From Moesziomyces globuligerus (taxonomy: Eukaryota > Basidiomycota > Ustilaginomycetes > Ustilaginales > Ustilaginaceae), in contig JARVLF010000012.1 of NCBI GenBank assembly GCA_030849465.1, positions 62,001-126,000 on the forward strand: 64,000 nt of DNA, in the 5' to 3' direction. The position numbers and the translations under genes are program-made. This document shows, piece after piece, positions 1 through 64,000 of the stretch. Positions within the stretch are counted from its first letter, which is position 1. Each line of letters starts with the position of its first letter. The notes beneath the pieces are model-generated. The model searched no databases and was not told the DNA's origin. It saw only the letters and a program-made list of their open reading frames with translations.

Positions 1-210
1 AACGGCACGGACCGCTTCAGCGTCGCGCGCGCCGCGCTCCGACTGGTCAGACAAGCGGCCGAGATGCAACACGCGGCCGAACGCGATGCCAGACTGAAGA
101 AGCTCGACGAGCAGATGATGCTGCTGGAAACGACGTTGGACCAGGCGAGACGCAGGTGCCAGGCGTACATCCAAGTGCATGGTTGCGATCCCCCCGATCT
201 CGTCGCCTGA
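1..210 (+). CDS. 3' end of an unidentified protein gene (partial)
   Basis: An open frame enters from the left edge in frame 1 and stops at TGA 208-210, giving 69 C-terminal residues. The visible part is highly charged and helical (repeated Arg/Lys/Glu with heptad-spaced Leu, for example around KKLDEQMMLLETTLDQ), so it probably forms a short coiled coil at the end of a longer protein. Codon use matches the other genes. No family can be assigned from this fragment. Whether it is the end of a long exon or a last exon after an intron cannot be seen. Confidence 0.6.
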   Translation, partial: NGTDRFSVARAALRLVRQAAEMQHAAERDARLKKLDEQMMLLETTLDQARRRCQAYIQVHGCDPPDLVA

Positions 211-2405
211 GATCGCGACGACGCGAGTCGACCCACCGTCCGTCGCATTGTCCATGCAGCGACCCGTGTCAGAGCTGCTCAAGTTAATTCAGTTGTACGT
301 ACGCCCCTTGCCGCAGTCCAATGTCAGCGCCCCTTGTCCTTCGGCTCAGTATGGCTGGTACCTCTGATCGAGCGACTTGAGTGTTGAGCCGGACGGTCCT
401 GTACCGGCCGGGCGTTCCGGCTCGGGGGCCGGTACCCCATTGGTGGGGTCGGTACCTGCATGTGGGAGTAATGCCTTTGGTGTACTCCCACCACACTCAT
501 CCACCTGCGTACCTGCAGGAGGGCTTGTGCACACGCACGCACACCGCCCCTTTACCGCACCCTGATCGTGCGGTCAGCTCACTCAGTTTGACTCTCTGCC
601 CCACGCGTGCACATGGACGCACAACATCATCTCACTCGCTCGTTTGCTTCGCTGTCGATCCAGGTCAATGACGTTGATTGATACGCTTGTTCTGCGCTGC
701 ACACCACGTCATCTCTCGTTGAGCCCGCCTTGCAACTCGCGTCGAGCTGCGTGAGCCACTCGCCCGCGCCTCGCCTTGAGCGCCGTTCAAGGCGACTGGA
801 CTGGTCGAGTTGTTTTTCCTTCTGTGGGGTAAATGGTCCAGACACACCTCTGACCGCTAGGTCCGTCATTTCGAGCACCTCTCGTGCAACAGCTCAGGCA
901 AGCTCCTCCTCGTCTCTAACGCAGCTGGTTTGGACCCGCGGTGTAGGTGGGGCTCGGCTCGACTGGCTCGGCGTGACCCCACACGCGGGGCTCAGAGCAC
1001 GCCGTCGCCGTGCTCTCTCGGCATAGCATCCCGCTCGCGCCGCTCTGAAAAGGGCTTGCGCGTGCGGGTCGTACGCTCAGCCATCCGTCTCGCTCTAGTC
1101 TCGGTCGCTCCCGTCCTAGTTGTGTACTCGTCATCAGCGATGCACGTCCCTTGGGCGGGTAGCAGCTCGGCGTCATGATGGCTCGATCGCCCGACCAACA
1201 GGACAACGCCGCGTCCAGTAGCTCTAGTTGAGGACCCTGAACAAGCCGTCCCGGTCTCGACTGCCGATGGAAGCGCGACTGGGTTTCTCTTGGTCTGCAC
1301 CATCACACCGCGTGCAGTAGTTCTTGCGAGCCCAACAGCGTGCACGACTATCGATCCAGATGCACAGCTATCGATGAACCTCGCAGACGTCGGGCTTGAG
1401 CAGGGCGGACTCGAGTTGCTCCACCGAACCCGATCGACACGGCATGCAACTTGTGTACATGGTAGCGGATTCGCTGACAGGAAAGTTCATAGCTCCTTCG
1501 GTCTTGGGCGAGAAAACTGCCGTGCCTCGCTCGCACCAGCACACACGCCAGCTTCAGCACAGTAGCTGCGTTCGTCCATTCGCGGTTATCTCGACGAACT
1601 CGTCTGCCGTCCGCCGACTGGCTCCGCCCGCTTTCGACCAGGCACGGCGTGCAGCCATCCAGCACTCGCAGACCGAAGATGGCCAAGGGCTTGCTGGTGC
1701 AGAAGGCTAGTCGCATCAGCTTCCCCGAGCAACGGATCGCTGGCCAAGTCTGCCACCCAATACAGGAGCTGAATGAAAAAAAGGTGAGAAAGCTAGGGCC
1801 AGGCGATGGGGAGCGACGACTGTTAGCAGGGCTCCTGGCAAGAGGATCGATGATTCAGTGCAGACGCACGGTAGCTTGTTCGAAGACGTGTGAACTCGGC
1901 TAGCGCAAGAGAGGCAGAGATGTGCAGCCTTGCGTGTCTGCCCAGAGGCAGCTGTCCAGGTGTAGCTCCACGCTTGTTCTTTTGGCCTGCGGCGACGCTG
2001 GACCGGGGATGCGCGCGGCAGCCTGACCGCGAGGATAGACAGGCACGCTTTTTGGTGGCTTCGAGCTCCTATGATTCGTGGCTGACTGTTACCCTGTGAA
2101 TATATGGCTCAAGTCAGCTCGAGCTAGTCATCGACCGATGTTGGAGACGATGTCGAGCAGGACTTGTCAAAGTCGAAGCAGAAGTGCAGGCTGTCGAGCG
2201 GACCCGGCGTTGGCTATCGAGCTTGCATGCCAGAAGGGCTGAGGCGCAGGTTCTGAGCAAATGCTTGTGGTCGGTCTAGTCAATTCGCCAAGGCAGCGGT
2301 GAAGGCAGTGGTGTGGGCACGAAGCCAGGGCTGTTCGCACGCGAGATGCTGAGTCAGGGCACGGCCAACAGCGGGCTGAGTCACAATGCCGCGTCCAGTG
2401 GGCGG
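211..2405. other. Long intergenic region, no supported gene
   Basis: About 2.2 kb between the end of the first gene and the acetate kinase promoter. Frames are short, overlap on both strands, lack ATG starts in good context and show no recognisable domain. The only structure I see is the hairpin cluster at 401-491. The rest probably holds the 3' UTR of the left gene and upstream regulatory DNA of acetate kinase. Confidence 0.5.
401..491. repeat. Cluster of three adjacent inverted repeats (hairpins)
   Basis: Three stems lie side by side. GTACCGGCC (401-409) pairs perfectly with 427-435. GGTACCCCA (431-439) pairs with 444-456 with a small bulge. GTGGGAGTA (462-470) pairs perfectly with 483-491. 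The first and second stems share bases, so they are mutually exclusive structures. Function unknown; it may be a decayed inverted-repeat element or a structured 3' UTR. Confidence 0.5.
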
Positions 2406-2412
2406 TATATAA
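2406..2412 (+). promoter_or_regulatory. TATA box of acetate kinase gene
   Basis: TATATAA lies 66 bp upstream of the chosen ATG at 2478 in otherwise GC-rich DNA. Its spacing allows a short leader and supports the 2478 start over a more upstream in-frame ATG. Confidence 0.5.
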
Positions 2413-2477
2413 TCAGCCAACGGACAGCGAGGGACGAGGCGTCGTCCGGAGAACCATCTATCATCGCGACCACGACG

Positions 2478-4192
2478 ATGTCGGACAGGATGGATGCAAG
2501 GGACAAGAAGGCTACGATCGAGCATGATCAGATGCAGAAGGTGGGGCCAGAGCAGCAGGGCATGATGCTGTCTCTGAACGCGTAAGTCTACCAGCCCTCT
2601 TTAGAGTCCGTCGCAGGTCCAACTTGCCTCTTGTTCTTGGTCTTGTCGTCCCCTGGTCCCCTACGAATCGGTTCTCCTCGTTCATCTGATTCTTGCGCTT
2701 CGGTCCCATGCTCTTTGAACAACATCCTCCTATGATGCCTTGCCTTGTTTTGGGTTCACGTTCGCCCCTGCCTCATCATTCTCCTCCCCCGTTTTCCTCG
2801 TCTCCACTTCGTATGCTGGATGCTCGTCTACCTCCCGCCTCGTCATGCCTTGTCAACGCACGCTGATGCATCTTGCTTTGCTGTGAGGGAGACAGCGGCT
2901 CGTCGTCGCTCAAGTTCAAGCTCTATGCCAGCACCGATGCAGACGCGCTGCTCGCCGGAAGCGTGAAGCTGCTCGACACGGGTGCGACGCTCGCGATCCA
3001 GCACTCAGGCGGAGTGTACTCGGAGGTGCAGGACTGGGACCGGGTCGGCTCAGACGCCGTTCTCTCGCACCTGCTCTCGCTGTTCGCGCGACTGCATCCG
3101 GGCGCGCTCGACATCCGCACGGTCGTGCACCGCGTCGTGCACGGCGCGCACCTCGCCTCGGGCGTGTCGATCACGCGGGCGGACACGCACCTTCTTCGCA
3201 CGCTCGAGTTGCTGGCGTGGGCTGCGCCGCTGCACAACGCGGTGGCGGTGGCGCTCATCCGTGCGTGCCTCGCCTCGCCCCTGCTGCCCGCGGATCACAC
3301 CAACGTGTGCTGCTTCGACGCGGCCTTCCACCGCGACCTGGACGAGGTGCGAAACAGCTACATGCTCGACGGCGATCTGGTAGGACATCTCCCCGAAGGT
3401 ACGGAACTGCGCAAATGGGGCTTCCACGGCATCTCGTACGCCTCGACCCTCGGCACCCTCGCCGCAACCATGGATGTGGACCGGAAAGACATCAATGCGA
3501 TCCTCTGTCATCTCGGTGCGGGGAGCTCGGTATGCGCGGTGGTGCATGGGCGCAGCTTTGACACGAGCATGGGCTGGACGCCGCTCGAAGGACTGCCCGG
3601 CACGACGAGAAGTGGCAGCATCGACCCCGCCCTGCCTCTGCACATCCCCCGAGCCGCCGAGATGGTGGAGACGCTCCAGGGCGTCCGGGTGACCCGTGCA
3701 GAGTCTGTGCTCAATGAACACAGCGGCTTCGTGGCGGTGGCGGGGACGAGCGACTTTGCGGCCATCAGCCGCCGTCGCGCCGACGTAGTGCACGGCATCA
3801 CGATGTCGAAACCCAGCGCGGGAGAGCGCGATAGCGACCGCCGAGCCGCTCTGGCCTTTGACGTGTTTGTCGATCGCCTCGTGGGCCTCATCGGTGGCTA
3901 CGCCGCCAAAATGGGCGTTCGCGGCGGCGTGCATGCGCTCGTCTTTGCGGGTGGCATTGGCGAGGCGAGCAACGATCTGCGCGGCGAAGTTGCGAGACTG
4001 CTCGACGCGACTCCGCTGTCGGCAGACGATGTCGGCACCACGGACAGAGGAGAGTGCCGACAGCTCAGCCGCAGCGAGCTCGGGCTGGGCACGAGGCACC
4101 GAGGCGAGGGCGTGCGCTGGTTTGTCTGTCGCACCGACGAAGAGCGCGAGATGGCTCGCGAGGTCTGGGCAGCGCAGGCGCGCACAGCCTGA
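2478..4192 (+). CDS. ACK1: Acetate kinase (two exons)
   Basis: Exons 2478..2581 and 2896..4192, 466 aa. Splicing GC|GTAAGT to ACAG|C restores the diagnostic N-terminal phosphate-binding motif LNAGSSSLKF, which is split by the intron, so the structure is well supported. Later motifs of the acetate/propionate kinase family are present: FDAAFH, KWGFHGISYAS, HLGAGSS, DTSMGWTPLEGLPGTTRSG and the C-terminal FAGGIGEAS. The usual HLGNG reads HLGAG here. The enzyme interconverts acetyl phosphate and acetate with ADP/ATP. In fungi it normally works with a phosphoketolase (Xfp) that makes acetyl phosphate from pentose phosphates; no Xfp gene lies in this window. The start could also be ATG 2562 (MMLSLNAG), which would shorten the N-terminus by 28 residues. 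Confidence 0.92.
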
Positions 4193-4357
4193 AGCGGCAA
4201 AGCGTCGACGGTTAGTTGTTGCCACGTGGGTGGACGATCTCCGTGGAGATAGGGCTGCGATGCGAGATAAGATGGTCCAGACGGCGCCACGGTGGACGAG
4301 GTTGCAACTCCGACGCTCGCCCGACGCTTTTTGTCGCAACCCTCACCCTCGGCTCGA

Positions 4358-4915
4358 ATGGATATAAGTAGTACGATCTGGGCGCAGCTTGGGCTTGGGG
4401 GGCGTCTGGACATCTGGAGCGACTCGTTTGCAAGCATGGACGCCTCGCATCCGGCCTCGCGGGTGATTTCGACGCAGATCGAGATTGGAGCGCCGCTGGA
4501 CGTGGTGCGGAGCGTGCTGCTCGACTTTTCGTCGTACCCTTTGTGGTCGACGTTTGTGACCTCGATCACGCCCACCGACACGCTCGCCGTAGGCACCAAG
4601 TTGAGCGTCCGACTCGAGCCGCCCGGCGGAACGGGCATGACGATGACGCCGACGGTGGTGCATCTCGATTCGACCGGGTTTGGCTGGCAGGGTCATCTGG
4701 CCAATGTCCCCGGTCTGTTTGACGGCAAGCATCTCTTCCTCCTCTCATCGCACGCGGGTGGGACGCGGCTCGAGCACCGCGAAGAGTTCGGCGGCCTCCT
4801 CTACACCCCCCTCATGTCCTGGCTAGGCATGAAGAGTCAAACCCTCGCCGGCTTCACCGCCTTCAACTCGGCGCTCAAGACCCGCGCCGAACTCCTCGCC
4901 ACCACGCATCCCTAA
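4358..4915 (+). CDS. SRPBCC (START-like/polyketide cyclase) fold protein
   Basis: 185 aa, single exon, 165 bp after acetate kinase on the same strand. The pattern is typical of stand-alone SRPBCC proteins: an N-terminal strand with IEIGAPLDVVRSVLLDFSSY, then a central strand-rich part, then EHREEFGG and a C-terminal amphipathic helix (GFTAFNSALKTRAELL). Such proteins bind hydrophobic ligands in a helix-grip pocket; the ligand here is unknown. The start is uncertain. ATG 4358 is followed directly by the TATA-like GATATAAG, so the next in-frame ATG at 4436 (MDASHPASRV), which starts just before the fold, may be the true one. No transmembrane segment or signal peptide is evident. Confidence 0.75.
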   Translation: MDISSTIWAQLGLGGRLDIWSDSFASMDASHPASRVISTQIEIGAPLDVVRSVLLDFSSYPLWSTFVTSITPTDTLAVGTKLSVRLEPPGGTGMTMTPTVVHLDSTGFGWQGHLANVPGLFDGKHLFLLSSHAGGTRLEHREEFGGLLYTPLMSWLGMKSQTLAGFTAFNSALKTRAELLATTHP

Positions 4916-5006
4916 CGCCCTGAATCTGGATCCACTCTGGATAGTCATGATGTCAATGCAGCTTGCAGAGGTGAGATACTGGCATCGTGTGTGGACATGT
5001 GGGGGT

Positions 5007-6218
5007 CTAGAGGAAGCGACGGGAGCCGGCGCCGAAGCGGTCGCCGAGCGCAGAGGCATCGGCGAGCAGCTTGCCGCGCTTCTTCTCGTCCATCAACCGA
5101 CCGCCGATGCTCAGCGCGGCTTCGCGGTCCCAGATGACGGGTGCGCTCGCCTTGCCCGCCCGCACCTCGTCCTCCTCTCGCTGCTTGCGCGACCTCGTCT
5201 CGGCACGATCGCGCTTCGAAGACCGCTTCTCCTCACTCCGACTCGACCGATCGCGCTCTCGGCCGTCACGATGCTCTCGACGCTCTCGATGCTCTCGATG
5301 CTCTCGACGCGGTTCGTCGCGCGAGCTCCGATGACTTGGCTCCCTGCCCTCGCGATCGCGGTGCCTGTCTCTGGGCGATCTCGACCTATGCCGATGGCGC
5401 CTCTCGCTCTCGCCACGCCGGTCGTCGTCTCTGCTGCTGTGCTTCTCGCTCCTCCTCCTGCTGGGGCGCTGATCGTCGAGTTGACGCTGGAGCTCGCGCT
5501 TGCGTCGATCGTTGTGCTCCTCGACCAGACTCTTGCCGTGGCTGCGCTCGCGCACCTGCGCGGCGATGCTCGCGTCCCTCTGCGCCGCGCGCTCCCTCTC
5601 GAGCGCCTCGCTATCCTCGCCCGTCCTAGCCGTGGCTCCCGTGACCTCGCCACGCATGCGCTCGAGCCGCTCCTGCGGGGTTTCCGTCCAGAGGCTCATG
5701 TCGGTCTCGCCCTCTGGCGCGCCGGATGCGCGCGCCGAGACGCGCGGCGTGGCCTGCGCAAAGCCGCGCGACTTGAGGTTGAGCGGATCGCCCGCCACAG
5801 CGTGCAGCGACGAGGCGTTGGACAGCGACGGCGGCACGAGCATCCACTCGGGACGCGAGCTCGCGGCGCGCTCGGCGGCCAGTCGCGCCTCGTCTGCCGC
5901 CGCATTGCGCCGCGCTTCCCGCTCCAGAAACAACCGCGCACCGTCACTCAGCCCAGCCCCTACGGAGCCAGAAGTAGAAGAGGCAGCCGAGGGACCGATC
6001 GAGGGACCGACATCGGCCGAGTGCGAAGAACCGCTCGAGGAGGAGGCCGAGCGGGAGCGGGAGCGGGAGCGGCGGAAGTCGGCGGGAAGTTGCGGTCCAG
6101 CCACAGCGCGCCGTGACGAGGACGGCGGAGGCGAGCGTGAAGAGCGGGACGATCGCGATGAGCCTGATGTAGAGCGATGTCGCGAAAGTGGCGGCATCTG
6201 TGGTCCGATGGTCGCCAT
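5007..6218 (-). CDS. DUF3752 / GPALPP1-like nuclear protein
   Basis: 403 aa, single exon. It starts with MATIGPQMPP and has GPQLP at about residue 41 and VGPSIGP at about 70, the repeated GPxLP-type motifs of the GPALPP1/DUF3752 family. It then carries the family's EWMLVPP block (near residue 124), the LWTETPQER block (near 180) and the C-terminal block with GKLLADASALGDRF. The middle (about 255-345) is an extreme Arg/Ser/Asp/His-rich tract with RSRS, HRDRE and RSSR runs, like splicing-associated RS proteins. The molecular role of the family is not established; a nuclear, RNA-processing role is inferred. Its stop lies 91 bp from the SRPBCC stop (convergent). Confidence 0.85.
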   Translation of the reverse strand: MATIGPQMPPLSRHRSTSGSSRSSRSSRSPPPSSSRRAVAGPQLPADFRRSRSRSRSASSSSGSSHSADVGPSIGPSAASSTSGSVGAGLSDGARLFLEREARRNAAADEARLAAERAASSRPEWMLVPPSLSNASSLHAVAGDPLNLKSRGFAQATPRVSARASGAPEGETDMSLWTETPQERLERMRGEVTGATARTGEDSEALERERAAQRDASIAAQVRERSHGKSLVEEHNDRRKRELQRQLDDQRPSRRRSEKHSSRDDDRRGESERRHRHRSRSPRDRHRDREGREPSHRSSRDEPRREHREHRERREHRDGRERDRSSRSEEKRSSKRDRAETRSRKQREEDEVRAGKASAPVIWDREAALSIGGRLMDEKKRGKLLADASALGDRFGAGSRRFL

Positions 6219-6430
6219 CTTGTCCGTCTGGTCGTGGTGAGAGGGTGATAGTGAGTTAGCATGGTTGGTGTGGAGTTTTCCTCGCCTTTTGGCGCCGCTC
6301 GGCCGTGTCCCGACTTCCGAATCCGAGCTTGTCAGAAGCTTGTCAGATTTGGGCCGCGACTTGATCTTGTCAGCTCCTTCTCTCTCGCCTCGACCTCAAC
6401 CTCAGCTTGAGCGTACGGTGCTCTGCTGCG
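6219..6430. promoter_or_regulatory. Short bidirectional promoter between two RNA-processing-type genes
   Basis: Only 212 bp separate the divergent start codons of the DUF3752 gene and the WW/FF gene, so they must share core regulatory DNA. It contains pyrimidine-rich tracts (around 6375-6400) just upstream of the plus-strand ATG. No clear TATA box is seen. Confidence 0.5.
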
Positions 6431-8746
6431 ATGAGCGACGACGCCGGCCCATCCATGCTGCCCTCTGGCTGGAGCGAGCACGTCAGCCCCGCTGGCCGCG
6501 CCTACTACCACCACAGCGCCTCGGGCGTCAGCACCTATGACCGCCCTACGCCCAGCTCTCTGCGTGGGCCGAAGCAGAAGCGCGAAAAGCCCACCTCCAA
6601 GACGCCGATTCCCGGCGCGGACGGCTGGTTCCGAGTGACGACGAATTGCGATCATGTCTTCTACTTCCATCCACAGAGCAGGACGAGCGAGTGGATCGCG
6701 CCCGCCGACATCGCAGCACGCGTGCGCGAGATGGAGCAAGAGGCGCAGCGTGCCGCGCACCAAGAGCGTAGACTGGCGCAGCAGGAGGAGCAGAAGAAAA
6801 GGGACGACGAGAAGAGGAGCAAGAGGGAGAGGAAGAGAAAGGCCGAGCAGGGCGTGCCCATCACCGAGTTTGATGCCACAGCAGAGGCCAAGCGTGCGCG
6901 CCCGGACGACGAGGAGGATGCCGACGACACCGATGGTTCCGATAGCACCGACAACACAGAAGGCGCGCGCGAGGCCCACGACAAAGTAGCCGATCCAGCT
7001 CCTCCCTTCGTGCCCGAAGAGATGATGGTGGACCAAGTCAAGGCCGACGAGGAGGACGACGACGACGACGAGTGGCAGCGTCAGATGGCCGAGCAGATGG
7101 CCGCCGAGGCGGAAACGGAAGCGCCAGCCTCGGCCACGCCCGAACCCGCGTCCGCGCCCGAAGCTGAAGCAGCCGGCGGCTCGATCGAGGAGCACAAGGC
7201 GGCGTTCATGGCGCTTCTCTCCTCGCTCACGGGCACGCGGGACGAGATCAACCCGATGGCGCCGTGGGACCTTGAGCAGCGCAAGTTCTCGCAGCACGCG
7301 GCCTTCCAAGCGCTGCCGGTCCGGGAGCGAGAAGACGCGTTCAACGAGTGGTGTAAGCTGCGGCTGCGCGAGAAGCGCGCTGCCAAAGCCGCCGCTACTC
7401 CCTCGGCCTCGTCTTCTTCCGGACCCGCCGCCTCTGTCGCTGCTGCTTCGTCGGCAGGTGGGAGGGGGGCCGAGTCGGAGTTCCGAGCGCTGTTGCGGCG
7501 CGAGGTGCGGTCTACGCGGACGGCGTTTGGGGACTTCAAGGCTGCGTTTGGGCGGGACGGACGGTTCAGCGGATTCGGACGGAGCGATGCGGAGCGCGAG
7601 CGCGTCTTTCGGGCGCACTTGGTCGAGCTGGGCGAGGCGAAGCGCGCTGCAGCCGAGCGGGCCGAGGCGGCGTTTCTCGCGCTGCTCGGCGAGACGGTGC
7701 CGGGCAGCTTCCGCGGTCGCGTGGCCGAGGCGCAGCGAGCGGCGCACGGACGCGAGGAGCGCAAGGCGAGGACGATGGAGGTGTGGATGCACGCCAAGCG
7801 CACGCCGGGCGTGCTGGAGGATGCGAGGTACGATGCGGTGGGCAGCTCGACGCGTCGCTTCGAACTCTTTGTCCAGTGGGCACAGGGCGAACGCCGACCC
7901 GACGCGCGTGAGCCTGCGTCAGCCCCAGCGCCAGCGGCGCGCAAGGATCAAGCTGACGGCGGCGGGAGGATGGGCAAGGAGGAGGCGAGGGCCAAGGCGA
8001 TGCGCGATCGCGAGGCAACGGTGCGACGCGAACGCGAGCGTCTTTCGCGGCTCAACCGCCACGCTCTCGCCACGACGACGCGGCAGGATTCGCGGCTGGG
8101 GTTCGGTCAGCTTCTCGTCGACGCGGTCAGCTCTCCGCACGTGGACTACCGTTGTGTGCGCTCGCAACTGGCGGCCGACGAGCGGTTCCACGGCCAGCTC
8201 TCCGAGGACGACAAGGAGGCCATGTTCGACGCGCACGTCGCGCGGCTGCGCGGTGCGGAGCGGGAGAAGCTCGCGCGCGTGTTTGCGCGGCACGCGCCGA
8301 GGCTCGATGCCAACGCCGAGGATGTGGTGGCGCTGACGCTGCACGACGACGCGCTGCAGCTTGCGCCACTCGGCTTCTACCGCTCGCACCCCGACGAGCT
8401 GCAGCGCGCGTACGAGGCTTGGGATGAGCAACGCCAACGCAGCGCGAGGAGCGAGTTTGATCAGATGCTCACAGAGAGCGCATTCGTCGACTTTTGGGGC
8501 CGCATGAAGAAGTCGGCCGTCCCCACATCCGCCTCCCAGCAAGCGCGAGGGGTGGGGGAAGAGGCGGACGAGGAGAGCGTCATGTTGGTGGATCTGGCAA
8601 GGAGCGTGGATGCGCGCCAGATCCAGGCGGTGCTCTCGGGGGATCAGCGCTTTCGGGCCTTCAGCCACGTCGCCGATCAACGCGAGCAGTGGATCCGCGA
8701 CCACCTCGAACGTCTCGCTGCACCGCGTCAGAGCGTGCACCGCTAA
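6431..8746 (+). CDS. WW- and FF-domain protein (TCERG1/CA150 or Prp40 type)
   Basis: 771 aa, single exon; ATG 6431 is the first in-frame ATG. WW domain 1 is at about residues 11-41 (LPSGWSEH ... TYDRP) and WW domain 2 at about 59-91 (GWFRVTTNCDHVFYFHP ... SEWIAP). A Lys/Arg/Glu-rich stretch and an Asp/Glu run follow. From about residue 255 there are FF-type helical repeats, each with the signature of a conserved Phe near the start and a late Phe/Trp: KAAFMALL ... FNEW, SEFRALL ... VFRAHL, GFGQLLVD ... FDAHVARL, SEFDQMLTESAFVDFW. Two separated WW domains plus FF repeats fit TCERG1/Dre4 best, a factor coupling Pol II elongation to splicing. Prp40 is the alternative. The stop is 102 bp from the convergent monooxygenase. 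Confidence 0.82.
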   Translation: MSDDAGPSMLPSGWSEHVSPAGRAYYHHSASGVSTYDRPTPSSLRGPKQKREKPTSKTPIPGADGWFRVTTNCDHVFYFHPQSRTSEWIAPADIAARVREMEQEAQRAAHQERRLAQQEEQKKRDDEKRSKRERKRKAEQGVPITEFDATAEAKRARPDDEEDADDTDGSDSTDNTEGAREAHDKVADPAPPFVPEEMMVDQVKADEEDDDDDEWQRQMAEQMAAEAETEAPASATPEPASAPEAEAAGGSIEEHKAAFMALLSSLTGTRDEINPMAPWDLEQRKFSQHAAFQALPVREREDAFNEWCKLRLREKRAAKAAATPSASSSSGPAASVAAASSAGGRGAESEFRALLRREVRSTRTAFGDFKAAFGRDGRFSGFGRSDAERERVFRAHLVELGEAKRAAAERAEAAFLALLGETVPGSFRGRVAEAQRAAHGREERKARTMEVWMHAKRTPGVLEDARYDAVGSSTRRFELFVQWAQGERRPDAREPASAPAPAARKDQADGGGRMGKEEARAKAMRDREATVRRERERLSRLNRHALATTTRQDSRLGFGQLLVDAVSSPHVDYRCVRSQLAADERFHGQLSEDDKEAMFDAHVARLRGAEREKLARVFARHAPRLDANAEDVVALTLHDDALQLAPLGFYRSHPDELQRAYEAWDEQRQRSARSEFDQMLTESAFVDFWGRMKKSAVPTSASQQARGVGEEADEESVMLVDLARSVDARQIQAVLSGDQRFRAFSHVADQREQWIRDHLERLAAPRQSVHR

Positions 8747-8848
8747 ACGCGCTGCGGGAACTGTGCATGTCAATGCTCAACAAGTCGGACTCTGTGCAAC
8801 GTGTGGGATGGGGGGGGGAAAGTTTTGGCATTGTACGCAGTGGGAGAA

Positions 8849-10372
8849 TCAATGTTTTCGGTCTGCGGTGCGGGCGGAGTGGATGCGCTGGCCTAGACGG
8901 GGGCCTAGCGAGGCGTAGTCGCTCGGACGGACGGGGAGCAGCCACTGACGGACGGTGGGCCAGGTGCCGAGGCCAAGGTCGATGTCGGCGAGCGTATCGT
9001 CGATGGAATGCAAGCTAAAGGGGACGAGGTTGGTGCCGTGGGCGTGTTTACCGTTGGACCTAGCGTCCAACCAGGCGAGCTTTTCTTTGGCCTGTTGGAG
9101 CATGGTCTTTTCGTCCGGGAGGTTGGTGAGGCCCTCTAGGTGTGCTGCGATCCAGAGCGCAGCGGCTTCGGACGAGGTGGGACAGAAGAGCGACGAGTTG
9201 TATCCGTTGAAGGTGAGGTTGGGGACGCCGATGGGCATGATGTGCTTGTGCAGGAGGAAGTTGCCATTCTCGTCGAGGAACTTTTCCTGCACCTCGCTCG
9301 GTAGGAAGGGGACGTCTTGGTGGAATCCCGTGGCGCAGATGAGAAGATCGCAGGGGAGCGTGGAACCGTCCTTGAGGATGGCGATGGATTTGCCTAGTGG
9401 GTCTTTGGTGAGGCGCTCGATCTCGGCGTCTCGACGCACGCTGACGCGACCCGCTTCGATGTTGCGATAGAGACCTTCGGTGGAGAGCGAGATGGTGGAG
9501 CGCGCGATCTCCTCAAACGGACCCTGGGGCACCAGGCCGAGCTTGTCGAGCTTGAGTTGGCCGGTGACGACCCACTGGAGCGATCCGAGCATGGCGTTGC
9601 GCACGACGCGGCCCGAACCCGAGTTGAACCAGCGCTCGAACGCCGAGGGCGTGATGTATTCGAAGAGCGATTCTCCCAACCTGGTGAGGAGGAGGTACTG
9701 GTACGGGATGCCACGGATCATGCGCGGGAGCTTCCAGATGAGCCTCCTCGCGACGAGCGTCGTGCTCGCCGCACTTGCAGACACGGCGTTGGCTACATCG
9801 CACGACGACTTGCCATATCCGACCACCAACACGTTCTTGCCCTCGATCACCTCGGGATCCAGACCGACATCGGACGAATGACAGATCCTACCACCTGCCG
9901 CCTCGAACTCCTTGGCGCCCGCGTATTCGGGGATCTTGCCGCGCGAAAAGGTACCCGTGGCCACGACGAGGTGGTCGAACTCTTCCGTCGTCGTTTCGCC
10001 ACCCGAGGCACTCGAGGCACCCGAGGTGGTGGTCGAGATCGACCAACCGGTCGAGGTGGGCATGGCCTTGTCGACGCGAGTCGAGAGACGGATGAGACGA
10101 CGCAGGTCGTGCTTGTCGACGTAGGCGTCGAGGTAGTCTTGGACCTGCTGCGCAGCGGGCCAGGTGGGGTAGTGACTTGGCATGTCCATATCCGAAAGGC
10201 TGTAGGTTTGCTTGGAGTTCTGCGTGGCGAGACCGGGATAGCGACGCGACTTTGACCAGACGCCGCCGACGTCGTCGCACGCCTCCAAGACGGTGACCTC
10301 GTGACCGTACTGGTTGAGGTACTTGGCCGTCGAGATGCCGGCAAAGCCAGCGCCAACCACCGCAACGCGCAT
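8849..10372 (-). CDS. Flavin-containing monooxygenase (FMO/BVMO-like)
   Basis: 507 aa, single exon. The FAD-binding Rossmann motif GAGFAG (residues 7-12) is at the extreme N-terminus, followed by E30 at the end of beta-2. The NADPH-binding motif GYGKSS is at 185-190. The ATG turn in VVATGTFSRGKIP (near 137-150) and CATGFHQDVPFLP (near 343) match FMO-type enzymes. The enzyme would insert one oxygen atom into a soft nucleophile or a ketone; the substrate cannot be read from sequence. No C-terminal membrane anchor is obvious. It is divergent from a cupin gene 941 bp away, which hints at a shared small metabolic module. Confidence 0.85.
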   Translation of the reverse strand: MRVAVVGAGFAGISTAKYLNQYGHEVTVLEACDDVGGVWSKSRRYPGLATQNSKQTYSLSDMDMPSHYPTWPAAQQVQDYLDAYVDKHDLRRLIRLSTRVDKAMPTSTGWSISTTTSGASSASGGETTTEEFDHLVVATGTFSRGKIPEYAGAKEFEAAGGRICHSSDVGLDPEVIEGKNVLVVGYGKSSCDVANAVSASAASTTLVARRLIWKLPRMIRGIPYQYLLLTRLGESLFEYITPSAFERWFNSGSGRVVRNAMLGSLQWVVTGQLKLDKLGLVPQGPFEEIARSTISLSTEGLYRNIEAGRVSVRRDAEIERLTKDPLGKSIAILKDGSTLPCDLLICATGFHQDVPFLPSEVQEKFLDENGNFLLHKHIMPIGVPNLTFNGYNSSLFCPTSSEAAALWIAAHLEGLTNLPDEKTMLQQAKEKLAWLDARSNGKHAHGTNLVPFSLHSIDDTLADIDLGLGTWPTVRQWLLPVRPSDYASLGPRLGQRIHSARTADRKH

Positions 10373-11313
10373 CCTTGTCAGAGAGAGAGAGCGACGAGCA
10401 CGTTAGGTCAGGGTGGTGGTGTGGGGGTGTATAGCGGGTTAGGGAAGCTTGAAGGTGGCAGCGATTGCGAGTGGCAAGGCAGGGGATGGAAGTTGGACGA
10501 GCGAAGGGCGGCGGGTCAAGGAGGGGGTGGCTATATACAATCTGTGAGCGGAGCGAGGCGCGGGGACGATGCGAAGGCGAGGCATGCGAGGCATAGGCGG
10601 AGCGAGAGCCGCCGCAGCGCGAGACCCTTGTTGGCTGAAGAGGAGCGGGTCTCGGCTGGCGGCTTCGGGGGGGTCAAGGCTCTTTCGTCTCGGACGGAGG
10701 CAATGTTGGAGAGCGGCATCTGCCCCACTTGCCGCTTGGCGCTGAGATTAGAGTGTGGAGACGCACGTCGTCCGCTGCGCTCCAATCAGAAAAGGCCGAA
10801 AAGAAAGATGAAATGCGGGGGAGGGAAATGAATCAGAGATAAGCCTCTGAGCCTCTCAGCCCCCCGCCCGCGCGCGCGGCCGAGGCGAGCCCGCCTAGCC
10901 GCGGACCGCACGCCGAACGCCGAACGCGATCCAGCGCACACGAGCCAAGGGGAGCATGCATCGAGGATGGTCACGCGGTGCAAGGCGCTAAGATAAGTGC
11001 GGGGTTGGTAGCGATACGGTGGTACGGACATCGGACATCGGACATCGACCGAGGCCCACGATGGAAGCGTCCAAGATTCGGACAGGATCCGGTCCGCGGT
11101 GAGCCTTTTGTTTTAGTTTGGCAGCCGAACGGTGCGACTTTGCTGTGCCGACACGACATGCGATGGCTGCGGTTGGGGCACGGGCCAGTTGGCCAGGCTC
11201 GCATGCTTAAAGGAGCCGGGCATCTAGCATGAGCACGCTGTTGCGCATCTACATCCACCCCCTCTCCACCTCTCGCACGCAAAGGCGATTTCGATTTCAT
11301 TTCGGTATCCACG
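10373..11313. promoter_or_regulatory. Shared divergent intergenic region, monooxygenase/cupin
   Basis: 941 bp between the two start codons. It holds a TATATA at 10532-10537, 160 bp from the monooxygenase ATG, and a three-fold ACATCGG repeat near 11027-11048. A strongly GC-rich central part lies around 10850-10920. No coding signal is seen. Confidence 0.4.
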
Positions 11314-11961
11314 ATGGCGATTGTACGACCCAAGGTGACTGCGGATGGCAAGTGGCACTTTTTCGACGGCGCGCTGCAGACCTACTTTGTCTCTTCGGAC
11401 GGCGCCTCGTTTACCTCTGGACAGATCTTCCGCGCCGGCGATCCTCACTCGGGCGTTGGACGTTGGAGCACCGCGACGCCGCCGTACCACATCCACCTCT
11501 ACCAGACCGAGACGTTCGACGTGCAGTCGGGCACGCTGTGCTACCTCATCGACGGCAAGCAGGGCAAGCTCGAAGCGGGGCAGAAGGTCAACATCCCACC
11601 CTACCGTCCGCACACCTTCTGGTCCGATCCCTCGAGTCCCGAGGATCTCCATGTGCACATCACGGTCCGGGGCGGACCGAATCCTGGATTCGACGAGGAT
11701 TTTGTGCACAACTTTTACGGCTACCTCTCGTCGCGCACCATGGCGGGCAAGTCGCCCAATCCGTTCCAGATGCTCAGGTTCCTCGATGATGCAGACGTCA
11801 TCCTCGTGCCCGCCATCCCTGGCTCGTCGTTGCTGCGCGCGGTGGGGCTGCTGTGGCCGCTCGGTCGTGCGATCAACCTCGTGTTTGGTCGCATCCTAGG
11901 CGGCTGGCTGCTCGGCTACCCCACCCGCTACAAGCAGTTCGACGACGAATCGTCCAAGTAA
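11314..11961 (+). CDS. Cupin-fold protein with hydrophobic C-terminal segment
   Basis: 215 aa, single exon. The cupin core is clear: motif 1 PYHIHLYQTETFDVQSG supplies the HxH plus Glu metal ligands (about residues 56-63), and motif 2 VNIPPYRPHTFW (about 92-103) supplies the last His. The C-terminal third (about 155-205) is rich in Leu, Ile, Val and Gly (SLLRAVGLLWPLGRAINLVF) and may lie on or in a membrane, unusual for a small cupin. Function is unknown; it could be a dioxygenase, isomerase or binding protein acting with the divergent monooxygenase. Confidence 0.78.
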   Translation: MAIVRPKVTADGKWHFFDGALQTYFVSSDGASFTSGQIFRAGDPHSGVGRWSTATPPYHIHLYQTETFDVQSGTLCYLIDGKQGKLEAGQKVNIPPYRPHTFWSDPSSPEDLHVHITVRGGPNPGFDEDFVHNFYGYLSSRTMAGKSPNPFQMLRFLDDADVILVPAIPGSSLLRAVGLLWPLGRAINLVFGRILGGWLLGYPTRYKQFDDESSK

Positions 11962-13384
11962 ATCGTTTGCCCTCCGCTTCCATGCATATCTTGTCCCCGT
12001 CTCCAGAATCGCAGCGTGGGACTGTGAATGTGACGGTCGTGTGAGAGCGAGGAGGTGTAACAGCTTCTCAGAGCGAAAATCGGATGAAGCGTTCTTCCCG
12101 ATCGCGTACGGCAAGCTGCGATCGTTTGCTCGTTTGGCTTGCCGCTGTTGGCTTTCAGGGCGAGCCGGTTTTTTTTCCTCAGGAACGGCCCCTCGAGCGA
12201 TCGCCTCGTCCCCTTCTGAGTGCAGTGCAGTCTCCCGTCTTCCGAAGAGCGAAGAGCGCAGCCTCCGCTCCGAAGCAACGTGACTGGCTCGCACCGACCT
12301 GCACTCGCCCAAAGGGCCAAAGGGGGGCATTTTTTTTTCTCGTGGGGTGTGCTTGTTGCTTTGCTGAATGAAATGGTTTCCACTGCAACACTTGGCCGCC
12401 GTGCTGTTGCTCGCAATGCGGACGAGGTCAAAGCGCGAGCATGGACGAGCATGAGCATCGCTATTGTGTGGGCGCTCAAACCCGACTCCTGAGCAGCAGA
12501 TGGGCGCGAGGGTTGCCGTATGGCGCAGCGTGCAGCGTGCAGCGTGGGCTTTTGGCTTTTTTCGGGTGATTTGGTGCGAGAGTGCGAGGTGGTGAATGCA
12601 GTGCGTGCGTGCGTGCGTGTGTCGGTCGGAGTAGGCGACTCGGCCTCGATCGCTCTCTCTCTCTCTCTCTCTTTGCCTCTCGCTCTCTTTCTACTCTCGC
12701 CTTGCCTTCCTCCACACCTTCTTCCTCTCCACCCTCCTCCCTCGCTCCCTCCGTCCGTCTCTGTCTCGCTGTGGCGTCGGCTCCTGCACCATCCGTAGCA
12801 GACATACCGGGGCTCACTCGACCACTCAGCATCAAACACACCGCCCACGTTGCATCCCTCGCTTTCTTCTTTTTTTCATCACCTGTACCACCACCAACAG
12901 CCCCGAGCACACCATACTACGCCTGCCCTCACCATAGGCACCAACACCCCCCGCTCGCATGGACTCCTGCATCTGATCCGTTACATCATCCCCTCGCATT
13001 GTAAGCCGTCCCCCCCCCCCCCCCCCACGCACAACCACTTGGGTCGCATCGCTAACCTCTACGCCCACCTTCTCTTGCCCGCGCGCACGTCGCCAGTCCG
13101 GTTCCTTGCATACCTTGTACAATTCTTGTAACACCACCCCCGCCCATCTTGCAACACTACCATACCTGCCCAACAAGCACCACCCATATCCCACCCGTAC
13201 GTCGTCGTCGTCTTCGTACCTCGCTCAGCACCCTTAAAACACCATCGCATCTCGTCCTCACTGCCTCCACCCCGCCCTCTCGCCAACTTCGCCATCCGAC
13301 CCACCACCACCACCACAACTTAGCGTGCTCGCTTCAGCTCGCTCCAGCTCGCTCCAGCTCGCCCAGCCACACCCACCCGGCGTC
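11962..13384. other. Long pyrimidine-rich upstream region of the Pumilio gene
   Basis: 1.4 kb without a supported gene. It has a short (CT) run at about 12653-12671, GTGC repeats near 12603-12620, a 17-base C run at 13010-13026 and a run of CTCGCTCCAG-like 10-mers at about 13328-13367. The second half is nearly all C and T, as in long 5' leaders of highly expressed fungal genes. GTAAGC at 13001 followed by AG sites just before the ATG could bound a 5' UTR intron, but this is a guess. Confidence 0.45.
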
Positions 13385-16360
13385 ATGTCGGCCAAAGACC
13401 AGCCCGCCTCGGCCTCGGACGTCAACGCCTCCATCTCCCTCTCCGAATCCACGCCTTCCATCCTCCAGACCTCCGAGCCTGATACCGCGCCCACCTCCTC
13501 CTCCCACTCCTCGGTCCACGGCGCCAACAACAACGACGCCGCTGCTGCTGCCGACTCTGCCAACCCCGACGCCGCCGACATCCAGGCTCGCATCGAGCAG
13601 AAGCGTCAGGAGCACGAGCAGCAGCGCGCCATGCAGCGCAAGGCATTTGAGCACCAGATGGCGCTGCTCGAAAAGCAGCAGCGCCAAGAGGAGCAGAACC
13701 TCCTCCTCCAGCGTCTGCCCCCCAACGCCGCCGCCGCCGCCGCCGCCGCCCTCGCAGCCGCCGCCTCGGCTCCCACCACCCCGCCCAACGAGAGTCTCAT
13801 CGCCGCCAACCCAAAGACCGCCGCTCCAGCTCCTACCGCCGCCATCGCTGCGGCCGCTGGCGACAACTCCACCGACGCCGCAGCACGCGCCAACGCACTC
13901 GCCCACCTCTACCGCTCCATGCCCTCCTCCCGCCGACACTCGGCCGAGACACAGCGCTCGGCCGACGACCTCGCCGCCGCCGTCGGCACCATCTCGATCG
14001 CTCCCAAGCCCGACGCCAAGCCTGCGCCCAACGACAAGCCCGACACCTTTACACCCGTCTTCAACGAGCGCTTCCTCTTTGACGACGAGCTCGACAACGA
14101 GGACTCGGCGTTTGTGAAAAAGTACAACCTCAAGGGCGCAGACGACCCGTTCCCCATCCTCGTCCACCGCGACAACGCCGACGCCGACGCACAGCAACCT
14201 TCCTCCGAAGCAGACTGGCCCAAGTTCGGCACCACCAAGCCCGCCGCCGATACGAGTGCGTCTGCGTCTGCGGCCGCTGCGGGCGGCGCCGATGCTGCTT
14301 CCGCCGCCGCTGCCATCCGCGGCTCGGTCAACAGCAAGTCGCCACCGCCCCAGGCCACGCCCACCAACATGGCCGCTTCGTTCGGCACCAGCGCTGGACG
14401 TCAGCAGAGCGCCTTTCCGCTGCCCTCGCCCTCGCCCCACCTCTCCCACAACGGCCGCGCCTCGCCCGCCGTCAACGCTAGCTTTGCCAGCGTCGCCTCG
14501 CGCCAGACCAGCGGTCCCGCCTCGCCCTCGCCCGGCCTCGGCGGCCTCAGCGGCGAAGTGGGCAGGTCCGGCGGCGGCTCGCGCTTCGTCAACACCGCCG
14601 TCCCCGCCGCCGCCACCGCCGCTGCCGCAGCCAAGGCCGGCGCCGCCTTTCCCAGCTTCAACCTCGGCGCCTTTTCCGGCGTCGCCACCGGCAGCGAGAG
14701 TCCGAGCCGCTTCGGCGCCTACTCGCCCAACACCTTTGAGGCGGCGGCCGATGCACGCCGCGGCAGCCGGCCCTCGTCGGGCTTCTTTGACGCGTTTAAC
14801 CCCACGGCGGGCGCCAACTCGCAGGGCTCGCTCTTCCCCACGGACAAGTACTCGATGGGCATGGTCGCCGGCGGCGACGAGCACGGCAAGCTCAACGCCG
14901 CGGCGGCGGCGGCGGCGGCGGCCAAGCACGCGCGCAAGGGCGAGCTGGATGCTTCGACGCAGCTCGAGGAGCTGCAGGGCGACATCTTTGCGCTGTGCAA
15001 GGACCAGCACGGCTGCCGGTTCCTGCAGAAGAAGCTCGAGGAGACGAACGCGGCGCATCGCGACATGATCTTTGGCGAGACGTTTGCGCACTTTGCCGAG
15101 CTGATGACCGATCCTTTCGGCAACTACCTCTGCCAGAAGATGCTCGAGTACTGCACCGACGAGCAGCGCAACCTGATTGTCGAGCTCGTCGCGCCCGAGC
15201 TCGTGACGATCTCGCTCAACATGCACGGCACGCGCGCGGTGCAGAAGATGATCGACTTCCTCTCGACGCCGCGCCAGATCCGGTCGATCATCGTGGCGCT
15301 TTCGATGAACGTCGTGACGCTGATCAAGGATCTCAACGGCAACCACGTGGTGCAGAAGTGTCTCAACCGGCTCGGTGCTGAGGACAACCAGTTTATCTAC
15401 AACGCCGTTGCGGCGCACTGCGTCGAGGTGGCGACGCATCGGCACGGGTGTTGCGTGCTGCAGCGGTGTATCGACCATGCGTCCGAGGCGCAGAGGGTGC
15501 AGTTGGTGGCCGAGATCACCTACAATGCGCTGACGTTGGTGCAGGATCCGTTTGGCAACTACGTGGTGCAGTACGTGCTGGATCTGAGCATTCCGCGGTT
15601 TACCGATGCGGTGGTGCGTCAGTTTGTCGGCAACGTTTGTCTGCTTTCGGTGCAGAAGTTTAGCAGCAACGTGATCGAAAAGTGCATCCGGGTTTCCGAG
15701 CCGGGGGTTCGGAAGCAGCTGGTGGAGGAGTTGCTCAACAGGACGAGGTTGGAGAAGTTGCTGCGCGATTCGTTTGCCAACTACGTGGTGCAGACGAGTT
15801 TGGACTATGCGGATCCGGTGCAGCGGATGCGGTTGGTGGAGTGTATTCGACCGATCCTGCCGGTGATTCGGAATACGCCGTATGGCAAGAGGATCCAGAG
15901 TAAGCTGCAGCGGGATAACCTGGATCTGGGTGCGGCTAATGGTGTTCCGTACTCGGTCCTTGCTGCTCATCAGCATCAGCTCATGTCCATGACCACTCCG
16001 GGTCCGGGTGGTTCGGGGGGTGGGGGGGGTGGAAGGTATATGGGGTATGTGCAGGCGATGCCACCACACGCGCACATGTACAACCACCCTAGGCCTCCTG
16101 CGCACAACTTGCCTCCTCCTCACTTTGCCCACGCTTACGCCCCCGCTGGCTACGGCGCACACCCTCACCCTCCGCCCCACCACTACCACCAGCAGCAGCA
16201 CCAGCAGCACCAGCAGCCCCAGCAGCCACACATGCGCGGCGCAGCCTCCTACCCCCCACCTCCAACTCGGGCTTCACCTACTAGGATGAAGCCAACCCTG
16301 CTCAGAATGCCGTCCTTGCATCCGTGTCCTCCAGTGCTGCCGCTCCCAAACCTCTTGTAA
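13385..16360 (+). CDS. Pumilio (PUF) RNA-binding protein
   Basis: 991 aa, single exon. The N-terminal half is low complexity (Ala, Ser, Pro, Gln runs) with a coiled coil at about residues 60-110. The Pumilio homology domain spans about 520-845 with eight repeats. Readable recognition triplets: R1 C/R/Q, R2 N/Y/Q, R3 T/R/Q, R4 N/H/Q, R5 C/C/Q, R6 N/Y/Q, R7 S/N/E, R8 N/Y/Q. By the known PUF code these give the target 5'-UGUANAUA-3', the human PUM type. R5 has Cys where the stacking Arg usually is. The protein should bind 3' UTRs in the cytoplasm to repress or localise mRNAs. The tail is His/Gln/Pro-rich; the last ~30 residues may be in the wrong frame (see findings). Confidence 0.93.
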   Translation: MSAKDQPASASDVNASISLSESTPSILQTSEPDTAPTSSSHSSVHGANNNDAAAAADSANPDAADIQARIEQKRQEHEQQRAMQRKAFEHQMALLEKQQRQEEQNLLLQRLPPNAAAAAAAALAAAASAPTTPPNESLIAANPKTAAPAPTAAIAAAAGDNSTDAAARANALAHLYRSMPSSRRHSAETQRSADDLAAAVGTISIAPKPDAKPAPNDKPDTFTPVFNERFLFDDELDNEDSAFVKKYNLKGADDPFPILVHRDNADADAQQPSSEADWPKFGTTKPAADTSASASAAAAGGADAASAAAAIRGSVNSKSPPPQATPTNMAASFGTSAGRQQSAFPLPSPSPHLSHNGRASPAVNASFASVASRQTSGPASPSPGLGGLSGEVGRSGGGSRFVNTAVPAAATAAAAAKAGAAFPSFNLGAFSGVATGSESPSRFGAYSPNTFEAAADARRGSRPSSGFFDAFNPTAGANSQGSLFPTDKYSMGMVAGGDEHGKLNAAAAAAAAAKHARKGELDASTQLEELQGDIFALCKDQHGCRFLQKKLEETNAAHRDMIFGETFAHFAELMTDPFGNYLCQKMLEYCTDEQRNLIVELVAPELVTISLNMHGTRAVQKMIDFLSTPRQIRSIIVALSMNVVTLIKDLNGNHVVQKCLNRLGAEDNQFIYNAVAAHCVEVATHRHGCCVLQRCIDHASEAQRVQLVAEITYNALTLVQDPFGNYVVQYVLDLSIPRFTDAVVRQFVGNVCLLSVQKFSSNVIEKCIRVSEPGVRKQLVEELLNRTRLEKLLRDSFANYVVQTSLDYADPVQRMRLVECIRPILPVIRNTPYGKRIQSKLQRDNLDLGAANGVPYSVLAAHQHQLMSMTTPGPGGSGGGGGGRYMGYVQAMPPHAHMYNHPRPPAHNLPPPHFAHAYAPAGYGAHPHPPPHHYHQQQHQQHQQPQQPHMRGAASYPPPPTRASPTRMKPTLLRMPSLHPCPPVLPLPNLL

Positions 16361-16497
16361 TGTAGATCCATATCCCCTCCCGCGTCGTGTGTCAGAGCCG
16401 CGTAACGTAGTCGCAATGTGACAATGTGACAATGTGGCAATGTGGTTAGGGGCCTGATGGAGGATGCGCTTGATCGACCGTCCCATCGCCTCCCTCT

Positions 16498-16634
<137 letters not shown>

Positions 16635-16796
16635 TCCTTTGGATCTGTCGATGTCTGGATGTGGCTGGATGTGGCTAGATGCGCCTCGATGCGCGGGTTT
16701 CGACAGCTCGGCGGTCGCGGATGCACCCTCGACGCCCCAACGCCCCAACGCCCCCCGCAGCCCCGCGCACGCATCAGTGTGGGCCTCACCATCTCC

Positions 16797-17041
16797 ACCA
16801 CCACCACCGCCACCACCACCACCATTCCACCACCACCAACAGCAGCAGGATCACCACCCGCTGAACCAGCAGCACCAGCAGCAGCACCACCACCACCACC
16901 ACCATTCCACCATTCCACCAGCAGCAGGATCACCACCCGCTGGACCAGCAGCAGCAGCAGGAGAAGCAGCAGCAGCAGCAGTAGCAGCAGGAGAAGCAGG
17001 AGAAGCAGGAGAAGCAGGAGAAGCAGGATCAGCAGGAGAAG
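16797..17041. repeat. Compound CAC / CAG / GAG triplet repeats
   Basis: About 245 bp of interrupted (CAC)n, (CAG)n and (CAGGAGAAG)n units. One frame would encode His/Gln/Gly-Glu-Ala runs but has no supported start. A second smaller block (CAGCAGGAG)n lies near 17297-17330. Confidence 0.85.
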
Positions 17042-17512
17042 CTACTAAGCCTCGGATGGTTGCGCTAGGGCTGTGCGATTTGCAGTTGTGTATGCTTATC
17101 CGCCCTCGCGCGACGTGGGCATCCGTGGCCTCATACGAGCCTTTGCGCGAGGTTCACGAGATCAGGCTGATGCATTCCAGTGGCTCCTCGTCCAGATTGT
17201 TTCGCCTTTATAATCAGGTTGCAAATGACAGACCCATCTTGGAAACCACCCCCCCCCCCCCCCTCCAAGTCGGTCGATTCTCTCGATCTGTCCATCAGCA
17301 GCAGCAGGAGCAGCAGGAGCAGCAGGAGCAGCCGAACTCGGGCTTGAATTTCTAGGCGCCTGACACTCTTGCCACGCATCTTTGACTGCCAAAGGCTTGT
17401 TGCAAGGATGTGGATCTGTATCCGCCCTCGTACGCGCGTGTGGCATGAGGACGTGGCATGGCCGCATCGATCATGGACGCTTTCAGACGGTCCAGTCGCC
17501 TCCCTCTCTCCC

Positions 17513-17576
17513 TCGATCCCCTCGATCCCCTCGACCCCCTCGATGCACCTCGATGCACCTCGATGCACCTCGATGG
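17513..17576. repeat. CTCGATCCCC / CTCGATGCAC decamer repeats
   Basis: Tandem 10-bp units: CTCGATCCCC-like copies followed by three CTCGATGCAC copies, with a clean change from one variant to the other. Confidence 0.75.
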
Positions 17577-19224
17577 TCTCGGAGTGCTTTCCGCCAACTT
17601 TCCCGATGCGCCACTAGGCTAGGTCTTGCGACTCAGAGGGCGCGAGTTTGCTCTCTTGCGAGTCTCACGTGCACCATCAACTCGTGCGCTCATCGAGGCT
17701 GTGGAGGAATTCAACAAGCTCCGATGCGTAGGGGCTGCTTGCAGACACTCGTCACAGCATGCTCACCTCGATCTTTCTTTTGTCCTTCGAACCCCTGGCT
17801 CGAGCACAAAGCTCGGCTTCAAGCCACGTTGGGCTCGGAGGCGTCTTCCAGCGTGAACTCGAAACCCGTTATGGTAGCAAGTGCAAGGCTTGGAAGGTGC
17901 AGATACTCCTGACGCCCGATGACGCCGGTCTCGACATAGCTTTACAGCCCACTCGAGTCGTTCGCACGTACGTGGTTGCGAGTAGCGTCCGCACTGCTGC
18001 GACTCGAAAGCCGAGAACGCGCAACGAGCAACGAGTCGGTGCAGCTCTACGCTTGTGCTCGCCACTGGATCCTGCTGCTGCCCGAGGCTGGATCTGGGGA
18101 TCTCGGATGCGCTCAACTTGACAGCCAGCATCGGCTTCTTGACCCCCTTCGCACTCTTTGCTCTCTCGATCGCCTCGCAAGGTGCGTTGGCGTCGATTCT
18201 CGCCCTGACTCGCCAATGTCGACGCACCAAGCCATACCTTTTGGGTCTTTTGTGCTTTGGATCATCTTCCTTGGTTGGCCGGGTTGGATTCGTTGGGATC
18301 GTCTTGCATCGTCTTGCATCGCTGCAAGTCAGACTTGGTTCGATCGCTTCCGGGATGCATGCTTGCTTGCCATCTTCTCGCGTCTCGGCTTGCCGGCTTC
18401 TCGGGCGCCGCATGTTTGGGTTGCACGTCCATCTTGGGACATGGCGCTTGCTCGCCACCACGCCCGACGCTGCGCCGAGTCGGCCATGCATGGCAGCTCT
18501 GACGGTTCTCTGGGCCTCTCTGGACGAGAAGCGCCTGGGATTGGGAATTTTTTGGAGGATGCGATGTTAGAGTGCACGCTGCTGGGTGGGAATTTTGTGG
18601 CGCCCGCAACTCGCCAAGTCGAGAGGCGAGGCTGCAAGGGCCGAGCGACGAGGTGCGCAACGGGCCAAAGGGCGGCCCACGGGAAGCGTAGCGAGCCACG
18701 CGCATTCCTCGGCGCTGCGAGCGTGGCGTGGGTGAGTGTGCATGTGCCGATGCTGCCAAAGGTGTCAGATCGAAAGAGCAACGCAAGCGCATGCACACGC
18801 TCGCTTGTCTTCTTTCCACAGCGCCCACAGCCCGTGTTTGCCCCCTGCCCCGCCTCTGCGCTCAACGCATGTGAGTGGTGCGAGACTTGCGACGGGTCAG
18901 CGGATGTGAGCGCGGGCCGGGGCGAAGAGTCAAGGTTGGTGAAGCCTTAAGCGTTGGTGGGGAGGCGGGATTGGCAGAGGTGCGAAATCGCCAAACAGCG
19001 CCCGGCCAGACGGAGCTCACGGCCGGACGCCGCCGCCGCCGCCTTGGCAAGCCAACAGGCAGGCCACTTTGACCCTCACACCCTCAGCCAGAACACCGCC
19101 AGCCAGCCGCACCCCCAGCCACCTTGGCTCCACCATCTTCGTCGCTCCCACCATTTGTCTTTCTCTCTCTCTCTCTGACACTCTCTTTCGGGGTCAGCTT
19201 GGAGGCACATTGTGCGTCGTAACG

Positions 19225-20469
19225 ATGGCACGGCCACCACCACCACCACCGTCGTCGTCGTCGTCGTCGGCCACCGCATCCTCGAGTCGGCTTCGGCATC
19301 CGCTGCCACCACCACCACCGGCGTCGACGCGGCTGCCGCCGCCATCGTCGTCGTCTTCGTCGCGCGGACGATCGCACGAGGCACGCAGCGCCTATCCGAG
19401 CTGGAGCGAGGGGCTGCACGCCGAGACCTCGCCCATGTACGCGAGTTCGCATCCGTCGCCCGTCTCGACGAGCGGCTCGTCGGTCACGAGCAGCAGCGTG
19501 CGCACGCCGCCCGACCTGCTCGTCCAGGGCAGCAGCAGCGGCGGCCAGTCGGGCGCCAAGCTCGCCGTCAACTCCTGGAACGGTCAGGCGGTGCAGCCGC
19601 GTTCGGCGCGGCGCTTGCACGTGGGCGAGATCCGCGCGCGCAAGCGCTTGTTGGCCCAACTGCCCGCGCTGCCGCTGCTCCAACTGCCCAGTCCTCCACC
19701 CAGCCCACCGCCCGTGCACAAGAGACCAAGAGAGCAGAGGTCGGCGAGAGCATCCTGGTCGCCCTCCACGCTAGCCGCGTCGGCAGAGGCGTATAGGACC
19801 GCAGCCAGGGAGCTCAAGCATGCTGCGGATGCGAGGCCGACGAGTGCAGCACCGGCGTACGTGGCGAATCGACCCACCGAGCTCTCGGCTCTGCAGCAGC
19901 TCGATGCTGTGCTGCTCTTCTGCTATGCCTTTTGGTTGGACGATCAAACCGCCGACGGCTGCGTTGCGCGCAACTGGATCTCGCTCTTTGGTCTGCTCCG
20001 CTTCGCCACCAACGCGCACGCCGATCTGGGCAACGACGTGCTGCTCGGCATCTGCCGGCTCGTCGAAGCCGCCGTGCTGCGCAAGCTCCACGCGCACGAG
20101 ACGGCGCGTCTGCTGCAGCGCCTCGCCACGTCGATCGAGCCCGACGAGGTGGGCAAGGCGGTGGAGCGCCAGACCGAGGATCTCGAGAGGGCGGATCGGT
20201 TGGCTGCCCAGGCGAGGAATCTGCTCTCCTTCCAGAACCTAGCAAACTACCCGCGCCTGTACGAGGCAGCCGTCGCTTCCACCTTGCCCAATACAGAGGC
20301 GTCGGCAAAGAGAGCCGATCCAGCCGCTTGGCCCCAGTGCATGGCGTTTCCTTGGCCCTTGGATCCCATCACGCCTCTGCCTCTCATCGTCTGCTTCGGT
20401 AGAGCTGCCGTTCACCACCATGCGGTCAAGACCAACGTCGACTTTCACCTCGTAAGCATCGCTTGCTAA
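19225..20469 (+). CDS. Conserved-looking protein of unknown function
   Basis: 414 aa, single exon; ATG 19225 is the first in-frame ATG. Residues 1-150 are low complexity (poly-Pro, poly-Ser). A basic stretch (RSARRLHVGEIRARKRL) follows, then Pro-rich linkers. The C-terminal half from about residue 215 is ordered: ELSALQQLDAVLLFCYAFWL, then DGCVARNWISLFGLLRF, then helical Leu/Ala/Glu-rich segments. Segments rich in aromatic residues and Leu suggest a helical fold, not transmembrane helices. I do not recognise the family. Codon use and position (convergent with RFC1) support a real gene. Confidence 0.7.
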   Translation: MARPPPPPPSSSSSSATASSSRLRHPLPPPPPASTRLPPPSSSSSSRGRSHEARSAYPSWSEGLHAETSPMYASSHPSPVSTSGSSVTSSSVRTPPDLLVQGSSSGGQSGAKLAVNSWNGQAVQPRSARRLHVGEIRARKRLLAQLPALPLLQLPSPPPSPPPVHKRPREQRSARASWSPSTLAASAEAYRTAARELKHAADARPTSAAPAYVANRPTELSALQQLDAVLLFCYAFWLDDQTADGCVARNWISLFGLLRFATNAHADLGNDVLLGICRLVEAAVLRKLHAHETARLLQRLATSIEPDEVGKAVERQTEDLERADRLAAQARNLLSFQNLANYPRLYEAAVASTLPNTEASAKRADPAAWPQCMAFPWPLDPITPLPLIVCFGRAAVHHHAVKTNVDFHLVSIAC

Positions 20470-21174
20470 AACCACACCTCCCACCCTCCTCGTTCTGTCT
20501 CTAAAAAAGGGGGGTCAAGGCTCAATAGAGCTTTACCCCGCAAGCCCACGCACGCAGCCAGCGATGCTACCGATTGCCTCGTGGGCTCTCTCTCTCTCGT
20601 GTCTTATCTTGTCTCTTGTCCTCCGTGTTCTTTGTTGTTGTTGTTGTTCTTTGTTTGCTTTCTTCCATCTCGCGGTATTTGCATTCGCTCGTCGTGTATT
20701 CCCCCCTCACTGCACCTCATGGTTTCCTCCCGTCGTCCGCGCCCTTTACTCGTCCCAAAGCGGGTCGCGTATGTCGTTTTGCATGCTCCGTCTTTCCTCC
20801 GGCCTCGATCCTAGCAATCCCAAACCACCCCCCAAGCATCGTACTACATTCCTCCATCACCAGCGTGTTTCAGGGGTTTGATGAGGCTCCGTCTCTGAGC
20901 CTCCACAAAGAGGTGCCTCGGCTCGCGACGCATCGCACAGCACGGCTTGACTTCGAGAGCCGGGAAGCGCACAAACCCCGTTCCAGTCGGCTCAACAACC
21001 CAATTCGCATCAGCTGCCGCCCCAACCAACTTGCATCCCAAATGCCCCCCACACCCTCACCACCTCTCAAAACCCACGCCCAGCCCAGCCCGACCAGGCG
21101 ATTTTTGCAAGCCGAGAGTTGCCACTTGGCCAAGCCCGGACTAGAGGCGTACACTGAGAATCCGATTGGCCAGA
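20470..21174. other. Intergenic region between convergent genes
   Basis: 705 bp between the stop codons of the unknown gene and RFC1. Pyrimidine-rich with TTG repeats (about 20632-20650), presumably both 3' UTRs. No gene seen. Confidence 0.5.
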
Positions 21175-24100
21175 CTACTTTTTGGGCTTTGCCTTTGCCT
21201 TGCCCTTTGCAGCAGACGCCTTTGGTTTCCTGACCAGCTTGTCCTTGGAGACGTCGTCGTCGTCGGGCTTGGGCTTGTCGTCGTCGTCGTCGTCGTCCGG
21301 CACCACCTCCTCCTCGACCGCATCCTCCAGATCGGGCTTGTCGCCGCTCGGCTTGATCTTGGCCGCGCCCAACTCGGTCGCCTTGTGAAACGCAATCGGA
21401 CTGAAAAAAAATCCACCACCAAAGAAAAAGGGTTGAAAAAAAGGCATCAGTGAAACCGCATCTGACAAGCAAAGGCAAAAGGTCAGCTAAAGACGTACTG
21501 GTTGGAGCTGTTGTACTTGCGGGTGAATCCGGCCTTGACCGCACTGGGAACCCCCCTGAGCGCGGTCTCGGCATTGTTGGGTTCCAAGCCGAGTTCGAGG
21601 ATCGTCTCGCGGTCCTCCACGCCGAGGTAGTAGGCATCCATGAGCTCGATCACGTCGTCGACGCCCTCGGCACCCTTGTCGACCATGGGCTGGATGAGCC
21701 GGTGCCACATCGAAGGGAGGTAGTGCTGGCGCAGGTCGTGCTTGGATCCGGAGCAGACGAGGCGCATCTTGGCCTGCACGTCCACCACCGCCCGCGTGAG
21801 ACGCTGCTGCTTCGAGTTCTGCCCGAGCCAAGCTGGGAAGCTGGGAAAGCCGCCCTCGGTACCGCCGTAGATCAACGAGCACGGACGCACCGACGATGCG
21901 ATCGCATGCAGCGGCATCAACGACCAGTGCTGCTCGCCACCATGGATCATGCGATCCACCAAATCGCCATCCGAGATGCTCTCGGACGCTCTACGCAGCA
22001 GCTCGAGATGCTTCAGCTGCGCGCGCGCGCCCGTCTCGCGCGAGGCCAGCACGGGCCTCGCCTTGACGTAGTTCTCGGCCACCATGAGCGGCACAAACGA
22101 GTGGTCCTGAAAGTACAGATCCGCCTTGTCGTTGAGCGTCTTGCGCGACGTGGCGCTAAACATGTAGGGCGACGACAGCTCGCTGTAGAGCGTGAACGGC
22201 GTATGCAGACCCGGCTTGGAGTTCTCGGCGCCGAGCGCCTTGGACTCGTCAAAGTCCATGGTGCTCTTGGAGAGCTTCCAGGTGCTGAGCATGTTGATGA
22301 CCGAGCGGATGTCGCTCTGCGCCGCCTCGATGAGCTGCGCCATCACCTCGCCCGGGATCTTGAGCTTCTCCTTGAACGCGATCGAGAGCATGCGCGACTT
22401 GACCGCCGCCGCATCGGGCTTGCGGAAGCCGAGGTTGTAGGTGGTATGCTCGAACGGTCGCATCTTCTGGTTGCGCCGGTCGTTGCAGATGCAGATGATG
22501 GGCACCTTGGTCTTCTTGATGAGCGCATTGATGGCGCCCACGCCACCGCGATCGCCTCCGGACATGCCGTCCACCTCGTCCATGATGAGCACGGTGCGTT
22601 CGTGGATGCGCGGAACGTCGCTGGACGAGGATTTGGCGCCGCCGCTGTACCAGCTATCGAGCGACTTGTTGTTGATGGTGTCCTGAAGCATGGCCTCGAT
22701 GAGCTTCTTGCTGCGCGTGTCGCTCGCGTTGAACTCGAGCGGCGAGTAGCCTTCCATCTTCGCCACAAGATGAGCCGTCGTCGTCTTGCCGATGCCCGGA
22801 GGACCGGAGATGAGGACGGCGCGGTAGATGTTCATGCCGGTCGGGCCGGGCTTTTTGAAGTTGCTGCGGTATGAGCTGGGCCAGGCCTTGAGCCAGCCGG
22901 CGAGCTTCTCGACGGCGGCCTTGTTGCCGACGAGATCCTTGATCTGCTTGGGGGCATACTTGGTGGTCCAGAGCATGTTGGCGTAGTCGGTGGGGTCGGC
23001 CTGGGTGCCCTTGGGAGGGCCCATGCTCTGTGCGACCTCCTTGATCTTTTGCTCTTCGGCCTTGATCTTGGCCTTGGCTTTTTCGTCCAGTTGGCCGGCA
23101 CCTCGGGAGCGAATGAGATCGAGGAAGCCATCCTCGTCGAGGGTGGGGATCTTGTTCTTCTTGATGGACTCGAGCTTTTTGGGACCGGCGCCTTCGCCGA
23201 GCACGACGTACGAGGTCTTGGAAGAGGGTCCGCTGGTGATCCTCGCGCCGTAGCGTTTGGCAAGGTCGGTGGCTTCGTCTCGGCTGATGGAGGAAAGCTC
23301 GCCGGTGAAGACGAGGGTGAGGCCGGCGAGGCAATTTGGCTGACCCTGTGGGATCTCCTTGGAGCCGGGTGCGGAGGGCCCTGCGGCTCGACGGGCGGCG
23401 ATCTCCTTCCAGGAAGCTTTCTTGTCCGCAGCGGGAGCAGGCTCATCCGAGGCGGGGACGGCGGTATCAGCAGCGCGTTCAGCCTTGGCCGGTGCTGGTG
23501 CAGCGCTAGTCTTGGAAGCCGGCTTGGCGGCGGGCTTGGAGACAGGCTTGCGCGGTGGAGGCGCATCTTCAAACTCGCTGTCGTCGGAATCGTCGATGCT
23601 GATGGGCTTCGTACTAGCAGCACCTCTGCGGGGTGTTTGTGTGGAACCGGCAGAGGATCTGGCCTTGGCGGCGGTGGTGGCAGGCCTCTTTGGCGCCGGC
23701 GCGAAGTCGTCGTCGTCATCATCTTCATCGTCGTCGTCGCGCTTTGTCTTTGTAGATCGACGCGCTTTGGAGGGAGCCACAAAGTCGTCGTCGTCGTCGT
23801 CATCATCATCATCCTCGTCTTCGTCCTCGTTGTATGCTTTGCGCTTGGCGGCTGACTTCCTCGGGCTCGCCCTGGCCGGAGGCTGCTGCTTGGACTTTGC
23901 GCTGCGCGCGGGCTTGGCAGCTTCGTCGTCCGAGTCGTCGATGACCATGGGGTCTGCCTTGGTGGCGGGGGCGCTGCGGCGAGCAGAGGTGGAAGAGCTG
24001 GTGCCCGAGGCAAAGTACTTGGATGCGATGGGTGCGGTGGGAGAAGGCGGCGGCTGCTTGGCTGATGTGGAGCGCGTCTCCTGCGACGAGGCGGGGCTAG

Positions 24101-24182
24101 AGGCGGCGGCCTTACCACCGAAGAAGGTGGAAAGCGAAGCCTGCCCCTTTGGCAGGGGCGTGGAAGGCTTCTTGGGCGGCAT
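21175..24182 (-). CDS. RFC1: Replication factor C large subunit (clamp loader)
   Basis: Exons (minus strand) 24182..21499 and 21400..21175; 969 aa. The donor CA|GTACGT and acceptor TTTCAG|T rejoin the family motif YNSSNHPIAFH, so the 98 bp intron is well supported. The ATG at 24182 places a PCNA-interaction-like motif (QASLSTFF) at about residues 14-21. A long acidic/basic disordered region follows, with several poly-Asp runs. BRCT domain about 280-360 (LAGLTLVFTGEL), AAA+ domain from about 450 with Walker A GPPGIGKTT (about 458-466) and Walker B VLIMDEVDG (about 525), and the RFC1 C-terminal domain to the end, which is Asp- then Lys-rich. It loads PCNA at primer-template junctions with Rfc2-5. 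Confidence 0.95.
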
Positions 24183-24666
24183 GACGGGGATGGATGGATG
24201 CGCAACGACGAGATGGAAGAGCTCTGTGAGGAGCCCAGGCTGAGCCGCAAGCAAATGGCTGGCTGGCTGGCTGGCTGGTATGGGCGCACGAAGAAAGGCA
24301 CACGCTCCACTGCGACTCGGACCTCGTACGGTGCAGTCACGCTGCACGGCGTCAGTCACAGTGCGAGTGTCTTGGAGAGCCAAAGTGGAGAAACGTCGGA
24401 CCAATATTTGTCATTTTTCGCGCTTCAGTGCGTGGCGACGCGTCCGTGCTCTTCTCGGCGCTACTTGACAACGATCTGACATTTTCGAGCCTAGCTCCAC
24501 GCTCGCTCCACGCTCGACTCATTCGCCCCCCGCTTGGACCACACACACGCACCCTCTCTCGCTTGCTTGAGTTGGTACGGTCCGACATGGGATGGGACCC
24601 TAACTTAGCCAACCACCATCTTCGCCTTAGCGCGCAGCACCAGCGACACTGCCCCCGCCGCGAAGC
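24183..24666. promoter_or_regulatory. Bidirectional intergenic region RFC1/RGP1
   Basis: 484 bp between divergent start codons. It contains a GCTGGCTGGCTG repeat near 24258-24280 and CCAACCACC just upstream of the RGP1 start. No TATA box is evident. Confidence 0.4.
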
Positions 24667-27195
24667 ATGTCGCACGATCACTATCCTCCGCCGTCGTCGC
24701 TCAAAGTCTCCATCCGTCCGCTCCAGTCCTCCTTCTTTGCCGGCGAAGACTTCACCTGCCTCATCACCTTCACCAACACCAACCCGCGCGTCGCCCACAC
24801 CCAGCCCCTCGTCCAGGCCGAGTTCGCCCCCTCCCCCGCCGGCAGCAGCTTGCTCGATTCCCACCTCGATCCCTCCCATCGTCGCGTCGTATCTTCGCTT
24901 CCCACGCACGCAAAGTCTCGCAGCGTCGACGTCCGCGCCCTCGCACGACGCCAGGATGCCGATTCGGACGACGCCCACGATCCGTCGCGCCCGTACCGCA
25001 GGAACCTCATAGGCAAGACCGCCCCTCCCCAGTCCACCACCGCTTTCGTCCACCCCTGGTCCGTCTCGCCCAGACTGCCAGCTTCTAGACCCACCCATCG
25101 CCCGTCCAAGTCGACCGCCGCGCTCCCCCAGAGGAGCGGCTCGGACCTCGGTCTCGGCCGGCCAACTCCTACCCCAGGCGTCGCCTCATCACCGCACTCC
25201 AATACTGCCTCGCCAAATCCTCCTTCCCGCGTCTCTTCCCTCCCGGGCCCGGCCAAGAGGACGACCTCGGGTCCGATCGCTCCCAACCACTCGCACTCGC
25301 GCAAAAAGTCGGTTGCACAAGTCCAGGCGGAGGACCTCACCGAAGCTTTCGAGCTCGACTCGCTCGACTCGTCGCGCTCTCCCTCCGGCGTCTCTTCCCC
25401 CACCTCGCACGCTCCATCGCCTTGGCCGGCCCCGCACAACGATGCGAACCAGACCTCTAGCTTCTATGCGCTCGGCCGCAACGATACGATGGAGAGTGTC
25501 TTTCGCGAGTCCATCACCGACTGGTCGCAGTCCAAACGTCCTGCCTCGATCTCCAGAAATCCCTCCCACAGCCCAATATACCCGCCTCCTGAAGCATTAA
25601 GCCCCGGGACAGAGAAAATCCTCTGGTCCTTTGCCCAGCTCGGCGGCACGATCGAGATCGACGAGAGCCTCATCAAGCCAGGCGACTTTGAGAATCTTAA
25701 GCGCCGCCTCGCCTACGGCGACCTGACCGGCGCCAGCGCCAGCGCCTCGCCGCTCTCTGTGCCCGGTACGCCTAGGACCCTGGGCGGTGGTCATTTGGCC
25801 CAGGCAGCCGACACGTCGCCTGGACCGTCCGGGTGGAGTGGTCTTCTGCGCGGATCGTTCGGCTCTCGGCCTCAGCAGCACCGCCGGACGGGTTCGACGT
25901 TCCAGGATGCGCAGGAACGCACGCTGCAGAGCCGCAGCGTTCCCACGTTCTCCACGCCGCCGAGCATCGTTGCTGTTGACCTCGTCCTGCCGCCCGGCGA
26001 GAGCAAGACGTTCCAGTTCCGCCTCCCGCTGCCCGTCGACCTGCCGCCCTCGTATCTGGGCAAGGCGATTCGACTCAAGTATGTGCTGACGCTCGGTACG
26101 AATCGCTTCGACGTGCGCGCTACCGCCGTCCGTGGCAGGCCTCATACCAGCAGGCTGATTCAGGTGCCCATCCGCGTCTACAACCACGTCGGCGCCTCGG
26201 GCTTCCGGCCTTTCTTCGATCTCATGAACCCGGTCATCCTCACCAAGGAAGAGGCCACCGTCGTCGCAGTCGACCAAGACGAGCAGGATCCCGCCTCGCT
26301 ACCGCCTGCAACTCCCGCACATTCGAGTCGGCAGAGGGCACACAAATCGTCGAGCCGAACTCCCCAGATTGACAGAAAGGACCTGCAGTCGTACGTCAAG
26401 CAGCTGCTCGCCAAATCAGACTCGGACGACGCTTCGTCCGGCGCTGCAGCGGCCAAGCTCGAGACGATCTCGGTGCCGAGCCATGTGGGTAGCGGTAGCT
26501 GCAAGACGGCCGTGGAGGCGCTTGCGCGTTCTTCGAGCAAGGTTTCGTACGACATTTCCAAGGACGGCAGGGTGGCAGCGGTGCTGACGTTGGTGCGGTC
26601 GAGGTATCGGTTGGGCGAGACGATTACGGGGGTGATCAGCATCAACGAGCGGGGCTCGTTGGCGCGGATCGCACGCATGAGCGCGACGCTCGAGACGTTC
26701 GAAGAGGTGCAGCCGAGCATTGCGACCTTGCCCGCGGGACGGTTGCAGCGCGCTACGCGCATCGTCCACGCCGTCCACCACGCGAGCGTGCTCGACAAGG
26801 GCCGCGCGCGCTTCAGCCTCTCGGTGCCCAGCGGCGCCTCGCCCGACTTTGTCACCAGCGGCGTCAAGCTCAACTGGCTCGTCCGCCTCTCGTTCCTCAC
26901 CATCACCGCCACCAAGCCAGCAAGCCAACAGCCAGAGCTCGCTGCAGCGAGCAAGCTCTTGCCCCCGCCCCATCTGTTGCCGGCATCGCCGGATGGCTTC
27001 GCGAGGTATCACATCAGCCTCCGTGGGTCGAACAGCTTGGCAGGCGCAGCGGCTACGGGCACATCGGCCAAAGTGCTCCGTGAGATGGGATGTGCAGCCG
27101 AGACCAAGTTGGAGACGGTCGAGTGCGCTGTCCCTGTCTCGATCCTGCCCAACAGCACCAGCTTCCGAGTCGGTGACGCCGAGTTCTACGCCTAA
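24667..27195 (+). CDS. RGP1: Rgp1 family, subunit of the Ric1-Rgp1 GEF for Ypt6/Rab6
   Basis: 842 aa, single exon. The N-terminus has the arrestin-like start of the family (SLKVSIRPLQSSFFAGEDFTCLITFTN cut to key parts: FFAGE, ITFTN). The middle contains the Rgp1 signature GTEKILWSFAQLGG (about 313-326), and the conserved block VAVDLVLPPGESKTF ... LPPSYLGKAIRLKYVLTLG (about 436-478) with RLIQVPIRVYN. A second arrestin-like region runs from about 600 to 790. Long Ser/Pro-rich linkers separate them. In yeast Rgp1 pairs with Ric1 on Golgi membranes to activate Ypt6 for endosome-to-Golgi transport. Ric1 is not in the window. Confidence 0.9.
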   Translation: MSHDHYPPPSSLKVSIRPLQSSFFAGEDFTCLITFTNTNPRVAHTQPLVQAEFAPSPAGSSLLDSHLDPSHRRVVSSLPTHAKSRSVDVRALARRQDADSDDAHDPSRPYRRNLIGKTAPPQSTTAFVHPWSVSPRLPASRPTHRPSKSTAALPQRSGSDLGLGRPTPTPGVASSPHSNTASPNPPSRVSSLPGPAKRTTSGPIAPNHSHSRKKSVAQVQAEDLTEAFELDSLDSSRSPSGVSSPTSHAPSPWPAPHNDANQTSSFYALGRNDTMESVFRESITDWSQSKRPASISRNPSHSPIYPPPEALSPGTEKILWSFAQLGGTIEIDESLIKPGDFENLKRRLAYGDLTGASASASPLSVPGTPRTLGGGHLAQAADTSPGPSGWSGLLRGSFGSRPQQHRRTGSTFQDAQERTLQSRSVPTFSTPPSIVAVDLVLPPGESKTFQFRLPLPVDLPPSYLGKAIRLKYVLTLGTNRFDVRATAVRGRPHTSRLIQVPIRVYNHVGASGFRPFFDLMNPVILTKEEATVVAVDQDEQDPASLPPATPAHSSRQRAHKSSSRTPQIDRKDLQSYVKQLLAKSDSDDASSGAAAAKLETISVPSHVGSGSCKTAVEALARSSSKVSYDISKDGRVAAVLTLVRSRYRLGETITGVISINERGSLARIARMSATLETFEEVQPSIATLPAGRLQRATRIVHAVHHASVLDKGRARFSLSVPSGASPDFVTSGVKLNWLVRLSFLTITATKPASQQPELAAASKLLPPPHLLPASPDGFARYHISLRGSNSLAGAAATGTSAKVLREMGCAAETKLETVECAVPVSILPNSTSFRVGDAEFYA

Positions 27196-27619
27196 GCCAT
27201 GCACCGGAAATGCAACGCACGAAGGTGCGACTTCCAAACCTCGCTGGTTCAGCTGAGAGGAAAGCTGGCTCAATGAGACAGATCCTGGCGGATGCGAAAC
27301 TGCGAAGCAAGCGATGCCACACGGTGCGGGAATCCCGAAATGAACGGCTGACTTGACTGCATTGCGCGGGGCGTTGAGAAGAAAGCGGGGCGCAAAAGCA
27401 CGCGTGTGGTCCAGGGGCATGGTTACAGAGGCAGGATGTGTGTGGAGAAGGATGGCATGGCTAGGCCGGAGCAGTGCCGGGCCCTGCCACATCCACCAGG
27501 AGGACGGAGCATTAACGAGCAAGGCCAAACAAAGTGGAAAGCAGATCGAGAAGGAAAAACGACAGTGAAAGCGTGATAAACATAAGGCAGGGGCCAAAGG
27601 AGGGGAGGGGCGGCGAGGA
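27196..27619. other. Intergenic region between convergent genes
   Basis: 424 bp between the stop codons of RGP1 and the lipase; no open frame of note, presumably 3' UTRs. Confidence 0.5.
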
Positions 27620-29296
27620 TCAATAGCGGCCATCGCGTTCCGACATTTCGGGTGCGAGGTCCTCGGGATCGAGGGTCTGGAGGATGGTGTCCTTGATGCC
27701 GGGGAATACGGTGCGGAAGGCGTCTACGCCAAAGATCATGTCGAGATGTTCGTAGTTCTGGAGCTCGACGGTGTGGATCATCTCTACGTTCCTCTCGTAC
27801 CTCTGGATCCTCTGTACGAGCGGTTTGCCGAGGACGAGGAAGTCGATATCGCCGTAGAAGATCGAGTGGGGTGGGAAGGAGCGCGGGAACCAAGGTTCTG
27901 TGATGCGAGGATCAAAGATGCAGCCTCGGTGCGAAAAGCCAGACATATACCAGTAGAGCAGCTCGGACGAGGTGGGGACGGGGACGGTGCGGAACATCTT
28001 TGGCTTCTGGCGCGAGACCCAGTTGTGATCGTGGAAGCCAAAGAGGAAGGCAAAGATGACGTAGGCAATGTGGCCGAACCAGAAGGTTGGCAGAAACTCC
28101 TGGGCGATGCCGATGGCGGGCATAAACTCGCGCACGCCAAAGACAAGACCCCACCACTTGCGCGAGCGGAACTGACGCAGGAGCGAAAAGGGAAACTTGC
28201 GCAGCACCGATCCGGCATACACCGAAGGACCGAGCGCGACAAAGCAGCTCAGCTTGTCGCCGATCTCGGGGCAGATACCGGGGCTGAGGGCGAGGTACAT
28301 GGAACCGGAACCCTGCGAGTGACCGACGTAGGCGAGCTGAGGACGACCGGTAGCGGCGGTGATGTAGTCGACGACATCGCGTAGGTCAAAGGCGAGCTCC
28401 TTGAGACCCCAGGCCCAGAAGCGAGGGTCGGAGCGCGTGTACTCTGTGTGACCGGACTTGAAGTTGGAGCGGATGTTGGTGATCCAGACGTCAAAGCCCT
28501 GGTCGACGAGCCAGAAGGCCATGGAGCGTTCCTCGTTGACGATGAAATGGGACGAATTGCAGAGGATACCGTGCTGCAGCACGACGGGGTGACCGACGGG
28601 CCCAGGACGACGAGGATCCGAGATCCTGTGCGCCTTGAGGATCCAGCCGCCTTCGGTGACGATCTCGTGCTCGTCGCACTGGTAGCCCCAGAACTCGGCG
28701 TAGTAGGCGGGACGACCGGAGCCGCGCTCGCCTGTGATCCTGCGCTCGTACTCGCGGTCGGTCTTTGCCTTGGGCGGCGACTTTTTGAAGGGGTTGAAGT
28801 AGGAGAAGTAGGCGGCGAAGAGGACGGTGCCGAGGGCGGTGGTGCTGACGAGGAACGAGACCATCTGGCGGAAGTTGAGGCGAAGACGCTGGAAGGTGCC
28901 GTAGTTGCCGTAGTCAGCGACGACGTGGTCGAAGAAGGGCATCTCGAGCGGCGCCTCGTCCTGGTAGTTGGGGAAGGTGGGGTCGAAGAAGGGGCGCTCC
29001 TCGCGGTGAGGATAGTCTCTTGCGCCGGGATCCCTCATGATCTCGACGCGGGCAGGTCGAGAAGAGCGCTCTTCGGGGCGATCGAGATCGTCGGAAGCAT
29101 CCTCAAAGGGACCCGCCGAGGCCTCGGAGCGACGTGGCTGGGCGGCGACATCTGCATCGCTGTCGTCGACGGGCTGACGGGAGTCGTTCTCCTGGAAGGG
29201 ATCGTTGTCCCTCTGGGAGGCGGCGTCCCTGCTGGTGTCGGAGGGAGGAGCCTCGGTGCGCCTTCGCCTGCTGTAGTCGATGAAGCCGGAGGCCAT
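27620..29296 (-). CDS. Membrane-anchored alpha/beta-hydrolase, steryl ester/triacylglycerol lipase (Yeh/Tgl1 type)
   Basis: 558 aa, single exon. An acidic disordered N-terminus (1-130) precedes one transmembrane segment at about 143-164 (VSFLVSTTALGTVLFAAYF). The lipase domain then has HGILCNSSHF with the oxyanion region, the nucleophile elbow GHSQGS, an Asp in FYGDIDFLV and the final His in YEHLDMIFG, giving a complete Ser-Asp-His triad. Order and topology match yeast Yeh1/Yeh2/Tgl1, which hydrolyse sterol esters at lipid droplets or the plasma membrane. Substrate preference (sterol esters or triacylglycerol) is inferred only. Confidence 0.9.
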   Translation of the reverse strand: MASGFIDYSRRRRTEAPPSDTSRDAASQRDNDPFQENDSRQPVDDSDADVAAQPRRSEASAGPFEDASDDLDRPEERSSRPARVEIMRDPGARDYPHREERPFFDPTFPNYQDEAPLEMPFFDHVVADYGNYGTFQRLRLNFRQMVSFLVSTTALGTVLFAAYFSYFNPFKKSPPKAKTDREYERRITGERGSGRPAYYAEFWGYQCDEHEIVTEGGWILKAHRISDPRRPGPVGHPVVLQHGILCNSSHFIVNEERSMAFWLVDQGFDVWITNIRSNFKSGHTEYTRSDPRFWAWGLKELAFDLRDVVDYITAATGRPQLAYVGHSQGSGSMYLALSPGICPEIGDKLSCFVALGPSVYAGSVLRKFPFSLLRQFRSRKWWGLVFGVREFMPAIGIAQEFLPTFWFGHIAYVIFAFLFGFHDHNWVSRQKPKMFRTVPVPTSSELLYWYMSGFSHRGCIFDPRITEPWFPRSFPPHSIFYGDIDFLVLGKPLVQRIQRYERNVEMIHTVELQNYEHLDMIFGVDAFRTVFPGIKDTILQTLDPEDLAPEMSERDGRY

Positions 29297-30505
29297 GGCG
29301 GGAGAAGCTGAGGATCGAAGCTAGCAGAGAGGCGTGGCGGTGGTGGTGTTGGCGATGCTGTCGGTGAAGGGCGGCACGAGCGATGACCGAAAGGATGGAA
29401 AAGAGGTCGGAGAGGCCGGTCGAAGCGCACGCGTGCCGAGGTAGAGAACACGAGATGCTGCGCAAGAGCCTCGATACCAGGGTGGATGGATGGACGTAGG
29501 AAGGAGCGACGATGGGGAGGGGCCAGCCAGGAAAGCGAGCAGGACGTGCGGGGCGAAAAGGGCGTGGGTGTGAGTGTGAGTGAGTGTGTGCAGAGCGTCG
29601 ATCCCTGGGTTGCAAGCGCGGTTGGACTCGAGTCTTGCCTGTTGCGGAGCAAAGGCGAGGCAGAGGCGGTTGCTCAAGCACAAGTTCAAGACCACGCTCC
29701 TGCAGCTGGGCGGCGCTCTTGGGCGGAGTCGAGCCATGCCTAAAAGGGCGCAGAGAGCCAGAAGCCGGCGCACTCTGACAAGAGCCGGGCACATTTCCAG
29801 CCAAACGCAGCCCAGCCCTGATGCGGGGAAAATCCGCCGATGCCGCGTCTGGCTGGAGCAAACAAAAAAGAAAATGGCACACGCTTAGAGAAAGTGTATG
29901 CCGCACCCCTCCGTGCATTATGAGCTTGTTGCCAGCTCCTCGTTCATTCTTCACACGACGAGGTGCTGCTGTAGTGCATCTGTGTGCGTATGGTCGGATG
30001 AGCCCACTTGGCATGAGTGGAAGACGTGGATCGAGAGCGTTGGCGTTGGCGTTGGCGTTGGCGTTGGCGTTGGCGTTGGGACTGTTGCACAAGAGCGCTG
30101 CATCACTCTTTCACGGAGCATCTGAACTGGCCCCGCTTGCTGCATCAGCCTGGGTTGGGCGCAGCCGCTTCGCTTGACGCCCGTTTGCGCGAATGCGGAC
30201 AAGCGCGCGCGCGTCCAGACGCGGTCGCCGCCTTTTGCTGATGCTGCTGCCGCTGCTGCTGCTACTGCTGCTGCTACGGCTGCAGCCAGCGGAGTTGAAT
30301 GGCTAAGCGAGAATTTCCCACCTCGCAAATTCGACTTTCTCGAACGAGCAGCGCGCAGAGCATCTCGATTCAATTTCTCACAACAGCATCAACTCTCGAT
30401 CTCACATCCTCACACATCATTTCCACAGCGCAAGAACAAGGAGCGGATGCGGTTGATTGATGCACAACTACAGTACCCGCATCATGCAGACAATCAGACG
30501 CCCCA
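29297..30505. other. Intergenic region upstream of the lipase gene
   Basis: 1.2 kb containing the lipase promoter and the 3' UTR of the BET gene. Short GC-rich frames on both strands are not convincing. It includes the GCGTTG hexamer array and a GCTGCT-rich run near 30238-30285. Confidence 0.5.
30037..30078. repeat. (GCGTTG)7 hexanucleotide repeat
   Basis: Seven perfect GCGTTG units followed by GG. On the opposite strand the unit reads CAACGC. It resembles neither the TTAGGG telomere repeat nor a coding repeat. Confidence 0.95.
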
Positions 30506-32764
30506 TCAGTCCGAATCCGAGTCCGAGCCGCTCTCGTCCGACGAGCTTTCCGAGTGCACGAGATCGTCGTGTCCACCCGCTCCGCCGCCCGACGCCATGG
30601 CTTCCGGATTGCCAAACTGCTCCAGCTGCTGCTGCAGCCGCGCAATCCGCTCCGCCTCCTCGCCCTCGTCCAGATTCTTCTTCTTGATGCCGCCCGTGCC
30701 CCGCTTGCGTCCGTCGAGCGGCGCAGACTTGCTGTTCTTGTTCACCGCAGGCGCCACCTTCTTCGGCCGCACCACGTACTTGTACAGCTTGTACAGCGTC
30801 TTGGGAGAGAGCTCGTCAATGTCGAGCTCAATCTCCTCCTCGTCGTTCTGGTTCGGCGGCTTGTCCTCATTGATGATCCGGATCGCCCCGTCCAGACGCT
30901 CCTCGGACAGCTCCGTGATCTTGGCCGCCAGCTCCTCCTTCTGCTCGTACGTCACCGTGCGGATGTCTTCGTCGCTGTTCTCGTCCCGTCGACTCGTCGT
31001 CGCCGCCTTCTTGTTGCTCGTCGCCGTCGCCGCAGGCTTCTTCTTGGCCGCACTCTTGGCCTTCTTCGCAGGAACGTACTCGGCAGACGCTCCCGCTCCC
31101 GCGCCAGGACTGCCCGCGCTCTTCGCCTTGCTCTTCTTGCGATTCGCCGCGGCCCCGCCTTCGCTCGCCTTGCGCTTCGTACCCGCACCCTTGCTCTTGC
31201 TCTTCTTGGAACCGCCTGAGCTCGCGTAGCTCTCCTGCAGCGACGCAAGCATCGTCTTGGTGTTGGCGATCAAGCCTGCGTTCTGGTTCTTGGCTCCCTC
31301 GAGCATCGCCAGCGTCGACGACAGCTGCGAGATCTGCTCCTGCAACGTTGCCAAAAAGTCCGGATCGACGTCGTCTTCGTCGTCGTCCGCGTCCTCGTCC
31401 TCGTCCACGTCGCTCTCCTCGTAGTCCGGCAGCGGCGCCGGCGCCGGCTTGCGCGCCATCTTGTCTTCGAACACCGACTTGAGCTGCTCGCCCATGTTGT
31501 ACACGTCCGAGCCTGGAGGATTGAAGGTGAAGCAGTTCTGGAAGAGCAGCTGCATGTCCGCGCTGAACTCGCCAGCGTCGGCATAGGCGCCCGCGCGGAT
31601 GTTCTTCTGGACGTCGCGCAGTGCAATGGGCTTCTTGATCATCTGGAAGTAGGCGGGTGCCCAGTCAAAGTCCATGGTCGGCTTTTCGTAAAACACCCAG
31701 GCCACATTCGAGTAGGTGGGCTTGAGCAGGTCGTCAATCACCCTGGTGCAGAAGCGCAACTCGTCCTGCGCCACCTTTGCGTAGTGCGCCTGCTCTCGAG
31801 CCGAGAGACTGCCCGCCTTTTTGGCCACCTTGCGGCGAGCCGCCTTTCGCATCTCGGATGACGAAGCGCTCTGAGGCTCGCCGGCCCAGGGGAGATCTTT
31901 GGGCGGAGGCGGGTGGATCTCCCTCTTGGGACGGCCGCCGACATCGGACGAGGAGCGACGGATGGTAGGCACTGGGTTTGAGGGACGACGAGCGCGTGCA
32001 GCGCCGGAATCGGAAGACTGGGCCGAGGCGGCGATGGCGGCGGGCACGTCCTTCATGTACTTGTCGAAGGCGGCTTCGAGGACGCGGGCGTTCTGGGTGT
32101 AGGGGCTGTCCGGGCCGTTGAAGGTGGCGCAGTTGAAGAAGACCTGACGCACGTCTGCCTCAAAGTCCTGCATGCGACGATAGACGTCCTTGGCGGGGTC
32201 GAGGCCCCACTGGGGAGCCGACTTTGCCTTGTCTCCGGGCTTGGAGTTGGGTTTGAGGACGAGAGCGGTGAGGGCGAGCTTGATGTCGATGGTGCCAAAG
32301 TCCATGGGTTTGGTGATGATCTGTGGATACTGGGGGATGCCGAGCGCGACGGGGTCGACGGGCTGTAGGAAGGCGATAGCTTCGCGTCGACTCTTGAGCG
32401 ACTTGAGAGTGCTTTGGGCGAATTTGAGCTGTGCGGCGGTCAAGTCGATGGGGCCATCGTAAGGCTTGACATCGGCGTCGTGTGAGTTGGCTGAATGTTG
32501 TTGAGCCGATGATGCTGCATTGCCGTGGAACTGGGACTGCACTTCCGAGACGAGGGCGGCGGGTTGGACGCCGACGCTCGAGAGGGGCTCTGCTGTGGGC
32601 GGGACGATGGGGCCGCCGGCGTGCTCTGACTTGGGTGCGGATGCGTCACGAATGCTGTGCGTGGAGGTGTCGTTGGCCTCTGTCTTACGAGGTAGCTCCG
32701 AGGCGGGAGGGGGATTGGCGGAAGCATGCCCATTGACGGGCTGAGAGTTGTACATATCCGACAT
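30506..32764 (-). CDS. BDF1: BET family double-bromodomain protein (Bdf1-like)
   Basis: 752 aa, single exon; ATG 32764 gives MSDMYNSQ. Bromodomain 1 spans about 110-245 with the acetyl-lysine Asn at about 216 (NCATFNG) and an inserted loop after IDIKL. Bromodomain 2 spans about 335-445 with its Asn at about 415 (NCFTFNPPGS); its WPF shelf reads WVF. A poly-acidic stretch and coiled coil (ISQLSSTLAML) follow, then Lys-rich linkers and the NET domain (about 630-700, EQKEELAAKITELSEERL and ELDIDELSPKTLYKLYKYV), and a Ser/Asp-rich tail. It should read acetylated histone H4 and recruit TFIID/SWR1-type machinery. Confidence 0.94.
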   Translation of the reverse strand: MSDMYNSQPVNGHASANPPPASELPRKTEANDTSTHSIRDASAPKSEHAGGPIVPPTAEPLSSVGVQPAALVSEVQSQFHGNAASSAQQHSANSHDADVKPYDGPIDLTAAQLKFAQSTLKSLKSRREAIAFLQPVDPVALGIPQYPQIITKPMDFGTIDIKLALTALVLKPNSKPGDKAKSAPQWGLDPAKDVYRRMQDFEADVRQVFFNCATFNGPDSPYTQNARVLEAAFDKYMKDVPAAIAASAQSSDSGAARARRPSNPVPTIRRSSSDVGGRPKREIHPPPPKDLPWAGEPQSASSSEMRKAARRKVAKKAGSLSAREQAHYAKVAQDELRFCTRVIDDLLKPTYSNVAWVFYEKPTMDFDWAPAYFQMIKKPIALRDVQKNIRAGAYADAGEFSADMQLLFQNCFTFNPPGSDVYNMGEQLKSVFEDKMARKPAPAPLPDYEESDVDEDEDADDDEDDVDPDFLATLQEQISQLSSTLAMLEGAKNQNAGLIANTKTMLASLQESYASSGGSKKSKSKGAGTKRKASEGGAAANRKKSKAKSAGSPGAGAGASAEYVPAKKAKSAAKKKPAATATSNKKAATTSRRDENSDEDIRTVTYEQKEELAAKITELSEERLDGAIRIINEDKPPNQNDEEEIELDIDELSPKTLYKLYKYVVRPKKVAPAVNKNSKSAPLDGRKRGTGGIKKKNLDEGEEAERIARLQQQLEQFGNPEAMASGGGAGGHDDLVHSESSSDESGSDSDSD

Positions 32765-33953
32765 GGTGAGCTGATGCAAGGCGCGACGGGGCCGCGATGC
32801 CGAGAACGATGAGGTGATGGCGGAGTGTGAGGGAGACGGCGGAGGGGTGACTAGGATGTAGGAGGTGGTGCTGGTGGTGAGCGAGCAGAGTAGGGATGAG
32901 ATGGAGGGGTGGATGGATGCTTGCTGGAAGAAGGCTGCCAGGCGCCGAGCGTGCGTGGATGCGATGCGATGCGATGCGAGAAGGCGAGCGACAAATCCAA
33001 AGGGAAGAGGCAAAGTCGGAAACGCGTCGAGTTGAAATACCTCGCCGACGCCTCTTTGGCCTCGACGCGCCGCCCACACCCTCCCTCACTCCGAGCCACA
33101 CGCGATGCAAACCGACCGCCGATTCAGCAAACGATGGTCTAACAGCTTCGATGCTTTCGATCAAGCTCCGCTCTAACATTAAAAGGAATCGCAGAGCCTG
33201 CAGCTCGGCAATCAGCTCCGAAAAGGACAGCCTAATTGAGCCTCGGCGTGCTGGCAGACTGACAAGGCCTTCTCCGCCGGCATCCCTAAAGTAGAGCAGC
33301 AAGCTGGGCTGCTCACTCCGCCTTGCATTGGGGGGAATCATCGTGCGAGCGTGCGAATCAACCATCACTACGCTTCTGAACCACGACTGCATCGCACCAA
33401 GTTAGCCGCTACGGTGGACGGCACCCGAGAGGGCGCTTTGGCTTCTTCCCTCGCCAGGCAGATGGCGGTGAGTGATTGTTTTTTTTTTTGAATATTTTTT
33501 CTTTTGGCCTGTGATTCGCTGTCCATTCCAAATGACGCGGGCCAGTGTGCGAGTGCAAAGGCACATTCCGCGCTGCTCGTTTTATGCAGAGCACTCTCTC
33601 TGTCTGCCAGCCTCGGCCATTCACGATTCGTTTCGCCTTGCGATCCGCAGTCGGCAGTTTTCAATATTCTTTCCGCAAGCTCTCGCTCTCGTCTACGCTT
33701 CTCCTCACCATCTCAACCTCGTCGTTCTCCTTGGCATCCCTCACCCGCCGTGCTGCGGCTTTCAGCATTCAGGTCTTGGTCGCTGTTGCTCTCAGCACTC
33801 GGACCTGTGTTCGACTGCCATCGGCCACCACCACCAGAACACCACCACCACCGAGCAACCCTCGCTTGGTCGCTCCTACACGCTGAACGACCCTTTCCAT
33901 CCCCCTTCGCACGCCTGCATGAGCACAACAGCGCACACGGCCCCTCTCTTGAC
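32765..33953. promoter_or_regulatory. Divergent intergenic region, BET gene / coiled-coil gene
   Basis: 1.2 kb between start codons. It contains a CGATG run near 32958-32978 (GATGCGATGCGATGCGA) and a T-run at 33478-33490. Pyrimidine-rich DNA precedes the plus-strand ATG. No gene supported. Confidence 0.4.
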
Positions 33954-36179
33954 ATGGGTGTGAGTGCGGTCATCCGTGGAAGCTTCGGCTTCCTCCTCGA
34001 CCGCCATCACGATGTCCACCTCTCCACCAATCACATCAACGTAACCCCCACAAACGCACTCCACTCCCTACTTCGCCGCCAAAGAGAGGCTCCGCTTCCC
34101 ATCACACCCGTTTCCATCCTCAGATCCATGCTACAGCTCGACGACCTCCAGGCCCTCCTCTGGGCTTGGACCATCGTCGGCGTCCTCCTCCTCTTTGCCT
34201 TCTGGACCAACCCCAACGAAGCCTCCTTTCGCCCCTTCCTCACCGACCTCGTCTTTCGCGAGCGTCTCAGACTTCTCAACGAGGACGACGACGCCACGCT
34301 CAACGATCCTGCTTCAGCCCACCCCACAACGCCCCGTCGCCCCGACCAAAAACCTCATTCTTCTCTCGCCACCTCAGCCCCTTGCTCCTCTGCACCTTTC
34401 GCTCTCACCTTCGGTGCAAAGGTCGCCTTGTCTGTGCGCACCCCGCCCTTTCACCGCAAAGATCTTGGACTGCTCTCCATCGTCACCATCTCCCAAAGCA
34501 CGCCCCTCAGCTCCCGCCACGCACATCACAAGCTCGCCCAGTCCACCAACACTCGCCCGTCCATGAAAGCCGATGGCGCCATCGATTGCACCTCTCTCTT
34601 CATCGGTGCTTTTGGCAAGTGGTGGGTCCTCGGCTTTGCCATTCCCGATCTACCCAACACCAGGTCTCAAGCTCTCGATGACAAGGCCGGTCGCGAAGAG
34701 CTCGAGGAGAACATGACCGATGTGCCAGATTGGGGTGTGCTCGAGATGCGTGCCATCGAGCCCCACTCAGATCCCCTACCGACTGCCTCACACCTCGTCA
34801 CCACTTCAGCCGACGACTCGTCCAACCAGCCTCAGCCTCGTAACGCGCACCCCATCCAGCTGCCGGGACCCGTCGCCCATTCACCCCAGATTCCAGCCAA
34901 GGACGCCGCCGATCTCCCCGAAAACGAAGATTGCCTCAGCATCACCGGGCTCGTCACGCGATCGCGATCGGACATCGCCGATCTCCGCGATCAGCTCGCC
35001 CAGGTCAGGAATGCGTCCACTCGCGCCTGCGAGGCGCTCGAGCAGGACTTGGACGAAGTGCGGCTCAAGAAGAAGGAGGAGGAGAGACTTCGATCCGATA
35101 TCAAAACCAGAACAAAAGCGCTCGACGACAGCAAAAGGCAGGTCGAGAGCGCCCGTCGCGAAGCTGAGAGACGCCTCAAGGCCGCCAACGCCGCTCGCGC
35201 CCTCAAGCAGACTAGCATCCAGCAGAGGAAGGAACAGATCGAGTCACTCAAGAAGCGTCGCGCCAACATCATTGCAAGGAAGGCTTCCCATGCGGACAAG
35301 CGCCTCCATCGCTCGGATGAGTTCTCTTCGCTCATCAGCCAAGCCAAGCAGAGGGTAGAAGTGCTTCGCGGAGATATCCAGGCCGTCCGCCAGGAAGTCG
35401 ACGACGCGCAGAACCTCTTGCAGCTTGAGAAGTTCAAGGCTCGTCAGGCGCTGGAAAGCGGCATCTCGCGAGACGGACTGCCCCTCGAAGCACAGGGCCA
35501 CTTCAGGTCACCTGCGATCGACCCGGGTCTCATGGACAGGCAAGATGCCATGTATGCGCACCTAGCATCCACTCCAGATCCACTCGTCGACACCCTCGCC
35601 CGGATGGAAGAGCGATCGCTCGCTGGCAATCGCTTCTCCCCAGGGCTTGTCGACGCTGAGGCCGCCATCTCGATGAACAAGCTGCAGAACGCCCGAGTGG
35701 ATGGCTACGCTGATCTGGGCACCAGCGTCCTGCGCAACGCGTTCCGTCGCGCCAACGCCGCAGCCGTTGCAGACGGACACGACGCCATGCCCTCAGCTGC
35801 GCAAGCGCTCGGAAACCCCTCCTTGCAGAACGTCTCCAACTTCGAAGCCATCAAGCAGGCTTTTCAGCCGACTGTCGCAACCGAGGAGGACGGACGACGC
35901 TCCTGGTCCGCCTTTGATGTGTGGCAGTCCGACCTGCGTAGCGGTGGACGACAAAGGATGCACTGGTCTTCCGGTGGCGGCAATGCGAGCGCCGACTCGT
36001 TGCCTCAGTTCAGCACCAGCAGCAGTTTCCTGCCCCTCGACCGAAGCAACAGTGCCGAGCAGACCGGTGCCTCTTTCGCCAGCCCAGGCGACACGGAACA
36101 GACGCGCAACCTCTCCAAGGTCAAGAGGGCCTTCCGCTGGCCCTTCCGACCCAGTCAGGTGCAGGATGACCTCGTCTAG
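33954..36179 (+). CDS. Membrane-anchored coiled-coil protein of unknown function
   Basis: 741 aa, single exon from the first in-frame ATG. A single hydrophobic segment lies at about residues 65-83 (LLWAWTIVGVLLLFAFW). Residues 100-330 are mixed, with a strand-rich globular part (FALTFGAKVALSV ... LLSIVTISQS, CTSLFIGAFGKWWVLGFAIP). A long coiled coil spans about 340-500 (Arg/Glu/Lys/Ala-rich, broken by KKKEEERLR and KQTSIQQRKEQIESLKKRRA). The C-terminus is Ser/Asn/Gln-rich and ends with a basic patch KVKRAFRWPFRP. I do not recognise the family. It may be a tether or scaffold at an organelle or the cell cortex; that is inference. Confidence 0.75.
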   Translation: MGVSAVIRGSFGFLLDRHHDVHLSTNHINVTPTNALHSLLRRQREAPLPITPVSILRSMLQLDDLQALLWAWTIVGVLLLFAFWTNPNEASFRPFLTDLVFRERLRLLNEDDDATLNDPASAHPTTPRRPDQKPHSSLATSAPCSSAPFALTFGAKVALSVRTPPFHRKDLGLLSIVTISQSTPLSSRHAHHKLAQSTNTRPSMKADGAIDCTSLFIGAFGKWWVLGFAIPDLPNTRSQALDDKAGREELEENMTDVPDWGVLEMRAIEPHSDPLPTASHLVTTSADDSSNQPQPRNAHPIQLPGPVAHSPQIPAKDAADLPENEDCLSITGLVTRSRSDIADLRDQLAQVRNASTRACEALEQDLDEVRLKKKEEERLRSDIKTRTKALDDSKRQVESARREAERRLKAANAARALKQTSIQQRKEQIESLKKRRANIIARKASHADKRLHRSDEFSSLISQAKQRVEVLRGDIQAVRQEVDDAQNLLQLEKFKARQALESGISRDGLPLEAQGHFRSPAIDPGLMDRQDAMYAHLASTPDPLVDTLARMEERSLAGNRFSPGLVDAEAAISMNKLQNARVDGYADLGTSVLRNAFRRANAAAVADGHDAMPSAAQALGNPSLQNVSNFEAIKQAFQPTVATEEDGRRSWSAFDVWQSDLRSGGRQRMHWSSGGGNASADSLPQFSTSSSFLPLDRSNSAEQTGASFASPGDTEQTRNLSKVKRAFRWPFRPSQVQDDLV

Positions 36180-38164
36180 TGGCATCGCGCCCGCACGTTC
36201 TCTGTTGTCACCCTGGCTCGTATTTGTCGGTGAGGAAGCCAATCTGCTTTGTACTTCGCGATCCATTCGGTTGCCTTCGAAATCACATCGGCCATGCGAT
36301 GACGCGCTCTGGAATTCATACAAACTTGGTTTGCATCGGACGAGACTGCAGAATGACGCTTGTGCTTGCATATAAGAGGTTGGGCATCCAGTCTTGACAT
36401 CGGCGAGGCGGCAGCCACCAACTGAGTTAGCGTCGGTCAGCCGCCAACCTGAACGGGTATCTTGACGGGATTCGAAGCACCTCCGTCGGAACTCCCAAAC
36501 ACGGAGCAGAGGTGCCGCTATGGCTAGGTGCTACGGCCGAGGTCCCTCGACATGAGTTCAGATACCATAAGGCACGGCCGACTCAGGGCAACACGTACCA
36601 GCGACGTCTTGCGGAGAGAGTGAGCCGACGTTGTAGATGCAGCTAATGACATTGAGCCATCACGTCGGCAAGAGGCATGCCATTGTGATGCGTCCGTGAG
36701 TGTGCTGCAACATGGCTAGGGTGGCGAAACAGGGCTCTTCGACCCACTTCCTTCTGCTCTCCGCACTTCCTCTTACCCATCTGGCCTCTGAAAGTGTATG
36801 ACAGTGTTCAGCTCCGAGGATTGTTCGCTCATGGTCACGTGCGTGACCCGCCCCCGCAGCTTCGCTGTGTTCAAACCATGTCGCAAGGTCATCTTGCATC
36901 GAAAGGTGATAAAGCAGAAGCTCACCGATGGAGAGCTCTACCCATTGTAAGGTTTGCGGCCAGCCCGCCGGGATTGCCATCTTCAGCCAGTCTGGATGGC
37001 TCTTCGAAGGAGCAATCAACGCTCGCAAAGCCCCACCGCATGTTGCGTCCGGACGCCTTTTTCGTACTAGCTCTGATCGACCCGTTCAGGTTGTTTACAC
37101 CGTGGATCTCCCTAAGGGGCTTCCCGAAGCATGAAGGCACTCACTTTTCCGGTCCGGCATTGGTATGCTGAAGAGCTCCGAGGTGGCGACGAGCAGGCAC
37201 CCGGCAGCCACCCGCCACCACCCAGGGACACTGCTACCGTCACATCCCAGACGGAACAAGATAGAGAGCCTTCTCGGAAGCCATCGGTGCATGCGGATTC
37301 GGGTCGAATCTATGAATCGCTGTCTATCCAGACATGCATATCGCGAAAAATGGAGTGCGACGTGAGCAATGCCACACGCAGCCACCCGGACTAGCTTGAC
37401 ATCAAGCCACGAGAGTGTGCGTGGGTTGCTTGTGAGTGGCTTGGAGAGGAAGCCACTACGGGTGGCGTTATACTACGTTTTTCGCAGTATGACTCTATAC
37501 CTGTTCCTGCGAATCCAGGGCGAATCTTTGCGATCCATGAACCCAGCGCCAATCATGTTGGATCCGTCGAGATCGAGCAGCCGAGAAGCAATGCCGGGCT
37601 TGTGATCGTGTTGGACAACGCCCGCAACGATGACACGCCAACGATGACAAAGACTACAAGAGCTTTGGTCCTTGGAGACGCTGGCCGTTTGGGCTGTGTG
37701 GCGCATAGCGAGCCGCTACCGTCAGCTCGCAAGCTCCACCACGAGCTCGCCCCATTTGCTGCTGCCTTCTTTGTCGATGTTGTTGGTTCCGACGCTCACC
37801 TCGATGCCTCGCGTGACGTCAGTCATAACCTGAAGAACGGCAAGGTGGCGATCCACCAGCATCAGCCATCGCGCGTGAGTGGCTGGCCCGTTGTAGCCTA
37901 CCCAGTTGGCTGATGGGTGGCGGGTGAATTGCCACCTCCCCACTTGTTCTGATATGAATCATGAACAATTGTAAAACATGTGAACCTCGTACCAGCTGTT
38001 CAAAAAGAACAGATGCAATGAGTTTCAATGATTTCGTACATTTATTAATTTTTGATGCACTAAAGACGAAAGCTACTTGAATGAGTCCTAAATGAGTCTA
38101 CGAGTCATCTTGCGAAAAAACGGGTCGTGACTTTTTCCAAGCCACTAGGCAAGCCATCAAGATC

Positions 38165-38340
38165 ATATCGCGAAGAACGTATTGTAACATTTTCCAAGCC
38201 ACCCCCTAAGCCACCACGGGTGGCTTACCCTCCAAGCCACTTGCAAGCCACCCACACACACTCTGGTGGCTTGATATTCCAAGCCACCCCCCAGTAGTGG
38301 CTTAAAGGGTGGCTTGAAGCACGTCACACCCCAGCTCAAA
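38165..38340. mobile_element. Degenerate copy of MITE family 1
   Basis: The left part, ATCGCGAAGAACGTATTGTA at 38166-38185, resembles the terminal repeat of the intact copy at 40792-40932 (ATCGCGAAAAAAGG..TGTGAC). It then has CCAAGCCACC and an inner GGGTGGCTT hairpin, and ends with GGGTGGCTTGAAGCACGTCAC near 38310-38330. A further truncated left end lies at about 38112-38150. Confidence 0.45.
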
Positions 38341-38550
38341 ATCCCTCAAAAAATTGGACCCCGGGCCCTCCACCTGGACGCGCGCGTGGAAGTCATATCA
38401 ACAACACCAAAAAGCGGCAGGGTGGCGATCGAGCAGACCCATCCGCCACCCACACACGATCATATCCTGAAGAACGGCGAGCTAGCGAAAAGCAGCCACC
38501 CCGGGGGGTTGGCTGATGGGTGGCTGCTCTCTGCCACCTCCCCTGCCTTT

Positions 38551-38835
38551 TTCGAGACTGCACGTCTAAATTGTGCGAAATACGTGTCTTGGCTGCCTGA
38601 TTGCGTCGCCACCCCATCTCATGCATTCTGTCCGCACCCCTCCATCTGCACTCCATCCATGCGCAGAAGATGTTGAATAATGATACTTGCAATGCAAAGC
38701 ATCTGTTGTTTCCCGGATCACTCAGAATCATGATTTAGGTGATCAAAACTTGCAAAAAATCCACTCAAACGGCAGCGGACGGGCCCAAATAGCGCTGAGA
38801 TGATGTCAAATAGCTTCGAAATACGTACCCGGTAT
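38551..38835. repeat. Diverged non-coding repeat block, copy A
   Basis: Shares, in order, with copies B and C: a CGTCTAAATTGTGCGAAATACG-type segment, GCCACCCC, CATCC.GCAG with GAATAAT, and TCACT.AGAATCATGA. With copy C it also shares AAATAGCGCTGAGATGATGTCA. Similarity is patchy but collinear. Confidence 0.55.
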
Positions 38836-38892
38836 CGCCGGAGCTTAAGGGTAGCGCTTACGACGCGTCAATTTCTTATTTTTGGAAATTTG

Positions 38893-39031
38893 GAGAGGGG
38901 TGGGGGGGGGGGGTGGCTGCTCGCCATCAGCCACCCGTCAGCCACCCATCAGCCATCGTGTGTGGGTGGCTAATGGGTGGCTGCTGGGTGGCTGGTCATT
39001 CGCCACCTCGCCACTTGTTCGGACATGAGTC
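38893..39031. mobile_element. MITE family 2, copy with poly-G left end
   Basis: A poly-G tract, then GTGGCTGCTCGCCATCAGCC arms and an inner inverted repeat, ending in GCCACCTCGCCACTTGTTC then GGACATGAGTC at 39001-39030. That end is the reverse complement of the left end of the copy at 41730. The matching left terminus is missing here. A near-identical copy lies at 41036-41138, and both copies are preceded by a similar GCGTCAATT..GAAATTTGG sequence. Confidence 0.5.
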
Positions 39032-39614
39032 GCTTAGTCCGTTCGCTGAGCAGTACCTGTGCCGCCCGGTATGACGAGTTGGCCTTGGGGTTGGCTTCGA
39101 GGGGTGTCTTTGAAGCGAATCCACCCTGGATGGCTTTGGGGGATGCACCCTAGGTGGCTCACGGTTGACTTAGACGCGTAGCCACCCCATCCGCTGGGCT
39201 CGGGGTGAATAAGGGGTGGCTTGGCTCACAACGAGTCATAGATTCCTGACGTTGCATTTTCTTTATAAGAAGCTCATTCATGTTCACATCGTAAAAGGAG
39301 TTGATTGTCGTGAAGCAAGCCGCTTATGACCAGGAAAGCCACCCGGTATGGCTTCCCTCCATGCCAGGCGCAAGCCACCCCACGTACACTCTTGTGGCCT
39401 GGGGGGCAGCTTGACAAGCATACAATGGTGGACCAAGCCGGTACGGGTGGCTTGCGAGTGATGCATGATGAGTGGCTTGCGACGCGACAATCTGCTTTTC
39501 AATGTCTGTTCGCCAAATGACTCATATTCTTAAAACCGGCGAGGTGACAATAAGCAGCCATCCGGGTGGGAGGGGGGGTGGGGGCCTGCTGGGTGCTTCT
39601 CGTCACCGCCTCCT

Positions 39615-39830
39615 CTTGCAATCTTCAACCGTGCGCGTCTGAATTGTGCAAGATACGCGTCTTTTGGTTGCCTGATCGCCTTGCCACCCCCTCCATCCGC
39701 AGCGCATAGTGAACAAGCATAATGCATGGAAAGCTTTCCATGCGTTGTTCAGAGAATCACTGAGAATCTTCATTTACATAATCATACTTTGCTGCTCAAA
39801 GCGATGAGATTTGGCGCACATAGCAGGCTG
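39615..39830. repeat. Diverged non-coding repeat block, copy B
   Basis: Collinear with copies A and C: CGTCTGAATTGTGCAAGATA, then GCCACCCCCTCCATCCGCAG, then AGAGAATCACTGAGAATC and ATAATCATACTTTGCTG. Most of the segment between the last two is diverged. Confidence 0.55.
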
Positions 39831-40329
39831 CGCTTAACATGAGTAGGATAGCTCCGGATATTTGGTATTGCAGGAGCCATCGCACACTCATCATTTCGGC
39901 CATGAGCTTCGATTGGCGTCCCTAGCGGATTTCCCTGATTATGAAAAATATTTCCTCACAGCATGAAGTGTCAAGTGGGCATGAGTCCTACAGGCTTCGG
40001 GCAATTTGTGACTTGGCTTGAGAGATGCCTTGCGATGTGCCATGAACTTCGCAATGGTGAATTTCCGAGGCCTACAATCTCAAAAAAAAAAAAAAAAAAG
40101 ACCGCGGCAAGCCAACGCTCGGGCAGACGTAATTATAACTCTATCTAGGATCTGTGCGACGTTGGAAGTGGCTATGCAGTTCGTGACTGAAACAAGAAAC
40201 TTGGTGAACTCTCATTTCGCGAAAAATAAAATGGAAATATGCTCCTGCAGCTACTCGACACACTAATGATCACCGCAAGACATGCATCTGCAAATCTCGA
40301 CTCTGCGCGCATCCAAGATCTGACAAATT

Positions 40330-40790
40330 CGGCGCTGGACGTCCAAATTATGCAAAATACGCGTGTTTTGGCTGTCTCGTCGCGCAGTCACCCCCTCCAT
40401 CCGCAGCAGATGATGAATAATTATGAATCAGGCAAAGCTTTGCATGCATTCTGAAGAGAATCACTGGGAATCATGAATAAGCAGATCATACTTTTGTTGA
40501 GAGTTGACGAGAGAAATGTTAGTTTTTCACTGCACGGTCACAAGACCAATTAGTTTCCCCGAGGTGTCCCGTGCCTCATGCACCACATGACCCGACTTCG
40601 CACGTCCCCACTCTCACACACACATTCGAAGTCGCTCATGTATATAATTCTCTTTCGTTCACCGTCCCCAGAACGAAATACTAGTGCACTTTCTCTTCTA
40701 AACAACTTTGCCAACACCCGGCTCAAAGCGCTGGTAAACGGCGCAAATAGCGCTGAGATGATGTCACATAGCTTCGAATTGCATCCCTCA
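40330..40790. repeat. Diverged non-coding repeat block, copy C
   Basis: Collinear with A and B: CGTCCAAATTATGCAAAATA, CACCCCCTCCATCCGCAG, GATGAATAATTATGAATC, AGAGAATCACTGGGAATCAT and ATCATACTTTTGTTGAGAG. Then, after an unrelated stretch (about 40520-40735), AAATAGCGCTGAGATGATGT as in copy A. It ends directly against the intact family 1 MITE. Confidence 0.55.
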
Positions 40791-40791
40791 A

Positions 40792-40932
40792 ATCGCGAAA
40801 AAAGGGGTGTGACATGAGCCAAGCCACCCGCAAGCCACTACGGGTGGCTTAGTGGTGGCTTCCAAATAAAGCCACTAGGGGGTAGTGGCTTAGGGGGTGG
40901 CTTGGAAAACGTCACAATCCTTTTTTCGCGAT
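40792..40932. mobile_element. Intact MITE-like element, family 1 (22-bp terminal inverted repeats)
   Basis: 141 bp. The left end ATCGCGAAAAAAGGGGTGTGAC (40792-40813) and the reverse complement of the right end (40911-40932) match at 20 of 22 positions. Inside are nested inverted CAAGCCACCC/GGGTGGCTT arms, so the whole element can fold into a long hairpin. There is no coding capacity, as expected for a miniature inverted-repeat element. No flanking target-site duplication is obvious. Confidence 0.7.
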
Positions 40933-40937
40933 ATGCA

Positions 40938-41010
40938 TGGCCCAGGTGCGCGTGTGAAGGTGGAGGTGAGGTGACCTCTGCGGGCCTCAGGTTCGAATCC
41001 GGGAGGCGCG
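40938..41010 (+). pseudogene. tRNA-derived relic with Pol III A- and B-box
   Basis: It has a perfect B-box GGTTCGAATCC (40990-41000) and an A-box-like TGGCCCAGGTGCG (40938-40950) 40 bp upstream, the spacing and A-box style (TGGCC.AG) of serine/leucine tRNAs. The 3' acceptor half (AGGCGCG, 41004-41010) has no partner upstream, so it is not a working tRNA. It could be a tRNA pseudogene or the head of a SINE. Confidence 0.5.
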
Positions 41011-41035
41011 TCAATTAGATTTATTTTCGAAATTT

Positions 41036-41138
41036 GGAAGGGGGGGGGGGGTGGCTGCTCGCCATCAGCCACCGATCAGCCATCGCGCGTGGGTGGCTGA
41101 TGGGTGGCTGGTCAATCGCCACCTCGCCACTTGTTATG
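41036..41138. mobile_element. MITE family 2, second poly-G copy
   Basis: Poly-G followed by GTGGCTGCTCGCCATCAGCC and inner inverted arms, ending CGCCACCTCGCCACTTGTTA. Closely similar to 38893-39031, including the upstream flank, so the two may be duplicates of a larger unit. Confidence 0.5.
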
Positions 41139-41729
41139 GTTAGACTTCGCATGCCGTGCAAAGCCACCGCATCCTTACGCAGCACAGACATTCAAATTTT
41201 ACAATCACAATTCCTGTAAAGCCTAAAATGATCTCATGAGTATCTACAGGATTACCAAGAAGAAAAATATTGGCGGAATGATGGTTCGTGGAGCTCGAGT
41301 CAAACCCGTGAAATCTCTTCACTCATGATTATGACTGGCCGAACTAGCGCTGAGATTGACGTCAAAACATGATCCATGAATTGCTTTGAGATGCAAAGCG
41401 GGGTTCACGCATGGCACGTCCGATGCGTGTGCTACGTAGCGGCTAGTTGCAGATACAAAAGCTGGGCGAGGTACTTTATCTGCTCGTAGATGCTTCCTAA
41501 TGAATCTCTGCTGAAGCCGAGTGAGGTTCAATTATCTCTCAAGAAGCGGCGGGGTGGCTGCTCGCCGTTCTTCAGGATGATTCTGCCGACTGTCGCAAAA
41601 ATGTCTAGCTGCCGGCGTGACAGTCTCGAAAACATGCAGTTGAATGAATAATGAATTCACGGGCTGTTCATAACGGTGAGCCGATTTCAGCCAGCCGGAC
41701 TGGCTCGTCCACCGCGTCGAAGACAGCGG

Positions 41730-41894
41730 AGTCATATCCGAACAAGTGGCGAGGTGACGAAGTACTAGCCACCCATCAGCCACCTGGGGTGGCTACGACG
41801 CGCCAGCCACCCAACAGCCACCCAACAGCCACCCACGCGCGGTGGCTGATGGGTGGCTGCTCTTCGCCAGCTCGCAGTTCTTCAGGATATGAGT
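41730..41894. mobile_element. MITE-like element, family 2 (about 50-bp imperfect terminal inverted repeats)
   Basis: 165 bp. The left end runs AGTCATATCCGAACAAGTGG (from 41730) into AGCCACCCATCAGCCACC. The reverse complement of the right end starts ACTCATATCCTGAAGAACTG and runs into the same CAGCCACCCATCAGCCACC. The two ends pair imperfectly over about 50 bp. The centre holds further CAGCCACCCAA repeats. Partial copies occur near 37.82-37.96, 38.46-38.56, 39.52-39.61 and 41.55-41.59 kb. Confidence 0.65.
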
Positions 41895-42241
41895 GGGCTC
41901 GGAATGTCAAGACCAAGACGGATCGAGCTTTGCTCTCGCAGAGGACTCCACCCGCTTGGCTAGTCATGAGTGGGCGGTATGTCGGAGACGGAGCGAGAAG
42001 GATGAATTCGCATGGCAATTCCGCTCGGTCCGTGCAGATCATGCACGCCGAAGCTGTCATGCAGCTTCGCTTCGCAACCTCCACATTCAGACAAGAATCC
42101 GTCACGACGAGTATTCTAGGATGAAGACTGTCGTGAGATGCTTCTCCAATCGTGTCCTTGTACCTCCATCTGAACACTCTGCGAATCGCGAACTGGCCAG
42201 ACGACTTGATCCGTAGCATATCTCGATCGTAATCCGCTCGT

Positions 42242-43841
42242 ATGTCTTCGAGCCGAATGCTCGACTCGATCCTGAGGCGTGAATGTTCACATCTGGGCAC
42301 GTCTTTCGACCACACCAGCGCCTTCCGCGTCGTCGTCCGGCCGAGCGGAAAGCCTCTCTTCGCCAAGCTTGACGATCATGTCGAACAGACCCTGGGTGAA
42401 GCACACAGCCTCTTGGCTATGGAAGGTGCCCTTCCTGGAAAGGACAGCGATCCGGAAGCTCGATTGACGCCCAAGGTACACGCGTTCGGAAGCACATCAG
42501 ACGGCAGCAAAGCTTATCTGGTGACCGACTACTTGGATCTCCAGCCTTCCCTGGCAAGAGAGACGCAGAAGAAGCTAGGCCGCAGCCTAGCAGAGATGCA
42601 CAAAGGCGGAACCAGCAAGGATGGTCAATTCGGGTTCCATGTTGCTACTTACTGCGGTGTTACGGTGCGTGCCAGGCTCCTTGCTGAAGCCTCTGTCCAC
42701 ATTCGAGCGTTCGACTTGCTGACAGCCTCTACCTGCTTGCGATACATCTTGCAGCGCCAAGACAACACGTGGGAGACATCCTGGATGACGTTCTGGGCCG
42801 AACATCGTATCGGAGACCTCGTGAATCGGATCCATGCCTCCCAATCTGATCCGCAGCTCAAAGAGCTGGAAGAGCAGATGAGGCAAAGGTAGGTTCGGCG
42901 TAGAAGGCGACTGTGCGCTTGAGCTCCATGCTGACCGCCGGACCCGTGTCGTTCAGAGTCTACCCCGTACTGCTCGAGCCCCTCGAGGGCAAAGTGAAGC
43001 CTTGCATCCTGCACGGCGATCTCTGGTGAGTGTCTTTGCCAAGACGTAGGTGCCCAGGCAGCGTATTCATGCATACATTGCTGCTCGACAGGTCTGGAAA
43101 CGCAGGTACCATCACCTCTTCTGGTCAGCCCGCAATCTTCGAGTAAGTTCGGTCGTGTCGTGTGCTGATGGGGACGGCGTGTCTGTGCCGGAACGGTCAT
43201 GCTGACTTGCTGATGTGCGCCATGATATTGCGAATCGACCAGTCCGTAAGCTCCACTCATCGCCTTGCTCCTGCTGACCCGGAGGCGTAGCGTGCTCAGC
43301 AGCTGACTCGGCTTCCGGATACCTCCTCGCAGATCCAGCTATTATGGCCACAACGAAGCCGAGTGAGTCATCTTCGACACGATATGAACTTACAAACGTG
43401 TCGCTGACCCGAAACGCCTCACCAAGACTCGGGATCATGCACATGTTCGGGGGCTTCTCCAAAGACTTTTTCGACGCATACCACGAGGTGATGCCCAGGT
43501 CCGAGCCCCACTATGCCGAGAGGCTTCGACTCTACGAGCTTTACCACCAGTAAGGAAAGCTTGCATTTGGAGCCACGGTCTTGCAGTCAGGACCTGTCCG
43601 GATCGGCTGACCCTTCTATTCTTTGTGTCACCTTGGCCTCCGCCATTCAGCCTCAATCGTGAGTCCTGTAGCGCCATGACGACTGCACACCGAAAGGCAC
43701 TCATCACGGCCTGACAACAACATTTGCTTCCTCCGTCTCGATACAGATCTGCTCATGTTTCGGGGAGGTTACCGATCTGGTGCCGTTTCGATCATGAGAT
43801 CGCTCATCGATTTCTGCGACCAGGTGACATCTGCGGAATGA
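42242..43841 (+). CDS. Fructosamine-3-kinase family protein, nine exons including 3-nt and 8-nt microexons
   Basis: Exons: 42242..42664, 42755..42888, 42957..43025, 43092..43142, 43243..43245, 43333..43362, 43427..43549, 43651..43658, 43747..43841; 311 aa, the usual family length. Motifs appear in family order only with this splicing: FGFHVATYCGVT|RQDNTWETSW, then LHGDLWSGNAG (catalytic HGD), then IFDPSSYYGHNEAELG (metal-binding Asp), MFGGFSKDFFDAYHE, YHHLNHLLMFRGGYRSGAVS and IMRSL. All introns have GT..AG ends, are 64-101 bp long and mostly carry CTGAC-type branch points. The enzyme phosphorylates protein-bound ketosamines, destabilising them (protein deglycation). The first intron is a multiple of three, so unspliced RNA would read through. 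Its stop is 39 bp from the stop of the convergent HECT gene. Confidence 0.88.
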
Positions 43842-43880
43842 CGGCATCGATGGTGGGCAGGCGGGCACGCATGGAGCCAC

Positions 43881-45650
43881 TCAGGCGAAGCCAAAGCCTT
43901 CGCCGCCTTCGTTCATCGCCGTCAGGAGCGACGAACGGAGCTTTTCGTACGACTCGTACTGCGGAAGATCGAGCTGGTTGAAGCACGTATGCGCCGCTGG
44001 AAGCCTGTCCGCGCCATAGGCCTTGTGAATGTTGAAGCGTTGCGTGCCCTGGACACCCTGCAGGTGGGCGAAGCCCTCGAGCGGAACTTTGCTGGTACCG
44101 GTGATGAACTGCAGGAGCTTGGCCTTTTCGGTTTGGTCGAACGAACGCACGGCGCGCCACCACCACTGAACGACAGCGTCGCCACTGCTGTATCCGTGCA
44201 GCTCGGTGTTGTTCTTCCATGCGTCGACGTCGATGTCGGGGAGGCCCGAGATGAGAAGCTCGAGTTCTTGCTCGGAGAAGATGCGGATGAGGTCGGCAGG
44301 GATGATCTCGTTGAAGCCGTCGAGGAAAGCATCGATCTGGGACCGGATCGACTTTGTGAGCCGTTGCTCGGTGACCAGTCGGACGTATTCCTGCTTGTTG
44401 GCCTCGGTGACGGCGACGTTGGTGCCGTCCGGCTTGAGATCGATGATCTTTGTCTCGCCAAACTCCTCGTCGTCGACGCTAAAGGTGAGATCGAGGATGT
44501 CAGTGATGTCGTTGTTGAGCATCCACTCGAGACTCTTGAAGTACTCTGGATCGATGGACTCGAGATCGCGGTAGTCGACGGGCTTGGCGAGGATGTGCTT
44601 GTAGAAGCTGCGGGTGAAGTATGCGTCGAGCAGTCTGCCGTCGTAGATGGCCTTGCCGATGATGCGACCGACGAACTTGAAGAAGGAGAGATGGTCGGGG
44701 TTGACATACGACATGCGATTGGGTTGGTAGGTGGTGCGGTCGGCGGCGCACGGTTGGAAAAGCGCATAGTCCGGATTGAACATGGCTCTGGCCAGGACCT
44801 GGAACCACTCTCTGGTGACGCCGCCGGCGTCAATGCCTTCCTCGTTGTTGAAGCGCACGTTGAGCTTGCCATGCTTGACCTCCGGACCGCTCTTCCGTGA
44901 GAAGTACCTGAAGCTGTCTTCAAAGACCGAGTTCCTGCGCACGGAGAGCGAGAGCGGCGTGTAGTGGTCGCGTCTACCTTTGTGCAGCTGTTGGGTAAAG
45001 TAGTTTTTCTTGTTGTCAAAGTCGAGTACCTTTGGATTGCGCACGAGCAGTGCGAAGGATCCGGACATGAGCGAAGGGTTTTGTCGGACCATGATGTTGA
45101 GGATCTTGCGATGCTTTTCTGTGAAGGCGAAGAAGTTGTCTTCCATGGCTTCTCGAGGTGACTTTGGCGCGCCCTCGGTCGAGGCACGACTGCGGGGCGG
45201 CCTGGCTTCGCTCGAGGGGCCGGGACCATCTCGATCAGGATTGGCGACGTGCTGGGAGACGACCATCATGCTCTCGATGAGAGGCAAGAGGATCTGGGCG
45301 GCACCGGGATCGTTCTTCATGCGGGAAAGGACGCTTCCGAGCTTGGACCACAATGTGTCGAAGTCGAAGGTCTCGTAGATCTTGGCGAGCTTGGCTTCGT
45401 CCTCCTCCTTCTTCTTCTTCTGCGACTCGCTGCTGGAGGGGTCGGCTTTGCTGCGAGGGTTGGAGCCCGGCTCTGCTCCTCCACGATCTGGACCGTCGAG
45501 GTAGGGGCGCATGCGCGCGGCGATCTCCTGTAGATCCTGAAGCGGCGGCATTTCAAGTTGCTGCATGAAGGCGTCTGCTTGACCGGCACCGCGGCTCAGG
45601 GAGAAGATGTCGCCAAGGCCAGCCGGGATGCGGCCTGATGGTTCTGGCAT
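43881..45650 (-). CDS. HECT E3 ubiquitin ligase, HUWE1/Tom1-like C-terminal form
   Basis: 589 aa from ATG 45650. The last ~350 residues are a full HECT domain: FNNEEGIDAGGVTREWF, LSFFKFVGRIIGKAIYDGR, LTFSVDDEEFG, the WWW in VVQWWWRAVRSF, FITGTSKVPLEGF, and the catalytic Cys in AAHTCFNQLDLP, ending GEGFGFA. The sequence before it (FDTLWSKLGSVLSRM ... AAQILLPLIESMMVV) matches the region just upstream of HECT in Tom1/HUWE1. Those proteins are normally 3000-4000 residues. Here the coding frame begins only about 240 residues before HECT, and the DNA upstream belongs to other genes. So this is a short form or a truncated paralogue. An extra upstream exon cannot be excluded. Confidence 0.88.
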   Translation of the reverse strand: MPEPSGRIPAGLGDIFSLSRGAGQADAFMQQLEMPPLQDLQEIAARMRPYLDGPDRGGAEPGSNPRSKADPSSSESQKKKKEEDEAKLAKIYETFDFDTLWSKLGSVLSRMKNDPGAAQILLPLIESMMVVSQHVANPDRDGPGPSSEARPPRSRASTEGAPKSPREAMEDNFFAFTEKHRKILNIMVRQNPSLMSGSFALLVRNPKVLDFDNKKNYFTQQLHKGRRDHYTPLSLSVRRNSVFEDSFRYFSRKSGPEVKHGKLNVRFNNEEGIDAGGVTREWFQVLARAMFNPDYALFQPCAADRTTYQPNRMSYVNPDHLSFFKFVGRIIGKAIYDGRLLDAYFTRSFYKHILAKPVDYRDLESIDPEYFKSLEWMLNNDITDILDLTFSVDDEEFGETKIIDLKPDGTNVAVTEANKQEYVRLVTEQRLTKSIRSQIDAFLDGFNEIIPADLIRIFSEQELELLISGLPDIDVDAWKNNTELHGYSSGDAVVQWWWRAVRSFDQTEKAKLLQFITGTSKVPLEGFAHLQGVQGTQRFNIHKAYGADRLPAAHTCFNQLDLPQYESYEKLRSSLLTAMNEGGEGFGFA

Positions 45651-46225
45651 GGGAATTGAGGAGGACACGGATCAAAACCAAGGCACGGCGGTTGGGGGCG
45701 TCGCCGACAAGGAGGCCACTGAGCAGGCGGTATTCTCGGGAGACGCTCGTAGCCTGACAACAAGGGCCTTGTTCGATGAGGCTGGGGGCTTCGAGCCTTG
45801 CAGGGTGATGCTACGAGGGAGGGTGAGAGAGAGGCCGCAATGCGGTTGAATGCTGGAAAGTTCAACACTTTGCAGCGGCGGTTGTGGAAAGTGGAGATCT
45901 CGAGTCCCGCATCGCAGATCCTTGGTGAATTCGGCGTCCGATCCGCCGATTTGCAAAAAATCAAGGCCAACCAACCTCCACGCTCTGCATCTCGGCATTT
46001 CCAACTCAGCTTTCAGAACTGCAGGCTGCTCTCTCCTGCACGGCTTGCCTCGCATGAGCCAACAAAGCCCCACCTCGAGCTGGGTCCCGCCTCGTGAGGG
46101 TGGGCAGCCCTCATTTCCGGATTGACGTACCGCACCTACCTCGCCTCTTCCACATCTCTCTTACTCGAGAGCAACCGAAACGGAGGGAAGGTCGAAGTAG
46201 CGCTGGCTACCGCATCCCAACCAAG
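45651..46225. promoter_or_regulatory. Divergent intergenic region between HECT E3 and E2 genes
   Basis: 575 bp between the start codons of the HECT ligase and the UBE2W-type E2. Moderately GC-rich with CTCTCTCAC-type pyrimidine tracts on the minus strand. No coding exon matching the missing Tom1 N-terminus is visible. Confidence 0.4.
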
Positions 46226-46884
46226 ATGAGGATCGCGACAAAGCGACTGTCCAAAGAGCTGTAGGTTCCGTGCCCAAGGAGCCGTGCTGGATCGACGAAA
46301 GCTTCTGACACGTTGGTCTCTGACCGCACCTCGATCGCTCTGGGACTGGAATCCGAAAGCTCTGACCTCAGGGTCAAGGGACTGCCGGAAGGATTCTCGA
46401 TCATCAAGGCGGAAGACTTTCAGGAGTGGCAGTTCTCCATAGAGGTTCTCGGCAACAGCCTGTACCAGGGGCAGAGGTTTGCTCTGCGATTCCGCTTTTC
46501 AGATACATATCCCATGGAAAGCCCCGAAGTCGTCTTCATGGTCACGGATGGATTCAAGGCGCCCATTGTAAGTCGAAACACACCTCGCAAGGCGCTCGGC
46601 GCCGTTTTGGCTGCAGTGTACAGCTCGCGTTTCATGCTGACACGACCCCTGGCATCGGACGTGAACAGCATCCACACGTGTACAGCAACGGCCACATCTG
46701 CGCCTCGATCCTGGGCAACGAGTGGTCGCCCGTGCTCAACGTCAGCTCGGTGCTGCTCACATTGCAAAGCATGCTCGCCAGCTGCAAGCAGCTCCAGACG
46801 CCGCCAGACAACGACGCCTACGTCAAACGCGCCCCGCTCTCTCCCAAGGACAGCCGCTTCGTCTACGACGACGACACCGTCTAA
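46226..46884 (+). CDS. Ubiquitin-conjugating enzyme E2, UBE2W type
   Basis: Exons 46226..46260, 46372..46567, 46669..46884; 148 aa. Splicing gives MRIATKRLSKEL|VKGLPEGFSI, the expected E2 N-terminal helix, then YPMESPEVVFM and HPHVYSNGHICASILG with the catalytic Cys. The HPH in place of HPN, the EWSPVLNVSSVLLTLQSML stretch and the C-terminal PPDN motif with a Tyr-Asp-Asp-rich end match UBE2W. UBE2W attaches ubiquitin to the alpha-amino group of substrate N-termini instead of lysines. Budding yeast lacks it. Introns are 111 and 101 bp. Confidence 0.88.
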
Positions 46885-47020
46885 GTCAGCCAGCGTGACA
46901 AGCAATGGGCACACGCATCGGTAAAGGGTCTGCAGGCAGATCAGCATCGCTTTCGGCCATGCGAGCGTGCACACGAGAATGGGGCCATTGAAATTGCTTG
47001 TAAAAACGACTCGGAGACTT

Positions 47021-48316
47021 TTAGGGCTGGGGAGTGCGTCCGAAGAAGGCCTTCTGTTCGCCGCAGACTGCGTTAACGCAGCCGGGACATCGGAGGAGCA
47101 TCTGCTTGCTGGTGTAGCCCTGGGTCCAGACATTGTCGCCATTGTTGCCCTGCTGGTCGCTGATGCGGTTGGGCGTGCCCTCGAGCGCCGAGAGGTGCGA
47201 GGCGCAGATCTCGGCCATGCCGCGGATAAAGGTGGGTTCGTCGTTGAGCGATTCGGCGCGCTTGAGCGTGATGCCGTGCTCCTCGGCCTCCTCCTGCAGC
47301 TCAATGTCGATCTCGTAGAGCGTCTCGATGTGGTCGCTGGTAAAGGCGATGGGGACGACGATCGCGTCCTTGTGGCCCTGCTTGGCCCAGCCCTTGATCG
47401 TGTCGCTCGTCTGCGGACCGAGCCAGGCGGCGGGTCCCACCTGCGACTGCCAGGTGACGCGATACGGATTGCTCCACTTGAGCTTGGTCATGACGGCCGC
47501 CACGGTCGCCGCCACCTCGGCCGGGTAGGGGTCGCCGCGGCCCGAGACGATCTGCATGGGCAGCGAGTGGGCGCTAAACATGATGGGTACCTTGCTGCGC
47601 TTCTCCTCGGGATACGTGTCGAGCACGGCCTGGATGCGGTTGGTGAAGGCCTGAACGAGCAGCGGGTGGGTGGGCCATCGGTCGATGAGCGACCACGAGA
47701 TATCGCCTTCGGGTGCCCCACGCTGCTTGCGCCTTTGGATCTCGCGGTAGAGTTCGTTGAGGTTGCTGCCCGTCGTGCTGCAGCTGTACTGGGGATACTG
47801 CGTAAAGCCCACGGCGCGCGTGACGCCGTCCTCTGCCATCTCGTCGAGCGCCTCTTCGGTGAGTGGACGAGCGTATCGGAAGGCGACGTAGACCTTGTGC
47901 GGTGCGGTTTCCGGGTGGAGCTCATCGAGCAGCTCGGTCATGGCCTTGCCCTGCGTCCGCGTCCAGCGGAGGATGGGCGATCCGCCGCCGATCTTGGTGT
48001 ACTGATCGACGATCTTGGGCGTCCGCCTCCGCGCGATGAGTGGCGCCAGACGCGACTGGAACGGCAGCTGGATCAGCTCGCGATCGTGGAAGAGGCGCGA
48101 GAGAAAGTCGCCCACCTCCTCGGTGGTCGAGGTCGAAGGTCCACCCATGTTCATCAACAGGATGCCCGTCGGGGGCTTGCCCTGCGTCTTGGCCTGGTTG
48201 GCCAGGGTACGAGCCATGGGCGCGCATCGCGCGAGCCTGCTCGTCGTAGCAGCGTCGACGAGACTCGCGCGGCTAGCAGCCGTCAGCATGCCTGTCCTGG
48301 ATGCGCTCGAGAGCAT
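47021..48316 (-). CDS. HEM15: Ferrochelatase (mitochondrial)
   Basis: 431 aa, single exon. An N-terminal Ala/Arg/Ser-rich presequence of about 45 residues (MLSSASRTGM ... RLARCAPMARTLA) is typical for mitochondrial import. Then GILLMNMGGPST, YTKIGGGSPI, YPQYSCSTTGSN, the catalytic His in MFSAHSLP and the Glu in SDHIETLYEID. The C-terminal CPGCVNAVC plus the Cys in QYSCSTTG match the four cysteines that bind the [2Fe-2S] cluster in animal and fission-yeast enzymes; budding yeast Hem15 lacks these. It inserts Fe2+ into protoporphyrin IX, the last step of heme synthesis, at the inner membrane. Convergent with the E2 gene, 136 bp between stops. Confidence 0.96.
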   Translation of the reverse strand: MLSSASRTGMLTAASRASLVDAATTSRLARCAPMARTLANQAKTQGKPPTGILLMNMGGPSTSTTEEVGDFLSRLFHDRELIQLPFQSRLAPLIARRRTPKIVDQYTKIGGGSPILRWTRTQGKAMTELLDELHPETAPHKVYVAFRYARPLTEEALDEMAEDGVTRAVGFTQYPQYSCSTTGSNLNELYREIQRRKQRGAPEGDISWSLIDRWPTHPLLVQAFTNRIQAVLDTYPEEKRSKVPIMFSAHSLPMQIVSGRGDPYPAEVAATVAAVMTKLKWSNPYRVTWQSQVGPAAWLGPQTSDTIKGWAKQGHKDAIVVPIAFTSDHIETLYEIDIELQEEAEEHGITLKRAESLNDEPTFIRGMAEICASHLSALEGTPNRISDQQGNNGDNVWTQGYTSKQMLLRCPGCVNAVCGEQKAFFGRTPQP

Positions 48317-48932
48317 GGTGGGAAAGCGGGTCAGTGCGCAGCGGTCGGGTCAAAGCAAAGCTGGCGAAGGATTCGATGTTGCCTTTGTGCGAATCGATGC
48401 AGAGAATGGAGGTGTGGTTGCAAGTGTTGATCTCGCTCTTTCCGACGAGGTTGCGATCTGCAGCGCGGATCTGGGACCAGGTGGGGCCGATTCCTATTGG
48501 ATTTTGGTGCGAAGCTTCGCAACCAAGCGCCGCTGCTGCATCGCGTAATCCACAATGCATCAGCGCATGACCCCAGGCTCGATTCGGAAATCGGGAATCC
48601 AGCCACGCCCGAGGCCCCACCCACTCTCACGCCTGCCAGCTGCACCAGCTGCACCAGCTGCACCAGCTGCACCGACAAGTCGAGCAAGTATCTCAAAGGC
48701 CTGGCACGAGCCCTCTCTGGTATCGCATGTAGCGAGACCTGCTAACAATTCAATGCATCTGTTCGTCGGGCAGGATGCTTGAAAGCAAGGCGGTGCAGCG
48801 GTCATAAATCTTAAGCTTGCAATCACGCTGGCCTAAGGGGGAAAGGGTATGGTACAGGGGAGCATGACGGCGTATACGGCAGCACAGCAAGTCGTTCGTA
48901 TCGAAGCCTGGAGGCTTTCGATAGAGACAAGC
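48317..48932. other. Intergenic region upstream of ferrochelatase
   Basis: 616 bp with a short (AGCTGCACC)n repeat at about 48639-48675. It contains the ferrochelatase promoter and the synaptobrevin 3' UTR; no gene seen. Confidence 0.5.
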
Positions 48933-49907
48933 TCAGTGCTTGACAACGATCGGGACTGTAGGTGTGAAACGACGAAGAGGTGCGTGTCAGCGTCGTGTTG
49001 GGCGTTTAGCAGACTGCATTCGGCGTGGACGTCGCCCGAAGTGATGACTTACTGATAATGACGCAGAGCAGGATGACGATGCCGACTGTAGGCACGAAAG
49101 GTGAAAAGGGGTTTCGGGGGATCCATGGACCTGGTCAGCATACGAGGGGAGACCGAGATGCGCGCATCGCAGCCGGGCCGAATGTGTCGATACTTACTGG
49201 CAATGATGACTGCGGTAGGTCGAATGCAGGCGTGACGAAGGAAGCGCAAAGGGCAAGACGGTGAGCAAGCGTTGCACGTCAGGGTGCCTGGACCAAGCCG
49301 CGCGAGGGCCATCGCACGTGCGTTTGGCACTTACTTCGCATCTTCATGTCCTTCCACCACATTTGCTTTCGGACGCGGTTGGCGCCTCGTCGGAATCCCT
49401 GTGCCGAGACGGCGAGGTTATCTGCGCGGAGCAAGGTAGCAAGACGAGGGTGGCGCAAGGAGACGAATTGTCAGCGCCGTTGTTCACACTGGCCGATGTC
49501 GCATTTCGAAAGCGAAATGCTGCAATGCTGCGACAGCATGTGCGCGCATCCGTACGCATGTGCACGCAGCAACGAGTGGGTTTGGCGACGTACCAGTCTT
49601 GTCTTGGAGGCTGTTGAGGTTCTCGCCACGTTCGTTGACTGTCGGGGCCATCGGAGGTGATTTGCAGCGGAGGCGAGGATGGAAAGAGCGGCTGTCAGTA
49701 CGTGTCAGGAGTCGAAGATCGGTGGCAAGTGAGTGTGCGCGCACCCTTGTTGATGTTGTCGCGCATGATCGAGATGGTGTTGTCGATCTCCGAGTGGATG
49801 CGCGCGGTCTTGGAGTTGGAGAAGTTGGCGCCGCCGCCCGAGGGGTCGGAGCTGGCGTTGCCCGAGGGGATGTAGGGGTCGTAGCGACTGTCGTTCTGAG
49901 CAGACAT
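48933..49907 (-). CDS. SNC1: Synaptobrevin/VAMP v-SNARE (Snc1/2-like), six exons with a 12-nt microexon
   Basis: Exons on the minus strand: 49907..49745, 49638..49594, 49421..49335, 49209..49198, 49085..49053, 48955..48933; 120 aa. The product has a short polar N-terminus, the R-SNARE motif ([20 protein letters not shown], then [19 protein letters not shown] with the zero-layer Arg in NERGE) and the juxtamembrane [12 protein letters not shown]. The tail anchor is [20 protein letters not shown] followed by KH. All five introns interrupt codons in the same phase (after the first base), and exons 4-6 encode the membrane anchor in pieces of 12, 33 and 23 nt. It fuses secretory/endocytic vesicles with the plasma membrane. 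It is divergent from the MAPEG gene. Confidence 0.9.
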
Positions 49908-50625
49908 GATGCGTGGATTGTAGATCGAGTGCGGGAAAACGGAGATCGTGGAGAGGATGAAGGCGCCGACGACGTTGAGCAAACCCAAAGAGCACGCACA
50001 GCCATTTCTCCAACGGCGCAGCCGGGGTGTGGGCTCCTGTTGCATGCAGCTCCCCTTGACCGCGATGCCAAGCCGGGCCGACGCACAGCTGCTCGGCACA
50101 GCCAGCATGCGCTCGCGAGTTGGATTCTACTCGCACTGCAGCCGCCAGCGCTCTAAAGTGATTTCGATGAAATCTGAATTTCCCGCCTCCGTGACGGTCT
50201 CAAGTGCTGCCAGCCTGGCGCCTCCCCACCGATCTCCCCGATCTATCGTGCGGGTCGAGAGCGGAGAAGGAGGCACGTGCATTTTGGCGAGGGCAGACCT
50301 CCACTCCTCGTGTGTAGTTGTGGCATTTTTGAGATCAGGAGGCAGCCACGACGCGCGCCTGGCCCTGAGCCCGAGCCGTCAGAGGCTTGGATGGATGGCA
50401 TCATAGCCCTCACCCGAGCCGGGCCAAAGCCAGAGCCCATTCGCGCGGCTCGTCGATCCCCGCGATGCTGGCTTGTCCAGCCTGGAGCGCGGCAGGAATG
50501 TCGTGGAAACGCCGTCGAGTCCGCTTCTCCTCCTCGTAACCCTTCAGATCCACCATCACCATCCATCTACCCAACATCTGCAATCAGCTCTCCTTTGGAC
50601 CATCCCCTCTCTTACTAATCTGACC
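49908..50625. promoter_or_regulatory. Divergent intergenic region synaptobrevin/MAPEG
   Basis: 718 bp between start codons; pyrimidine-rich before the MAPEG ATG (about 50515-50620). No TATA box or gene seen. Confidence 0.4.
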
Positions 50626-51283
50626 ATGCCTCTCTTCGTCCTCAGCCCCGTAAGTGATGTCCGAACCGGGTCAGGCGCTCTCATCGTACGTGGATGCTGA
50701 ATCATCTTTTGCATCTTTCGGTTTTGCTTGCGTCCGTGGTAGGCCTCGCTGGCGCACTCTGCGCTCTTTGCCGGCTACTACTCGTACCTTTCGACCAACG
50801 TGATCATCCACCGTCTCAACACCAACATCTACCTCGGTTCCGGCGAGTCGGACAAGGTCTACGGTCCCGGCGAGCAGAAGGTCAACTCGCCCTCGGACCT
50901 GGCCAAGCTCCAGCGCGCCGTCCGCGCACACGCCAACTTTTCCGAGTCGGCTCCGTTCGCCTTCTTCCTCATCTTCCTCGCCGAACTCAACGGCGCTCCC
51001 ACCTCGCTCGTCCACGCCGCCTACACCACCCTCTTTGCCGCCCGCGTCGCCCACGCCAACCTCGGCATCCAGGCCGAAAACGCCGCCGCCATCGGTCGCC
51101 CAGTCGGCACCATCGTCACCCTCGCCGTCACCCTCGCCGCCGGCCTCTACAACGTGAGTATTCATCCCCCCAATCCTTGCCCTGCAAACGTGCAAAGTCC
51201 TGATCCTCCCGTCCCCTTACTCCGCATGCCTGCAGCTGAACCTCGGTTGGGAGCCCCTCAAGTCCTTCCTCGGCTTCAAGTGA
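50626..51283 (+). CDS. MAPEG-family membrane protein
   Basis: Exons 50626..50649, 50743..51153, 51236..51283; 160 aa. The first exon encodes only MPLFVLSP. The MAPEG signature RAHANFSESAPFAFFLIFLA (about residues 74-93) carries the conserved Arg, Asn and Glu that contact glutathione in this superfamily. Four hydrophobic segments are visible: about 4-28, 82-105, 108-127 and 130-150. Members are small ER or outer-membrane enzymes with glutathione transferase/peroxidase activity on lipid hydroperoxides, or are uncharacterised. Introns of 93 and 82 bp have GTAAGT/GTGAGT donors. Confidence 0.88.
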
Positions 51284-51526
51284 GCTACTTCGCAACTACA
51301 CGCACACCGCTACGAGCTTGGTCAACCATGACCGGCAACCGCCCGCGTCTGGGCTGCCAATGCCCTCGCTCCGTCCGCCTTTGAAATGCTTAAAGAAATC
51401 CCATTTCGGATTGTGAAATGCTAGTGTACAACGGACCGAGGTGGCTTCATCCGTGTGTGCGACGCTCTGCCGCCTCTCTTGCATGCGCGACCTGGGGGGG
51501 GGACGTTCAAGTGGCAAGGGTGCAGT

Positions 51527-54070
51527 CTAGGAATGGACTGGGTCCAAGTCGCCGAAGTTGGGGTCTGCCAACAAGGGCGGGAGGACGTGCGATTGTTCCG
51601 GCTCGAGCAAGCCGCGGAGCTCGCCGAGTCCTCCGCCTGCATCCATGGAGCTGGCGAGCGCCGAGAGCTCGTCGCCGAGCGGCGGGCCGAGTGCATCGTG
51701 CGCGCTCTTGGTCGGCATGCTCGGCTCGTCCAGAACGACGCGTGCGAACTGCTGCATGTCGTGCGCACCCGCCACCACCGCCTCTGCCACCGGCTCCGCA
51801 CCAAACGATGCAAAGCCGTCGGCATCGGTCGCACTGTCCGCACTGTCCGCCCGCCAAGACCCAGATCGGGCGCGGTCCGACTCGAACGAGGCAACGCAAG
51901 ACGAGCCGCTGGGCGATGCCCCCAGACTAGTGAGCGACGAGCCATCCATGCTCCCCAGCGAACCTCCCGACCGCTGCCTCTCCAAACAGTGCGACGAAGC
52001 AAACGCGTGAACGCGACCCTCTTCAAAGTCCGCATGCGTCGTGTCCTCGTCCTCGTCCTCATCGACCAACTCGTCCTCCTCCGATTCCGACGTGCTGTAG
52101 TCCGCAGCGCTGCGCACCCAGACGTCCTTCTCCACGTCCTGATAGTTGGACGTCCTCCTTGCCGTACCGCCGCCGGCCTCTGGCGGCTGGCCGGACAACG
52201 CAGGCCCCGGTCTTGCCGGCGGCTTGGTCAGCCTGACCACCAGCCTCTTGCGCGACGGTACGCCTCGCTTGGCCGCCACGAGCTTGAGCACGTGGCGCGC
52301 CACTGCCAGCCTGCCCAGGGCGTGTTCCTCGAGCGGACTAAACACCTCGTCCGGTCCAACCTCGCTGGAGAGAACGACCGGCTCAGCCTCGACTTCGTCG
52401 CCGTCCTTGGGAGGTCTGCCACGCCGCCTCGGTGCTTTGCTGACCTGCGGGCCGCCATCCGAGCCTTGGTGCTTGGATGGCTTCTTGCGTGAAGGCGTCG
52501 CCGAAGCGAGGCTCTGGCTTTCGGCCAGGATGCTTTCGATGCGTCCCTGGAGGTCGTCGAGCCCGTCGTGCGCCGCGAGCTTCTTGAGCTGTTCGGAAAA
52601 GGCGAGCACGGTCTGCCTGCCCTTCTGGACGAGGTCGCCAAAGCCGGAGCGGCGGAGGCAGATGGAGCAGTTGCAGTAGCCCTGGCAGCGCGGGCAGTGG
52701 AACGACGCATTGGTAGGGTCAAAGACGTTTTCGTAACGGATGGTGAGGCAGCGGTGGCAGAAGCACAGCGGGCATTGGACACCCTTGCGCACGCGCTGGC
52801 ATCGCATCTTGGCATCGGCCGTCTTGCGCCTGCACTGGTGGCACGACGAGAGCTCGGTGCCATCCGGCAGCACATCCGGCTGACGATTGCGCCTCTTGCG
52901 GCCTTCGCCTGGTTTGGCGTCGGTGGAGTCGAGCGGCGCCTCGAGACCGTCGTCGTCGGCCAGATCTTGGTCGGCCTCGTCCGCTTCGTCCGCCTCGCTC
53001 CAGCGGTCGCGGTCTTCGGGCCGAATCTCGGGTACGTCGCGGATGAACATGTAGTCGTTTCGGGCGCGGTCCCTCAGCGTGGGCACGTCGATGTATGCGA
53101 GGATGAACGACTCGCCAGCGAGGGGCGCGGCTTTGGTGGTTCCGTCGTCGGCGAATTTGACCTTGCGGTCGTACTTCTTCTTTTTGCTGTGGGTAAAGTG
53201 CGGATCAGGCGAGCGGTCCTTGGAACGAGGACGCTTTCTTGGACGGCCGCGAGGCCGGGACGGCGTCTGATCCACGTGGTCTGCGCCGTGATGATCGTCG
53301 TCCCCGTCGAGGTCGTCTGTGCTGGCGGCAACCTTGTTGGCATCGAGCTTGGTGGTCGTAGCTGAGAGGCCTAGTTGGGCGAGCAAAGCCTCGTTTGCGC
53401 GCAACTTGCGCTGACGACGCTGTTCATAGTCCTCATCGTCGTCGTCTTGATCGGGATGGATTTCTGAATCGAGGAGCACCTTTAGTTCATCGTAGAGAGG
53501 TTGCATCTGGAGCTCCTCGGGGTCGAAGAGCGGGCGTTGGTTGGCGAGCGGATCTGGTGGCGCTTGAGGCGGCGAAGCTGGCGGGGCTGGCGAGGCTGGC
53601 GAGCTCGCGGCGTACGCCTCGACGTCGGCGTCATCGGCATGGACCGAGGGAGTGTGTGGTGGAGAGACTCGGGGTGGCGGTAGCTCGAAGGTGGGAGGAT
53701 GCAGCAGCGAGGCCGCGGTTGGCAGCTCGGGGGTAAGGATGCCATCGGAGCCTGGGCCGAAGCCATCTGGCAGAGGCGGGGTTGCCACCTCGGACTGGGG
53801 GGCGGCGTCGGACTCGGAATCGGACTCGGACTCGCTGGTGTCCAAGAGTTGAATGATGCGCCGCGAAGACCCAGACATGGGATGGCTAGAGCCGGACGGC
53901 TGCGACGAGACGTTGCGCCGGGCTATGGATGTCTCGCGGATGTGTGTGCTTGGCGACGTGTGCGGCGATGATCTGTGGAGGGCATCGGGGCTGCTCTGCA
54001 CTGGCGTGCGAGATGAGACGGTGGTGGAGCTGGATGCGTGAGAGTGGACATATCGCCGCCTAAAGGGCAT
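51527..54070 (-). CDS. CDCA7-type zinc finger protein (zf-4CXXC_R1)
   Basis: 847 aa, single exon. The Cys-rich domain at about 405-475 has CHQC, MRCQ, CPLCFCHRC, HCPRCQGYCNCSIC spacing, the 4CXXC_R1 domain known from CDCA7. Two AT-hook-like motifs (RPRGRPRKRPR near 265 and RRRGRPPKDG near 520) suggest DNA binding, and long acidic and Ser-rich tracts surround them. Vertebrate CDCA7 recruits the remodeller HELLS to hemimethylated DNA. Whether the fungal protein does so is unknown, and it may act with other remodellers. Convergent with the MAPEG gene. Confidence 0.85.
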   Translation of the reverse strand: MPFRRRYVHSHASSSTTVSSRTPVQSSPDALHRSSPHTSPSTHIRETSIARRNVSSQPSGSSHPMSGSSRRIIQLLDTSESESDSESDAAPQSEVATPPLPDGFGPGSDGILTPELPTAASLLHPPTFELPPPRVSPPHTPSVHADDADVEAYAASSPASPAPPASPPQAPPDPLANQRPLFDPEELQMQPLYDELKVLLDSEIHPDQDDDDEDYEQRRQRKLRANEALLAQLGLSATTTKLDANKVAASTDDLDGDDDHHGADHVDQTPSRPRGRPRKRPRSKDRSPDPHFTHSKKKKYDRKVKFADDGTTKAAPLAGESFILAYIDVPTLRDRARNDYMFIRDVPEIRPEDRDRWSEADEADEADQDLADDDGLEAPLDSTDAKPGEGRKRRNRQPDVLPDGTELSSCHQCRRKTADAKMRCQRVRKGVQCPLCFCHRCLTIRYENVFDPTNASFHCPRCQGYCNCSICLRRSGFGDLVQKGRQTVLAFSEQLKKLAAHDGLDDLQGRIESILAESQSLASATPSRKKPSKHQGSDGGPQVSKAPRRRGRPPKDGDEVEAEPVVLSSEVGPDEVFSPLEEHALGRLAVARHVLKLVAAKRGVPSRKRLVVRLTKPPARPGPALSGQPPEAGGGTARRTSNYQDVEKDVWVRSAADYSTSESEEDELVDEDEDEDTTHADFEEGRVHAFASSHCLERQRSGGSLGSMDGSSLTSLGASPSGSSCVASFESDRARSGSWRADSADSATDADGFASFGAEPVAEAVVAGAHDMQQFARVVLDEPSMPTKSAHDALGPPLGDELSALASSMDAGGGLGELRGLLEPEQSHVLPPLLADPNFGDLDPVHS

Positions 54071-54955
54071 GGCCTCTGTGTTGGCTCAACAAGGCACCGT
54101 AGTAGAGAAGCGCCTCGCTGGCGCCAACATGTGTGAGCTGGTTTCGATGCTGAGGGAGAAGACTGGCGTACGTCGAGGGATGCGAAGATGCGCGGAGGAA
54201 GCGGACGAGTGGTCGCAAGGGTCAAGGGTCAAGGACGAGTTGGAGTTGCGGATGAAGAAGAAGCATGCAGCGCGAAGTCGACTCGACGCGATCTCTCTCG
54301 GTCAGGCGAGCGGCTGCTGAGCGGCTGCTGAGCGCCTGCTGCCATCCGCGTCCTGGCCAGGGTCCAGCCATCAAAGGCTCTGTCTCTGTCGGAATTGTGG
54401 ATTGGGAATTTCTTGCTGCGAGTCGCAAAATGCAAGTCTGCGCCAACGCCCGCCTTGCCAAGGCTCAGAGAGTGGAGGCGGCGCACGACACGAAATGTGG
54501 ATGAATGCTTGCACCAAAGGCTCAGCGTCGACTGCATCTTGCTCTCTCGCCTGCTCTTTGCGCAAGTGCGGCAGCGGTTCGAGTTCGTTATAGGATGAGT
54601 CAGTGGCAGAGTGCTGATGCTGAAGGCCGAGTGGCGTTGCTTCAGCCGGTCGGTACTTCCGACGAGTCTATGAAGCGAGCAAAAGCTCCGGTTCGGCACG
54701 CTCCCGACGCAGCACTGTGACTGCACGAGGCACGCACGCACACACGGCAGATGTGCCTCTGCGAATGGACGGAGAGCAGAATGGCATTGGGAGCAGAACA
54801 GAGACGAGTCGGAAATGCATCGTCGCGCTGGCCTGCCTGGCATTCCAAGCATGCCGGCGCGGACGCAACTTCGCTGGAGTGGGTATAGCAGTAAGCACGA
54901 GGCAGCATCAGAGTCCGTAAAGCGCGTATAGGGTCGTTAGGAGGAGGCATCCAGC
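54071..54955. other. Intergenic region upstream of the CDCA7-type gene
   Basis: 885 bp between two tandem minus-strand genes. Short mixed-frame ORFs only; presumably the CDCA7-type promoter and the kinase 3' UTR. Confidence 0.5.
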
Positions 54956-56656
54956 TCAGAACATGGTGGCAAAGGCGTCGGTCGCGTCCTTGACCGTCGA
55001 GGAAGCGTAGAGCGGCTGGCCATTGGCGCCCACGCCGTTTTTGCCAAACGTGAAGCCGGCCCACATGCCGCGTCCACCAGCGCCCGAGCCTGTCTCGCGC
55101 ACAGCCTCGACGTTCTTCTGCTTCTCGTGCACGTCCTTGTACCGAGCCATGTCGGCCGGATCGTCAAAGTTGTCAAAGTAGCCCGTGTCCTCCTCGTTTT
55201 CCAGCTCGGGGATGAACGGCGCCTTGATCTCGCGCAGACGGCCCAGGTCGAGCGAGCGGAAGAAGGGATGCGCCTGCACCGGTTCCAGCGTGCTGTAGCG
55301 ACGCTCGGGCGTGTCGACGAGCTTGGTGATCGCATCCCACGCCACGTCGCTCAGGTTGAACTGCATGTTCTCCGGCGTGTCGTACACCGGTCGCTGGAGC
55401 ACCTTTTGCCAGTTCTTGAGGTTCGCAAACGTCTCGTCCGGATTGCTCCCGCTGAACGGCGGGAAGCCGCACAGAAACTCGTAGAGGATGCAGCCCAGGC
55501 TCCAGTAGTCGACGCCAAAGCTGTACTGGCGTCCGCGCAGCATCTCGGGCGCAATGTAGTCCGGACTGCCGACGATCGAGTTGGCGCGGTGCTGCGTGTG
55601 CTGGATCATCTTTTTGTACATCGAGCCGCGCTCGGCAGGCGTGCGGTAGACGAAATCGGTGTCCTTGACCGCATCCAGCTTGGCCTTCATCGACTCGATC
55701 TTGCCCGGATGCAGCGCGCCCGAGGCGAGTCCAAAGTCGGTCAGCTTGACGTGGCCCGACGAGTCGACGAGGAAGTTTTCGGGCTTGAGGTCGCGGTGGA
55801 TGTAGCCGAGGCGGTGGAGCTCGTTGACCGAGACGATCATCTCGGCCATGTAGAAGCGCGCGTACTCCTCCTTGAGCGCGCCGTTGTTGCACAGCAGCGT
55901 GCGGAAGTCGCCGCCGGGCACGTACTCCATGGCGAGGAAGACGTGGTCGGGATCCTGGAAGGCGTAGAGCAGACGCACCAGCCACGGCGTCTTTGTCGCC
56001 GTGAGGATGTCTCGCTCGGTGAGCACGTGGCGGACCTCGTCCATCTTGACCAGGATGCGCTTCTTGAGCCGCTTGAGCGCGCAGATCTCGCCCGTGTCGC
56101 GCTTGCGGGCGAGAAAGACCTCTCCGTAGCCGCCGGCGCCGACCTGGGTGATGATGTGGAACTGGTCGACGCGCAGCTTGGTGCGCCGCTTGCGCAGCAG
56201 CACGCGCTCGCGTCCAAAGTACGAGCTGCGCTCCTTGAGGAACTCGGCCGAGGGCTCGGCGTCGTCGTCGTCGTCGGGCAGCAGGCCACGAGCGCGTGTC
56301 GAGTCGTGGAAGCGCGCGAGGCGAGCCTTGCGGTCGGAGAGGTAGCGAAGGTTGTCAAAGTAGTAGTTGAGGAAGTAGAGCTGGGCGACGTTGGCCTTGC
56401 GCTGCACCTCGGTGGTGCGCACGATCTCGCTCTCCCAGGGCTGGAGTCCGTCGCCGCGCCTCCAGCTCCTCCAGCTGCCCTTCGGATCGGGTTGCGAGTC
56501 GGTGCTCGCCTCGTTGATGCGCGAGAGCTCGTGGTTCTTTGGAGGCTTGATCTGGTCGTTGATGATGGGCGCGTGCGACGCGGCGTTCTCCTTCTTGGAC
56601 GTAGCGAGAGGCGAGGGCACCGAGGTGCTGGCGACCGCCGCTTGGACTGGAGCCAT
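54956..56656 (-). CDS. DBF2: NDR/LATS-family protein kinase, Dbf2/Sid2-like
   Basis: 566 aa, single exon from ATG 56656. An N-terminal Mob-binding helical region (about 73-120, ESEIVRTTEVQRKANVAQLY) precedes the kinase domain. It has Gly loop GAGGYG (173-178), Lys195, HRDLKPEN (287-294) and DFG (307-309). The NDR-specific insert before the activation segment contains KIESMKAKLD. The activation-loop Ser360 lies in RANSIVGSPDYIAPE. The hydrophobic motif WAGFTF lies near the C-terminus. Mob1-bound Dbf2/Sid2 kinases drive mitotic exit and septation. The related NDR kinase Cbk1/Ukc1 is the alternative assignment, but the sequence layout (short C-tail, FTFGK) favours Dbf2. Confidence 0.9.
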   Translation of the reverse strand: MAPVQAAVASTSVPSPLATSKKENAASHAPIINDQIKPPKNHELSRINEASTDSQPDPKGSWRSWRRGDGLQPWESEIVRTTEVQRKANVAQLYFLNYYFDNLRYLSDRKARLARFHDSTRARGLLPDDDDDAEPSAEFLKERSSYFGRERVLLRKRRTKLRVDQFHIITQVGAGGYGEVFLARKRDTGEICALKRLKKRILVKMDEVRHVLTERDILTATKTPWLVRLLYAFQDPDHVFLAMEYVPGGDFRTLLCNNGALKEEYARFYMAEMIVSVNELHRLGYIHRDLKPENFLVDSSGHVKLTDFGLASGALHPGKIESMKAKLDAVKDTDFVYRTPAERGSMYKKMIQHTQHRANSIVGSPDYIAPEMLRGRQYSFGVDYWSLGCILYEFLCGFPPFSGSNPDETFANLKNWQKVLQRPVYDTPENMQFNLSDVAWDAITKLVDTPERRYSTLEPVQAHPFFRSLDLGRLREIKAPFIPELENEEDTGYFDNFDDPADMARYKDVHEKQKNVEAVRETGSGAGGRGMWAGFTFGKNGVGANGQPLYASSTVKDATDAFATMF

Positions 56657-57549
56657 GGCTGGTCGAACGTAGGATATCCACTGAGCTACAGAGCAATCGG
56701 CAGGTAGATAGGGCTTCGATGTGGCCGCGGATAGGATGTCGGATGTTTGAAGGTGGGAAGGCAAGGAAGAGCGGGAACGAAGGGCGGAGGCAGAGGAGAG
56801 ATGGGTAGCAGCCGGGATGGAGCAAGCAAGCACGCGGTGTTCGAGTGAGCCGAGGCGGGATGGCTGCAGCTCCTGTCCTCCACGAGAGGCGCAGCAAGGG
56901 ATGCTGCGTGCTGCGTGCTGCGAGTCTGCTGTGCAAGCTGCGATGAGCCAAAATTACATGTCTCGAAGCAACACACCAGCACCGAGCTGCTTTTGCCCAA
57001 GTGGAGTCGCGCACACTCCCGGTCCACTGCCCCAACCGGACTGATCACGAGATGTTGATTTAAGCACCGTCGCCTCGACGCGCTTATGAGGCGGAAATCT
57101 ACACGCTCGCCGCCGTTGTCTGCCCAGTCAGCTCCACGGATGCAAAGCAGCACACTGCACGCATTCGCGGATGTGCCCCACCTCGAGCCACACCGCTAGG
57201 AAGCGCACCATTTCTGCAAAGGCTTTTCTGACAGTGCCTTGCCATTTCGGCAGGATCCGACATCCTGAGCGGCCTTGCGCCAAAGACAAAGTTCCGAGGC
57301 GGGGAGCCAGGCTTTGTGTTACTTTTGGCAGTCCAGCACAACGCGGTCACGTGCCGGGGGCGGACGCTAGGATTTTTGCGAGGCGAGCGCTGAGCCTGTT
57401 GGCGGGAGGCGCGTGGCGCGCGCTGCAGTTCAATCAACACTTTCTCCACGCCGCGCCTCTGAAAGATCTCCACTTGATGCAGACCCTTCCGCTCTCCATC
57501 ATCCACCTCCATCTTGACATCACGCCGACGCGACCCACGAACGACCGAG
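56657..57549. promoter_or_regulatory. Divergent intergenic region Dbf2-like kinase/Spc25
   Basis: 893 bp between divergent start codons of two mitotic genes. It includes GCTGCGTGCTGCGTGCTGCG near 56899-56920 and CACGTG-like ACGTGCC near 57350. An MCB-like ACGCGT is not present. No other gene seen. Confidence 0.4.
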
Positions 57550-58386
57550 ATGGCTTCCGCTCCACGTCCTTCCGTCCTCGCCACGCCACGAAGGCCGTTC
57601 GGCTCCGTGGCACCCTCGAATGCAGAGATGCGCAAGGTCTACGCCGATCTCGACAACAACGCGGTCTTTGACTTTGCCAGCATCGTCTCGGCCGTCCGCA
57701 CCTTTTCCACCCGATTCCGAGCCTACACGGAGAATGCGATCTCCAACATCAACGACGACAAGGCCGAGTTCGATGCCAACCGCATGGAGCACCGCAACCA
57801 GCTCCGCACGCTCGAGCGCGAGATCGAGGATGCAAAGTCGAGCCAGGGCGAGCTGTGGGACACGATCGCGCACGAACGAGAGCAGGACGCCGACCTTCGA
57901 TCGCGCCAGCAGACGCTCCAGGCGCAGAAGGCTTCGGTCACCCAGCGATGCAACGAGCTCCAGACCGAAATCGCAGAGCTCAAGCAGATCCTCGAAAAGA
58001 AGAAGCTCGCCAAGGAGTCGCAGCGCGACAAGCTCAAGGAGCAGAGCGACAAGAACGGGCCCGAACTCCGCCTGCTCGAGTCCAAGACCGGCTGCTCCGT
58101 CGTACCGACCAAGGTGGGCGACCAGCTCAAGTTCACCTTCAACCTTATGAACGCCGACGACTGGTCCCAGGAGTGCCACTTTACCATCGACGTCAGCAGC
58201 ACAAAGTACAAACTCACCTCGGTCCAGCCCAAACTCGAATCGGGTCTCCAGGAGTCTCTGCTGCAGGAGCTCAACTCGACGCGCAAGTTCTACACCTTTG
58301 TAAAGAAGATGCGCGCCGCCCTCCGCGCACAGGTCGAGAAGGACCGTCTCGAGGCTCGCGACGCCGCCCGCCGCGGTGCAAGATGA
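57550..58386 (+). CDS. SPC25: Kinetochore protein Spc25 (Ndc80 complex)
   Basis: 278 aa, single exon. A short basic N-terminus (residues 1-30) leads into a long coiled coil at about 48-185 (for example TLEREIEDAKSSQGELWDTI and EIAELKQILEKKKLAKES). The C-terminal globular RWD-type domain at about 190-265 has the family pattern LKFTFNLMNADDWSQECHF ... YKLTSVQPKL. Spc25 pairs with Spc24 to anchor Ndc80-Nuf2 to the inner kinetochore. ATG 57550 is the first in-frame ATG and fits the family length. Confidence 0.88.
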   Translation: MASAPRPSVLATPRRPFGSVAPSNAEMRKVYADLDNNAVFDFASIVSAVRTFSTRFRAYTENAISNINDDKAEFDANRMEHRNQLRTLEREIEDAKSSQGELWDTIAHEREQDADLRSRQQTLQAQKASVTQRCNELQTEIAELKQILEKKKLAKESQRDKLKEQSDKNGPELRLLESKTGCSVVPTKVGDQLKFTFNLMNADDWSQECHFTIDVSSTKYKLTSVQPKLESGLQESLLQELNSTRKFYTFVKKMRAALRAQVEKDRLEARDAARRGAR

Positions 58387-58794
58387 GGCGCCGTATTGGT
58401 CTGTCGAGCTCGCATGTCTTGTTATCCTCGTTCTCCTGCTCCCTTCTGCTTTGATACCTCGCTTGTATTTGTACGCAATCTTTCACCTTAGCTTGTCCTC
58501 TATGCTTCATCTACGCTGTTCTCATGCGCATCCCTGGCTGTGCCCATGAACGGTGTCGAACGGACGGAGCCTGGACAGATGCAACCACCAACAATCTGCT
58601 GCAGCATCTTCCAGGCCCTGTGACTAGTAATGTCCCGGCTCATGTAGGTATCATCACGACCAGACGTAGAAGGCAACTCGACTCGCTCGCTATTTTTCGG
58701 CCTCTTTTTCGCTCTCCCTTTTTGGGCGAATTTTCCTTCTTTTCAAGAAGCAAAAAGCCTCGGCGATTCGAAATCCGTGGACGACGGTGCTCAC
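58387..58794. other. Intergenic region Spc25 to tRNase Z-TPK gene
   Basis: 408 bp between tandem genes; T-rich tract at about 58690-58745 just upstream of the next gene. No gene seen. Confidence 0.5.
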
Positions 58795-61350
58795 ATGCAC
58801 AACATCGAGACTTCTCCACATGCTGAGCTCTCGACCACCGCAGCGCCGACCCAACTGCGACAGAGCCGCTCGTTGCCTAGCGATCGCTGTACTCCTGGTC
58901 GCACCGCAGTCCATCCTCACCACCACGGCGCTCCAGGGAGCTGCGTCGCTCGAACGGCACCCCTCTTCATCATGGTGGCTCCACGCATCTCGCTCAAGTT
59001 CTTGGGCACCTCGTCGATGCCCAACTCGACGCGCAACTATTCGTCGCTGCTGTTCAAGCTCGACAGCCACACGGTCATGGTCGACTGCGGCGAAGGCACG
59101 CAGCGCCAGCTCCGGTCCCGCTACGTCGGAGGCGAAGAGCGTCTTGCCAATCTCAGGACGATCCTCATCACTCATCTGCATGCCGACCACGTCCTCGGCC
59201 TCGTCCCCATGCTCATGTCCATCATGGGTCCGTCGGGTGCTCCTTCCCCTGCAGAGAGCGCAGCGCCGAGAGTCGAGATCTACGGTCCACCGGGGCTGCG
59301 CGCGCTCTTACGCACCACACTCTCGCTCTGCTATGCGCAGCTAAGTGGCAAGTACGTCGTGCACGAATTCGTCTGGCCTACGCCCGATCAGCTAGGCCCC
59401 GAGGCGCCGCATGCGCTGCAGAACCAGCCCGAGCGCACAATACCCGATATGCCACAGCACGAAGGCGAGGCTAGCGGAGGTCGCAATATCGCCATGGATC
59501 CGAGATCGTCGAGCTGGCCGCACTTCCTCTCCATCAAGTCCTCGCCCCAGGCTCCTGGCGTGCGGATCAGTGCCGCACCCATCTCGCATCGATGTCCGAC
59601 GCTGGCGTACGTGTTTGAGGAGGAGGCGAGAGCTGCACCCCTCGATCCCAGCGTCACCGAAGCGCTCAAGCGCAACGCTACGGCCTTGCAGGAACAGCGC
59701 GGCATCCGGCATCCACTTTCGCTCCTCTCCACCCTCACCGTTCAGCGTCGCTCCGTGCACCTACCGGACGGCACGGTGATCGACCCGCCGCCGCTGGTCT
59801 TTCCGGGACGCAAGGTGACCGTGATGGGCGACACGAGCGATGGCACTGGCGGCTTTTCAGAGGCGCAGCTGCGTTCGGGCTGCGGACTGCCCTCGCTCGC
59901 CTATGGCTCCGACGTGCTGGTCCACGAGAGCACCAACATCGCTCTCCCAGCCCATCTCAACAAGAACGGCAAACCCGACTCGCTCGGAGAGATCACGGCC
60001 AAGGCGAAGCTGCGCGGTCACTCGGTGCCACAGATCGCCGGGCAGTTCGCTGCACTCGTCAACGCTAAGCGCCTCATCCTCAACCACTTTTCCACAAAGT
60101 TCCCCAGCCCACCGCACTACCTGCTCGACACCGCCGGCACCAGCTCGGCGTCGGCACAGGCGGTGGAAATCGCAAGTCAAGGCTCGAATGGAAAGCAGCT
60201 GGGCGATCCGGAACGGCGCGCGCGCATCATGAAGGAGTTCGAGGTGCAGGCCTTGCAGGTATGGCAGCAGAGCAGCAAGGTGGGAGCGCAGCTCGAGACC
60301 TACTCGGCCTTTGATGGGTTTCACTTTGAAGTGCCAGCTCGAGACCAGGAGACGGAGCAGGCTCAGCAAGATGGTAACGATGTCTTCGCCAGACCATGGG
60401 AAGGAGCAGAGGACGAGACGAGCGGTGGGAACAGCCTGAAGCGCAAGCACGCCGAGCAGGTGGGTCTCGATGAGGACAAGGTGTGGAATCCGTCTCCCTT
60501 CCTGCTCGCGGCCGCGGGCACGCCAGCACCGCTGTACGCGATGATCCTGCTCAACTCGCCCCTCGATGCACGCCAGGTGGGGCATTTCCAGCGACTGTGG
60601 CGATCCGCCTCGTTGCGGTTGTGCGCCGATGGCGCCGCCAATCGACTGCTGGACACATTTGGCGCTGCTGCCTTCGACGAGGCAGGCGGCGGCGAGGGAG
60701 GTCTTGCTCTGCCACACGCCATCCTAGGAGATCTGGACTCGATCCGAGCGGAGACGCGACATTTTTTCGAGTCAAAGGGCGTCAAGGTGCACGAGCGGCC
60801 TTCGCAATACGCCACGGATCTGCAAAAGACGATCCAGGAGGTGGAAGACGTGGAAGCCGCATGTGCGGAGGGGGAGGAGCATACGCTGATCATCTACGGC
60901 GGGCTGGCGGGGCGCTTGGATCAGAGCGTACACACGCTGCACGTTCTATGGCAGCTTGCGCCGGGAGCTGCGGATCTGGGCAGCGTCGTGGATCCGGACT
61001 CGCCCAACGAGCGGGGCAATCGGCTCCGAAAGCGGCGACGGACGTTTGCGATCGGCGACGGCAGCGTCGCCTGGCTGCTCGGCCCGGGCAAGCACACGCT
61101 CCGGATGGCGCGCGAGGTGATGGGCAGGACGTGCGGCATCCTCCCCTTGGGCGTGGGCAATGCGGGCGCTAGCGTGACCACCAAGGGCCTCGAATGGAAC
61201 CTCGAGCGCGACTCGACCACGCTGGGCGGCTTCCTCTCGACCTCGAACCACGTGCATGACGCGGCGGGTACAGTCGAGATCGAGACCGACGAGCCCGTCT
61301 ACTGGACCGTCGAGCTGCGTCCGGACGACGAGTGCAATCTGATGGCCTGA
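58795..61350 (+). CDS. Fusion protein: short-type tRNase Z + thiamine pyrophosphokinase
   Basis: 851 aa in one uninterrupted frame. The tRNase Z part (about residues 65-480) has FLGTSSMP.STRN, VDCGEGTQRQLRSRY, the zinc motif THLHADHVLG, SHRCPTLAY, the GDT of VMGDTSDG, VHEST and LNHFSTKF, that is, all metal ligands of the ELAC1/short type. A polar linker (about 500-575) follows. The C-terminal part (about 580-851) is thiamine pyrophosphokinase: LLNSPLDA, CADGAANRLLD, AILGDLDSIR, YATDLQKTIQEVE, IYGGLAGRLDQS and ITTK-like VTTKGLEWNL. Both catalytic modules look complete. tRNase Z removes 3' trailers from pre-tRNA; TPK makes thiamine diphosphate. Start choice: ATG 58795 adds a basic, acid-poor leader (possible mitochondrial targeting), while ATG 58972 (MVAPRISLKFLG) starts exactly at the domain. 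Confidence 0.9.
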   Translation: MHNIETSPHAELSTTAAPTQLRQSRSLPSDRCTPGRTAVHPHHHGAPGSCVARTAPLFIMVAPRISLKFLGTSSMPNSTRNYSSLLFKLDSHTVMVDCGEGTQRQLRSRYVGGEERLANLRTILITHLHADHVLGLVPMLMSIMGPSGAPSPAESAAPRVEIYGPPGLRALLRTTLSLCYAQLSGKYVVHEFVWPTPDQLGPEAPHALQNQPERTIPDMPQHEGEASGGRNIAMDPRSSSWPHFLSIKSSPQAPGVRISAAPISHRCPTLAYVFEEEARAAPLDPSVTEALKRNATALQEQRGIRHPLSLLSTLTVQRRSVHLPDGTVIDPPPLVFPGRKVTVMGDTSDGTGGFSEAQLRSGCGLPSLAYGSDVLVHESTNIALPAHLNKNGKPDSLGEITAKAKLRGHSVPQIAGQFAALVNAKRLILNHFSTKFPSPPHYLLDTAGTSSASAQAVEIASQGSNGKQLGDPERRARIMKEFEVQALQVWQQSSKVGAQLETYSAFDGFHFEVPARDQETEQAQQDGNDVFARPWEGAEDETSGGNSLKRKHAEQVGLDEDKVWNPSPFLLAAAGTPAPLYAMILLNSPLDARQVGHFQRLWRSASLRLCADGAANRLLDTFGAAAFDEAGGGEGGLALPHAILGDLDSIRAETRHFFESKGVKVHERPSQYATDLQKTIQEVEDVEAACAEGEEHTLIIYGGLAGRLDQSVHTLHVLWQLAPGAADLGSVVDPDSPNERGNRLRKRRRTFAIGDGSVAWLLGPGKHTLRMAREVMGRTCGILPLGVGNAGASVTTKGLEWNLERDSTTLGGFLSTSNHVHDAAGTVEIETDEPVYWTVELRPDDECNLMA

Positions 61351-62059
61351 TGGCGATGCCAGTACCAACCGCCAGTCTGGCAGAGTCGCTTGCTTGCGTG
61401 CAGTGCGTGTCGGCTGGAGACATGGAGAAATACGACTTATGTTAGAGTTTGCCAAACTATTTCATTACGGTTGCTCGCCGCCGCGCTGGCAGGAAGAAGC
61501 TCGCAGGAAGAAGCTCGCAGGAAGAAGCGCGAAGCAGGGTTGAAAATGAGCAATACAAATCGCGCACGAGAGAGCTTTTGAATTGCAGCGCGCGCTTAGC
61601 GTGGCGTGTCGCTATTCAAACCAGCCAAGCGAAGCCGTTTTGGCGAGGCGGACGGACGTGCATGCGTGCGTGCGTGAGTGCGTGCGTGCGTGCGTTGGAG
61701 CGATGCGGTTGCGTTGCGTGTGCGGCTGAGTGCAGTTCAAGAGCAAAGGCCAGCAAGAAGAGGGTGCTCGTGCGCAACACTCAGACATGCCAGTGCGAGA
61801 GAACACCCTCTGCGCCAGCGCTGCACATGATCCCTCATCCAACCACCTGATCACCATCCTCTTCTTTGGCACCAAGCTTTTGCTGCCTCCCACACGCACA
61901 CATACGCGACTGCGTCTACGTATCTCGTTCGCTCGGAGCTCCCCCCGCATCGCACCTCCCGGTTGAAGCGCGCTGCTCGACCAAAAGGCCTTTCGGGCTT
62001 CTGCACCCCCACCACCTCCCCACAGCATCGCCACCATTTCGTCGGTCATCAACGCAAGT
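61351..62059. other. Intergenic region upstream of the septin gene
   Basis: 709 bp. A GCAGGAAGAAGCTC 14-mer repeat occurs near 61487-61530 and a (GTGC)n run at about 61659-61697. The DNA next to the septin ATG is C-rich. No gene seen. Confidence 0.5.
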
Positions 62060-63223
62060 ATGGCCTCGCGCCGTCGCGCGGCCAAGAAGGGCCAGTCGTT
62101 CTGCCTCATGGTCGTCGGCGCTTCCGGCACGGGCAAGACCACGTTTGTCAACACGCTCTGCGAATCCGAAGTCATCGGCCACAAGGTCAGCGACAACCCC
62201 GAGACCGCCCACATCGAGGAGGGCATCCGCATCAAGCCCGTCAACGTCGAGCTCGAGGAGGATGGTCAGCGCATCGGCCTCACCATCGTCGACACGCCCG
62301 GCTTCGGCGACAACATCGACAACGAATATGCGTAAGTCTTGGTCTCCTCTCGCCTCTCGACGTTGCCAACCTTGGTCGACGCGACGCTGACATGCCTCTC
62401 CTCTTTCCTCCACAGCTTCTCTGAGATCGTCGGCTTCCTCGAGCGACAGTACGACGACATTCTCGCCGAGGAGTCGCGAATCAAGCGAAACCCGCGATTC
62501 CGCGACAACCGCGTCCACGCCGTCCTCTACTTTATCACGCCCACCGGCCACTCGTTGCGCGAGATCGACATTGAGCTCATGCGCAGGCTCTCGCCGCGCG
62601 TCAACGTGATCCCCGTCATCGGCAAGGCCGACTCGATGACGCTCACCGAGAGGCAAGACTTTAAGAAGCGCATCATGGAGGACGTCGAGCACTACGGCAT
62701 CCCGGTCTACAACTTTCCCTACGACGTCGAGGAGGACGACGAGGAGACGATCGCCGACAACTCGGAGCTGCGCGGCCTCATGCCGTTTGCCATTGTCGGC
62801 TCCGAGGAGGACGTGGTGGTCAACGGCGAGCCGGTGCGTGCGCGCAAATACCCCTGGGGCATCGTCGAGGTGGACAACCCCAAGCACTCGGACTTTGCGC
62901 GCCTCCGATCCGCGCTGCTCATCACACATCTCAACGACCTCAAGGAGATCACGCACGACTTTCTCTACGAAAACTACCGCACCGAGAAGCTCTCGAGGAC
63001 CGTGCACAGCGACTACGCCGACACGTCGATCCCGGGCGAGGAGCTCGCCAACCAGTCGGTGCGCCTCAAGGAGGAGCAGCTCAAGCGCGAGGAGGACAAG
63101 CTCAAGGAGATCGAGCTCCGCGTGCAGCGCGAGATCCAGGAGAAGCGCCAGGAGCTCCTCGCAAAGGAGGAGAGCCTCAGGAACCTCGAATCGCGTCTGC
63201 AGGCCCAGAACATCAACGAGTAA
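62060..63223 (+). CDS. Septin GTPase (probably Cdc11/AspA type)
   Basis: Exons 62060..62331 and 62416..63223; 359 aa. P-loop GASGTGKTT (about 20-28), switch II DTPGFGD (about 79-85), then the exon junction in NEYAFSEIVGFLERQYDD. AKAD-equivalent GKAD (about 165), septin unique element YPWGIVEVDNP (about 240-250). The C-terminal coiled coil (about 295-359) is short: EEQLKREEDKLKEIELRVQR. The short coiled coil and the KAAKKGQS-like basic N-terminus with little extension fit the Cdc11 group, though this is inferred. It assembles with other septins into filaments at the bud neck and septum. The intron is 84 bp. Confidence 0.92.
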
Positions 63224-63438
63224 GCGCCGCGCTCGGTCAAGATTGTGCGTGTGCGCGCTCGATGCTGTACAGGTCTGCATCTTATTCAGCCGCTCTCCAG
63301 CGTGACTGCGAGCCAATTTCCACACTTGCTTTCGTTTGTTCTCACAGCGCGTGCGGCCTCGAGCCGCTTTGGTCTCGCAGTAGTGGGGGTGTGGGGGTCC
63401 GGGATTGCATTTGTGTCGATGTGAGCAGTGAAGGCGAC

Positions 63439-64000
63439 CTATTCGAGGCCGCGGGCCTTTCGCCAGGCGTGGATCCACTGGATGATGCGGTCGACGTTTT
63501 CCTCGACGTCGCCCGACTCCTGGCTTCGAAGCTCGACGATGGCCTCGGCCGGGTAGGAGGAGCGGGCGTCGTCGGCGACGACGCCCATGATCTCTGCCTC
63601 GTTATTCTCCTGAATCTTCTTGAGCGCATATCCTCTGTTGCATCCAACGGGAAACAAGTCAGTTCTGTGGTCCACTTGCTTTCGAAAGGGATGGGGCTTA
63701 CCGTTTTTCGAGACGTTGCCAGAGGACGGCATGGTCGCAGCGGAGCACGACGACCAGATCGGCCCAACGCTCTGGCCACACATCGCAGGTGTGCCAATCC
63801 AGGATCAATCCGCCCCTCTGCTCATCCTCGTCGGACTGTTGCTGTGCCTCTGCGGCTTCGGCCGGGTCAAAGTCGTCCGAGTCGAGCGGCTCGGGAGCCT
63901 TGGTGCCCGTCCAGGGCTCGAGGTGATCCAGCAGCTGGTCCTCGTTGACCTCGTAGCTCTGCCACTCCTCGAGATACTCGGTGTAGAAGCCCTCGCTCTT
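63439..64000 (-). CDS. FAP7: Fap7/AK6-type adenylate kinase-ATPase (5' part beyond window)
   Basis: Exons on the minus strand: (beyond 64000)..63702 and 63634..63439, 67 bp intron with CG|GTAAGC and CAACAG|A. The visible 165 C-terminal residues have the family blocks EVNEDQLLDHLEPW, GGLILDWHTCDVWPERW, DLVVVLRCDHAVLWQRLEKR|GY, KKIQENNEAEIM and the C-terminal NVDRIIQWIHAW. The N-terminal P-loop is outside the window. An acidic insert (DSDDFDPAEAAEAQQQ) lies between the second and third blocks. Fap7 acts in final 18S rRNA/40S maturation with Rps14. Convergent with the septin, 215 bp between stops. Confidence 0.9.

What the first reader, a model, noticed from the sequence alone, without database searches (positions are those of the whole stretch)
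58795..61350. tRNase Z fused in frame to thiamine pyrophosphokinase
One uninterrupted frame carries all zinc ligands of a short-type tRNase Z and, after a polar linker, the full motif set of thiamine pyrophosphokinase. These are separate proteins in the well-studied yeasts. The joining of tRNA 3' processing with synthesis of a vitamin cofactor has no obvious pathway logic, so it may reflect a shared need (for example nuclear or mitochondrial targeting, or co-regulation by thiamine). A short ELAC1-type tRNase Z in a fungus is itself unusual, since fungi mostly carry the long form.
Basis: partly seen in the sequence, partly recalled or inferred. Interest (0 to 1): 0.85.

Follow-up and report, generated by a model that had tools for sequence, protein, structure and literature searches.

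The report
tRNA-repair and vitamin-B1 enzyme fusion
In smut fungi a small tRNA-trimming enzyme and the enzyme that turns vitamin B1 into its active form are encoded as one protein, and in the genome examined this fused gene is the only one found for that vitamin step.

The parts
58972..61350 (+). tRNase Z(short)-TPK fusion gene, single exon, 792 aa
   Evidence: 11 of 20 fused or truncated models start at this codon
   Evidence: no frame preference, flat GC by codon position; weak start context; against: the P0002 model runs about 134 residues upstream
58972..60120 (+). short-form tRNase Z core (residues 1-383)
59173..59190 (+). HLHADH zinc-binding motif
   Evidence: ligand columns 68, 70, 72, 73 invariant in 11 of 11 fused rows that reach them (12 rows, one truncated) and 24 of 24 separate rows
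59623..59775 (+). flexible-arm (exosite) region between motifs III and IV, PGP lacking
   Evidence: by eye; PGP in 0 of 12 fused and 3 of 24 separate short tRNase Zs
60121..60333 (+). C-terminal extension of the tRNase Z half, shared with unfused relatives
   Evidence: 56-68% identity to nine close relatives
60334..60483 (+). linker, residues 455-504, largely disordered
   Evidence: pLDDT under 50 at residues 479-499; 29-49% identity to nine close relatives
60385..60402 (+). conserved short motif FARPWE in the linker, function unknown
   Evidence: [FY][AS][RK]PWE in 11 of 16 fused rows
60436..60450 (+). basic patch LKRKH in the linker, NLS-like by eye
   Evidence: LKRK in 10 of 16 fused rows
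60484..61347 (+). thiamine pyrophosphokinase half (from W505)
60586..60957 (+). TPK catalytic domain PF04263
61090..61299 (+). TPK vitamin-B1-binding domain PF04265

Best explanation
A bifunctional housekeeping protein. A short, ELAC1-type tRNase Z gene and the TPK gene were joined once, nearly end to end, in the ancestor of the Ustilaginomycetes; both enzymes keep their full domains and, by inference, their own activities. The TPK half makes thiamine pyrophosphate and, as the only TPK found, can hardly be lost. The tRNase Z half is probably not the main pre-tRNA 3' processor, because a separate long tRNase Z exists; it most likely trims or repairs tRNA 3' ends in the cytosol or nucleus, as human ELAC1 does for tRNAs cut during ribosome quality control (recalled). 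Relatives of both enzymes are homodimers, so a fused chain could pair through both halves, which may explain why the joint is tolerated. The fusion would fix a 1:1 ratio and put TPK under the tRNase Z promoter. Shown: architecture, conservation, sole TPK found, separate long form. Inferred: activities, dimerisation, promoter, absence of coupling.
Against: No transcript or protein evidence; internal transcription starts could still yield a TPK-only form (Met 420 in 15 of 16 fused rows, though also in 10 of 24 separate tRNase Zs). Support for a single origin is weak on the TPK side (SH-aLRT 37); Violaceomyces P0020 is long-branched and lacks PF04265. The tRNase Z arm lacks PGP, and the half scores under the cut-offs of NCBIfam RNase_Z and PF13691, so tRNA as substrate is not certain. 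The genome search ignores introns, so a second, split TPK gene could be missed; unnamed free TPKs cannot be assigned to a class.
Confidence: 0.72

Rival explanations
1. Two proteins from one locus: an internal promoter or start, or proteolysis in the linker, yields a separate TPK, so the fusion is only nominal.
For: Linker is disordered and poorly conserved; Met 420 lies before it with -3 A; the Melanopsichium TPK model starts at that Met (P0059).
Against: Testicularia has no Met between core and TPK; Met 420 is not special to fused rows; the joint frame is kept across three orders.
Confidence: 0.1
2. The tRNase Z half no longer acts as a nuclease but serves as an RNA- or protein-binding, dimerising or locating module for TPK.
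For: PGP missing from the arm; linker carries a conserved FARPWE and a basic LKRK patch.
Against: Zinc ligands and catalytic loops are intact in the fused rows that reach them, and the core is the best-conserved part among nine close relatives (79-84%); PGP is also missing from 21 of 24 separate rows.
Confidence: 0.08
3. Functional coupling: thiamine or TPP state, sensed by the TPK half, tunes tRNA 3'-end repair, or the reverse.
For: No clear free TPK from a named Ustilaginomycete was listed (read), so the fusion seems to have been kept; two linker motifs are conserved among close relatives.
Against: No link between the pathways known to me; the linker is under pLDDT 50 and pTM is 0.64; the free genes look unlinked in sister groups (contig lengths).
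Confidence: 0.06
4. The metallo-beta-lactamase half has been turned to thiamine chemistry (for example cleaving adenylated or damaged thiamine phosphates), as the Nudix half of Tnr3-type TPK fusions does.
For: TPK-linked damage-control hydrolases have precedent: PMC4921024 lists Tnr3/Nudix, thiamin, pyrophosphatase (passage).
Against: The genome has a separate DUF4743 match, the domain next to Nudix in such enzymes as recalled (C10); the half has the ELAC1 fold and tRNase Z loops.
Confidence: 0.04

Closest known systems
ELAC1 / short tRNase Z (tRNase Z-S)
   Different: PGP of the arm missing; longer C-terminal extension; fused to TPK
Thiamine pyrophosphokinase (TPK1, Thi80)
   Different: Carried on the C-terminus of another enzyme; no own start codon evident
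Tnr3-type Nudix-TPK fusion of fission yeast
   Same: TPK fused to a hydrolase in a fungus (architecture recalled; Tnr3/Nudix listed in PMC4921024, passage)
   Different: There the partner acts in thiamine metabolism; here it is a tRNase Z with no known thiamine role
'related to Ribonuclease Z / related to thiamin pyrophosphokinase 1' of Sporisorium reilianum (P0003)
   Same: Orthologous fused protein, named as both by its annotators
   Different: Same architecture; a record title, not a study
Hal3 with a thymidylate synthase domain in Schizosaccharomyces
   Same: Fungal joining of enzymes of unrelated pathways (PMC9604783, legend passage)
   Different: Unrelated domains

Membership tests
Short-form tRNase Z (ELAC1 type) | HxHxDH plus motif III H, motif IV D, motif V H | tested here: met
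   H68, H70, D72, H73, H206, D287, H372; invariant in fused rows that reach them and in 24 of 24 separate rows
Short-form tRNase Z (ELAC1 type) | HEAT and HST loops | tested here: met
   HE(S/C)T in 12 of 12 and GHS in 12 of 12 fused rows
Short-form tRNase Z (ELAC1 type) | PxKxRN loop | tested here: inconclusive
   P, R and N kept; the window has S in place of K (PNSTRN)
Short-form tRNase Z (ELAC1 type) | Arm between motifs III and IV | tested here: met
   Region present, helices at 226-234, 236-243, 248-256 in the model
Short-form tRNase Z (ELAC1 type) | GP motif in the arm (typical, not required: PMC2942849 passages count fungal proteins without it as short tRNase Zs) | tested here: not met
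   PGP absent in 12 of 12 fused rows and in 21 of 24 separate rows (by eye)
Short-form tRNase Z (ELAC1 type) | Curated profile cut-offs of NCBIfam RNase_Z (bacterial and archaeal naming model) and PF13691 | tested here: not met
   122.4 of 292.95 bits and 12.2 of 27 bits; membership therefore rests on fold, ligands and ELAC1 match
Short-form tRNase Z (ELAC1 type) | ELAC1 fold and single catalytic unit, not the duplicated long form | tested here: met
Short-form tRNase Z (ELAC1 type) | 3' endonuclease or repair activity on tRNA | not testable with these tools
   needs biochemistry
Thiamine pyrophosphokinase | PF04263 and PF04265 over curated cut-offs; NCBIfam thi_PPkinase over cut-off | tested here: met
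   94.4, 55.8 and 95.9 bits
Thiamine pyrophosphokinase | Catalytic and thiamine-binding motif residues | tested here: met
   CADG, GDLDS, TD..K, GG..GR.D, W, STSN (which residues bind is recalled)
Thiamine pyrophosphokinase | Homodimer with active sites in the dimer groove | not tested
   known for yeast and Candida TPK (PMC2515308 passages); no dimer model made
Tnr3-type Nudix-TPK fusion | Nudix/DUF4743 part joined to TPK (recalled) | tested here: not met
   one search shows a metallo-beta-lactamase domain; the DUF4743 match lies on C10

The most novel reading that the evidence does not exclude
The fusion couples cofactor status to tRNA 3'-end repair: binding of thiamine or TPP in the TPK half, relayed through joint dimers and the conserved linker motif, sets the activity or place of the tRNase Z half, a vitamin-to-translation link fixed in a whole class of fungi.
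Probability: 0.06. Interest if true: 0.78.

Novelty: new variant of a known kind. Interest (0 to 1): 0.45.

Why it matters
It is a stable fusion, seen in three orders, of two enzymes with no shared pathway known to me, with the only TPK found in the genome locked to a tRNA enzyme. It gives a natural test of whether fusions of unrelated housekeeping enzymes are neutral accidents or reveal a link, here between vitamin B1 and tRNA repair. In practice, breaking the tRNase Z reading frame would also remove TPK, so single-gene phenotypes at this locus in smuts could be misread; the name 'ribonuclease Z' also sits on free Malassezia TPK records. The fusion is a candidate class marker for Ustilaginomycetes.

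Tried and rejected
Gene-model artefact: rejected; the frame is open in raw DNA and aligns through the linker in 15 relatives. The caution was worth testing, since other chimeric models of these same two enzymes exist in Ustilaginomycotina with different partners (P0032, P0035-P0037, P0040, P0041, P0047) and look like merged neighbours.

Horizontal transfer or repeated fusion: not supported; both halves group the fused rows together among Ustilaginomycotina rows, weakly so for TPK (SH-aLRT 37).

Joining of old neighbours: not supported; see the contig comparison in the report.

Thiamine riboswitch: no Rfam match at 57000-63000 up to E 1. The Thi4 locus, tried as a positive control, also gave none, up to E 0.01, and the genome gave two sub-threshold matches, 31.1 bits on C18 and 19 bits on C6, with 49 of 580 candidates scored. 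The test is uninformative.

N-terminal extension from ATG 58795: judged unlikely, as above; P0002 speaks the other way. Internal start at Met 420 as a fusion-specific feature: rejected, 10 of 24 separate tRNase Zs have Met there too.

Paper searches: which paired the two enzymes by name, returned 0 papers; some searches were broader or aimed at side questions and were judged by their listings (4 listed of 5; 26: 3 of 4; 62: 10 of 12), none titled on this fusion; PMC10158824, which mentions Ustilago and gene fusion, was not opened. The ELAC1 repair paper is not held: only its title was seen, in a reference list; its content is recalled.

Full report
Observation. The window (G000:C12:62001-126000 of an unnamed 18.5 Mb, 24-contig genome) holds one uninterrupted frame at 58777-61350 on the + strand. 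Its first half matches metallo-beta-lactamase and ribonuclease Z models, its second half both TPK domains, and the closest solved structures by sequence are TPK1 and human ELAC1. Two profiles specific to tRNase Z (NCBIfam RNase_Z, PF13691) match under their cut-offs. Matches of this strength in both halves are not chance.

Start. One search gave 20 fused or N-truncated models; 11 begin exactly at the window's Met 58972, two begin 5 residues later, P0008 begins 12 and P0002 about 134 residues earlier, and five (P0011, P0012, P0014, P0016, P0017) are N-truncated. A codon model trained on two neighbouring genes (Spc25 and a septin exon) scores the fusion frame best of six in the tRNase Z core, its extension, the linker and TPK, and shows no clear preference at 58795-58971; by 30-codon windows from 58975 on, the fusion frame is best of the three + frames in 24 of 26. 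The start context is also better at 58972. The protein is therefore most likely 792 aa; I see no presequence by eye, but ran no predictor.

Catalysis. In the 12 fused rows of the 61-row alignment, the zinc ligands, HE(S/C)T and GHS loops and the TPK motif residues are kept wherever the row reaches them. The flexible arm lies between motifs III and IV but lacks PGP, in 12 of 12 fused and 21 of 24 separate short forms (by eye). This agrees with PMC2942849, which describes atypical arms in fungal short tRNase Zs (passages), so it is not a result of the fusion.

Own genome. PF04263 finds one place, the fusion. The ribonuclease Z profile finds the fusion, a long-form tRNase Z on C20 and weak matches on C6 and C15 that I did not follow. 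The long form is an 1169-aa frame with a PGP stretch and a zinc motif, so ordinary pre-tRNA 3' processing need not depend on the fusion. TMP-TENI, Thi4, DUF4743 and bVLRF1 (Vms1/ANKZF1, recalled) matches are present. TPK is essential in S. cerevisiae and S. pombe (PMC2515308 passages). These searches ignore introns, so a split second TPK could be missed.

Distribution. Of 58 relatives listed (7995 candidates scored), 17 carry PF12706 and PF04263; P0018, P0019 and P0020 among them lack PF04265. P0014, P0016 and P0017 are N-truncated models of the same thing. Named hosts include Sporisorium, Ustilago, Pseudozyma and Testicularia (Ustilaginales), Thecaphora (Urocystidales, truncated model) and Violaceomyces (Violaceomycetales); four of these were looked up, the rest are placed from recall. 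The TPK-half search (117 proteins; the tool's length limit is about 167-530 aa here) listed separate TPKs in Malassezia, Tilletia, Tilletiaria, Sympodiomycopsis, Jaminaea, Parajaminaea, Exobasidium and outside. The three entries closest to the window are not clear free TPKs: P0059 (Melanopsichium) and P0016 carry tRNase Z residues, and P0060, without a named host, looks cut. Many other listed TPKs have no host name and cannot be placed. The tRNase-Z-half search (best 120 of 1275 shown) listed free short tRNase Zs in Meira, Tilletia, Tilletiaria, Exobasidium, Malassezia and others. Quick trees of 36 and 37 chosen rows place the 12 fused rows on one side of one branch, with SH-aLRT 95 for the tRNase Z half and 37 for TPK: one origin at the base of the class is the simplest reading, firm for one half only. 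Violaceomyces P0020 diverges at its end, probably a model error.

Linkage before fusion. Contig lengths were compared for eight Ustilaginomycotina species with both free genes listed. In seven (Malassezia CBS 17886, M. vespertilionis, M. pachydermatis, Parajaminaea, Sympodiomycopsis, Tilletia maclaganii, Tilletiaria) the two lie on contigs of different length; in Exobasidium both lie on contigs of 5,450,147 bases with locus tags 497 apart. T. controversa and T. horrida were left out because their contigs are short or many. Clusters can mix assemblies, so this is indirect, but it gives no sign that the genes were neighbours.

Is it one protein? No transcripts were available. Testicularia P0013 has no Met between tRNase Z core and TPK, so its TPK cannot start at an AUG in between. 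Elsewhere Met 420 is common (15 of 16 fused rows) but not special to them (10 of 24 separate rows). An internal promoter or linker cleavage remains possible.

Mechanism. I favour a bifunctional protein with two independent activities. The TPK half can hardly be dispensed with; the tRNase Z half probably does ELAC1-like 3'-end repair (recalled: removal of a 2',3'-cyclic phosphate from tRNAs cut in ribosome quality control; only the title of that paper was seen). Fungal TPK and bacterial short tRNase Z are homodimers (PMC2515308 and PMC2942849 passages), which a fused chain could satisfy at once. Nothing here shows coupling.

Prior knowledge. The Sporisorium reilianum record is already titled as both enzymes. 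Nine searches of the held library, three of them pairing the two enzymes by name with 0 papers, listed none recognisably on the fusion, judged from listings. PMC2942849 does not name Ustilago in its main text and gives 376-554 aa for fungal short tRNase Zs, which leaves out the fused form. Most subscription papers are not held.

Noticed in passing
P0197, P0203, P0205 (Tuber): Short tRNase Z in truffles (Ascomycota), while PMC2942849 (2010) found it only in Basidiomycota, Chytridiomycota and Zygomycota.
   Followed up: partly
P0035, P0036 (Malassezia): Short tRNase Z preceded in frame by tubulin-binding cofactor A in models of two Malassezia species; merged neighbours or a second fusion.
   Followed up: partly
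P0037 (Ceraceosorus), P0040, P0041; P0032: TPK joined to an MgsA-type AAA ATPase, TPR repeats or Pil1, and tRNase Z joined to a mannosidase, in single models; probably merged genes.
   Followed up: partly
P0019: A fused smut-like protein sits in a record named Cichorium endivia, most likely contamination of that assembly.
   Followed up: no
G000:C18:442991-443062 (L014): Sub-threshold TPP-riboswitch match, 31.1 bits (E 0.0026 for the genome), the better of two in this genome.
   Followed up: partly
P0061-P0063, P0065, P0088 (Malassezia): Free TPK proteins whose records are named ribonuclease Z, perhaps by transfer of the fused protein's name.
   Followed up: no
window 57538-58383 and 62060-63220: Neighbours are a Spc25 kinetochore gene and a septin, unrelated to the fusion.
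   Followed up: yes
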